A stretch of DNA of 36,330 nucleotides, taken from contig PXRY01000122.1 in NCBI GenBank assembly GCA_003022925.1, forward strand, positions 31,104-67,433, written 5' to 3'. Origin of the DNA: Halobacteriales archaeon QS_8_65_32 (GTDB taxonomy: Archaea > Halobacteriota > Halobacteria > Halobacteriales > Halococcaceae). The notes beneath the pieces are model-generated. The model had not been told where the DNA came from, ran no database searches, and saw only the letters and a list, made by a program, of their open reading frames with translations. A program made the position numbers and the translations under genes. Of this stretch, positions 1-36,330 are shown one piece after another. Position 1 is the first letter of the stretch, and the number at the start of each line of letters is the position of its first letter.

Positions 1-50
1 GCCGACGCCGAATCGTAGACGCTTTTCCCTTCGCTCGTGTTCCCGAAGCA

Positions 51-123
51 GGGCGTGTGGCCTAGCGGAGAGGGCGAGAGGTTCCTAACCTCTAGACCGC
101 GGGTTCGAATCCCGTCACGCCCG
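51..123 (+). tRNA. tRNA-Arg (anticodon CCT)
   Basis: A complete cloverleaf can be drawn. The acceptor arms GGGCGTG (51-57) and CACGCCC (116-122) pair fully, with discriminator G123. The anticodon arm is GAGG-TTCCTAA-CCTC, giving anticodon CCT, which reads the Arg codon AGG. The T loop is the standard GGTTCGAATCC. No intron is visible and CCA is not encoded. A T-run (GTTTTG) and a GCTCGCGAGC palindrome lie just downstream and may end the transcript. Confidence 0.95.
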
Positions 124-346
124 CCTTACTGACGTTTTGTCCCACGCTCGCGAGCGTTACACTACATCGCATGAACTAAGAGCTAACCGTAGCAATCGCG
201 ATCGGATCGCATCGGGACTACGACGCCGTGGGTAGGAGATATTGGGGAATTCTAAGCAGTCCGTAAAACCGTACGAGCATGGCACGAACCGCCGAATTAC
301 CGATAGATGGACGCCTTTTTGAATCGCGAACTACGAGCGGGATTTA

Positions 347-1645
347 GTGACTACGGGAGACGGCAGTGACGGTTCGCTTGCGCTCTTTCGGAATCGGGAG
401 TTCGTTGCACTCGCGGGCACTGCGTTCGCGCGCAGTCAGGCGTACTCGACAATCCTCATCGCACTCGCGCTGTATGCTGATCAGTTGGGCACCTCGGGAG
501 CCGTCGAGGGCCTGTGGGGCACCGCCTTCGCGCTCGTCCAGTTGGCGATCGTCCTGCCGCTCGGACGGATGGTCGACACCCACAACGCGAAACGGTTCCT
601 GCTCGGCGGATTAGTCCTCAACGTCTGTGTCTTCGTCGGCTTCGCGGCGGTCGAAGGCGTTGGCGGGATCGTCGCTATGCGAATGCTCCAGGGGCTCGGC
701 GCGAGCGTGCTCTGGCTCACCGGCTCGGCGGTCGTCGGCGAACTCAGCCCCGACGCCGAGCGCGGCCAGTGGCTCGGCACCTACAATCAGGTCGGGGCCT
801 TCTCCAGTCTCGCGGGCGATCTGGTCGGCGGCTTTCTGCTGTACGCCTACGGCTTTACGGTGACCTACGCTGCGTTGAGCGCCGTCACGATCGCCGCCAC
901 CGCGGGTATCTGGCGCTTCTTGCGCGATAACCCGGGCGGGCGGACCGATCCCTCGAAGGTAACGAACACCGAGACCTTGCGACGGCTGCTCGGCCGCTCT
1001 GCGATCCGGGCGCTCGTGACCCTCCGGCTGGGGCTTAGCTTCGGGAAGATGGCGGTGATCGTCTTTTTGCCGATCTACGCGCGGACCGTCTTCGGGATGA
1101 GCCCGCTCGCCATCGGTGGTGTGCTCGCCGGCGGCAAACTCACGAAGTCATTGCTACAGGGCGTCGTCGGCGGGTACCTCGATCGCGTGGGCAAGAAACA
1201 CTACTTCGTGATCGCCGGCACGCTTACCTACGGGTTCGGCGCGGCGATGATCCCGCTGGCCGGTTACGCTCAGGGAGTGATCCCGCCGCTCTCGCTGTCC
1301 GCTCTCGGCACCTCGATTTCGGTGGTGCCGGCGTTCGTGCCGCTCTTTTGTGCGTATGCGGTGATCGGCGTGGCAGACAGCCTCCGGCTGCCGGCGAGCA
1401 TGGCGCTGTTCGTCGAGGAAGGGGAGTTCTTCGACGCCGTGGCGGGCAGCCTCTCGCTGCGCTCGATCGCCTGGAAAGTAGGGCAAGTGCTCGGGCCGCT
1501 CTCGGTTGGCGTGATCTGGGATCTGGCGTCGGTGACCGTTGCGTTCCTGACGGCGGCGGCGTTCATTACCGTTTCGGCGGGCGTGTTCGTCTCGCTGTAC
1601 CGCGCCGAGCCGGCCCCCGACGTCACGGCCGTACCGGGCGATTGA
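347..1645 (+). CDS. MFS family transporter
   Basis: A 432-residue integral membrane protein of the major facilitator superfamily; the length is normal for a 12-helix member. The N-terminal half carries the loop 2-3 signature as GRMVDTHNAKR (around residues 73-83), the Gly/Asp/Arg gating motif of the family. Hydrophobic stretches rich in Gly and Ala recur through both halves, with a long cytoplasmic link near residues 195-215. It would move a small solute across the cytoplasmic membrane by a proton- or ion-coupled mechanism. The substrate cannot be read from the sequence; drug or metabolite efflux is possible. The start is GTG at 347. The gene stands alone between a tRNA and a convergent DUF555 gene. 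Confidence 0.85.
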   Translation: MTTGDGSDGSLALFRNREFVALAGTAFARSQAYSTILIALALYADQLGTSGAVEGLWGTAFALVQLAIVLPLGRMVDTHNAKRFLLGGLVLNVCVFVGFAAVEGVGGIVAMRMLQGLGASVLWLTGSAVVGELSPDAERGQWLGTYNQVGAFSSLAGDLVGGFLLYAYGFTVTYAALSAVTIAATAGIWRFLRDNPGGRTDPSKVTNTETLRRLLGRSAIRALVTLRLGLSFGKMAVIVFLPIYARTVFGMSPLAIGGVLAGGKLTKSLLQGVVGGYLDRVGKKHYFVIAGTLTYGFGAAMIPLAGYAQGVIPPLSLSALGTSISVVPAFVPLFCAYAVIGVADSLRLPASMALFVEEGEFFDAVAGSLSLRSIAWKVGQVLGPLSVGVIWDLASVTVAFLTAAAFITVSAGVFVSLYRAEPAPDVTAVPGD

Positions 1646-1685
1646 TCGCCCACGGTCGCCCACGATCGTATTCGTTACCGGCGAC

Positions 1686-2072
1686 TTAGCCGTTCTCGCG
1701 CTCGTCGTCCCGGTCGTCGTCCGTGAGCCTCGTCACCTCGATCACCGACAGGGGGACGTTGCTAAGCGCGCCGCCGACCTCACTTTTCGCGATCCGTTCT
1801 GCGTGTGACTCCCCGTCGGCGTTGAAGACCGTCAGTTCACAGAGCAGGCCGACGATCGCCGTGTTCGCCGCGATGAACGCCGAATCGAACGGCTCGCCAC
1901 ACGCCGGACAGCCCGTGACGCCGACCTCGATGTCGACGTACTCCTTGTCCGCGTTGTTCAGTTGCTTGCCCGCCTCGCTCACCGCGACGCCGATCGCGTC
2001 GTCGATTGCCCCCACGTCGCGAACGAGCCAGGCGGCTTCCATCGCGACGAGGTAGTCCGCGTCTTCGGCCAT
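1686..2072 (-). CDS. DUF555 (UPF0212) family protein
   Basis: A 128-residue protein that I recognise as the archaeal DUF555/UPF0212 family, conserved in euryarchaea and of unknown function. The diagnostic CPACGEPF motif (CxxC, about residues 55-62) is a likely metal-binding knuckle. The rest is a mixed alpha/beta acidic domain ending in a charged tail (DDDRDDERENG). The length matches the family. It is transcribed toward the MFS gene and has an AT-containing box about 25 nt before its ATG, suggesting a leaderless transcript. No function can be assigned beyond the family name. Confidence 0.85.
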   Translation of the reverse strand: MAEDADYLVAMEAAWLVRDVGAIDDAIGVAVSEAGKQLNNADKEYVDIEVGVTGCPACGEPFDSAFIAANTAIVGLLCELTVFNADGESHAERIAKSEVGGALSNVPLSVIEVTRLTDDDRDDERENG

Positions 2073-2218
2073 GACACTCCATGCGTGTTCTATGGGTTCG
2101 TGCCTTCCGCTTCGAAACGGCCGGCGAAACCGTCGGTCGACGCAACGGTCGGTCGGCGGATAGTTGGGCCGGTGGCGGCGTTAACTCGCGCGATTGCTTA
2201 CCGAGCAACCTAGATGGA

Positions 2219-2505
2219 GTAGGACTGGAAGGGGCCGACCGCGTGGCGGCTTCGCCGTGGTTCGAAAGACGCCGGCGGCGTCTTTCGTTCAGTGTGGGAC
2301 CTCCGATCCCGCTCGCAATCAGAACGCTTCGCGTTCTGACAACATTACGAGAGAGCTCCGCTCTCTCGAACGACCACGTTACAAGAGGTCGGCTCCGCCG
2401 ACCTCGCGCTCGGCGACGGCGGGCGACGCGAGCACCGCAGGAGCGACTGGAGGGAGCAACGAGGAGCACAGCGAGCCCCCCGGGCCGAGCGGTCGGGGGC
2501 TTTCC
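2219..2505 (+). repeat. Intergenic element, copy A (GGG/GGG internal-loop element with inserted hairpins)
   Basis: The stretch begins GTAGGACTGGAAGGGGCC and ends GGTCGGGGGCTTTCC. Its ends pair: GGAAG with CTTTCC, then a symmetrical GGG/GGG internal loop, then CCGACCG with CGGTCGG. A shorter relative in the same orientation lies at 17868-17982. Copy A carries an extra block of hairpins (2264-2405) between its left end and the shared right part that begins CGGCGACGGCGGGCGA. There is no convincing ORF. It may encode a structured RNA or be a mobile, REP-like DNA element. Confidence 0.7.
2264..2405. repeat. Array of four perfect hairpins with 3-nt loops
   Basis: Four stem-loops follow each other: 2264-2286 (10-bp stem, loop GGC), 2319-2339 (9 bp, loop TTC), 2348-2368 (9 bp, loop TCC) and 2385-2405 (9 bp, loop TCC). 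All stems are perfect and all have different sequences, so what is conserved is the shape, not the bases. The array sits inside intergenic element copy A. Similar 3-nt-loop hairpins occur at 3451-3467, 3482-3496 and 9100-9118. Confidence 0.8.
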
Positions 2506-2597
2506 GATCGTTCTGTACTCCCCTCCTGCCCAAGTCTCTGAGTTAACATGAATTGACACCGGTGGGCCGGTCGATCGAAAGGGTGAGAAGGAGTGCG

Positions 2598-2603
2598 TTT
2601 ATC
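2598..2603 (+). promoter_or_regulatory. Probable TATA box of psmB
   Basis: TTTATC is centred about 27 nt before the ATG at 2628, the spacing expected for a leaderless haloarchaeal transcript. This spacing also favours 2628 over earlier in-frame starts. Confidence 0.5.
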
Positions 2604-2627
2604 AGCGCTGGGCCGGTAGCGAGGAAC

Positions 2628-3377
2628 ATGCACGACCCGATCGAAGACTCTCGCTTTTCGCGCAATCGCGACCGCCACGCCGTCGAACGGGCAGCGTTCG
2701 AACCCGAACTCGGCGTCCCACCAGGCGGACGAAACGACGACAGGAGGGACGACCGCGCCGACATGGACGTCGACGGCGAACTGAAGACCGGCACGACCAC
2801 GGTCGGGCTCACCGCCGCCGACGGCGTCGTGCTCGCAACGGACATGCGGGCGAGCGCCGGCAATCTCGTCGCGAGCAAGGACGCCCGAAAGATCCTGGAG
2901 ATCCACCCGCAGGCGGCGCTGACGATCGCCGGCGCGGTGAGCGCGGCCCAGTCGCTCGTCCGCTCGCTGCGCGCGGAGGTCAACCTCTACGAGACTCGCC
3001 GCGACGAGGAGATGAGCATGCAGGCGCTCTCGACACTCATCAGCAATTTCCTCCGCAGCGGCGCGTTCTTCATCGTTCAACCGGTTCTCGGCGGCGTCGA
3101 TAGCGACGGATCGCACGTCTACAGCATCGATCCACTCGGAAGCCTCTCGGAGGAACCGTACACCGCGAGCGGATCGGGGACGCCCTTTGCCTACGGCGTG
3201 TTAGAAAGCGAGTTCGAGGAGGAAATGAGCACGGAGGACGCCCGCACCGTCGCCGCACGTGCGGTCAACGCCGCCACCGAGCGCGACACCGCGAGCGGCA
3301 ACGGCTTGCTGTTGAGCGAAATCACCGATGACGGCGTCGCAGTCGACGAGTTCGAGGCCGTCACCGACGCGCTGTAG
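2628..3377 (+). CDS. psmB: 20S proteasome beta subunit precursor
   Basis: A 249-residue threonine protease subunit of the archaeal 20S proteasome, which degrades proteins in the cytoplasm together with PsmA rings and PAN ATPases. The propeptide is about 55 residues and is cut at Gly55-Thr56 in the sequence KTG/TTTVGL, exposing the nucleophile Thr1. Counting from Thr1, Asp17 (ATD) and Lys33 (DARK) sit exactly at the catalytic positions; the GSG segment (SGSGTPFAYG) is also present. The long propeptide is usual in haloarchaea. Earlier in-frame codons exist, but ATG 2628 has a TATA box 27 nt upstream. A T6 run begins 8 nt after the stop codon. Confidence 0.93.
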   Translation: MHDPIEDSRFSRNRDRHAVERAAFEPELGVPPGGRNDDRRDDRADMDVDGELKTGTTTVGLTAADGVVLATDMRASAGNLVASKDARKILEIHPQAALTIAGAVSAAQSLVRSLRAEVNLYETRRDEEMSMQALSTLISNFLRSGAFFIVQPVLGGVDSDGSHVYSIDPLGSLSEEPYTASGSGTPFAYGVLESEFEEEMSTEDARTVAARAVNAATERDTASGNGLLLSEITDDGVAVDEFEAVTDAL

Positions 3378-3384
3378 AACCCAC

Positions 3385-3390
3385 TTTTTT
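3385..3390 (+). terminator. T-run after psmB
   Basis: Six T residues follow the psmB stop by 7 nt. Archaeal RNA polymerase terminates at such T-runs without needing a hairpin. Confidence 0.45.
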
Positions 3391-3540
3391 CGGCTCAGGC
3401 TGTCCTCGCTCGCGCCTGCGGCGTTCGCTGCGGGCACCACTCGTCTGCTCACGGGCCGGAGGCCCGTTCGCATGGCCCGCAGGACTCTCCGAGTCCCGCG
3501 CTTACCGCAAAAACCTGGAGTAAAAAGGCCGCTCCTTCGC
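3391..3540. repeat. Hairpin-rich intergenic repeat region
   Basis: Starts CGGCTCAGGCTGTCCTCGCTCG, which resembles the start of the region at 24311-24360 (CTCAGG, then TCCTCGCT, then CGGCGTTCGCT or CGGTCGTTCGCT, then GCGGG or GTGGG). It contains two perfect hairpins with 3-nt loops, 3451-3467 (ACGGGCC/GGCCCGT, loop GGA) and 3482-3496 (GGACTC/GAGTCC, loop TCC). No gene is seen in the 297 nt between psmB and the ABC ATPase gene. Confidence 0.55.
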
Positions 3541-3643
3541 ACCTATCGGCGCTCAGTCACGGGGAACCGCTCGCTCGTCTCCGACTCGTTCGCGGATGCG
3601 ATGGTACCGCATGAGGGCAAAGCTGTATCGCAAACACGACACG

Positions 3644-3649
3644 CTTAAT
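3644..3649 (+). promoter_or_regulatory. Probable TATA box of the ABC exporter operon
   Basis: CTTAAT lies about 28 nt before the GTG at 3675, fitting a leaderless transcript starting at or near that codon. Confidence 0.45.
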
Positions 3650-3674
3650 CGCCTCACCGTCTTCCGTTCGAGTA

Positions 3675-4697
3675 GTGTCTTCGCAGTTCGCCATCTCGGT
3701 TCGTGATCTCGAAAAGGACTACGGGGACGTCCAGGCGCTCCGTAGCCTCTCGCTCGACGTCGGGGCGGGACAGTTCTTCGGCCTGCTCGGGCCCAACGGC
3801 GCGGGCAAGACGACCTTTATCAACGTACTCGTCGGCCTGGTCAATCGGACCGGCGGTGAGGCCCGCGTGTTCGGTGCCGACGTCACCGACGACTATCGGC
3901 AGGTCCGCGACCGGATCGGCATCGCCCCCCAGGAGTTCAACGTCGATCGCTTCTTCCCGACGAAGGAGGTTTTGATGCACAAGGCGGGCTATCACGGCGT
4001 CGATCGAGCGGAAGCTGCCGACCGCGCCGACGAGGTCCTCCGGACGGTCGGCATCTACGAGAAGCGAAACACGAAGTTCACCTACCTCTCGGGCGGGATG
4101 AAACGCCGGTTCGTGCTCGCGCGCGCACTGGTTTCCGAACCCGACCTGCTGATCCTGGACGAACCGACCGCCGGCGTGGACGTCGAGTTACGGCGGGACC
4201 TCTGGCGGATCATCACCGAGTTGAACGACGAGGGGACGACGGTCCTGCTGACGACGCACTACATCGAGGAGGCAGAACAGCTCTGTGACGAAGTCGCCAT
4301 TATGGCCGAGGGCCGTAAGATCGCCGTTGCGAGCCCCGCTGAACTCACCCAGCGGGGCACCGACACCCTCCGGATCCTCCTCGACGAGACGCCGAGCGGA
4401 GTGCCGGATATCGACGAGAGCGGCCTCGAAAACGGCTCGATCGAGGACATCGCCGTCGAGGGTAGAGAGGTCGTCGTGACGGCCAAACGCGCCAACGCGG
4501 TTGCGCCCGAACTCGTCCGCCGCCTCGACCGGGCAGGCTACCAGGCGACGAACTTAGACATCGAACCCGCCTCGCTAGAAGAGGTCTTCGTCGATCTGAC
4601 GAGCCACGACGCAGACGACGCCGACGAGGGCGAGGACGAGAGCGGCGAGACCGATGCGGACGCACAACGGCTCGAATCGCCGGAGGCGACTACATGA
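3675..4697 (+). CDS. ABC-2 type transporter ATP-binding protein
   Basis: A 340-residue ATPase that would drive the exporter permease encoded downstream. Visible motifs are Walker A GPNGAGKT (39-46), the Q-loop region APQEF, signature LSGGM (138-142), Walker B LLILDE (158-163) and the switch His195 (TTHYIEEA). About 100 residues after the nucleotide-binding domain resemble the DUF4162 region found in DrrA-type ATPases, followed by an Asp/Glu-rich tail. DrrA/CcmA-type exporters pump drugs, lipids or polysaccharides; the substrate is not readable here. The start is GTG with a TATA box 28 nt upstream. The TGA stop overlaps an ATG (ATGA at 4694) that opens a mini-ORF leading to the permease. Confidence 0.9.
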   Translation: MSSQFAISVRDLEKDYGDVQALRSLSLDVGAGQFFGLLGPNGAGKTTFINVLVGLVNRTGGEARVFGADVTDDYRQVRDRIGIAPQEFNVDRFFPTKEVLMHKAGYHGVDRAEAADRADEVLRTVGIYEKRNTKFTYLSGGMKRRFVLARALVSEPDLLILDEPTAGVDVELRRDLWRIITELNDEGTTVLLTTHYIEEAEQLCDEVAIMAEGRKIAVASPAELTQRGTDTLRILLDETPSGVPDIDESGLENGSIEDIAVEGREVVVTAKRANAVAPELVRRLDRAGYQATNLDIEPASLEEVFVDLTSHDADDADEGEDESGETDADAQRLESPEATT

Positions 4698-4816
4698 GCA
4701 CGGTCGCAGCGGAGTCCCTCTCTGCCCACACTCACCGCGGTCGTAGCCAAGCTGCTCCCTGCTCTCGTTCGCTCGCTGGTACTTGCTCACGAGAACGCTG
4801 GAGGCGGTTCGCGTGA
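4694..4816 (+). CDS. 40-codon bridging mini-ORF, repeat-derived
   Basis: This short frame begins at the ATG that overlaps the ATPase stop (ATGA, 4694-4697) and ends at a TGA that overlaps the permease GTG (GTGA, 4813-4816). It is therefore linked by start/stop overlap at both ends. Its predicted product (MSTVAAESLSAHTH..., later rich in Arg, Ser and Cys) is basic and unlike a haloarchaeal protein. Much of its DNA matches the intergenic repeat at 24375-24440. I infer that a repeat entered at the old permease start and that the reading frame now serves to carry ribosomes through to the permease. Whether the peptide itself matters is unknown. Confidence 0.5.
   Translation: MSTVAAESLSAHTHRGRSQAAPCSRSLAGTCSRERWRRFA
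4738..4812 (+). repeat. Dispersed repeat, copy 1
   Basis: CGGTCGTAGC, then AGCTGCTCCCTGCTCTCG, CACGAGAAC and GGCGGTTCGC occur here in the same order and spacing as at 24378-24445. CTCTCGTTC and CACGAGAAC face each other as partial inverted arms. The copy ends just before the permease start. Confidence 0.65.
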
Positions 4817-5601
4817 GTGTAGTATCGACCGGTATACGGTCGCTGATGCGCCGCGAGATCCTCCGGTACGTGCGGATGCCTCAGAGCACCTTTTTGCCGC
4901 CGTTGGTGACCAACGCGCTGTTTTTCGTCGTCTTCGGGGTCATCATCGGCGGTCGAATCGACTCATACGGACAGTTCTCCTACATCCTCTTTATTCTCCC
5001 AGGGCTAGTGGTTCTCGGCGTCGTCTCCCAGGGGTTTCAGAACGCTTCGTTTACGATCTTTCACGGCCGATGGGAGGACTACATCGAGGAGATCCAGACT
5101 GCACCGCTGTCCTACGGCGAGATGGTCGTTGCCTACGTCCTAACGAGCGCCCTCAGGGGAATCATCGTCGGGACGTTTATCGGAATCATCGGCGCGGTGT
5201 TCACCCTGCTCGACCCCGAGACGGCGGTCGTGGGAGTTGCCCACCCGTTGTACGTGGTCGCGTTCGTGCTCGTTATCTCGGTACTCTTCTCTGCGCTCGG
5301 CGTCGTCGGCGGGTTGTGGGCGACGACCTTCGACGATCTGGCGGTGATGAATCAGTTCATCATCCAGCCGCTGGTGTTCGTCGGCGCGGTCTTCTACCCG
5401 CTATCGATTCTCGCCCAGCCCTGGCAGACGGTCTCGCTGATCAACCCGATGGTCTACATGGTCGACGGTGTGCGCTACGGCTTTCTCGGCATCTCGGAGA
5501 TCGGCCCCGACCTCTCGCTCGCGGTGCTGACGGTCGCCGCGGTCGTCGCCGTCGCCGTCGACGCCTGGCTGTTCCGACACGGCTACGGCCTAACCGAGTG
5601 A
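4813..5601 (+). CDS. ABC-2 type transporter permease
   Basis: A 262-residue membrane protein of the ABC-2 exporter family, the partner of the ATPase upstream. Six hydrophobic segments are expected. Near the N-terminus RREILRY and PPLVTNALFFVVFG are typical of this family, and in the C-terminal half NQFIIQPLVFVGAVFYPLSIL and INPMVYMVDGVRYGF match the usual ABC-2 signature. I chose GTG 4813 rather than TTG 4783 because the ten extra residues come from repeat DNA and GTG 4813 overlaps the stop of the bridging ORF (GTGA). ATG 4846 is another possible start. Confidence 0.85.
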   Translation: MSVVSTGIRSLMRREILRYVRMPQSTFLPPLVTNALFFVVFGVIIGGRIDSYGQFSYILFILPGLVVLGVVSQGFQNASFTIFHGRWEDYIEEIQTAPLSYGEMVVAYVLTSALRGIIVGTFIGIIGAVFTLLDPETAVVGVAHPLYVVAFVLVISVLFSALGVVGGLWATTFDDLAVMNQFIIQPLVFVGAVFYPLSILAQPWQTVSLINPMVYMVDGVRYGFLGISEIGPDLSLAVLTVAAVVAVAVDAWLFRHGYGLTE

Positions 5602-5610
5602 GCGAGACCC

Positions 5611-5631
5611 TGGTTCGAGCGGATCGAACCA
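5611..5631. terminator. Inverted repeat between convergent genes
   Basis: TGGTTCGA and TCGAACCA form a perfect 8-bp stem around a 5-nt loop (GCGGA), 10 nt after the permease stop and before the convergent Tat-protein gene. A two-way termination role is possible, but there is no T-run. Confidence 0.3.
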
Positions 5632-5738
5632 CCGATCGGCGCTCGACGCTCGGCCGACGATCAGCCCCGTTTCGGTACCGATTAGCCTGCGTCGGGCCTC
5701 GACGACGCGGAGCGAGCGTCGAAGGCGCGGAGAGGGCC

Positions 5739-7583
5739 TCAGAGCGAATCGGGATCGACCGTCTCGCCGTCGACGCGCACCGTTACGTCGCCGTCGGTCT
5801 CGAAGGAGTCGATCTCGCCGCTGAACGCGTACCGGTCGGTGAAGGGGGCCCATACCTTCCCATTCACCGTGTCACCGCCCGAGACGGAGTCGTCGGGGTT
5901 TCCTTCGAGGTCGGTGACCGTCCCGGTGACGACGACCCGATAGTCGCGTGGACCGTTCGTCGTCGAACCGGCACCCTTGACGATCAGCGAGCGGTCCTCG
6001 TCGTCGCTCCCGTCGTCGGACGAATCGGAACTCTCCGACGGCTCGGAGTCGGCGTCTTCTGAATCGGAATCGGAGTCGTCGCCGTCGTCCGCATCGCTCG
6101 AATCGGACTCGGTATCGTCGGATTCCGTCGCGGCGTCGTCGCCGCCGGCGTCGATCGTTTCACCGTCGGCTTCGACCGTCACGTCGCCGTTGGCGGTCAC
6201 GTCGGTCACCGCGCCGTCGAGCGAGAACGTGTCGGTAAAGCCCGGCCAGACCTTCCCCGAGGCGCGCGACCCGCCCGAGGAGACCCCGTCGTTCGAGTCC
6301 TCGGACTTGCTCCCATAAAAGGTCCCGTCGGTCCGTAACTCGTACTCGACGGGTCCGTCGTTGCTCTCGCTGGCGGTCACGTCGGCCGTCCCGGCCGACC
6401 CGGACGCCTCCTCGGAACCATCGGAGTCCGAATCGTCGGACCCCTCCGACTGGCTGGTGTCCTCGGAATCCGACCCCTCGGAACTCTCGGAGGAATCCGA
6501 TCCCTCCGAATCGGCCGCGCTATCGGAAGCGTCGGAGCCGTCGCTCGTGGCACTTGACCCACCGGAACCGCCCGAGCCGCCGGACCCGGCCGCCCCGGCT
6601 GCGCTCATCGGAACGCCGCCCGGCGGGCTGAGGTCGGGACTCGACGTCCGGGTTAGGCCGCTCGCGCTGTAGTAGTCCCAGTCACCGATGCCGTCGGCCT
6701 TTCTGACCTCGTTGGGCGCGTCGTACTCGACGTTCGATACCGAGAGCGTACACTCGCCATCGCGGTTGTCGTAGTTGTTCGCCCCGACGTTAAAGGCGTT
6801 CACGCCGGCTTCGATGGCGACGTTCTCGACACGACCGCGTTCCCACTGGTTCCACACCCCCGAGTTGTCGCAGTCCGCCGCGACCGAGTTTCGCACGTAG
6901 CTCCCGTCGGAGCCGATCCGGAAGCCGTTCCCGCCCGTGTCGTGGGCGTAACACCCTTCGATGTGGACCGCCCCGCCCCCACCCGGTTTTCGCTCGGGGG
7001 TCGAACCGGGTGCCGATGCGTAGATGCCGTGGCTACTCGACGTGTTGCCGACGTTCGCGTTCCGGATCGTGATCGTCCCGGAGTGCTCGCGGTGGACGAA
7101 GATCGGCGTCTCGTCGGCGGAGGCGACCCCGCCGACGTAGACGTTCTCGATCAGGCCGCTACCGCCGGACGTCTCGACCGTGATGGGGTTCGATCGAGCC
7201 TCGCCCTCGATACCGACGTTTCTGATCTCCCAGTCGTTGCCCCGCGCGACGATCGATACGTCCGAGCCGTTCGCGACGATCCGCTTGTTCGCGAGCACGT
7301 CGCCGTCGCCGAGAACGACCTTATAGGGTGCGTCGATCGTCTCGGGATCGGCGTTCGGAGCCGCCGTTACGGAGCCGGTTCCGAGCGCGCCGCCGGCCGC
7401 GAGCGCACCGAGCGCCCCCGCTGTCTTCAGCACGTTCCGGCGCGAGAGGCCGGCGCTCGCGACTCGGTCGTTTCTCGCCGCGCCGACGGCCGTACTTCCG
7501 GCCGCCGTGCCGTCGGTCGCCGCGCGATCGTTCGTCGTACTATCCGCTCGTCGGTCGTCCGCTGTCTCGTTGTCGCGTTCCAT
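5739..7583 (-). CDS. Tat-exported right-handed beta-helix protein with Ser/Asp-rich linkers
   Basis: A 614-residue exported protein. The Tat signal is GLSRRNVLKTAG (twin Arg at 48-49) followed by a Gly/Ala-rich hydrophobic stretch to about residue 75, after an unusually long hydrophilic start. Residues about 85-340 have the short turn-rich repeats of a pectate-lyase-like beta-helix (IRNVGIEG, IENVYVGG, IEGCYAHDT, VRNSVAADC, VENVAIEAG). Then come two Ser/Gly/Asp linkers alternating with two related beta modules, each ending GKVWxxFTDxxxxxG...GDVTVxxDGET. Likely a cell-surface carbohydrate-binding or -cleaving protein; no catalytic residues are identifiable. I chose ATG 7583 because the preceding codons give basic, out-of-character sequence. 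Confidence 0.8.
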   Translation of the reverse strand: MERDNETADDRRADSTTNDRAATDGTAAGSTAVGAARNDRVASAGLSRRNVLKTAGALGALAAGGALGTGSVTAAPNADPETIDAPYKVVLGDGDVLANKRIVANGSDVSIVARGNDWEIRNVGIEGEARSNPITVETSGGSGLIENVYVGGVASADETPIFVHREHSGTITIRNANVGNTSSSHGIYASAPGSTPERKPGGGGAVHIEGCYAHDTGGNGFRIGSDGSYVRNSVAADCDNSGVWNQWERGRVENVAIEAGVNAFNVGANNYDNRDGECTLSVSNVEYDAPNEVRKADGIGDWDYYSASGLTRTSSPDLSPPGGVPMSAAGAAGSGGSGGSGGSSATSDGSDASDSAADSEGSDSSESSEGSDSEDTSQSEGSDDSDSDGSEEASGSAGTADVTASESNDGPVEYELRTDGTFYGSKSEDSNDGVSSGGSRASGKVWPGFTDTFSLDGAVTDVTANGDVTVEADGETIDAGGDDAATESDDTESDSSDADDGDDSDSDSEDADSEPSESSDSSDDGSDDEDRSLIVKGAGSTTNGPRDYRVVVTGTVTDLEGNPDDSVSGGDTVNGKVWAPFTDRYAFSGEIDSFETDGDVTVRVDGETVDPDSL

Positions 7584-7822
7584 TTGACACCACTCGATAG
7601 CGAATCGACGGACCGACGATCGGGACAAAAACCGGGCGTACCGTTGCGAGTGTTCCGCATCGTTGCACGGTGCTAACGTGTGCTTGAGGTGTACGTAACG
7701 AGTCGTTCGAGTCGCATTAGCACGTTTAACGTCTCTATTAGTCAGTCCGAACGCTGCCTCGTCGCGGGTGATCGCCGGCGGTCCCCGCGGTGGTTTTGTC
7801 GTCCGACGGTGGCCCCAGTGGT

Positions 7823-8944
7823 ATGAGTTCGCGTCTCGACGGTCTCGCAGGTCTCGATGTCGGCGCGCGCGCACGACGGGTCCGGACGGTCGCGGGCGCG
7901 ATCGTCCACGAGGTGCGCGCCGAGAGCATCACGTTCATGGCCGGTTCGATCGCCTACCACGCGTTCGTCTCGCTGTTGGCCCCTGTTGATCCTCGTTCTC
8001 GCAGTCATCTCGACGATCGGCGATCGGCGCTTAGAGGAGGGGTTCATAACCTTCGCCGGGGCGGTGCTCACGCCGAACACCGGCGGCGTCTTGATGCGCG
8101 AACTCGAACGGGCGGGGACACAAACGGGCGTGTCGGTCGCTGGCGTGGTCGTACTACTGTGGGGAACGCTCCGCATCTTTCGCGGGCTCGACCGGGCGTT
8201 TTCGGACATCTACGAGACCGAGGCCCACAACTCGGTGGCCGATCAGGTGGCGGATGGTACGCTCGTTCTCCTGACGTTCTGTCTCGCGCTCGTCGCGGGG
8301 TGGGGCATGAACGCGGTGCTCTCGCGGTACGGGCCGGGCTTACTCGTCGGCGCTACTCGACAGGTCGTCCTGGTTTTCGGGCTTGCGATCACGTTCTTTC
8401 CGGTGTATTACGTCTTTCCCGACACGGACGTTACGGTGCGGGAAGTCCTCCCGGGCGCGTTCGTCGCCGCGATCGGTTTGACGGCGCTCGAGGCTGCCTT
8501 CCGGCTGTACGTGGGGTTCAAATCGCCCGAATCGAGCGTCGTCACGGGCATCTTGATCTTGCTCACGTGGCTGTACTTCAGTGGCCTAGTCGTGTTACTC
8601 GGCGCGGTCTGTAACGCCGTCCTCTCGAATCGGAGCCGGGACGTCAGCATCGAGCCGGTGATCGGCGGGATTTTCCCCCCGATCGCGCCGAGGAGGTCGC
8701 CGAGCGATGCGAGCACTTGCTCGCGAGCCTCCGGGAACTGGATGCGAACCTCGCGGCCGGAACCGGGATCGACATCGCCGGGGACGACGGCGAGGCACAC
8801 CTGCCGCCGCCGCGCCGGGTGGAAATCGACGACGGGACGGCGAGTGCGATACCCGGTGACGGGGTCGTGAGCCTCGCGATCGAGTGGGACCCGCGAGAGA
8901 CGGCGAAGACTGACGACGCTGCCGAGAGCGTCCAAATGGGCTGA
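7823..8944 (+). pseudogene. YihY/BrkB family membrane protein, two frameshifts
   Basis: The frame opening at ATG 7823 (MSSRLDGLAGLDVG...) encodes the family's first helix (FMAGSIAYHAFVSLL). It then loses register at a CCCC run (7980-7983); with one C fewer, LLALLILVLAVISTIGD reads straight on. The middle (7984 to about 8675) is intact, with several membrane segments (FFPVYYVFPD, ILILLTWLYFSGLVVLLGA). A second shift occurs at a CCCCCC run (8675-8680), after which DRAEEVAERCEHLLASLREL continues to the TGA at 8944. BrkB/YihY proteins are inner-membrane proteins of uncertain function, once mistaken for RNase BN. A TTTTGTC box lies 27 nt before the ATG. This may be a decayed gene or homopolymer sequence errors. 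Confidence 0.8.
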
Positions 8945-9016
8945 GACATGCGACGAGGCGGCGGCAACGTCCGAATACCGGCACTCCGGTTCGTCAGCAC
9001 ACGGATCGAGAGCAAC

Positions 9017-9038
9017 TGCACCGGCCGGGATTCGAACC
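9017..9038 (-). repeat. Partial copy of the tRNA-Gly 3' end
   Basis: TGCACCGGCCGGGATTCGAA and the two bases after it match the 3' end of the tRNA-Gly at 9171-9192 at 20 of 22 positions, in the same orientation and 154 bp away. No cloverleaf can be completed: the T-stem mispairs, and no anticodon arm follows. It looks like an attachment-site scar or a tRNA remnant. Confidence 0.6.
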
Positions 9039-9099
9039 ACGCTCGGATGTTCCTGCTCGCTCGCTTCACTTACTGTGCGGGCTGCGATTGATTCGACTC

Positions 9100-9118
9100 G
9101 CAAACGCGAAGCGTTTGC
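9100..9118. repeat. Perfect hairpin with 3-nt loop
   Basis: GCAAACGC and GCGTTTGC form an 8-bp stem around GAA, between the tRNA fragment and the intact tRNA-Gly. It has the same architecture as the hairpins at 2264-2405. Confidence 0.6.
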
Positions 9119-9170
9119 TCACCCAGGTCAATGCTATGAAGATCGATGGCTCAATCTGAAAGCAGAAGCA

Positions 9171-9241
9171 TGCGCCGGCCGGGATTTGAACCCGGGTTAA
9201 TGGCTTGGAAGGCCATTGTCATACCACTAGACCACCGGCGC
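9171..9241 (-). tRNA. tRNA-Gly (anticodon TCC)
   Basis: On the minus strand the acceptor GCGCCGG pairs with CCGGCGC, with discriminator A. The anticodon arm is ATGGC-CTTCCAA-GCCAT, giving anticodon TCC. The T arm GGGTTCAAATCCC is standard. CCA is not encoded and no intron is seen. Confidence 0.95.
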
Positions 9242-9378
9242 TCACTCCGTTCGCGCCGTACTCCCGCTCGCTTCGTTCGCGGGACCACCGACGCGCAGTT
9301 CGCAAGCCGTGAGTTGCCGAGCGCGGAGTAAGACGCTTTCCTTTCGCACCACGACGTAGCTCGACAACTCTCGCCTGA

Positions 9379-10083
9379 TCACTCGGACGCGCTGACTTCA
9401 CCGAAGCAGTTCCCGTGCGAGCGATACGTCCGCTCAATGTCGAGGCTACTCGCCGCCAGATCACGGTCGAACTCCCCGAGATCGTAGATGTGGTAGTAGC
9501 GGGGCACGGTCTCGCCGTCCGGCAGCGTCCAGTCGATCGTCGCGTCGAAACCCTCCAATCGGTCGAATCGGTCGTGGCTCACCGACCAGACGCTCACAAG
9601 CGCGCGTCCACCGGGTGCGAGCACCCGCGCGAGTTCTTCCAGGCTTGCGATCCGAGCCTCGCGATCCGGCAAGTGATGCACCGTCGCGATCGAGAGCGCG
9701 AGATCGATCCGCCCGGAACCGAGAGGCAATCGCGCGGCGTCGCTTTGCACGAGGGCAAGCGCGCCGTCGTAACCGCGTTCGGCCGCACGTTTCCGGGCTT
9801 CGCCCAGCACCTCGGCGCTCGCGTCCACGCCGAGCACCCGTTCGACCCGCTCGGCGAGGGAACCGGCATGGCGGCCGTTCCCACAGCCGACGTCGAGGCC
9901 GATCCGTCCGTCTCCCGCCCGCTCGCCCTCGTCTTCGCTCTCGTTTCCGGCGGATCGCCCGTTCTCGCTTCGTTCGATGAAGTCGGTGACGTCCTCCCAG
10001 GGGTGTGTGCGCGTCCGTGCGAAGTGGGCCGCGATGCGGTCGTAGGTCTCTCGGACGCCCCGACGGCTTCGGACCCGATCCAT
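9379..10083 (-). CDS. SAM-dependent methyltransferase, Trm9/ALKBH8-like
   Basis: A 234-residue class I methyltransferase. Motif I is LDVGCGNGRH, followed by the acidic VLGVDAS strand and the IATVHHLPD region. Outside the core it has features I associate with Trm9 and the ALKBH8 methyltransferase domain: an N-terminal YDRIAAHFARTRTHPW and, near the end, VPRYYHIYDLGEF. Those enzymes methylate 5-carboxymethyluridine at the tRNA wobble position. I infer a similar tRNA role, but haloarchaeal members are usually annotated only as methyltransferases. A short acidic loop (about residues 39-57) separates the N-terminal helix from motif I. ATG 10083 is preferred over 10143, whose extra 20 residues look non-coding. 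Confidence 0.75.
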   Translation of the reverse strand: MDRVRSRRGVRETYDRIAAHFARTRTHPWEDVTDFIERSENGRSAGNESEDEGERAGDGRIGLDVGCGNGRHAGSLAERVERVLGVDASAEVLGEARKRAAERGYDGALALVQSDAARLPLGSGRIDLALSIATVHHLPDREARIASLEELARVLAPGGRALVSVWSVSHDRFDRLEGFDATIDWTLPDGETVPRYYHIYDLGEFDRDLAASSLDIERTYRSHGNCFGEVSASE

Positions 10084-10189
10084 ACCCCTGCTTCGAGTCG
10101 CTTCGTGAAACCCGCACTGGTACGTTCGCCCGATCTTCGACAACGCTCGTTCGGACCTCGACGAAACTCGCCCAGGTCGCGTTACGCGA

Positions 10190-10209
10190 ATCGGTTCGTA
10201 CGAACCGAT
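10190..10209. promoter_or_regulatory. Perfect 20-bp palindrome
   Basis: ATCGGTTCGTACGAACCGAT is its own reverse complement. It lies between the stop of the minus-strand gene at 10224 and the methyltransferase start at 10083, so it is a candidate operator or RNA hairpin. No T-run follows on either strand. Confidence 0.5.
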
Positions 10210-10223
10210 CCGTGCAAGCCGAC

Positions 10224-11042
10224 TCAGGCGAACAGCAGAAAGGAGCCGTACGCGAGGGTAAGCATGATTGCAGCGTGTTTCGCCCCGTCGGCGAGGTCGC
10301 CTTTCGCCATCTGGCCGGCGACGAAGCCCGACGCCGCGCCTTGGATCGCCGCGGTGTGAAACAGCAGCGTGACGTACGCCCTCTTCTGTGCGTCGGTGAG
10401 TCCGACCGCACGGCCGCCGATCCCGCCGTCCCCGAGCGTTGCCGGCTCAGTGGTGATAACGACCATCGTGTAGGGGTGTCGCACCCAGTACCGCTCGCGT
10501 TCTTCGATGCCCTCGCTGGCCTCGAACGTCGCGAGCGGGCCGTGTGCGTCGGCGTCGTAGGCGTCTGCGAACCCGGCGCGCCGGCCCGATCCGAGCGCGC
10601 GTCGCAGACGATCGAACAGGCCCCCACCCATCCCGAGGTCGCCGTCGTCGCTCGTTCGACCGTCGTCCGCGTAGCCGCCGCTGGCACGACCGCCCGGCGA
10701 GCGACTGGAGTGATCGTCGGCCCCCCGCCCTTTCGGAAGGGAAGCCGATCGGCCGGCGTCGGGTTCGTGCTCGCCGGCGGTCGCCGACCGGTCGGTCCAG
10801 AGTCCCTCCTTGGCGTCGGCGTCCGCGGCGTCACGAGCGTCGGAGCGACCCGTACCGTCCGGGGCAGCCTCGTCGCCGGCATTGGTCGAATCGAGTCCGA
10901 GAGGCGGTCGCGTGCCCCGGTTTCGGGGTTTGGGGCCATCGGCACCGCGGTGGTCGCCCGACGCCGATGGGACCCCGGGCTCGGCGTCGTCGGTCTCGGT
11001 TCGGGCGCTCGGGTCCGGTTCCCGGTCCGTTCGGTCGTCCAT
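10224..11042 (-). CDS. Membrane protein with FlaJ/TadC-like C-terminal end
   Basis: A 272-residue protein. The first 160 or so residues are low-complexity and rich in Asp, Gly, Ser and Arg with no recognisable fold. A segment EERERYWVRHPYTMVVI recalls the start of the domain in haloarchaeal TadA/PilB-type secretion ATPases. The end, LLFHTAAIQGAASGFVAGQM then GDLADGAKHAAIMLTLAYG, strongly recalls the last two helices of archaeal FlaJ/TadC membrane-platform proteins. No Walker motifs and no other FlaJ helices are present. It may be a stand-alone accessory of a type IV pilus machine or a gene shrunken by deletion. It is monocistronic, with an AT-rich stretch (11125-11155) about 90 nt upstream. 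Confidence 0.55.
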   Translation of the reverse strand: MDDRTDREPDPSARTETDDAEPGVPSASGDHRGADGPKPRNRGTRPPLGLDSTNAGDEAAPDGTGRSDARDAADADAKEGLWTDRSATAGEHEPDAGRSASLPKGRGADDHSSRSPGGRASGGYADDGRTSDDGDLGMGGGLFDRLRRALGSGRRAGFADAYDADAHGPLATFEASEGIEERERYWVRHPYTMVVITTEPATLGDGGIGGRAVGLTDAQKRAYVTLLFHTAAIQGAASGFVAGQMAKGDLADGAKHAAIMLTLAYGSFLLFA

Positions 11043-11124
11043 TCTGCAGGTCCCGCCCGCCGCGAACCGCGCGCCGACCGCTGGCGGCTCCCCGGCAGGT
11101 CGATCAGGGAGGGGTTGTCCCCTC

Positions 11125-11155
11125 GTCGGTTAAATATATTAGCAATCGAGTGTTC
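11125..11155. promoter_or_regulatory. AT-rich intergenic stretch, possible promoter
   Basis: GTTAAATATATTAGCAATCG and GAAATATTTAC stand out in a GC-rich 284-nt divergent gap between the genes starting at 11042 (minus) and 11327 (plus). TATA-like sequence is available on both strands, but the spacing to either start codon is long (80 nt or more). Confidence 0.35.
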
Positions 11156-11326
11156 GAAATATTTACAGGCGAACGATGCGGCAGCGCGGACGCCTCGTAC
11201 CGTCGCGTTCGGTCGGAACTGAGAGTCGAGTTCGGTGGACCGATCGGGCGATCGCGGACGGAAAACTTTCGATCCCGGAGGTGGCGTTACGTTCATGCTC
11301 CCTGAAATCGTAACGCGGAGCACGGA

Positions 11327-11800
11327 ATGAGGCGCGATTATTTCAGCGTGGAGATCCGCAACGCGGGTACGGGGGACGCCGAGAGGGACAAAGCGCCCGA
11401 ACGGCCGACGATCGATATCGCGTTCGACGGCCCGGAGGCGGCGCTCGACGATCGACTAACGAACACGGGGGAAAGTCGCCCTTCGCCGGCGATCGACATG
11501 ACGTATCGACTGCTCGATCCCGCCGACGACCCAGACGCCAGCGGCGTGATCGGCGTTACTGACCGTCAGACCGGCGACTTCCTGCTCGAAGCGAACGTCG
11601 GCGTTTCCCGCGTGTTCGAGTTCGTCCAGGCGGCCCGCGAGTACGGCAAGCGAACCGACGGCACCGACCGGTATGGGGTGCGAGTGACCCGCGGGGAAGG
11701 CGAGGTCGCCCGTCACGACAAATCAACCTTCCTCGTCTACAACGAGGAGGGAAACCTCGCGCGCCGTCACAGCCTCATTCCGAGCGGCGTCGAACTCTGA
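11327..11800 (+). CDS. DUF5793-type haloarchaeal protein
   Basis: A 157-residue soluble acidic protein that I recognise as a conserved haloarchaeal family (DUF5793 as best I recall). Landmarks are the N-terminal MRRDYFSVEIRN, the central TDRQTGDFLLEANVGVSRVFEFVQAAREYG, and the C-terminal TFLVYNEEGNLARRHSLIPSGVEL. It has no signal peptide or membrane segment and no catalytic motif that I can name. Function is unknown. It is transcribed alone, with a 220-nt gap after it in which I see nothing except short T-runs (CTCCTTTTCGG) that could end transcription. Confidence 0.7.
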   Translation: MRRDYFSVEIRNAGTGDAERDKAPERPTIDIAFDGPEAALDDRLTNTGESRPSPAIDMTYRLLDPADDPDASGVIGVTDRQTGDFLLEANVGVSRVFEFVQAAREYGKRTDGTDRYGVRVTRGEGEVARHDKSTFLVYNEEGNLARRHSLIPSGVEL

Positions 11801-12020
11801 TTCGCTTTCCATCGAGATCCGTCTCCTTTTCGGCGCTCTTTGTTCCTGCTTCGATCGCTCGGTAGCCCTCCTAGATTTCGTCGTGCGTGCGCCCCGCTTG
11901 GTCTTGCTCCCCGAGTCCGGGTCGTCAGCTCCGGATTTTAGGCGCTCGATACCGAGCGACCGCCACCGGCTCCGGGCGACCGTCGGTTTCCGGTCGTCGG
12001 TTCTCGGCCGTCGATTCCAG

Positions 12021-12584
12021 CTATCGGTTCTCGTCTCTCCGGTAATCGAGGCGATCGCGCCACGACCCGAATACTCCGAGTCCGGGCGCGCCGTCGAGAA
12101 CCCAGAGGATCGTCACCGCGAGCGCGAGGCCGAACTGGGCGAGTACCCACGGGGAGAAGTCGAGGCTCGCGAAATGGGCGAGAAAACCGCCCTCGTCGCC
12201 GTACGGCGGCGGCGGGAGCAGCGGCCAGGCGAGAAAGGAGGCGAAGGCATAGCGGCCGGCGAGCACCGGGCCGATCGCGTCGCCGGCGAGATGGGAGCAG
12301 TAGCCGACCCCGAAAGCGACCGCGAGCTCCGAGTGCTCGCGTCGGCGACAGTAGATTCCCACGAGCAAAAGCACGACGCCGGCGACGAGAAGCGAGTGGG
12401 CAAGCGAACGACCGCTCGGCAGCACGCCGAAACTCCACGCGAGGGGTTTGTCGACGAGATCGGGGAACTGCGTACCGAAGACGGCGGCGAGTGCCGGGAG
12501 ACCGGTCGGCCCACGGCCGTACCGAACGCGGGCGAACGCCGAATAACAGGCGTATCCCACCGCGAGGTGTCCCCAGGGCCACAT
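12021..12584 (-). CDS. YdjM/DUF457-like metal-dependent membrane hydrolase family protein
   Basis: A 187-residue membrane protein starting MWPWGHLAVGY. The pattern WGHLAVGY...FGTQFPDLVDKP...RSLAHSLL...GVGYCSHLAGDAI matches the YdjM/LexA-regulated, predicted membrane-bound metal-dependent hydrolase family: conserved His and Asp residues (H6, the FPDLVDKP aspartates, HS, HLAGD) next to four or so hydrophobic helices. The reaction is not known for the family. The longer frame starting at 12668 adds 28 residues of implausible sequence, so ATG 12584 is preferred. It is divergent from the phosphohexomutase gene, sharing a 185-nt upstream gap. Confidence 0.75.
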   Translation of the reverse strand: MWPWGHLAVGYACYSAFARVRYGRGPTGLPALAAVFGTQFPDLVDKPLAWSFGVLPSGRSLAHSLLVAGVVLLLVGIYCRRREHSELAVAFGVGYCSHLAGDAIGPVLAGRYAFASFLAWPLLPPPPYGDEGGFLAHFASLDFSPWVLAQFGLALAVTILWVLDGAPGLGVFGSWRDRLDYRRDENR

Positions 12585-12740
12585 ACGAGCACCGAGACGG
12601 CAGGGACGGTTAGGCACGTCGAAGCCGAGCGGGACAGACCGAGAACGGACGAAAGCGGCGGCGAGCACGACCCCGACCGTAGCTCCGAGCAGGGATACGA
12701 GGACGAGCGAGCGCGAGCCCGGCCGGCGCGTCGAGGAGGC

Positions 12741-12746
12741 TCTAAG
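12741..12746 (+). promoter_or_regulatory. Probable TATA box of the phosphohexomutase gene
   Basis: TCTAAG is centred about 26 nt before ATG 12770, as for a leaderless transcript. It supports 12770 rather than GTG 12755 as the start. Confidence 0.4.
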
Positions 12747-12769
12747 TAGTCGGCGTGAAAACGAACCGT

Positions 12770-14506
12770 ATGACGCTCTTCGGAACGGCGGGGATCCGCG
12801 GCGACGCGACCGAACGCGTCACGCCGGAGCTCGCGCTGGCGGTCGGGCGTGCCGTCGGCGTCGACGCCGCGAACGCACACGAGGCCGGCGGCGACGCGCA
12901 CGGTGAAGGCGGCGATCGGGACCGTGATCGGAACCCGGACCGTGATCGAAGTTCGGATGCCGACGACGAAGGGAGCGAGCGCGACGGACGCCGTTCGGTC
13001 GGGGACGACGCCGACGGGAAAGACACCGGCGGGGACCGCGTTCGTAGCTTTGCAGGTTCGGCGGGGACCGACGGGGTCGTGATCGCACGCGACGGGCGGG
13101 TCACCGGCCCCGCGCTCGCCGCCGCGCTCGAAGCGGGGATCGAGAGCGCGGGCGCGCGGGTCTATCGGGCCGGCCGGCTCCCGACGCCAGCCCTTGCCTA
13201 TGCCTCCCGGGGTCGCTGGGGGGTGATGATCACCGCGAGCCACAATCCACCCGCGGACAACGGCATCAAGTGTTTCAGCAACGGCGAGGAGGTAGACCGC
13301 GCGATCGAAGAACGGATCGAAGAGCGGATCGCCGAGGGTATCGGCCCCGCGGCCTGGAACGAGTGGGAGACCAGCGAGGCGGTCGATCCCCTGGTGCGGT
13401 ACCGGAAGGCGGTCGCGGCGTACGCTCGCGGGCACGGGGCCGCCCTGGAGGGGCTTACCGTCGCCGTCGACTGTGCGAACGGGGTTTCCGGCTTCGCGAC
13501 GCCCCAAGTCCTGCGAGCGCTCGGCGCGGAGGTACTGGCGCTGGGCGCGAACGTCGACGGCTTCTTTCCCGGGCGGGAAAGCAAGCCTACGGAAGAAAGC
13601 CTCGCCGACCTCCGGGCGTTCGTCGCCGACCGCTCGGACGACGATACCGGCGAGGGGGAGGCCGGGAGCGCGAACGAGGGTGAGGACGGCAGCGGTCGCG
13701 CTGGCAGGAACGACCGGGAGACGAGAGGAATCGATTTAGCGATCGCCCACGACGGCGATGGCGATCGGGTGGTCGTCCTCGACGGCAATGGGGAGATTAT
13801 CCATGAGGACACGATCGTCGCGATCCTCGCCGAGCACTACGTGCGCGCGAGCGACGCGGACGATCCGGTGGTCGTCACGACGCCGAACGCCTCCTCGCGG
13901 ATCGACGAGCGCGTGCTCGCGGCGGGCGGCCGGATCGAGCGCATCCGATTAGGAGCGCTGCACGAAGGGATCGCGGCGGCGATCGAGAACGGGTCGGCCG
14001 AGACCGAAGTCGCCTTCGCGGCCGAGCCCTGGAAGCATATTCACACGTCTTTGGGCCCTTGGATCGACGGCGTGGCGAGCGCAGCGGTCCTCGCCCGACT
14101 GGTCGCCGATCGGGGCCTCCCCCTTCTGCGGGGACCGGTAACCGAACGTCCCTACGAGAAAAGCGAAGTGCGCTGTCCGGACAGGGCGAAAGAGGCCGCG
14201 ATGCAGCGTTTGGAGACGAGTCTCCCCGAGGCCTTTCCTGACGCGGCGGTCACGACCGGACACGGAGTTCGACTGGATCTCGGCGTCGACGACGGCAGTG
14301 AGGACGGCCGAACCGAGATCGATGCGGCCAGCGACGACGCGGGCGATGCGAGCAATGGAGACGATGGGGGCGGCTGGGTGCTCGTCCGGCCGAGCGGGAC
14401 CGAACCGTACCTCAGGCTCTACGTCGAGCACGAGGCAGTCGGCGACGTGCTCGACCGCGTCCGCGAAACGATCGAGACTGCGGTCACCGAAACCGAAACC
14501 GAGTGA
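12770..14506 (+). CDS. glmM: Phosphoglucosamine mutase / phosphohexomutase with acidic insertions
   Basis: A 578-residue alpha-D-phosphohexomutase, which interconverts sugar-6-phosphate and sugar-1-phosphate (glucosamine, mannose or glucose phosphates). All landmarks are present: GTAGIRG near the start, the phosphoserine loop TASHNPP (155-161), the Mg-binding DGDGDR (328-333) and the phosphate-binding RPSGTEP (540-546). The family is usually about 450 residues. The excess comes from three low-complexity Asp/Gly/Arg/Ser insertions at about 38-101, 289-320 and 506-534, which fall between core elements and so probably loop out. Archaeal GlmM feeds UDP-GlcNAc synthesis for glycosylation, but substrate choice cannot be read here. 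Phosphopentomutase-like activity next to a nucleoside locus is a further possibility. Confidence 0.85.
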   Translation: MTLFGTAGIRGDATERVTPELALAVGRAVGVDAANAHEAGGDAHGEGGDRDRDRNPDRDRSSDADDEGSERDGRRSVGDDADGKDTGGDRVRSFAGSAGTDGVVIARDGRVTGPALAAALEAGIESAGARVYRAGRLPTPALAYASRGRWGVMITASHNPPADNGIKCFSNGEEVDRAIEERIEERIAEGIGPAAWNEWETSEAVDPLVRYRKAVAAYARGHGAALEGLTVAVDCANGVSGFATPQVLRALGAEVLALGANVDGFFPGRESKPTEESLADLRAFVADRSDDDTGEGEAGSANEGEDGSGRAGRNDRETRGIDLAIAHDGDGDRVVVLDGNGEIIHEDTIVAILAEHYVRASDADDPVVVTTPNASSRIDERVLAAGGRIERIRLGALHEGIAAAIENGSAETEVAFAAEPWKHIHTSLGPWIDGVASAAVLARLVADRGLPLLRGPVTERPYEKSEVRCPDRAKEAAMQRLETSLPEAFPDAAVTTGHGVRLDLGVDDGSEDGRTEIDAASDDAGDASNGDDGGGWVLVRPSGTEPYLRLYVEHEAVGDVLDRVRETIETAVTETETE

Positions 14507-14631
14507 GGCTATGGCAACGAGGAGCCGACCACCGCGGAACCCATCGGTACGAAACCGATAGAAGCGACGGAATCTAACCGTTGCTGATCGATGCTGGTCG
14601 ACGCCGATCGAGAACCAAACGATTCGACGGG

Positions 14632-14637
14632 CTTAAA
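14632..14637 (+). promoter_or_regulatory. Probable TATA box of the BMP lipoprotein gene
   Basis: CTTAAA is centred about 28 nt before ATG 14663, the leaderless spacing. It supports the internal ATG over the upstream in-frame start at 14591. Confidence 0.5.
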
Positions 14638-14662
14638 CTCCCGTCGTTTGTCACCCACGCTT

Positions 14663-15862
14663 ATGGGAGACGACGGTTCCAGACGGCGATTCTTAGGGGC
14701 GGTGGGGACGATCGGCGCGCTCGGCCTCGCCGGGTGTACGACCGGCGGCGGTGGCTCCGGCGGTTCTGAGGGTTCGGGTTCCGGCGGGGAGTCAGGCGGT
14801 TCGAGTGGTTCGAACGGCTCCGGGTCTGGCGGCGGCTCGGAATCGAACGCCTCGAACGGGTCGGGATCGGGCAACGAGTCAGGCGGTTCGGGGTCGGGGA
14901 GGTCGGACGTGAACGTCGGGATGGTGTACGCGCTCGGCGGCCTCGGCGACAAGTCTTTTAATGACGCGGCGAACCGCGGCGTCCAGCGCGCCGCCGAGGA
15001 ACTCGGCATCGAGTTCACCCAGGCACAGCCGAGTTCCGAGTCGGAGTTCGCCACCTTCCAGCGTCGCTTCGCCCAGTCGCAGAACCCCGCTTACGACTTG
15101 ATCTGTGCGATCGGCTTCCTCCAGAAAGGTGCCGTCGAGGAGAACGCCGCGAATTTCTCCGATCAGAACTTCATGATCGTCGACGAGACGGTCGACGCGA
15201 GCAACGTCGCGAGCTACGCGTTCAAGGAAGAACAGGGTTCCTTTCAGGTCGGCCATCTGGCGGGGCTCATGACGACTCGGCAGTTCAGTGCCGGCGGGGG
15301 CGAGACGACCCCCGACCAACCACAGGTCGGATTCGTCGGCGGCGTCGACTCGCCGCTCATCCGCAAGTTTCAGGCCGGTTACGAGGCCGGCGTCAACTAC
15401 GCGAACGAGAACGCCGAGGTCGCGGTCGCGTACGTCGGCAGCTTCTCGGACCCGGCCGGCGGCAGGGAGGCGGCGATCTCGATGTACGACAACGGTGCGG
15501 ACGTCGTCTATCACTCCTCGGGCGCGACGGGTGCGGGGGTCTTTCAGGCCGCCCAGCAGAACGGCCGGTATGCGATCGGGGTCGACTCCGATCAGTCGGC
15601 CACCGAACCGAACTTCGCGAACGTGATCCTCGCGAGCATGGTCAAGCGGGTCGAGCGGGCGGTTTTTACCTCGATCGAGAACGTGGTGAACGACAGTTTC
15701 AGTGGCGGCGAGGTAACGAGCTTAGGGCTCGAACGGAACGGCGTCGAAGCCGTCTACGGTCAGCAATTAGGCCCCGAGATCCCCGAGGAAGTCAAATCGG
15801 CGCTCGAAGAGTCCCGACAGGGGATCGTCAACGGCGATATCTCGGTGCCGACCGAACCCTAA
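14663..15862 (+). CDS. BMP family nucleoside-binding Tat lipoprotein
   Basis: A 399-residue substrate-binding protein of the BMP/PnrA (TmpC) family, which binds purine and pyrimidine nucleosides for ABC importers. The N-terminus MGDDGSRRRFLGAVG is a Tat signal, ending in a lipobox LAGC (Cys25), so the protein should be lipid-anchored on the outer face of the membrane. A Gly/Ser/Asn-rich tether of about 55 residues follows, then the binding domain beginning VGMVYALGGLGDKSFNDAANRG, with VGFVGGVDSPLIRKFQAGYEAG as the second-lobe landmark. The matching ATPase and permeases are encoded 4.1 kb downstream, separated by five other genes. Confidence 0.9.
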   Translation: MGDDGSRRRFLGAVGTIGALGLAGCTTGGGGSGGSEGSGSGGESGGSSGSNGSGSGGGSESNASNGSGSGNESGGSGSGRSDVNVGMVYALGGLGDKSFNDAANRGVQRAAEELGIEFTQAQPSSESEFATFQRRFAQSQNPAYDLICAIGFLQKGAVEENAANFSDQNFMIVDETVDASNVASYAFKEEQGSFQVGHLAGLMTTRQFSAGGGETTPDQPQVGFVGGVDSPLIRKFQAGYEAGVNYANENAEVAVAYVGSFSDPAGGREAAISMYDNGADVVYHSSGATGAGVFQAAQQNGRYAIGVDSDQSATEPNFANVILASMVKRVERAVFTSIENVVNDSFSGGEVTSLGLERNGVEAVYGQQLGPEIPEEVKSALEESRQGIVNGDISVPTEP

Positions 15863-15964
15863 CGGTCGGCTCGAATCGCTTTCGTCCGCCGTAGCTACGG
15901 TGTGTCGATCACGCCGAGAGCCGGTATCCGATTCGCTCGACGCGCTCAACGCGCTCGACGGCAG

Positions 15965-16669
15965 TCACGGCTCCCAGGGGAACGGCGGCGCTCGCAGTTC
16001 TGCTACCGAGTCGATCACGAACTCCGGAACGGGTCCCGAGTGCTCGCGCTCGCATTTGTTCCCCGAGATATCCGTCCCGGAGCGGAGCCACACGGCATCG
16101 ATCCCAGCGGCCTGGGCACCGGCGACGTCCGACGCCAGCGAGTCGCCGATATGGATCGCCATCGAGGGCTCGGCTCCGAGCGCCGAAAGCGCGGCGTGAA
16201 ACGGGGCCGGGTCGGGTTTGATCGCTGCGTCAGGCGTCGCGAAGACGATCGTCTCGAAGGCGTCGACGATCCCGAGCGCGTCGAGTTTCGGGCGCTGGGT
16301 CGCTTCACCGCCGTTCGTTACGAGACCGAGGGTGTACTGCTCGCCGAGCGTCTCTAACGCCGCCCGCGCGCCGGGCAGAAATTCGATGTTTCGTGGATCG
16401 CGCTCGCGATAGGCGGCTGCGACCCGCTCGCCGAGCGCGGGATTGCGTCCCTGCTCGCGACCGATGGCGGCGAAGCACTGCTCGCGGAGATCGAGCGGGC
16501 TGGTAGCCTCGACCCTTGGAACCCAGCGGTCGAAGTCGGCTACCGAAAAGAACGGCTCGACGCCACAGCGATCGAACGCGGCCGCGAGTACTTCGTCGTG
16601 ACTTCGACGGTACTGACAGATCGTATCGTCCAGATCGAACAGGAGAACGGTCGGGGTCGTATCCGACAT
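15965..16669 (-). CDS. HAD family hydrolase (phosphatase)
   Basis: A 234-residue haloacid dehalogenase-like phosphatase. Motif I is LLFDLDDT (nucleophile Asp12, general acid Asp14), motif II is VTNG, motif III is the Lys in AIKPDP, and motif IV is GDSLASD. A helical cap lies between motif I and motif II, as in subfamily I enzymes. It would remove phosphate from a small metabolite. Sitting between the nucleoside-binding protein and a nucleoside hydrolase, it could act on a nucleotide or a pentose phosphate; that is inference from position only. Its TTTAAG box (16695-16700, minus) lies about 28 nt before the ATG. Confidence 0.85.
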   Translation of the reverse strand: MSDTTPTVLLFDLDDTICQYRRSHDEVLAAAFDRCGVEPFFSVADFDRWVPRVEATSPLDLREQCFAAIGREQGRNPALGERVAAAYRERDPRNIEFLPGARAALETLGEQYTLGLVTNGGEATQRPKLDALGIVDAFETIVFATPDAAIKPDPAPFHAALSALGAEPSMAIHIGDSLASDVAGAQAAGIDAVWLRSGTDISGNKCEREHSGPVPEFVIDSVAELRAPPFPWEP

Positions 16670-16694
16670 TTCACGCTCGGAGCGACGGAACCGG

Positions 16695-16700
16695 CTTAAA
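16695..16700 (-). promoter_or_regulatory. Probable TATA box of the HAD hydrolase gene
   Basis: TTTAAG on the minus strand, about 28 nt before the ATG at 16669, fits a leaderless transcript. Confidence 0.45.
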
Positions 16701-16803
16701 TCCCGCTATCGGCGACGAGGATCGGGGGAAAGTAAGAGGGACACGGAGCCACTGCCGACCGTCGATACCGTGGTTTGATAACTCGATGCGCCGTCGATCG
16801 TCC

Positions 16804-17769
16804 ATGACAGCCAGACGCGTGCTCATCGATTCGGACACTGCGGGCGACGACGCGCTCGCGATCCTGCTGGCTTCGCTCTCCGAACGCCTCAACGTGGAGG
16901 GTGTAACGATCGTCGCGGGCAACGCCGAGTTCGACCACGAGGTCGCGAACGCGAAATACACCCTGGAGCTGGTCGACGCGGCGGGGGACGTCCCGGTCTA
17001 CGAGGGAGCCCGGAAGCCCTTGCTCAAAAGCCACGAGACAGCCGAGTACGTCCACGGGGCGGGCGGTCTCGCGGGGTTGTACCCCGATCCCGACATCCCC
17101 TCCGCCGACGACTACGCCGCCGAGTTCATCGTCGAAACCGCACGCGCGAACCCCGGCGAAGTGACCCTGTTGTGTATCGGCCCGCTCACGAACGTCGCGC
17201 TGGCGTGTGCGCGCGAGCCGCGGTTGAACGACCTCGTCGACGAGGTATGGGTCATGGGCGGGGCCTTTCACGCCCCGGGCAACGTCACGCCCGCGGCGGA
17301 GTACAACTTCTGGGTCGATCCCGACGCGGCGAAACTCGTGCTTCGGGAACTGGAGGTGTCGGTCGTCGGCTGGGGGGTATGCATGGAATCCTCAGTGCTC
17401 CGCGGCCCGGACATCGAACGGATCGCCGACGCGCGCGACGAGTCGGCGTACGCCGACTTCTTCGCGACGATCACGGAACCCGTCCAGGAGTTCACCCGCC
17501 ACGAGCAGGGCATCGACGGCGTCACCCAGCCCGATTCGCTGACCGTCGCGTGCTGTCTCGATCCCGAGATCGTCGTCGAGTCGGGGACCTATCACGTCGA
17601 TGTGGACGAGCGCGAGGGCCTCACCAGGGGCGCGAGCATTGCGGACGTCGACGGGACGACCGACGGCGAACCCCGAACCCGGGTGATCGAGGAAGTCGAT
17701 GGCGAGCGATTCAGGCAGGTGTTCACCGACGCGCTCGTGGCCGGCGATCCCGAGAAGTCGATTCGGTGA
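16804..17769 (+). CDS. Nucleoside hydrolase (IUNH family)
   Basis: A 321-residue inosine-uridine-preferring type nucleoside hydrolase, which splits nucleosides into base and ribose using a Ca-bound water. The N-terminal calcium motif appears as DSDTAGDDA (usual form DTDPGxDDA). The mid-protein signature MGGAFHAPGNVTPAAEYNFWVDPDAA is excellent, including the substrate-binding Asn and Glu. Near the end the usual His-Asp pair reads QPDSLTVACCLDP, keeping the Asp but not the His, which may alter leaving-group activation or base preference. ATG 16804 has a TTTGATAA box about 25 nt upstream; the longer frame from 16516 is not supported. It is divergent from the HAD gene and belongs to the nucleoside locus. 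Confidence 0.88.
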   Translation: MTARRVLIDSDTAGDDALAILLASLSERLNVEGVTIVAGNAEFDHEVANAKYTLELVDAAGDVPVYEGARKPLLKSHETAEYVHGAGGLAGLYPDPDIPSADDYAAEFIVETARANPGEVTLLCIGPLTNVALACAREPRLNDLVDEVWVMGGAFHAPGNVTPAAEYNFWVDPDAAKLVLRELEVSVVGWGVCMESSVLRGPDIERIADARDESAYADFFATITEPVQEFTRHEQGIDGVTQPDSLTVACCLDPEIVVESGTYHVDVDEREGLTRGASIADVDGTTDGEPRTRVIEEVDGERFRQVFTDALVAGDPEKSIR

Positions 17770-17867
17770 CGCGCAAGTTCCCCGCCATCGACAACGGGGT
17801 GTCAGTCATGCTGCCCTCGTGGGGCGGTGTTTAGTTACGCGATGAGGACCGATGAGAACCGGTTCGG

Positions 17868-17982
17868 GTGGGACTGGAAGGGGCCGACCGTTCGGCGACG
17901 GCGGGCGAAGTAAGCACGTAAGCGACCGAAGGGAGCGAGCGCGCGCAGCGAACCCCTCGAGCCGAGCGCGTCGGGGGCTTCC
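17868..17982 (+). repeat. Intergenic element, copy B (GGG/GGG internal-loop element)
   Basis: Begins GTGGGACTGGAAGGGGCC and ends CGTCGGGGGCTTCCG. Its ends pair GGAAG with CTTCC around a GGG/GGG internal loop and CCGAC with GTCGG. It shares order and orientation with copy A at 2219-2505 but lacks the hairpin block. It fills most of the 314-nt gap between the nucleoside hydrolase and vapC, in which I see no gene. Confidence 0.7.
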
Positions 17983-18083
17983 GAAACGGTCTCGGCGGCC
18001 CTTCTCCTGAAAGCTACTACATGAAGAACGACCCCTCATAGATGAGCGAAATTTATCAGTAACGCGTTGTGTTCGATCGTTCC

Positions 18084-18497
18084 TCAGAGCACGAGACATC
18101 GTACCTCGGTGACGTCCTCGAAGCCAGCGTCGCCGGTAATCAGGAGATCACACTCCGAAACCGTCTCGGCGATCGCGAGGTGAATCGTATCCGCGTACGA
18201 GGGCGTTCTGTCGTCGGCTTGTGAGTAATACTTCCGCCGGAGTTGAGCAGCGCGGATAGCAATATCCGCCGTAACAGGGAGAACCGCCGTGTTCTCGAAC
18301 CGACGGATGGTCTCCATTGCCTTCTCGGCGATCTCGATACCCTTCTGGCGATCGAGCACGTAGTACACCCCCGCGAGCACCGTCGCTGGGATGACGGCTC
18401 CCTCGCGTTCGCCGCGTTCGAGCGCTTCCCTCACGCGCCTCTCGTCGGTGCCACCCAAGGTGGCTTCGAGCCACATCCAAGAGTCGAAGCAGATCAC
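18084..18497 (-). CDS. vapC: PIN domain toxin, VapC-like
   Basis: A 137-residue PIN domain ribonuclease. The acidic cluster is visible as MICFDSWMWLE at the start, SYADTIHLAIAE in the C-terminal half and LITGDAGFEDV near the end; PIN toxins use these residues to hold Mg and cut tRNA or rRNA. Its ATG overlaps the stop of the AbrB-type antitoxin gene by 4 nt (ATGA at 18494-18497), the usual antitoxin-first order. The pair lies inside the nucleoside locus, between the hydrolase and the importer genes. Toxin function is inferred from family and arrangement. Confidence 0.85.
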   Translation of the reverse strand: MICFDSWMWLEATLGGTDERRVREALERGEREGAVIPATVLAGVYYVLDRQKGIEIAEKAMETIRRFENTAVLPVTADIAIRAAQLRRKYYSQADDRTPSYADTIHLAIAETVSECDLLITGDAGFEDVTEVRCLVL

Positions 18498-18748
18498 TCG
18501 TGAGAGTTCCAGGCGCGTTTAGCCTCCGCCCGTAATCCCGCGACGCTCCGGTCGGTTTCCCGGAGAGCCTCTCTGATCTCGTCGAGCAGTTCCCACGACC
18601 CCTTCTGGGGCGTGAGCGTCAGGATGCCGTCGTCGGCTATCTCGAACGTCACGGTCGTTCCCTCGTCGATTCCGAATCGGTCACGGATCGACTTCGGTAT
18701 CGTGAGCTGTCCCTTGCTCGTGACGCGTGCTGACTTCTCGACCGACAT
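18494..18748 (-). CDS. vapB: AbrB/SpoVT family antitoxin, VapB-like
   Basis: An 84-residue protein with an N-terminal swapped-hairpin AbrB domain (ARVTSKGQLTIPKSIRDRFGIDEGTTVTFEI, residues about 7-38), which binds DNA as a dimer, and a C-terminal helical region (ELLDEIREALRETDRSVAGLRAEAKRAW) suited to wrapping and blocking the PIN toxin. It is translationally coupled to vapC by ATGA. It probably represses its own operon through sites upstream of its ATG (see the repeats at 18773-18795). Confidence 0.88.
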   Translation of the reverse strand: MSVEKSARVTSKGQLTIPKSIRDRFGIDEGTTVTFEIADDGILTLTPQKGSWELLDEIREALRETDRSVAGLRAEAKRAWNSHE

Positions 18749-18772
18749 GGCTGCGTAGATGTTACTACCGTT

Positions 18773-18795
18773 TCCTTACTCATAAGGCTCCTTAC
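18773..18795 (-). promoter_or_regulatory. Candidate VapB operator
   Basis: TCCTTAC occurs twice on the plus strand, at 18773-18779 and 18789-18795, 16 bp apart. The second overlaps an inverted repeat TAAGG-CT-CCTTA (18783-18794). The sites lie 25-47 nt before the vapB start, over the probable promoter, as expected for autoregulation. Confidence 0.45.
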
Positions 18796-18898
18796 AGCGT
18801 TCGGCGATAAGTACGGAGGTCGATCGCTCGCGGCTGTGAGTCACCGACGATAGTCCGCGACCGTGGTTGATATGCTACGACGCGGCCAGTCCCATCGA

Positions 18899-19915
18899 AT
18901 GAATGGAGGAGAAGCGAACGGTGACGGTTCGGGGCCGGGACGCTCGAAACGCCGCGGCTTTCTCGCGAGCGGGGCGGCCCTTCTCGGGGCGGCCTCGCTC
19001 CCGGCGGTCGGTGCTGGAGAACCGAAACGGGGCCCGAACCGGGAGCCGAACGCGACCGGGGATCGAAACGGAAACAGGAACGGGAGCAGGATCGAGACCG
19101 AGGCGGCGGTCGGAGCGGGCGGACTCCCTACGAGCGGTCGTTGATGCTGCGCGAGCGCGGGGGGCTGGTCGAACGCCGAGTGGCAAGCGTACCTCTCGAA
19201 GCGAGGGGTTCCTCACGGAGTGCGAGAACGGACCTACGCCGTCCCGCGCGGCGGCGAAATAGGGGGACCGACGAACGGAGCGGAAGGCGAGGGCGAAAAC
19301 GGGGACGGGAGCGGAACCGGCAACGGGACCGAGAGCGACGACGGGGGAACCGCCGGCGACGGGGCGACGACCGGCGGTGAGGGCGTCACGACGCGAAAGC
19401 TCGATCGCTACGAACTCACCCTCTCGATGACCTACGGCCGGCCGCGGTACGTCGGCTACGACGTCATCGACATCGAGTGGCAGTTCGCCGATCAGGAATT
19501 CGACGACTTCCCCCGATCGCCCGCCGATGCCGTCGCGATCGGCTTCCGGCCCGTTTTCTACGCGCCGACGAACGCGCGCGACGAGTGGGTCTACTATAGT
19601 CGGAAGTGTGGTGATCCGCCGAACGTCGACTCGAAGACCCTTGGGGGTGCAGCCTGTGCGTGGCGCGACTACCGCGACCTCGACGACGCCGCGTACTTCG
19701 GCGTCTACGTCGAGCCGAACTGGCGCGATTACGACGCGTGGGAACGGCGGGTGTACGTCGATTTCGTCCACACCTGGTCGGGCTACGGATTGACGGGCGT
19801 GAGCACCGGCTTCGGGGAACTCTCGATGAGTTTCGGTACAGATACCGACCGCTGGGACGTCGAGGACAGCGCGGTCGAAGCGCGACTGATCGGTGCCGAG
19901 CGGATCGGTCGGTAG
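18899..19915 (+). pseudogene. Tat-signal secreted protein gene with two frameshifts
   Basis: The frame from ATG 18899 gives a Tat signal (SKRRGFLASGAALLGAAS) and then a polar region, and meets TGA at 19142. The conserved body continues in the same frame after that stop: GGWSNAEWQAYLSKRGVPHG at 19160-19219 and on to the end at 19915 (RYELTLSMTYGRPRYVGYDVIDIEW...FVHTWSGYG). The link TPYERSLMLRERGG is read only in the +1 frame (19123-19164) and shifts back at a G6 run (19159-19164). So two compensating indels are needed, one near 19100-19123 and one in the G-run. The product would be a small secreted haloarchaeal protein of unknown function. An expressed form could also start inside the body. 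Confidence 0.65.
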
Positions 19916-20001
19916 CCCTCCACGGGCAGCGACGAGCGAACGGCGCGTCGATCGAACGGGGAAACAGGGAGTCAAGGGTTTATGCCGACCGGCGGAATAC
20001 G

Positions 20002-21618
20002 ATGGGCCAAATGCGTTCTCAGGCCGTCCGGCTGGCGGGCGTCACGAAACGCTTCCCGGGCGTGCTCGCCAACGACGACGTCGATCTGGAGGTCGGGGCG
20101 GGGACGGTCCACGCGCTGCTCGGTGAGAACGGGGCGGGCAAGACCACGCTCATGAACGTTCTGTACGGCTTGTACGAACCTAACGACGGGGCAGTGTACG
20201 TCGACGGCGAGCAACGACGGTTCGACTCGCCCCGGGAGGCCATCGACGCCGGCGTCGGGATGATCCACCAGCACTTCATGCTCGTCGACCCGATGACCGT
20301 GGCCGAGAACGTTACGCTCGGGTACGAACCCCAGGGCCGCTTCGGGGTCGACCGGGCGCGCGCCCGCGAGGAGGTCGTCGCGTTGGCCGATCGCTACGGG
20401 TTCGACATCGATCCAGGTGCAAGGATCGAGGACATCAGCGTCGGCGTCCAACAGCGCGTCGAGATCCTCAAAGCGCTGTATCGCGGCGCGGACGTCCTCG
20501 TCTTGGACGAGCCGACGGCCGTGCTCACCCCCCAAGAGGTCGAGGAGCTGTTCGACGTCTTCGAGGAACTCACCGCCCAGGGCAAAACGATCCTCTTCAT
20601 CACCCACAAGTTGGGTGAGGCGATGGGTGCCGCGGAGGAGATCACCGTGCTGCGCGACGGCCGAAACGTTGGGACCGTCCCAGCCGGCGACACCTCCCGC
20701 GAGGAACTCGCCGAACTGATGGTCGGCCGGGAGGTCCTCTTGGAGATCGAACGCGATCCGGTCGAAACGGGCGACGTCGTCCTCGGCGTCGACTCCCTGC
20801 GGGTGCGTGACGGCCGGGGAACGGAGCGGGTGAGCGACGCGTCCTTCGCAGTGCGAGAGGGCGAGATCTTAGGCATCGCCGGCGTCGACGGGAACGGCCA
20901 GAGCGAGTTGATCGAGGCGATCACCGGGTTGCGTGCACCCGAGTCGGGGTCGGTCGCGATCGACGGTGCCGACGTAACCCGGGCGTCCCGGAGAGCACAC
21001 ACCGATCGTGGGATGGCCTATGTCCCCGAGGACCGCCAGGAACGCGGGCTAGTTATGGACCTCGACCTGGTTCGCAATGCCGTTCTGGGGAGTCAACACG
21101 ACCCGGCGTTCGCCGCGAACGGCCGCATCGACTGGGCGGCCGCGCGCGCCCACGCCGCTGCGGTGATCGACGCCTACGACGTCCGCCCGCCCGACCCGGG
21201 TGCACGGGCGGCGTCGCTCTCAGGGGGCAACCAGCAGAAGTTCGTCGTCGGCCGCGAGTTAGAGCGTGACCCCCGGGTCGTGATCGCGAGCCACCCCACG
21301 AGGGGGGTAGACGTCGGCTCGACGGAGTTCATCCATGAGCGCTTGCTCGCGCTACGACGCGAGGGTCGCGCGGTGGTGCTCGTCTCCTCGAAACTCGACG
21401 AGGTCCGAGGGCTGTCCGATCGCCTCGCGGTGATGTACGAGGGCGAGTTCGTTGACGTAATAGACCCCGGGGAGACGACCGAAGAGCAGTTGGGCCTGCT
21501 CATGGCCGGCGAGCGACCCGACGAAACAGCGGAACGCGCGACCGTGAGCGCCGACGGCGGCGAGGACACCGGCACCGAAACGGAAAGAACGGGGACCGAC
21601 GACATCGATGGCGAGTAA
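20002..21618 (+). CDS. Nucleoside ABC importer ATP-binding protein (double ABC domain)
   Basis: A 538-residue protein with two fused nucleotide-binding domains, the arrangement found in ribose and BMP-type nucleoside importers (RbsA/NupO-like). The first half has Walker A GENGAGKT (41-48), signature-like ISVGVQQR and Walker B VLVLDEPT. The second has the degenerate Walker A typical of this family, GVDGNGQSE, and signature LSGGNQQK with VVIASHPTRGVD after it. ATG 20002 follows a GGTTTATG box about 22 nt upstream; the frame extending to 19660 overlaps the Tat gene and is spurious. It opens an operon of ATPase, two permeases and probably cdd-udp. Its last codons contain the ATG of a bridging mini-ORF. 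Confidence 0.92.
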   Translation: MGQMRSQAVRLAGVTKRFPGVLANDDVDLEVGAGTVHALLGENGAGKTTLMNVLYGLYEPNDGAVYVDGEQRRFDSPREAIDAGVGMIHQHFMLVDPMTVAENVTLGYEPQGRFGVDRARAREEVVALADRYGFDIDPGARIEDISVGVQQRVEILKALYRGADVLVLDEPTAVLTPQEVEELFDVFEELTAQGKTILFITHKLGEAMGAAEEITVLRDGRNVGTVPAGDTSREELAELMVGREVLLEIERDPVETGDVVLGVDSLRVRDGRGTERVSDASFAVREGEILGIAGVDGNGQSELIEAITGLRAPESGSVAIDGADVTRASRRAHTDRGMAYVPEDRQERGLVMDLDLVRNAVLGSQHDPAFAANGRIDWAAARAHAAAVIDAYDVRPPDPGARAASLSGGNQQKFVVGRELERDPRVVIASHPTRGVDVGSTEFIHERLLALRREGRAVVLVSSKLDEVRGLSDRLAVMYEGEFVDVIDPGETTEEQLGLLMAGERPDETAERATVSADGGEDTGTETERTGTDDIDGE

Positions 21619-21679
21619 CGCGACCGACGGGGGCGGCGCGACCGATAGTAAAACCGACGGGACTACCGTGAAACGATGA
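21608..21679 (+). CDS. 23-codon bridging mini-ORF
   Basis: An ATG 8 nt before the ATPase TAA opens a 23-codon frame (MASNATDGGGATDSKTDGTT...) whose TGA overlaps the permease ATG (ATGA, 21676-21679). The residues are Asp/Gly/Thr-rich, like a haloarchaeal linker. It could keep ribosomes engaged across the 57-nt gap between the ATPase and permease genes. There is no evidence that the peptide has a function. Confidence 0.35.
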   Translation: MASNATDGGGATDSKTDGTTVKR

Positions 21680-23235
21680 GCGACGGGCGATCGGGAACCG
21701 GCATCAATGGGGAGGGGCAGTCGGGCGACGCCGGGACGAACGGTGATAGATCGAGCGTCGACGAACCGAACGGCGGCGAGTCGAGCGGCGATGGCGGGGG
21801 ACGAGGAGGAGAGGGAGAAGGAGGTATCGACCGAATTCGAGGAACCCTCCGGCGCTTCGCCGAGTCCTCGCCGGCCGAACGCCTGCTGATCAGTCTCGCG
21901 GCGCTCGTGCTCTCGATCCTCGTCGGCGCGGTGCTCGTGTTCGTCTCGGGCGCGGCGGCGACCTGCCCGGAACCGGCCTACGGCGTGTTCGTCGTTACGT
22001 CGTGTTACGATCCGGTAGCGGTCTACGTCCAGTTGTTCGCCGGCGCGTACGGCAACCTCTTTGCCGACCCCTTCAATTTCAGCGTCGCGCTCACGCTCCA
22101 GGAGACGACGGTCCTCGTCTTCACTGGTCTGTCGGTCGCCGTGGCGTTTCGGGCGGGGATGTTCAATATCGGCTCGCAGGGCCAACTCGTCGTCGGCGCG
22201 CTCGCGAGCGCGCTCGTCGCCGCTGCGCTCGTTTCGCTCGTCCCGGCCGGAATCGTCGGCTCGGTGCTGTTGGTTCCGACGAGCGTCGTCGTCGGAGCCC
22301 TCGCCGGGGGCTTTTACGGCGCGATCCCGGGCGCGCTCAAGGCCTACGCCGACGCCAACGAGGTCATTACGACGATCATGCTCAACTTCGTCGCGACGCT
22401 CACCGCGTTCGTTCTCGTATCCGAACTCTTCCAGGCACCGGGGCAGGCGGTTCAGACCGCAGAACTCCCCGAGTACGCCCTGTTCCAACCACTGTTGTTC
22501 GACGCGGGCAGCGATTTTTCGCTGCTCGCTTTGGGTACCGGCCTCGTGCTCGTCGGGGCGATCTACTACTTATTGGAATACACCACCGCGGGCTATGACT
22601 TCGTGACGAGCGGCCTCCAGCCCGACGCCGCCGAGTACGGCGGGGTCGACGCCGAGCGGACGATCGTGACAAGCATGGCGCTATCGGGCGCGCTCGCCGG
22701 CATCGGCGGGGCGGTCTGGGTGCTCATGATCTCGACGCGCTGGCAGTCGGGCATCCCGGCGTACGGGTTCGACGGTATCACCGTCTCGATTCTCGCGGGC
22801 AACAACCCATTGGGGGTGATCCCCGCGGCGCTGCTGTTCGGCACGCTCAAAAGCGGCGCGATCGCCGTGCAGTTCTCCGCGGGCGTCCCCAAACAACTCA
22901 TCGGCGTGCTCCGAGGACTGATCGTGTTGTTCGTCGCGATGCCGGAGTTCTTCCGCCTGCTCGGCCGCCGCGTGCGGGTTCCCGACCGCTCCGCGAGCAC
23001 CGCGACCGACGGCGGGAAACCGATCGACAGCGGTACGAGCAACGCCGGTACGACCAACACCGATGCGGTCAGCGCCGAGACGACCGACGACGGCCGGCCG
23101 GTCGGCGTCGACAGCGCCGACGACGACAGCAGTGGTCGCGGTGACGTCACCGTCGTCAGTGACGATGTCGGCATCGGCGACCGCGACGAAGGGGAAAGCG
23201 AGGGCGACGGCGATCGAGGGAGGGGCGAGTCGTGA
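21676..23235 (+). CDS. Nucleoside ABC importer permease 1
   Basis: A 519-residue membrane permease of the BPD_transp_2 (branched-chain/ribose/nucleoside) family, similar to the NupP/YufP type. A hydrophilic Gly/Ser-rich N-terminus of about 60 residues precedes the helices. The core signature TVLVFTGLSVAVAFRAGMFNIGSQGQ is characteristic, as is the later GIPAYGFDGITVSILAGNNPLGVIPAALLFG. A disordered Thr/Asp/Gly tail of about 85 residues follows the last helix. Its stop overlaps the start of the second permease (GTGA), so the two should be made together as a heterodimer. Confidence 0.9.
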   Translation: MSDGRSGTGINGEGQSGDAGTNGDRSSVDEPNGGESSGDGGGRGGEGEGGIDRIRGTLRRFAESSPAERLLISLAALVLSILVGAVLVFVSGAAATCPEPAYGVFVVTSCYDPVAVYVQLFAGAYGNLFADPFNFSVALTLQETTVLVFTGLSVAVAFRAGMFNIGSQGQLVVGALASALVAAALVSLVPAGIVGSVLLVPTSVVVGALAGGFYGAIPGALKAYADANEVITTIMLNFVATLTAFVLVSELFQAPGQAVQTAELPEYALFQPLLFDAGSDFSLLALGTGLVLVGAIYYLLEYTTAGYDFVTSGLQPDAAEYGGVDAERTIVTSMALSGALAGIGGAVWVLMISTRWQSGIPAYGFDGITVSILAGNNPLGVIPAALLFGTLKSGAIAVQFSAGVPKQLIGVLRGLIVLFVAMPEFFRLLGRRVRVPDRSASTATDGGKPIDSGTSNAGTTNTDAVSAETTDDGRPVGVDSADDDSSGRGDVTVVSDDVGIGDRDEGESEGDGDRGRGES

Positions 23236-24296
23236 ATCGTGCTTCGCTCCAGCGCGCGCTCGCGATCGGTTTCGGGGGAGCCCTCGCCGTCTTCGTTCTT
23301 CTCGGACTCGTGTTCCCGGGGACGCTCGCGGGCGACTTCCTCGACATCCTGACGAGAGAGAGCACGCTCAGTTCCGCCCTCCGACTGTCGGTACCGATCG
23401 CCTTCGCCGCGCTCGGTGGTATCTTCGCCGAGAAGGCCGGCGTGATCAACATCGGGCTCGAAGGTCTATTGATAATTTCGGCGTTCGTCGGCGTGTTCGC
23501 AACGAGCCTGTTGGGTGCCGGCGGCGAGACGCTCGGGGTTTCGAACGTTTGGGTCGGGTTCGCCTTCGCCGTGCTCGCGAGCACCTTACTGTCGCTTCTG
23601 TTCGCGGTCGTCTGTATCGAGTTCCGGGCCGATCAGATCATCGCCGGCCTCGCAATCTGGCTCATCGCGCTCGGGCTCGCGCCCTTCGTCGCCAGGGTGT
23701 ACTACGGCAGCGTCAACTCCGGGTCGGTCAGTTCGCTTGGCACCTGGGAGATCCCGCTGCTATCCGCTATTCCATACGTCGGAGCCGTCTTTCGCTCCGA
23801 TCCCTCGGTCTATTTTCTCTTAGTCGCCGTGCCGCTGTCGTGGTGGGTGCTCAATCGGACCGCCTTCGGCCGCCACGTCGACGCGAGCGGCGAGAACCCG
23901 CGAGCCCTCGACACCGCCGGCGTGAGCGTCCGGAAGGTACGCTATCAGGGAGTCCTGCTCTCAGGCGTGCTCTCGGGGATCGGCGGGGCGAGCCTGTCGT
24001 TAGGACTCGGTCAGTTCATCGGCACCGGCCAGACGATGGTCAACGGCAAGGGCTTCATCGCGATCGTTGCGTACCTGTTCGGCAACTACAATCCCATCGG
24101 CGCGTTCGGTGCCTCGCTACTGTTCGCCGGCCTCGAAGCGATTCAACTGCGCCTCCAGCAGGTACCCGGCTATACGATCCCCGACTCGCTTATTCAGACG
24201 CTCCCCTTCGTGACGGTGATTGTCGTGCTCGCCCTGGTCGGCCGAACGCGAATCCCACAGGCCGCTGGCGAGTACTACGAGTCCGGTGAGGACTAA
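23232..24296 (+). CDS. Nucleoside ABC importer permease 2
   Basis: A 354-residue membrane permease of the BPD_transp_2 family, similar to the NupQ/YufQ type. Landmarks are the early LRLSVPIAFAALGGIFAEKAGVINIGLEG, the middle INFG-like DQIIAGLAIWLIALGLAPF, and the late GKGFIAIVAYLFGNYNPIGAFGASLLFAG. It starts with GTG at 23232, overlapping the upstream TGA by 4 nt, and is the partner of permease 1. The next gene, cytidine deaminase, begins 350 nt later after a repeat-rich gap. Confidence 0.9.
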   Translation: MNRASLQRALAIGFGGALAVFVLLGLVFPGTLAGDFLDILTRESTLSSALRLSVPIAFAALGGIFAEKAGVINIGLEGLLIISAFVGVFATSLLGAGGETLGVSNVWVGFAFAVLASTLLSLLFAVVCIEFRADQIIAGLAIWLIALGLAPFVARVYYGSVNSGSVSSLGTWEIPLLSAIPYVGAVFRSDPSVYFLLVAVPLSWWVLNRTAFGRHVDASGENPRALDTAGVSVRKVRYQGVLLSGVLSGIGGASLSLGLGQFIGTGQTMVNGKGFIAIVAYLFGNYNPIGAFGASLLFAGLEAIQLRLQQVPGYTIPDSLIQTLPFVTVIVVLALVGRTRIPQAAGEYYESGED

Positions 24297-24306
24297 GCAC
24301 GCACCC

Positions 24307-24369
24307 TTTTCTCAGGGTCCTCGCTTGCTCGCTCCCTACGGTCGTTCGCTCGCTGTGGGCCTGAGAAAA
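24307..24369 (+). terminator. Large inverted repeat after the importer operon
   Basis: TTTTCTCAGG (24307-24316) and CCTGAGAAAA (24360-24369) are a perfect 10-bp inverted pair enclosing 43 nt. It begins 11 nt after the permease stop. It may act as a terminator, or mark the ends of a small repeat; the inner part resembles 3396-3437. Confidence 0.5.
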
Positions 24370-24377
24370 ATCTGCAC

Positions 24378-24445
24378 GGTCGCAGCATAGCTGCTCCCTG
24401 CTCTCGTTCACTTCGTTCACGAGAACTTCGGCGGTTCGCTTGCGC
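24378..24445 (+). repeat. Dispersed repeat, copy 2
   Basis: CGGTCGCAGC, AGCTGCTCCCTGCTCTCG, CACGAGAAC and GGCGGTTCGC appear in the same order as at 4738-4812. Inside it, CTCTCGTTC and CACGAGAAC lie either side of ACTTCGTT as partial inverted arms. The rest of the gap (24446-24615) is C-rich and I see no gene in it. Confidence 0.65.
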
Positions 24446-24615
24446 GAGCTACAGGGTGATACCGCAGACCGCCAACCGCACAGCACCAACGAAGCCCTCG
24501 CGCGCTCGCTCCGTTCGCGCGCCTCGCCCTTCATCCGCCAGGACCGCCCCACACCCCATCCGCCACACTGATCCGCCGCATTCCATCTCGCTTGCCACGC
24601 TGGGTTTCTCGGTGG

Positions 24616-24621
24616 CTATTT
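24616..24621 (+). promoter_or_regulatory. Probable TATA box of cdd
   Basis: CTATTT centred about 28 nt before ATG 24647 fits a leaderless cdd-udp transcript, separate from the importer operon. Confidence 0.4.
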
Positions 24622-24646
24622 CACGCCAGCCGACCGACGGAAGAAC

Positions 24647-25087
24647 ATGGACGAAGCCGAACTCGTCGAAGCCGCTCGTGAGGCGCTATCGGCAGCGTAC
24701 GTGCCCTATTCGGAGTACCGAGTCGGCGCGGCACTCCTCACCGCCGACGGCACGGTCTTCACCGGCTGCAACATCGAGAACGCGAACTATTCCAATAGCC
24801 TCCACGCCGAGGAGGTTGCGATCGCCGAAGCCGTGAAGGAAGGCCATCACGAGTTCGCCGCGATCGCCGTGAGTTCGGGCGCGCGCGACGGCGTGACGCC
24901 CTGTGGGATGTGTCGCCAGACGCTTGCGGAGTTCTGCGACGAAGCCCTTCCGGTCTACTGCGACGAGGGTCATGACGGCGACGAAACGGATAGCAGCGCG
25001 ACGATCGCCGAGTACGCTCTCGGCGACCTGTTGCCGAACACCATCTCGCTCGACACCTTAGAAACGGCCGAGGAGGAGAGAGGATGA
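24647..25087 (+). CDS. cdd: Cytidine deaminase
   Basis: A 146-residue zinc enzyme that converts cytidine and deoxycytidine to uridine and deoxyuridine. The substrate loop NIENANYSNSLHAEE and the zinc motif H53-A-E55 with PCGMCRQ (Cys86, Cys89) are clear; Glu55 is the proton shuttle. Short CDAs of this length usually carry Cys at the HAE position, whereas His is typical of the long E. coli-like enzymes, so this is a mixed signature. Its stop overlaps the udp start (ATGA), so the uridine it produces would be handed directly to the phosphorylase. Confidence 0.92.
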   Translation: MDEAELVEAAREALSAAYVPYSEYRVGAALLTADGTVFTGCNIENANYSNSLHAEEVAIAEAVKEGHHEFAAIAVSSGARDGVTPCGMCRQTLAEFCDEALPVYCDEGHDGDETDSSATIAEYALGDLLPNTISLDTLETAEEERG

Positions 25088-25950
25088 GCGAGGGCGCGAC
25101 CGGCGGGAACGACGATCAGGGCCACGGAGGCTACGAGAGCGAAGCGAGCGACGATCGCCAGTACCACCTCGAAGTCGCGCCGGGCGACGTCGCGAGCACG
25201 GTTCTTCTGCCAGGCGACACCGAGCGGGTAGATAAGATCGTCTCGCTGTGGGACGAAGCGGAGGAGGTAGCGACCCATCGGGAGTACCGGACAGTGACGG
25301 GCACATACGAGGGCACGCCGGTTTCGGTGACGTCGACGGGAATCGGGTCGCCGTCAGCGGCGATCGCAGTCGAGGAACTCGCCGAGTGCGGCGTCGATAC
25401 CTTCCTCCGGGTCGGGTCGTGCGGGGCGATCCAACCGAACGTGAGCGTCGGCGATCTCGTCGTCACCTCCGGGGCCGCCCGTCAGGAGGGTACCAGCGAG
25501 GCGTACGTGCGCGAGAGCTACCCCGCAGTCGCGGACTTCGAGATCGTAACGGCGCTCGTCGCCGCCGCCGAGAAGCTGGGGTACGACTACCACGTCGGGA
25601 TCACCGCCTCGACCGACTCGTTCTATGCGGGGCAGGGCCGTGCGGGCTTCGAGGACTACCTCCCTGAGCGCGGGCGGGCGCTCTACGAGGAACTCCAGGG
25701 GGCGAACGTGAAGAACTTCGAGATGGAAGCCGCCGCGATCACAACGCTCGCGAACGTCTTCGGCCTCCGAGCGGGGGCGATATGTACGGTCTATGCCAAT
25801 CGGGTTACTGGAGAATTTCGCACCGAAGGCGAGTCCCGGGCCGCAGAAACTGCAAGCCTCGCTGCTCACCTGCTCGTGCGCATGGATGAGGTGAAAGCGG
25901 ACGCCGGCGCGAAACGCTGGCACGCCGGACTGTCGCTCAATCTCGATTAG
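25084..25950 (+). CDS. udp: Uridine phosphorylase-like nucleoside phosphorylase
   Basis: A 288-residue enzyme of the PNP/UDP family I, which splits nucleosides with phosphate to give base and ribose-1-phosphate. A Gly/Ser/Asp-rich N-terminus of about 28 residues precedes the core. The phosphate-binding LLPGDTERVDKI, the RVGSCGAI strand and the ribose-binding NFEMEAAA are all visible. The family can prefer uridine or purine nucleosides; uridine is favoured here because the gene is coupled to cdd by a 4-nt overlap. Ribose-1-phosphate would be the end product feeding a pentose-bisphosphate route. Confidence 0.87.
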   Translation: MSEGATGGNDDQGHGGYESEASDDRQYHLEVAPGDVASTVLLPGDTERVDKIVSLWDEAEEVATHREYRTVTGTYEGTPVSVTSTGIGSPSAAIAVEELAECGVDTFLRVGSCGAIQPNVSVGDLVVTSGAARQEGTSEAYVRESYPAVADFEIVTALVAAAEKLGYDYHVGITASTDSFYAGQGRAGFEDYLPERGRALYEELQGANVKNFEMEAAAITTLANVFGLRAGAICTVYANRVTGEFRTEGESRAAETASLAAHLLVRMDEVKADAGAKRWHAGLSLNLD

Positions 25951-25997
25951 CAATGTAGCCCACCCGACTCGATTCGCCGAAGCAGTGATTAACTCTC

Positions 25998-27158
25998 CTA
26001 CATATTAGGCCAGGCCCGCGCCGCCCGCCTCACGGTAGTCATATCGGCGATCCAGCGGGCGGCGACGCCCTTTTTCAGCAGTTTCGCTATCGGGCCGCCG
26101 AACGTCCCGATCGGGATCCCCGGAATCCCGTGGGCAACGGCCGTCCCGCCGACCGACACTAAGGTGCCTTTCGACTCGTAGTCCCAGGTTTCTAACGGCT
26201 GGCCGCGGACGGTCCGCGCGAGGTTCTTTCCGGCGACCTCGGCTGCTTGCCAGGCGGCCTGAGCGGTCGGCGGAGCAGGGTTCTCGCCGAGGTCGATGAT
26301 AGCCGAATCCCCGATCGCGAAGACCCGATCGTCCGACGTCCGGAAGGTGGCGTCGGTATTCACCCGGTTGTGGTTGTTCTCGAAAGCAGCGTCGGTGAGA
26401 CACTCCCGGCCGGTGATCCCGCCGGTCCAGACGAACACGTCGTAGTCGAGGGGATTACCATCGTCGAAGTAGATGGTCGACTCGTCGGCTTCGGTGATCG
26501 GATCGGCGGTCGAGATGTGGATATCGCGATCGAGCAGGCGTTTGCGAAGCGCCCCCTGGAGTTCGGGATCGTTGCCGGGAAAGACCTCTTCTAAGGCTTC
26601 GACCAAGTGGATCTCGATGGGAGCATGGCGGCTGTCGCGGAACTCGGCGATCTCGCCGGCGGTCTGGATCCCCGAGAGGCCGGCCCCGCCAACGACGATC
26701 CGGGCGGGATCCTCGTCGGTTGCCTCGCGGGCGGCGGCTTTCACCCCCTCGTGGATCGCAAGCGAGTCCTCCAAGCTCTTGAGCGTGAGCGAAAATTCTT
26801 CGAGGCCGGGGATGCCGTAGTAGGCGGTTCGCGAGCCGAGCGCGACCAGGACGTAGTCGTAGTTGACCGTCGAGCCGTCGTCGAGGGAGATTTCCCGGCT
26901 ATCGGGATCGAGGCCGGCGACGCCGCCTTCGATGAACCGGGTCGAAGGGGATTTGATCGCCTCGACCGGGAGGCGGACGTTGCGCTCGACGTCGGGATTG
27001 CGGATCACGCGGTGGGATTCGTGTAAGACGAGATGGTAGTCCCGATCGGAGACCCACACGACGTCGACGTCGGCGCTGCCATCGAGGTGGTCCTCAAGGC
27101 TCTTGATCGCGCCCGCGCCAGCGTAGCCGGCTCCAAGCACGACGACGGTTTCGGTCAT
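25998..27158 (-). CDS. FAD-dependent NADH dehydrogenase-like oxidoreductase (NDH-2 type)
   Basis: A 386-residue two-dinucleotide-binding-domain flavoprotein. The FAD fingerprint is VVVLGAGYAGAG (5-16), the NAD(P)H site is IVVGGAGLSG, and the second FAD contact is RVFAIGDSA. It resembles type II NADH:quinone oxidoreductases, which pass electrons from NADH to quinone at the membrane face without pumping protons; the C-terminus has a Gly/Ile/Pro-rich amphipathic stretch suited to membrane contact. Sulfide:quinone reductase is less likely because the paired cysteines are absent. TTTGTAT lies 26 nt before the ATG. Confidence 0.85.
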   Translation of the reverse strand: MTETVVVLGAGYAGAGAIKSLEDHLDGSADVDVVWVSDRDYHLVLHESHRVIRNPDVERNVRLPVEAIKSPSTRFIEGGVAGLDPDSREISLDDGSTVNYDYVLVALGSRTAYYGIPGLEEFSLTLKSLEDSLAIHEGVKAAAREATDEDPARIVVGGAGLSGIQTAGEIAEFRDSRHAPIEIHLVEALEEVFPGNDPELQGALRKRLLDRDIHISTADPITEADESTIYFDDGNPLDYDVFVWTGGITGRECLTDAAFENNHNRVNTDATFRTSDDRVFAIGDSAIIDLGENPAPPTAQAAWQAAEVAGKNLARTVRGQPLETWDYESKGTLVSVGGTAVAHGIPGIPIGTFGGPIAKLLKKGVAARWIADMTTVRRAARAWPNM

Positions 27159-27180
27159 ACACGAAAGCGGTCGCGCTCGG

Positions 27181-27187
27181 ATACAAA
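27181..27187 (-). promoter_or_regulatory. Probable TATA box of the NDH-2-like gene
   Basis: TTTGTAT on the minus strand, about 26 nt before the ATG at 27158. The BKACE gene has the same TTTGTATCC form at its promoter. Confidence 0.4.
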
Positions 27188-27319
27188 GCCTTTGAAACTC
27201 CCGTCAACAACAGCGACCGGCCACGACGATCCCCCATCCGATCGGCCGTCGAAGCTGGTCGGCGGCCGATCCCGGTCGACGGCCGACACCAACGGGCAGC
27301 CGTCTCGGTGGGCGTCGTT

Positions 27320-27856
27320 TCAGTGGGCGGCCTGTCCCTTCGCGGGCGCGCGCATGTCGTCGATGGTCAGGATGAGGATGTCGTTGGTGTCGTCCTTGCC
27401 CTCCATGGTGCCTTCGATGATCAGCTGTGAGAGTGGCGTCGGGCCGACGACGATCGAGTCACCTTCGTGAAAGTCACGAACCGATCCCTGGACGCTGATC
27501 TCCGCGCGGCAGAGTTCGGGGTGGTGGACGCTCGTCAGGTCGATCCCGACGACGTTCGCCTCCTCGATGCCCTCGCCGTTGCACGTGAGCGTGACGTCCG
27601 CAGGCTGGTCCATCTGCTCGATTTCTAACGCGCGGTAGGCGCTCGCAGTGGGCTTGTACCCGCCTTTCGGGCCCGGGACGCCCTCAACGAGCTGGAGGGC
27701 TTTCAGGCTCTGCATCTGGTTGCGAATGGTACCGGGATTGCGGTCGACCTCGCCGGCGATGTCTTCGCCTTTGATGGCGTCCTCGGCCTGGCGGTGTAGG
27801 TTTACCAGCGCCGAAAGGATGCGTTTCTGGCTCGGCGTCAGTTCGATCGATGACAT
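27320..27856 (-). CDS. Winged-helix transcriptional regulator (Rrf2/TrmB-like), haloarchaeal
   Basis: A 178-residue protein starting MSSIELTPSQKRIL. Residues 1-75 form a winged helix-turn-helix (ILSALVNLHRQAEDAIKGED, then NPGTIRNQMQSLKALQLVEG as recognition helix and PGPKGGYKPT as the wing). The C-terminal 95 residues are beta-rich (TLTCNGEGIEEANVVGIDLTSVHHPELCRAEISVQG) and probably sense a ligand or form the dimer. Databases usually name this haloarchaeal family Rrf2-like or simply HTH; no Fe-S cysteine cluster is present, only isolated Cys. It may regulate the adjacent flavoprotein gene, transcribed from the same strand 161 nt downstream. Confidence 0.75.
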   Translation of the reverse strand: MSSIELTPSQKRILSALVNLHRQAEDAIKGEDIAGEVDRNPGTIRNQMQSLKALQLVEGVPGPKGGYKPTASAYRALEIEQMDQPADVTLTCNGEGIEEANVVGIDLTSVHHPELCRAEISVQGSVRDFHEGDSIVVGPTPLSQLIIEGTMEGKDDTNDILILTIDDMRAPAKGQAAH

Positions 27857-28100
27857 AAGGGAGCCTTCGCTACAATACGGCTTAAATCCGGCGGGTGTGT
27901 CGAGTTCCTATCACTGGGGGCGAAAACCCGGAGAAGGCAGCCGGATCCCGCTCGTTCACGAACCGAAGGCGATCGGACCGCCTGTGGCAGACAGCCGGTT
28001 CGGCACGACCGCGATCGGCCTCCGGTAGTACGGACCTACCGTCACCGGAGAGCGTGGCCGGACCGGTATGACTATGCGGGCGGAGTCGCGCGGGTGAGGT

Positions 28101-29027
28101 ATGGACGGCAAACGCGTGCTCGTTACCGGCGGCGCGGGCTTCATCGGGTCGAACCTCGCGAATCACTTAGTCGAGCACAACGAGGTGGTCGCGGTCGACG
28201 ACCTCTATCTGGGGACGCCCGACAACGTGGACGAGCGAGTCGAGTTCGTCGAGGCGAGCGTGCTCGACGACGACCTCCCGACCGACGTCGACTGCGTGTT
28301 TCACTTGGCCGCGCTTTCTTCCCGGGAGATGTTGGAAGAACACCCCCGCGAAGGGGCGAAGGTCAATATCGAGGGGTTCATCAACGTCGTCGAGCAGGCT
28401 CGGAAGAGTGGGTGTGAGACGATCGTCTACGCCTCGACGTCCTCCGCGTACGGCAGCCAGCGCGAACCCTGTCCCGAGGGCATGGCGCTACAGGCCTCGA
28501 CGGGCTACGACGCCTCGATGCTCGGCCGGGAGCGCTACGCCGAGTATTACAGCGACTTCCACGACCTCTCGCTGGCAGGGCTGCGATTCTTCTCGGTGTA
28601 TCAGGGTTACGGCGGCAACGAAGAACACAAAGGGACCTACGCCAACACGATCTCGCAGTTCGCGAGCGACGTCGCCGGCGGGCGCGCGCCGGTCCTGTGG
28701 GGTGACGGCACCCAGACGCGCGATTTCACCTACGTCGACGACATCGTTCGCGGAGTCGTCCTCGCGGCCGAAGAGCGCCTCGACGGCGTCTACAATCTCG
28801 GCACCGGGGAGAGCTACAGTTTCAACGAGACGATTGCACGGATCAACGACGAACTCGGCACCGACGTCGAGCCCGAGTACGAGCCCGTCCCGCTAGAGAA
28901 CTACGTCTATCACACCTGCGCCGACCGATCGAGGATGCACGAGGCAACCGGTTGGGAGCCCGAAATCCCCTTCGAGGAGGGCGTCAGACGGGTCTGTGCG
29001 CCCTACCTGGACGACGCGGACGAGTAA
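28101..29027 (+). CDS. GalE-like NAD-dependent epimerase/dehydratase, catalytic Lys replaced by Met
   Basis: A 308-residue extended short-chain dehydrogenase. The NAD motif is VTGGAGFIGSN (8-18), the STSSAYG strand carries the catalytic Ser/Thr, and Tyr136 begins the YxxxK box. Here that box reads YDASM, with Met140 (codon ATG at 28518) where the family has Lys (AAG or AAA). The rest, including FFSVYQGYGGNEEHKGTYAN and GDGTQTRDFTYVDDIVRG, is well conserved. Such enzymes epimerise UDP-sugars for glycan synthesis. Without the Lys, activity should be strongly reduced or changed. ATG 28101 is the natural start, with ACTATG about 26 nt upstream. Confidence 0.85.
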   Translation: MDGKRVLVTGGAGFIGSNLANHLVEHNEVVAVDDLYLGTPDNVDERVEFVEASVLDDDLPTDVDCVFHLAALSSREMLEEHPREGAKVNIEGFINVVEQARKSGCETIVYASTSSAYGSQREPCPEGMALQASTGYDASMLGRERYAEYYSDFHDLSLAGLRFFSVYQGYGGNEEHKGTYANTISQFASDVAGGRAPVLWGDGTQTRDFTYVDDIVRGVVLAAEERLDGVYNLGTGESYSFNETIARINDELGTDVEPEYEPVPLENYVYHTCADRSRMHEATGWEPEIPFEEGVRRVCAPYLDDADE

Positions 29028-29236
29028 CGAGCGAGAAACAAGCGGTGACGAACGGGCACGTCGGGTCCATTAGGTCCGTTGAGCATGTCGGGTTACGTCG
29101 GGTCGCGCCGGACGAACCCGAGCCGTCGGCGGTGCCGGTGGATGGGCGTCCATAGCCCCGAACCCGATCGTCCTAACAGTATCCGATCGGGCAGCGAAGG
29201 CCGGCGGAACCGGTCGTGGCGGCCCGTTTCGGTTGG

Positions 29237-30679
29237 CTACGTCCGTGCCGTCGGCGCGAGCACGGGTTCGATCGCGCCGACCAGGCCGGCGACTTCGCCT
29301 GCCTCGACGTCGCGAACGGCGTCGACGATTCCTTCGCAGTCGCTCGTCGAGAGGCCCGCGGCGGTCACGGTCCGCTCGAATTTTTCGGTGACGCCCGCCC
29401 AGCCCAGTGGATTTTCGGGCTCGCCCCGGGCCGTCTCGACGAACCGATCGTACGTTCGACCGCCGGTCTCGACGACGACGCGGGCGGCCCACTGCTCGGG
29501 GAAGCGTCCGGCTACCTCGGCGCTCGTCCCGACGTCGGTCGCGTCCATGAGGTCCCGGAAGCGGGGGTCGTCGAGGTCGTCCTGTGCGTCGAGAAAGGCC
29601 GGCAGGCCCGCAGTGCCCGCGGTGAGCACGAGGGCCGCGCAGAAGGGCGCGCTGAACTGGCAGTCGACGAAGTTCTCGGGGCGGCGCTTTCGCTCGGTCG
29701 GCTCACCCGTGAGCGTCACGCCGGGTGTCGGCAGCGATATCGTGATCGACTCGACGTCGCCGGGATCGACGTCTGATGCGACGTGCGAAAGCGCGTCTAT
29801 CGCCGGATGGACGTATCGACAGCAGGGGTAGGGCTTGATCGCCGTTTCGAGCACGGCGGGCGGTTCGCCCACGTGGTCGAACGCCTCGGGGTTCGGATCG
29901 TCGGAGTACCCGCGAAGGAACCCATGGGAACCCCCGAACGGACGGGCCCCAGCCCGAAAGCCGCTTTCGGCGAGCGCCGTTGCGAGCACGGCCCGGCGGG
30001 CAGCGAGGCCGGGATGCAGGCGTTTGTTCCACGCGCCGTTCTCCAGAAATCCGAGCGAGCCGGCCGCCTGGCTCGCGTTGACCCCGAAGGCCGTCTCGAT
30101 TTCGGCGCTATCGAGACCGGCGACGACGCCCGCGGCGGCGGTCGCGCCGAAGGTGCCACAGGTAGCCGTCAGGTGAAAGCCCCGGTCGTAATGGGAGTCC
30201 GGGTTCACTGCCCGGCCCACAGTACAAGAGACGTCGTAACCCGCGGAGATCGCCGCGAGCAAGGTGTCGGAGGTCACTTCCTCGCGTTCGGCGATCGCGA
30301 GCGCGGCGGCGATCACCGGCGCGCCGGGGTGGAGCGACGATTCACGATGGGTGTCGTCGAAATCGAGGCTGTGGGCGAGCGCGCCGTTCGCGAGCGCGGC
30401 GTGCTCGGCGGTCCCTCGTGAGCCGTCCGTGAGCAGCGTCGCTTCGCCGTTGTCGCGTCCGCTCGTGTTTACGCCGGCCGGAGAACCGGAACCGGCGAGC
30501 GTCTCGATCGCCGCCTCGAAGGCGGGCGTCGAGCGGGCGTGAACGCGCGCGCCGAGCGCCACGCCGAGGAAGTCGAGCAAGTGGCGTTGCAGGTTCGAGC
30601 GGACTTCCTCCGATCGGTCACGCTCGCGCGCGGCGGCCGCGTGCCGGGCGAGTCGCGTCGCGCCATCCCAACTCGTCAT
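29237..30679 (-). CDS. MmgE/PrpD family protein
   Basis: A 480-residue protein of the MmgE/PrpD family, which includes 2-methylcitrate dehydratase, iminodisuccinate epimerase and cis-aconitate decarboxylase. Landmarks are the helical start ending LLDFLGVALGARVH, ALANGALAHSLDFDDTH, HPGAPVIAAALAIAE, SAGYDVSCTVGRA, and ASQAAGSLGFLENGAWNKRLHPGLAARRAVLATALA. The KPYPCCRYVHPAIDAL segment opens the C-terminal domain. It probably dehydrates, isomerises or decarboxylates a tricarboxylic-type acid. ATG 30679 is chosen because a TTAT box lies about 27-30 nt upstream; ATG 30706 is an alternative. Confidence 0.85.
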   Translation of the reverse strand: MTSWDGATRLARHAAAARERDRSEEVRSNLQRHLLDFLGVALGARVHARSTPAFEAAIETLAGSGSPAGVNTSGRDNGEATLLTDGSRGTAEHAALANGALAHSLDFDDTHRESSLHPGAPVIAAALAIAEREEVTSDTLLAAISAGYDVSCTVGRAVNPDSHYDRGFHLTATCGTFGATAAAGVVAGLDSAEIETAFGVNASQAAGSLGFLENGAWNKRLHPGLAARRAVLATALAESGFRAGARPFGGSHGFLRGYSDDPNPEAFDHVGEPPAVLETAIKPYPCCRYVHPAIDALSHVASDVDPGDVESITISLPTPGVTLTGEPTERKRRPENFVDCQFSAPFCAALVLTAGTAGLPAFLDAQDDLDDPRFRDLMDATDVGTSAEVAGRFPEQWAARVVVETGGRTYDRFVETARGEPENPLGWAGVTEKFERTVTAAGLSTSDCEGIVDAVRDVEAGEVAGLVGAIEPVLAPTART

Positions 30680-30882
30680 AGCCTCGTCCTGGGACGAGAG
30701 CGTCATAAGCGCCCGGATAAGCGGACGCACGACGCGAGCGGACGAGTGAAAGGCGACGAGCCATCGAGGCGTGGCACGCGGCGAGGCGGCCGTTTTCCCC
30801 GCCCTCGTTTCCCATGGCTCGTGAGAACGGGACGGCTCGCGAGGGCGGGGAACTACGGTCGTGCGCTTCGTCCGAGACGGCG

Positions 30883-31455
30883 ATGACACGCATCAACGAG
30901 AACGACATCGAGTGGGGCGAGCGCGACGAAGGGGAGACGGCCTTTCGTCGCAAGCAATTGAGCGACGCGGCCGGCGGGCGGGAAATCGGGTGTAGCCTCT
31001 ACGAACTCCCGCCGGGGAAACGATCGTGGCCGTATCACTACCACACCGCGAACGAGGAGGCGCTATACGTTCTCTCGGGGAGCGGAACCCTCCGCGTCGG
31101 CGTCGGGAGCGGGGACGGCGGAAGCGACACCGGCGACCGCGACGACAATGGCATCGAGGACGACGGCGACCTCGCAAGCGACGGCGGCGATAGCGCGATC
31201 GAATCCCTGGTCCTCGAAGCGGGCGACTACGCGGCGTTTCCCACCGACGAGACTGGCGGCCACCAGGTCGTGAACGACGCCGACGAACCGCTTCGGTACC
31301 TGCTCGTCTCGACGATGACCGAACCCGATATTACGGTGTACCCCGAGATGGACAAGTTCGGCGTCTACGTCGGTGCCGCGCCCGGCGGTCGCGAGGACCG
31401 CCCCTTCGAGGGATACTACCGGATCGACGACGACGTCGACTATTGGGAAGAGTGA
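30883..31455 (+). CDS. Cupin domain protein
   Basis: A 190-residue single-domain cupin. Motif 1 is SWPYHYHTANEEALYVLSGSG (metal ligands His, His, Glu) and motif 2 is GDYAAFPTDETGGHQVVN (His ligand). A 30-residue Gly/Asp/Ser insertion (about 75-107) separates the two motifs and probably extends a beta-hairpin. Cupins of this shape are sugar isomerases, dioxygenases or small-molecule binders; the reaction is not readable. It is divergent from the MmgE/PrpD gene and lies 47 nt before the SDR gene, so the two may be co-transcribed. I chose ATG 30883; the extension to 30814 reads poorly. Confidence 0.8.
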   Translation: MTRINENDIEWGERDEGETAFRRKQLSDAAGGREIGCSLYELPPGKRSWPYHYHTANEEALYVLSGSGTLRVGVGSGDGGSDTGDRDDNGIEDDGDLASDGGDSAIESLVLEAGDYAAFPTDETGGHQVVNDADEPLRYLLVSTMTEPDITVYPEMDKFGVYVGAAPGGREDRPFEGYYRIDDDVDYWEE

Positions 31456-31502
31456 TCGAGCGGCGGCCGAACGCTTTTGCCCGCGGTCGTCCACCCGGAG
31501 CT

Positions 31503-32297
31503 ATGCCCGAAGCGACGCTACGGATCGACGGCGAGCACGCGGCGATCACCGGCGCTGGCCGGGGAATCGGCCGGCAGATCGCGGCGGCGCTGCTCGACGC
31601 GGGGGTAAACGTCGCGGTCAACGACGTCAGCCCCGAAGCACTCGACGACGCGAGCGAGGACCTCGGCGATCGAGCGGGTGACCTGCACACCCACCACGGG
31701 GACGCCGCCGACCCCGACGCGATGGAAGAACTGATCGACGAGGCGGTCGAGTCGTTCGGCGGCCTCGATATCCTTGTTAACAACGTCGGGGTCGCCGGCC
31801 CGACGAAGCCAGTCGAGGAGATCTCTCACGAGGAGTTCTTCTCGACGCTCGACGTGAATCTCGGGGGACTCTTCGAGGCGACGCGGGCGGCGACCTCCCA
31901 CCTGCGGGAGAGCGACGCCGGGCGCGTGGTAAACATTTCCTCGATGAGCGGGAAACGCCCGCTGCGGGATCGAACGCCCTACACCACGGCGAAGACCGGG
32001 ATCATCGGTTTCACGCGCACGCTGGCGACCGAACTCGGGCCTGACGGGATCACCGCGAACGCGATCTGTCCGGGCAGCGTCGCGGGTCCCCGGCTCGATC
32101 GCGTGATCGAGGGCCAGGCCGAAAGTCAGAACCGACCGGTCGAGGAGGTGCGCGAGGAGTTCCGCGATATCTCGCCGATGGGTGAGTTTACCCAACCGGA
32201 AGACGTCGCCGACGCCGTGGTCTTTCTCTGTTCGGCCCGAGCGGAGCGGATCACCGGCGAGGACTTGAATGTCTCGGCGGGCGTCGTGATGTACTGA
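31503..32297 (+). CDS. SDR family oxidoreductase
   Basis: A 264-residue classical short-chain dehydrogenase. The cofactor motif is TGAGRGIG (16-23), the NNVG motif follows at 93-96, and the catalytic triad is Ser147 or 148 in VVNISSMSG with Tyr160 and Lys164 (YTTAK). The end IKxx-like ITGEDLNVSAG(V) fits 3-oxoacyl-ACP reductase and sugar/hydroxyacid dehydrogenase types. It would interconvert a secondary alcohol and ketone with NAD(P). GGAG lies 6 nt before the ATG as a possible ribosome site, and a CTTTTGC box about 28 nt upstream. The beta-keto acid it might make could be the substrate of the neighbouring BKACE enzyme; that is inference. Confidence 0.88.
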   Translation: MPEATLRIDGEHAAITGAGRGIGRQIAAALLDAGVNVAVNDVSPEALDDASEDLGDRAGDLHTHHGDAADPDAMEELIDEAVESFGGLDILVNNVGVAGPTKPVEEISHEEFFSTLDVNLGGLFEATRAATSHLRESDAGRVVNISSMSGKRPLRDRTPYTTAKTGIIGFTRTLATELGPDGITANAICPGSVAGPRLDRVIEGQAESQNRPVEEVREEFRDISPMGEFTQPEDVADAVVFLCSARAERITGEDLNVSAGVVMY

Positions 32298-32348
32298 GTC
32301 GCCGATCGCCGAGGGCTCGTCGCCCCGCAGTCGAGCCCGAAAGCGGTC

Positions 32349-33290
32349 TCAGAAGGCCGTCTCGGCGGGGTCCTTGAGTTCCAAGAAGTCTCGAACCTCC
32401 TCGGGCGTCGCGGGTTCCCGGCCGGCGATCTGCCAGGCGAGGTCAACGATCCGTTCGACCTGCTCAGCGTTCGACTCGGCGAGGCGGCCGCGTTCGAGGT
32501 AGAGGTTGTCCTCTAAGCCGACCCGGGCCTGGGCACCCATCGAGATCGCCTGAGTGGTGAGGGGGAACTGGTTTTGGCCCGCGCCGATAACGGACAAGGA
32601 ATAGTCGTCGCCGAACAGATCGTCGACGACGCGTTTCATGTGTACGAGATTTTCGGCCGACGCGCCGATCCCGCCGTGGATGCCCATCACGAACTCGACG
32701 TGCAATGGGGGGGAAATCCACCCCTGCTCGACGCAGTGAGCGAGGTTGTAGAGATGGCCGACGTCGTAACATTCGAGGCTCGGGACCGTGCCGTGATCCG
32801 AGATGGTATTCATTATTACCTCCAGGTCGCCGAAGGTGTTCTGGAAGATCAGGTCGGTCGTCGATTCGAGGTATTCGGGTTCCCAGTCGTACTCGAACTC
32901 TTCGACACCGGCGAGCATCGGATAGAGCCCGAAGTTGATCGAGCCCATATTACACGAACACATCTCGGGTTCGAGCGCGGGCACCACCGAGATCCGTTCT
33001 TCGGGCGGGCTGTTGGGCGCACCGCCGGTGGTCGGCTGGATCACGACGTCTACCTCTTCGCGGACCTGCGTGGCGACCTCGTGAAACAGATCGGTGTCGT
33101 TGACAGGTCTGCCGGTCTCGGGGTCCCGAACGTGGATGTGGACGACCGCAGCGCCGGCTTCGGCGGCCGCGATACACTCGCTCGCGATCTCCTCGGGCGT
33201 CGTCGGGAGGTGAGGCGACATCGACGGCGTGTGGATCGCGCCGGTCACCGCACACGTGACGATCACGTTCCCGCTGTCTAAAGTGCGCAT
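32349..33290 (-). CDS. Beta-keto acid cleavage enzyme (BKACE, DUF849 family)
   Basis: A 313-residue TIM-barrel of the BKACE family, whose founding member Kce cleaves 3-keto-5-aminohexanoate with acetyl-CoA to acetoacetate and an acyl-CoA. Landmarks are IVTCAVTGAIHTPSMSPHLPTTPEEIA (start), the zinc-ligand strand VVHIHVRD, the PTTGG loop, MCSCNMGSINFG and the late GIHGGIGASAENL and VIGAGQNQF. Substrates in the family include dehydrocarnitine and various beta-keto acids. It converges with the SDR gene, 51 nt apart. TTTTTGTAT lies 25 nt before its ATG. Confidence 0.92.
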   Translation of the reverse strand: MRTLDSGNVIVTCAVTGAIHTPSMSPHLPTTPEEIASECIAAAEAGAAVVHIHVRDPETGRPVNDTDLFHEVATQVREEVDVVIQPTTGGAPNSPPEERISVVPALEPEMCSCNMGSINFGLYPMLAGVEEFEYDWEPEYLESTTDLIFQNTFGDLEVIMNTISDHGTVPSLECYDVGHLYNLAHCVEQGWISPPLHVEFVMGIHGGIGASAENLVHMKRVVDDLFGDDYSLSVIGAGQNQFPLTTQAISMGAQARVGLEDNLYLERGRLAESNAEQVERIVDLAWQIAGREPATPEEVRDFLELKDPAETAF

Positions 33291-33310
33291 GGCGTACCCA
33301 CCCAGATGGG

Positions 33311-33319
33311 ATACAAAAA
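33311..33319 (-). promoter_or_regulatory. Probable TATA box of the BKACE gene
   Basis: TTTTTGTAT on the minus strand, about 25 nt before the ATG at 33290, fits a leaderless transcript. Confidence 0.4.
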
Positions 33320-33418
33320 CGTTCGGCCCAGCAGGGAGTCCGGGGACGGGGCCGGACTGCTCAGAACGTATTCAGGGAGACAACGGCTCGAAAGGCGAGC
33401 CCTCCGATCAAATAATAC

Positions 33419-33425
33419 TTTTTAA
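33419..33425 (+). promoter_or_regulatory. Probable TATA box of the GNAT gene
   Basis: TTTTTAA within an AT-rich stretch (AAATAATACTTTTTAATT), about 23 nt before ATG 33445. Confidence 0.4.
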
Positions 33426-33444
33426 TTGACGCTCTCGGTGCGGT

Positions 33445-33972
33445 ATGGAAGCCCGTGAAGCGACAGCCGCCGACGCAGAGGACGTCCGGCGCGTCCACCG
33501 CGAGTCGATCGAGGGACTCGGCTCGGCGGCCTACGACCCAAAGCAGGTCGCGGCGTGGGCACAGGGAACCGAATCAGCCGACTACGCGGCGGCTATCGAG
33601 TCCGATGACCTCTATTTCGTCGTGGCCAAATGGGACCAAGGAGGCGACGGAAGCGAAGACGTTCTCGGATTCGGGTCGGCGCACTTCGAATCGCCCGAAG
33701 AATACGAGGCAAGCGTCGACGCCGAAGTAACCGGCGTGTACGTCCACCCGACGGCCGCTCGCGAGGGTGTCGGAACTGAACTGCTAGTTGCTTTGGAGCG
33801 GGAGGCCCGTGATCGGGGCGTCGAAACGCTCGGTCTCTCTGCGTCGCGCAACGCGCTCGCCTTTTATGACCACTACGGATACGAGCGAGTGAGGCGGTAT
33901 GACCACGAGTTTTCGAGCGACGACTCGACCGGCGTAACAGGCGAGATCGTCGAGATGAGACGGGAGTTGTGA
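33445..33972 (+). CDS. GNAT family N-acetyltransferase
   Basis: A 175-residue acetyltransferase. The N-terminus MEAREATAADAEDVRRVHR is the usual GNAT entry strand and helix. The acetyl-CoA loop is VTGVYVHPTAAREGVGTELLVALE, and LGLSASRNALAFYDHYGYERVR is the family's closing segment. It would acetylate an amine of a small molecule or protein; substrate unknown. An acidic loop (DQGGDGSED) interrupts a beta-hairpin before the acetyl-CoA motif. The gene is convergent with the vapBC pair downstream. Confidence 0.88.
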   Translation: MEAREATAADAEDVRRVHRESIEGLGSAAYDPKQVAAWAQGTESADYAAAIESDDLYFVVAKWDQGGDGSEDVLGFGSAHFESPEEYEASVDAEVTGVYVHPTAAREGVGTELLVALEREARDRGVETLGLSASRNALAFYDHYGYERVRRYDHEFSSDDSTGVTGEIVEMRREL

Positions 33973-34084
33973 ACGGGCGGTCGTGCGTACGCTCCGTAGC
34001 ACCTCACAGCACGTCGAGAGCCGTCGAGTCGCCGCCGGCATCGTCCATCGGGACACTGGACGGGACATCGCGTTCGGTGAACTG

Positions 34085-34504
34085 CTACTTGTAACGGATC
34101 GTATCGAGGTCCGATACCCGTTCGAAGTGCTCGTCGGCGCAGACGAGCGGGTAGTCGTGATAGCGGGCGGTCGCCGCGATGAATGCGTCCGGGAGCGGGA
34201 TCGGATCGCCGCTCGCCGTGAGATCCGCACGGAGCAACGCGGATTCGCGGGCGACTCTCGTCTCGAACGGGAGCACGTCGGCGAAACGCAGCGCCTCGGC
34301 ACTTCGATCCATGGCCGACTCGGCGTCCGCTCGCATCTCGGCGTCCCCGTAGAACACCTCGTGGAGCGTCAGTACCGAAACGGCGAACGTTTCGGTTTCG
34401 TTCGCCGCGAGATACACTCCGGCAGGACCGGCGTCGGTCGAGTCGTCCGGGTCCGGGTGTTCGCGGAGGTAGTCGATCACGAACGACGTTTCGAGGCAGA
34501 TCAC
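34085..34504 (-). CDS. vapC: PIN domain toxin, VapC-like (second pair)
   Basis: A 139-residue PIN domain ribonuclease beginning MICLETSFVIDYLRE, with the internal SVLTLHEVFYG and the C-terminal LPDAFIAATARYHDYPLVCADEHFERV carrying the acidic metal-binding residues. At the first active-site position it has Glu (LET) rather than the more common Asp. The ATG overlaps the antitoxin stop by 4 nt (ATGA, 34501-34504), the same coupling as the pair at 18.1-18.7 kb, though the two toxins share little sequence. Confidence 0.87.
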   Translation of the reverse strand: MICLETSFVIDYLREHPDPDDSTDAGPAGVYLAANETETFAVSVLTLHEVFYGDAEMRADAESAMDRSAEALRFADVLPFETRVARESALLRADLTASGDPIPLPDAFIAATARYHDYPLVCADEHFERVSDLDTIRYK

Positions 34505-34761
34505 TCCCAGTCACCGTGTTCGCCGCCGAAAAACCGCTCGTGGCGCTCCTCGAACTCGCGGGTCATGCGTTCCCTGTCGTCCTCGACGATTTCAGCGAGG
34601 CGATCGCCGTGCTCGCCGTGGTAGATGCCGTAGCCTCTCCACACGTCCCGGCGGTGTCCGGTGACCCGTAGGAGCGTCTCCGAAAACGATTCGTCGGAAC
34701 GCTTGATCGATTTCAACGAGTCGTACGCTTCCTCGGTGACGGTGATCGTCTTTGTCGCCAT
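34501..34761 (-). CDS. vapB: VapB-type antitoxin, ribbon-helix-helix-like
   Basis: An 86-residue protein starting MATKTITVTEEAYDSLKSIKRSDESFSETLLRV, the pattern of the archaeal DUF217/DUF7557 VapB antitoxins: a beta strand and helix that pair into a DNA-binding dimer, then a charged helical tail (DRERMTREFEERHERFFGG) that should bind the PIN toxin. It is not related to the AbrB-type antitoxin of the other pair. ATG 34761 is used; the frame continues upstream to 34791 but would overwrite the operator palindrome. Probably autoregulated through the inverted repeat directly before its start. Confidence 0.82.
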   Translation of the reverse strand: MATKTITVTEEAYDSLKSIKRSDESFSETLLRVTGHRRDVWRGYGIYHGEHGDRLAEIVEDDRERMTREFEERHERFFGGEHGDWE

Positions 34762-34763
34762 AC

Positions 34764-34778
34764 ACGTACACAGTACGT
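34764..34778. promoter_or_regulatory. Candidate operator of the second vapBC pair
   Basis: ACGTAC-ACA-GTACGT is a perfect 6-bp inverted repeat with a 3-nt spacer, 3 nt upstream of the vapB ATG on the minus strand, between the start codon and a TTTATGAC box further upstream. This is where an autorepressing antitoxin would bind. Confidence 0.5.
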
Positions 34779-34833
34779 TTGCGTGTGTCATAAACCCGAC
34801 GCACCATTAGAACATATGACTAGAGGAGACGGA

Positions 34834-35106
34834 TCAGCGATACCGGGCGATTTCGATCAAATTGCCGTCCGGATCGCGCACGCACACCGAGTCTATGGCG
34901 CCCCAAGCACCGGTCCGTTCGACCGAGCCGTGGGTGATTTCGACGCCGAAGTCGTCGAGACGGGCTTCGACCTCGGGGATCGGCGTCTCGGTGAGCAGAC
35001 AGAAGTCGCCCGATCCCGGGGTCGGGTCGGCGGCGTGGGAATCGAATTCGGCACCGGCCTCGTGGATGTTCAGTAGTTCACAGAGCCGGACAGACGAACT
35101 GGCTGC
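34834..35106 (-). pseudogene. VOC (glyoxalase/dioxygenase) family gene, C-terminal fragment
   Basis: The minus-strand frame encodes about 90 residues that read as the last two-thirds of a VOC-fold protein: SVRLCELLNIHEAGAEFDSH, ADPTPGSGDFCLLTETPIPE, and the classic end VCVRDPDGNLIEIARYR. There is no start codon. Upstream the frame hits TAA (35107-35109), exactly where base composition drops to a lower GC. A normal member is about 125 residues, so the first 35-40 are missing. The fold normally holds a metal with His/Glu; the HEAG and final Glu (LIEIA) positions are kept. It is a remnant cut by a rearrangement. Confidence 0.8.
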
Positions 35107-35221
35107 TTAGTTGGTGATGCACCCACAGCCACCTACCCTATTGCTATAACGGACGTCACTTCAGAAACCCTACATCCAACAAAAAAGACTATCGAGGAGT
35201 CCCTGCTGGGGTCGGATTTGT

Positions 35222-35230
35222 AATATTAAT
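35222..35230 (+). promoter_or_regulatory. Probable TATA box of the TrkA-type gene
   Basis: AATATTAAT is centred about 26 nt before ATG 35252, in a lower-GC stretch. The spacing favours 35252 among several nearby ATGs. Confidence 0.4.
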
Positions 35231-35251
35231 ATGCTTTCAGCTATAAGGATG

Positions 35252-35914
35252 ATGGTGATGTTCTCAACAAGCGATCTCCAAGTCGTCATCATCGGAAGTG
35301 GACGGACTGGCCTTCAGACTGCTCGACTTCTCGATGATCGAGGCCACGACGTAGTCATCGTGGAACGGAATCCGAACCGGGTTCGGAACGTCGCCGAGGA
35401 GTACATTGCGACGATTATCGAGGGTGATGCTACGAATATAGCCGTTCTCGAGCAGGTCAACTTCGAAGCTGCTGATGTCGTCGCTGCAATGACCGACACA
35501 ATGGGTACTAACTTCACCGTTTGTACACTCGCAAAGGAGATCAACCCGAATATCCGAACAGTGATGCGGTCAATATACGGAACAGATACCAACTATGCTC
35601 GTTACGCCGACGAGGTCGTCGTTCCTGAGCAGGCTGGGGCCCGAACGACCGTTAACATGATCGAAAGTGACGTGAGAATCATCGAGGACACTACCGCACA
35701 ACTATCAGTTCTCGAAATTCAGGTCGCACCAACCGCGCCAGTCGCTGGTCACTCACTCAATGAGATCTCGCTCCCAAGAGGAAGTGTGGTCATCTCCGAC
35801 ATCGATGAGTCACGCATCGCTACCGGTGACACCGAACTTCAGCCGGATAAAACGTATATTGTCGCCACTGAGCCGGAAGTTACCGACGAAGTTAGACAAC
35901 TTTTCCGCGGGTAA
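35252..35914 (+). CDS. TrkA-type K+ channel/transporter regulatory protein (TrkA-N + TrkA-C)
   Basis: A 220-residue cytoplasmic regulator. The Rossmann RCK/TrkA-N domain starts QVVIIGSGRTGLQTARLLDDRGHDVVIVER (NAD-binding GxGxxG and the ribose-binding acidic residue) and runs to about residue 140. The TrkA-C ligand domain follows (LSVLEIQVAPTAPVAGHSLNEI...). Such proteins gate K+ uptake systems or APC-type transporters in response to NAD(H) or ATP. It is followed by an APC-type transporter gene, a common haloarchaeal pairing. Codon use is richer in A and T than in the rest of the window, suggesting a different origin. The exact start is uncertain (ATG at 35231, 35249, 35252, 35258). Confidence 0.85.
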   Translation: MVMFSTSDLQVVIIGSGRTGLQTARLLDDRGHDVVIVERNPNRVRNVAEEYIATIIEGDATNIAVLEQVNFEAADVVAAMTDTMGTNFTVCTLAKEINPNIRTVMRSIYGTDTNYARYADEVVVPEQAGARTTVNMIESDVRIIEDTTAQLSVLEIQVAPTAPVAGHSLNEISLPRGSVVISDIDESRIATGDTELQPDKTYIVATEPEVTDEVRQLFRG

Positions 35915-36256
35915 TGCTACCGTAACCACCGAAACCTACCGTTTGAAATCGGAATCGATTGCCGAAGCCAACCGGTCGATCGAATAGAGGCTCACTCAGC
36001 GAGTCGTGTCCTCAACGGCTCAAATAAAGCCGAGTTTAGTGGAGAGAATAGCCTTGGACCATACATAAAAGCGTTAGTAGCTTTTGGCGTGTGTATGCAG
36101 CACAAGTTACCTAATAATCATTCAAAAATAGCAGTGCTTACATGAGGACAATAACACTCAAACGACAGTATGCGAAACGGCTAATATGGTTTGAGAGCGC
36201 ACAACGGAGCGTCTCACCGGCTACTCACCCGGTATTAAATTCGGCCGGACCTCACA
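35915..36256. other. Lower-GC intergenic stretch
   Basis: This 342-nt gap has many A and T runs compared with the rest of the window. I see an imperfect hairpin AAAAGC-N7-GCTTTT at about 36068-36086 and a TATTAAAT box (36233-36240) before the next gene. No gene, tRNA or recognisable insertion-sequence end is visible. It may include remnants too decayed to identify. Confidence 0.4.
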
Positions 36257-36330
36257 ATGAGTCATAGCGAGCGAGCGCCGGAGGCGAACCTGAGCCTACT
36301 GGACGCGACGATGATCGGTATGGGGGCGAT
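36257..36330 (+). CDS. APC-type transporter, N-terminal fragment at window edge
   Basis: Only 24 codons are in the window: MSHSERAPEANLSLLDATMI followed by GMGA, then the edge. The pattern LSLLDATMIGMGA is the typical beginning of haloarchaeal APC/cationic amino-acid transporter helices (first helix usually continues MIGAGIFVL). GC is back to the haloarchaeal norm here. A TATTAAAT box lies about 20 nt upstream. Function beyond the family cannot be judged from 24 residues. Confidence 0.6.
   Translation, partial: MSHSERAPEANLSLLDATMIGMGA

Follow-up and report, generated by a model that had tools for sequence, protein, structure and literature searches.

The ATPase and permease genes of an ABC transporter in Halobacteriales archaeon QS_8_65_32 are separated by an insert of repeat DNA, and a mini-ORF of 40 codons runs across this insert from the stop codon of the first gene to the start codon of the second. 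The junction lies in a contiguous stretch of 36,330 nucleotides, here called the window, from a genome (G000) assembled in 127 contigs. With a probability of about 80%, we take the mini-ORF inside the insert to preserve the translational coupling of ATPase and permease, and such bridging to be recurrent and selected. The features of the window are listed in Table 1.

Table 1. Features at the ATPase/permease junction and the dispersed repeat copy, in window coordinates
Feature	Position	Strand	Basis or remark
ABC transporter ATPase, upstream cistron	3675..4697	+	Pfam ABC_tran, E=1.2e-32; permease-adjacent orthologues in 30/30 relatives examined
Shine-Dalgarno-like GGAGG, 7 nt 5' of ATG 4694, within the ATPase gene	4682..4686	+	Sequence
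ATGA, ATPase stop overlapping mini-ORF start; site of the ancestral permease start	4694..4697	+	Sequence, orthologue comparison
Bridging (relay) mini-ORF, 40 codons, across the insert	4694..4816	+	Translation, orthologous junctions
Repeat core, first copy, degenerate (CACGGTCGCAGCGGAG-TCCCTCTCTG...)	4698..4737	+	Aligns with second copy; left end common to other bridged junctions
Repeat core, second copy	4738..4815	+	Aligns with 24377-24442
Predicted hairpin in which the GTGA overlap (with 4787-4790) and some of the Shine-Dalgarno bases are paired	4777..4827	+	Structure prediction
Shine-Dalgarno-like GGAGG, 8 nt 5' of the permease GTG, from the insert	4800..4804	+	Sequence; CGGAGGTGGYTCGC-RTGA recurs at other bridges
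GTGA, mini-ORF stop overlapping permease start	4813..4816	+	Sequence
ABC-2 type permease, downstream cistron	4813..5601	+	Pfam ABC2_membrane, E=5.6e-27; N-terminus VSVVSTG homologous to MSVVSTG of insert-free relatives
Dispersed repeat copy, bridging nothing	24377..24442	+	Flanking genes uncoupled: TAA stop at 24294-24296, following gene at 24647

The anatomy of the junction was observed directly. The ATPase stop TGA (4695-4697) shares bases with the mini-ORF ATG (4694-4696), and the mini-ORF stop TGA (4814-4816) shares bases with the permease GTG (4813-4815); the coordinates of both overlaps and the 40 codons between them had been given exactly in the initial annotation. A termination-reinitiation pair is defined by a stop/start overlap of 4 or 1 nt, and such an overlap is present at ATGA 4694-4697 as well as at GTGA 4813-4816. 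The equivalent of the GGAGG at 4682-4686 is CGGAGG or CGGGGG, which precedes the direct overlap in close relatives. The mini-ORF product has 40 amino acids (MSTVAAESLSAHTHRGRSQAAPCSRSLAGTCSRERWRRFA) and gave no match in Pfam. The sequence CGGAGGTGGYTCGC-RTGA (Shine-Dalgarno sequence, fixed spacer and start; 4800-4816 in the window) was also seen upstream of displaced starts across several haloarchaeal families, including junctions whose linkers are unrelated.

Comparison with relatives, the nearest named ones being the Halobacteriales MAGs QS_3_64_16, QH_8_64_26 and QH_6_64_20, revealed the ancestral state of the junction. Among 30 orthologous ATPase/permease junctions, 22 had a direct stop/start overlap, 2 were nearly adjacent and 6 were gapped, and all 6 gapped ones were bridged. 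Repeat-free relatives without an overlap at the ATPase stop had been named as the outcome that would speak against a displaced start, but outside the two insert-bearing genera a direct overlap (ATGA, GTGA or TGATG) was found in 22 of 25 relatives, with 2 more nearly adjacent. Therefore, the ATGA overlap is ancestral. Insert-free relatives read ..CGGAGGCCTCGATATGAGCGTCGTCTCGACC.. at the overlap, and the permease N-terminus MSVVSTG follows directly (L009, L011 and L012). Since the same N-terminus follows GTG 4813 in the window, the permease gene has been parted from the position of its ancestral start, as the initial annotation had proposed. Its identification of ATG 4694 as the original permease start holds for the position; the codons after this ATG (AGC ACG GTC GCA GCG GAG) form the repeat's left end and are not permease remnants.

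At the same spot, the other three genomes of the genus and one from a sister genus carry linkers of 67 to 256 nt, which mostly cannot be aligned with one another. Each is crossed by one mini-ORF or by two joined by GTGA: 17 and 28 codons in G001, 24 codons in G002, 40 and 19 codons in G005 and, in G003, one long frame that contains shorter GTGA-to-GTGA units. The sixth gapped junction comes from a more distant genome (G042); it spans 25 nt and is bridged as well. The bridging peptides are wholly different among members of the genus, and their number also varies. In G030, the permease orthologue matched in two pieces on the same strand about 5 kb apart (C1:1288821-1289081 and 1294115-1294642), as if a large insertion intervened.

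The window linker had 45 BLAST matches in the same genome, mostly to the repeat core. That the linker consists largely of repeat DNA was thus borne out, with the matching stretch elsewhere in the window refined from 24378-24445 to 24377-24442. As judged by alignment, nearly the whole insert is repeat-derived, since its first 44 nt (4694-4737) carry a degenerate copy of the core, too. Lrp/aminotransferase, sucC/sucD and lysX/argC also have the left end of the repeat, RTGARCACGGTCGC (at lysX/argC as RTGAATACGGTCGC). The reading frame of the core is the same at sucC/sucD and lysX/argC but differs from that of the second copy in the window junction. Because the frame varies in this way and because linkers without a recognisable repeat are bridged, too, an open frame is no inherent property of the repeat. 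Rfam searches returned only tRNAs at the gathering score (9 loci, the window copy included) and no RNA family at the linker or the repeat, and a literature search with the exact repeat-core sequence gave no match. Left-end patterns with 2 mismatches, tried as a repeat finder, were dropped since the hits were mostly noise. The dispersed haloarchaeal element (L241-L257 and window 24377-24442) has the core CACGGTCGCAGC-RRA-GCTGCTCCCTG and often lies beside tRNA genes. The arms flanking this core are specific to each copy yet complementary to each other (GCAAA..TTTGC, CGAGA..TCTCG, GGATTTGAA..TTCAAATCC), which suggests palindrome-making insertions; Rfam gave no match.

Further junctions were reached through pattern searches, and orthologues were then fetched for about 30 genomes per junction. 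At sucC/sucD, 26 junctions were direct and 4 gapped; all 4 were bridged, with no open gap, and the bridge in G002 spans 80 codons. At Lrp/aminotransferase, 16 were direct, 2 nearly adjacent and 12 gapped (11 bridged and 1 open); the bridge consists of three mini-ORFs in G005 and of two in G030, a genome of another family. At lysW/lysX, 5 of 14 gapped junctions were bridged under the strict overlap rule and 13 of 14 when the start could lie up to 2 nt after the stop; the bridge in G003 is made of two mini-ORFs. The lysX/argC junction, analysable only in part as ArgC lay at the locus edge in many cases, has a bridge of 20 codons in G000, and this 20-codon unit recurs at Lrp/aminotransferase in G005 and G030. 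Bridged linkers without a recognisable repeat were found at Lrp/aminotransferase in G000-G003, at the ABC junction in G002 and in several lysW/lysX cases. Unbridged were a gap of 20 nt with a TAA stop at Lrp/aminotransferase in G027 and one lysW/lysX gap, in G037. The suggestion that an open frame rescued coupling across the repeat is thereby supported and at the same time widened, from a single event to a recurrent pattern that includes linkers without a recognisable repeat and two to three chained mini-ORFs. In four lysW/lysX cases (G006, G008, G010 and G022), the upstream gene stops with TAA, and one nucleotide further on a TTG or GTG opens a short frame that ends exactly on the lysX ATGA; its peptide ends in RWLA in three of them.

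Recurrence above chance was observed directly at four junctions (ATPase/permease, sucC/sucD, lysW/lysX and Lrp/aminotransferase), each of which had been picked after one bridge was seen there. Together, the strict rule gave 26 bridges among 36 gapped cases, and the relaxed rule, which allows the start within 2 nt after the stop and was needed for most lysW/lysX cases, gave 34. In a null model in which linkers were shuffled and length-jittered with fixed ends, 8.0 and 8.6 of 36, respectively, were expected. The sample consists of related species, and we therefore grouped similar linkers into clusters as a rough guard against shared ancestry: 18 of 22 clusters were bridged under the strict rule (5.8 expected, P=7e-9) and 21 of 22 under the relaxed rule (6.2 expected, P=5e-13). 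Without the discovery cases, the values were 13 of 17 (P=2e-6) and 16 of 17 (4.6 expected, P=2e-10); null and cluster counts are approximate, the assemblies being partly fragmented and the gene calls simple. After deletion of 1 to 2 nt in the linkers, only 4 to 5 of 36 remained bridged.

For an unbiased survey, genes were called in about 2 Mb from five genomes and orthologous pairs were compared. Of 15 gapped pairs whose orthologue in another genome overlaps directly, 8 were bridged, compared with 1 of 62 whose orthologues are gapped, too (Fisher p=2.5e-6); with the ABC junction removed, 6 of 13 remained, against all other gapped pairs (p=2e-5 under the strict and p=3e-4 under the relaxed rule). 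Some of the unbridged gaps, which comprise 7 of these 15 and those in G027 and G037, may be gene-call errors or may reflect the gain of a promoter. Genome-wide counts that ignored orthology were only weakly enriched over the phase-shift expectation (13/3.1, 8/3.8, 5/4.1, 9/6.8 and 4/2.7), and many of these bridges are probably due to chance; orthology was used in the survey for this reason. Bridging across haloarchaeal junctions looks like natural selection keeping translational coupling.

How coupling operates has been studied in Haloferax volcanii. An early stop in the upstream gene abolished translation of the downstream gene in 9 of 9 coupled pairs tested (PMC6728339), and reinitiation was lost at a spacing of 22 to 23 nt (PMC10666635). 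The 115-nt insert should therefore silence the permease unless it is bridged. The geometry of the H. volcanii TeRe pairs (ATGA, GTGA or TGATG, with a Shine-Dalgarno sequence in the upstream ORF) matches that of both the ATPase/mini-ORF and the mini-ORF/permease junction; that work dealt with annotated gene pairs in which coupling was gone above a spacing of about 20 nt, and its accessible text does not mention a relay ORF over an insert (PMC6728339, PMC10666635).

From the sequences, we infer that the mini-ORF is translated, that it is necessary and that selection is the cause of bridging. Ancestrally, ATPase and permease would have been translated by termination-reinitiation at the overlapping stop and start (ATGA or GTGA), and repeat DNA would have expanded or inserted exactly at this overlap in the window genus and a sister genus. 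If the ribosomes that start on a downstream haloarchaeal cistron are mainly those that have ended translation immediately before, no more than a few nucleotides away, an insert would survive only if it offers a coupled start of its own, a frame without stops and, at its end, a stop codon that overlaps the start it has displaced. In the window, a ribosome that has completed the ATPase would begin anew at 4694 and read the mini-ORF to its stop at 4814-4816, from where, aided by the GGAGG at 4800, it would enter the permease at GTG 4813. The mini-ORF would thus restore zero-distance coupling on both sides. Since the bridging peptides are not conserved, it is most likely just a path for ribosomes, and the peptide itself is probably without function.

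A single bridge is not improbable. Stop codons are sparse in GC-rich DNA and starts often have RTGA, so that open bridges could arise without selection; the window linker, shuffled and length-jittered with the same ends, is bridged in about 24% of cases, and single linkers in about 24 to 38%. Significance therefore comes from the recurrence across genomes and junctions, and 34 of 36 cases against 8.6 expected, 21 of 22 clusters and the survey (8/15 versus 1/62) leave chance a negligible probability as a general explanation. We consider a functional small protein made from the mini-ORF as part of the transporter operon just as improbable: the mini-ORF does have its own start and Shine-Dalgarno-like sequence, but Pfam yielded no match and the bridging peptides differ entirely between members of the genus, even in number. 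A little less remote, but still improbable, is translation of the permease independently of the mini-ORF, either from the GGAGG 8 nt ahead of GTG 4813 or on a leaderless transcript whose 5' end is near 4813. The majority of transcripts in haloarchaea lack a leader; in H. volcanii, however, Shine-Dalgarno motifs give no de novo initiation (both PMC6728339). Moreover, AT runs in the linker do not exceed 2 nt and nothing TATA-like is present, which makes an internal promoter unlikely, and independent translation leaves the conservation of phase unexplained.

The strongest competitor is a bridge built into the repeat, as in mycobacteria, so that any insertion at RTGA would be bridged automatically and no later selection on the linker would be needed. 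The recurrence of the left end RTGARCACGGTCGC and the right end GGAGGYGGYTCGC-RTGA at unrelated junctions speaks for it, as does the 20-codon unit shared by lysX/argC and Lrp/aminotransferase. It is nevertheless unlikely as the whole explanation, though clearly more credible than the others, because the linkers listed above that have no recognisable repeat are bridged, too, the frame of the core varies by junction and the dispersed copies lack the ends seen at bridged junctions. A built-in bridge and selection can hold together for some cases.

The closest known counterparts are the mycobacterial interspersed repetitive units (MIRUs; Supply et al. 1997, as cited in PMC12548453). MIRUs lie at DTGA overlaps in operons and occur in tandem copies. 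To our knowledge, no sequence relation exists between the haloarchaeal repeat and MIRUs. The arrangement is similar: according to a review from 2025, MIRUs are short dispersed repeats inserted at start codons, with an internal ORF coupled to the downstream gene at -4 nt (PMC12548453). A short repeat that sits on a DTGA overlap and contains a co-oriented ORF, coupled at its 3' end, was found in the window and at L002, L003, L005, L034, L073, L081, L225 and L226, and tandem units at one locus, as two to three chained mini-ORFs, in G001, G005 and G030. Unlike MIRUs, the bridges are haloarchaeal, non-repeat linkers bridge as well, chains reach three mini-ORFs and frames vary. The haloarchaeal bridge is not classed as a MIRU, since host and sequence context differ; the relay appears to be an unrelated archaeal counterpart. 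The repeat ends are alike at unrelated junctions in several genera, and no empty/filled site pair within a species was available among the genomes used. Only tentatively do we suggest that haloarchaea carry a family of mobile relay cistrons, short palindromic units that would insert at operon RTGA overlaps. Each would supply a start and a stop that are both coupled, an uninterrupted frame between them and a strong Shine-Dalgarno sequence; such units would be nearly harmless to the host operon and would be a MIRU counterpart of independent origin.

The proposed relay also resembles uORFs that deliver ribosomes (reviewed in PMC12548453), in that a short ORF would bring the ribosome to the next start codon; it differs in lying between two genes, where it would pass along ribosomes that are already translating the mRNA instead of bringing in new ones. 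A literature search, with most subscription journals outside its coverage, found no report of relay mini-ORFs in haloarchaea; the closest haloarchaeal work is that on directly overlapping pairs.

The four junctions amount to a natural experiment on archaeal translational coupling, in which inserts of about 20 to 260 nt were tolerated almost only if the ribosome can translate across them. They lend evolutionary support, from several haloarchaeal families, to the laboratory limit of about 20 nt for coupling. Bridging accounts for a group of small ORFs that look spurious and lie between the genes of haloarchaeal operons, offers a signature for spotting obligatorily coupled gene pairs and gives an archaeal parallel to mycobacterial MIRUs.

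The hairpin predicted at 4777-4827 was no more stable than shuffled sequence (z = -0.72), and a role for it is speculative. Sequestration of the Shine-Dalgarno sequence by a hairpin was dropped as an explanation: the mean z was -0.65 at bridges versus -0.29 at direct overlaps, and 0.27 for the whole window linker. In many repeat-type bridges, a predicted hairpin pairs the start codon, with arms matching the downstream start. Such arms could sequester start and Shine-Dalgarno sequence until the relay ribosome opens them. Start-complementary arms at the 3' end of the linker were seen in L003, L002, L081, L034 and L225, and the arm ahead of the downstream start changes with that start, being ACACTCA/TGAGTGT before the permease (L003) and GTTCAC/GTGAAC before lysX (L081).
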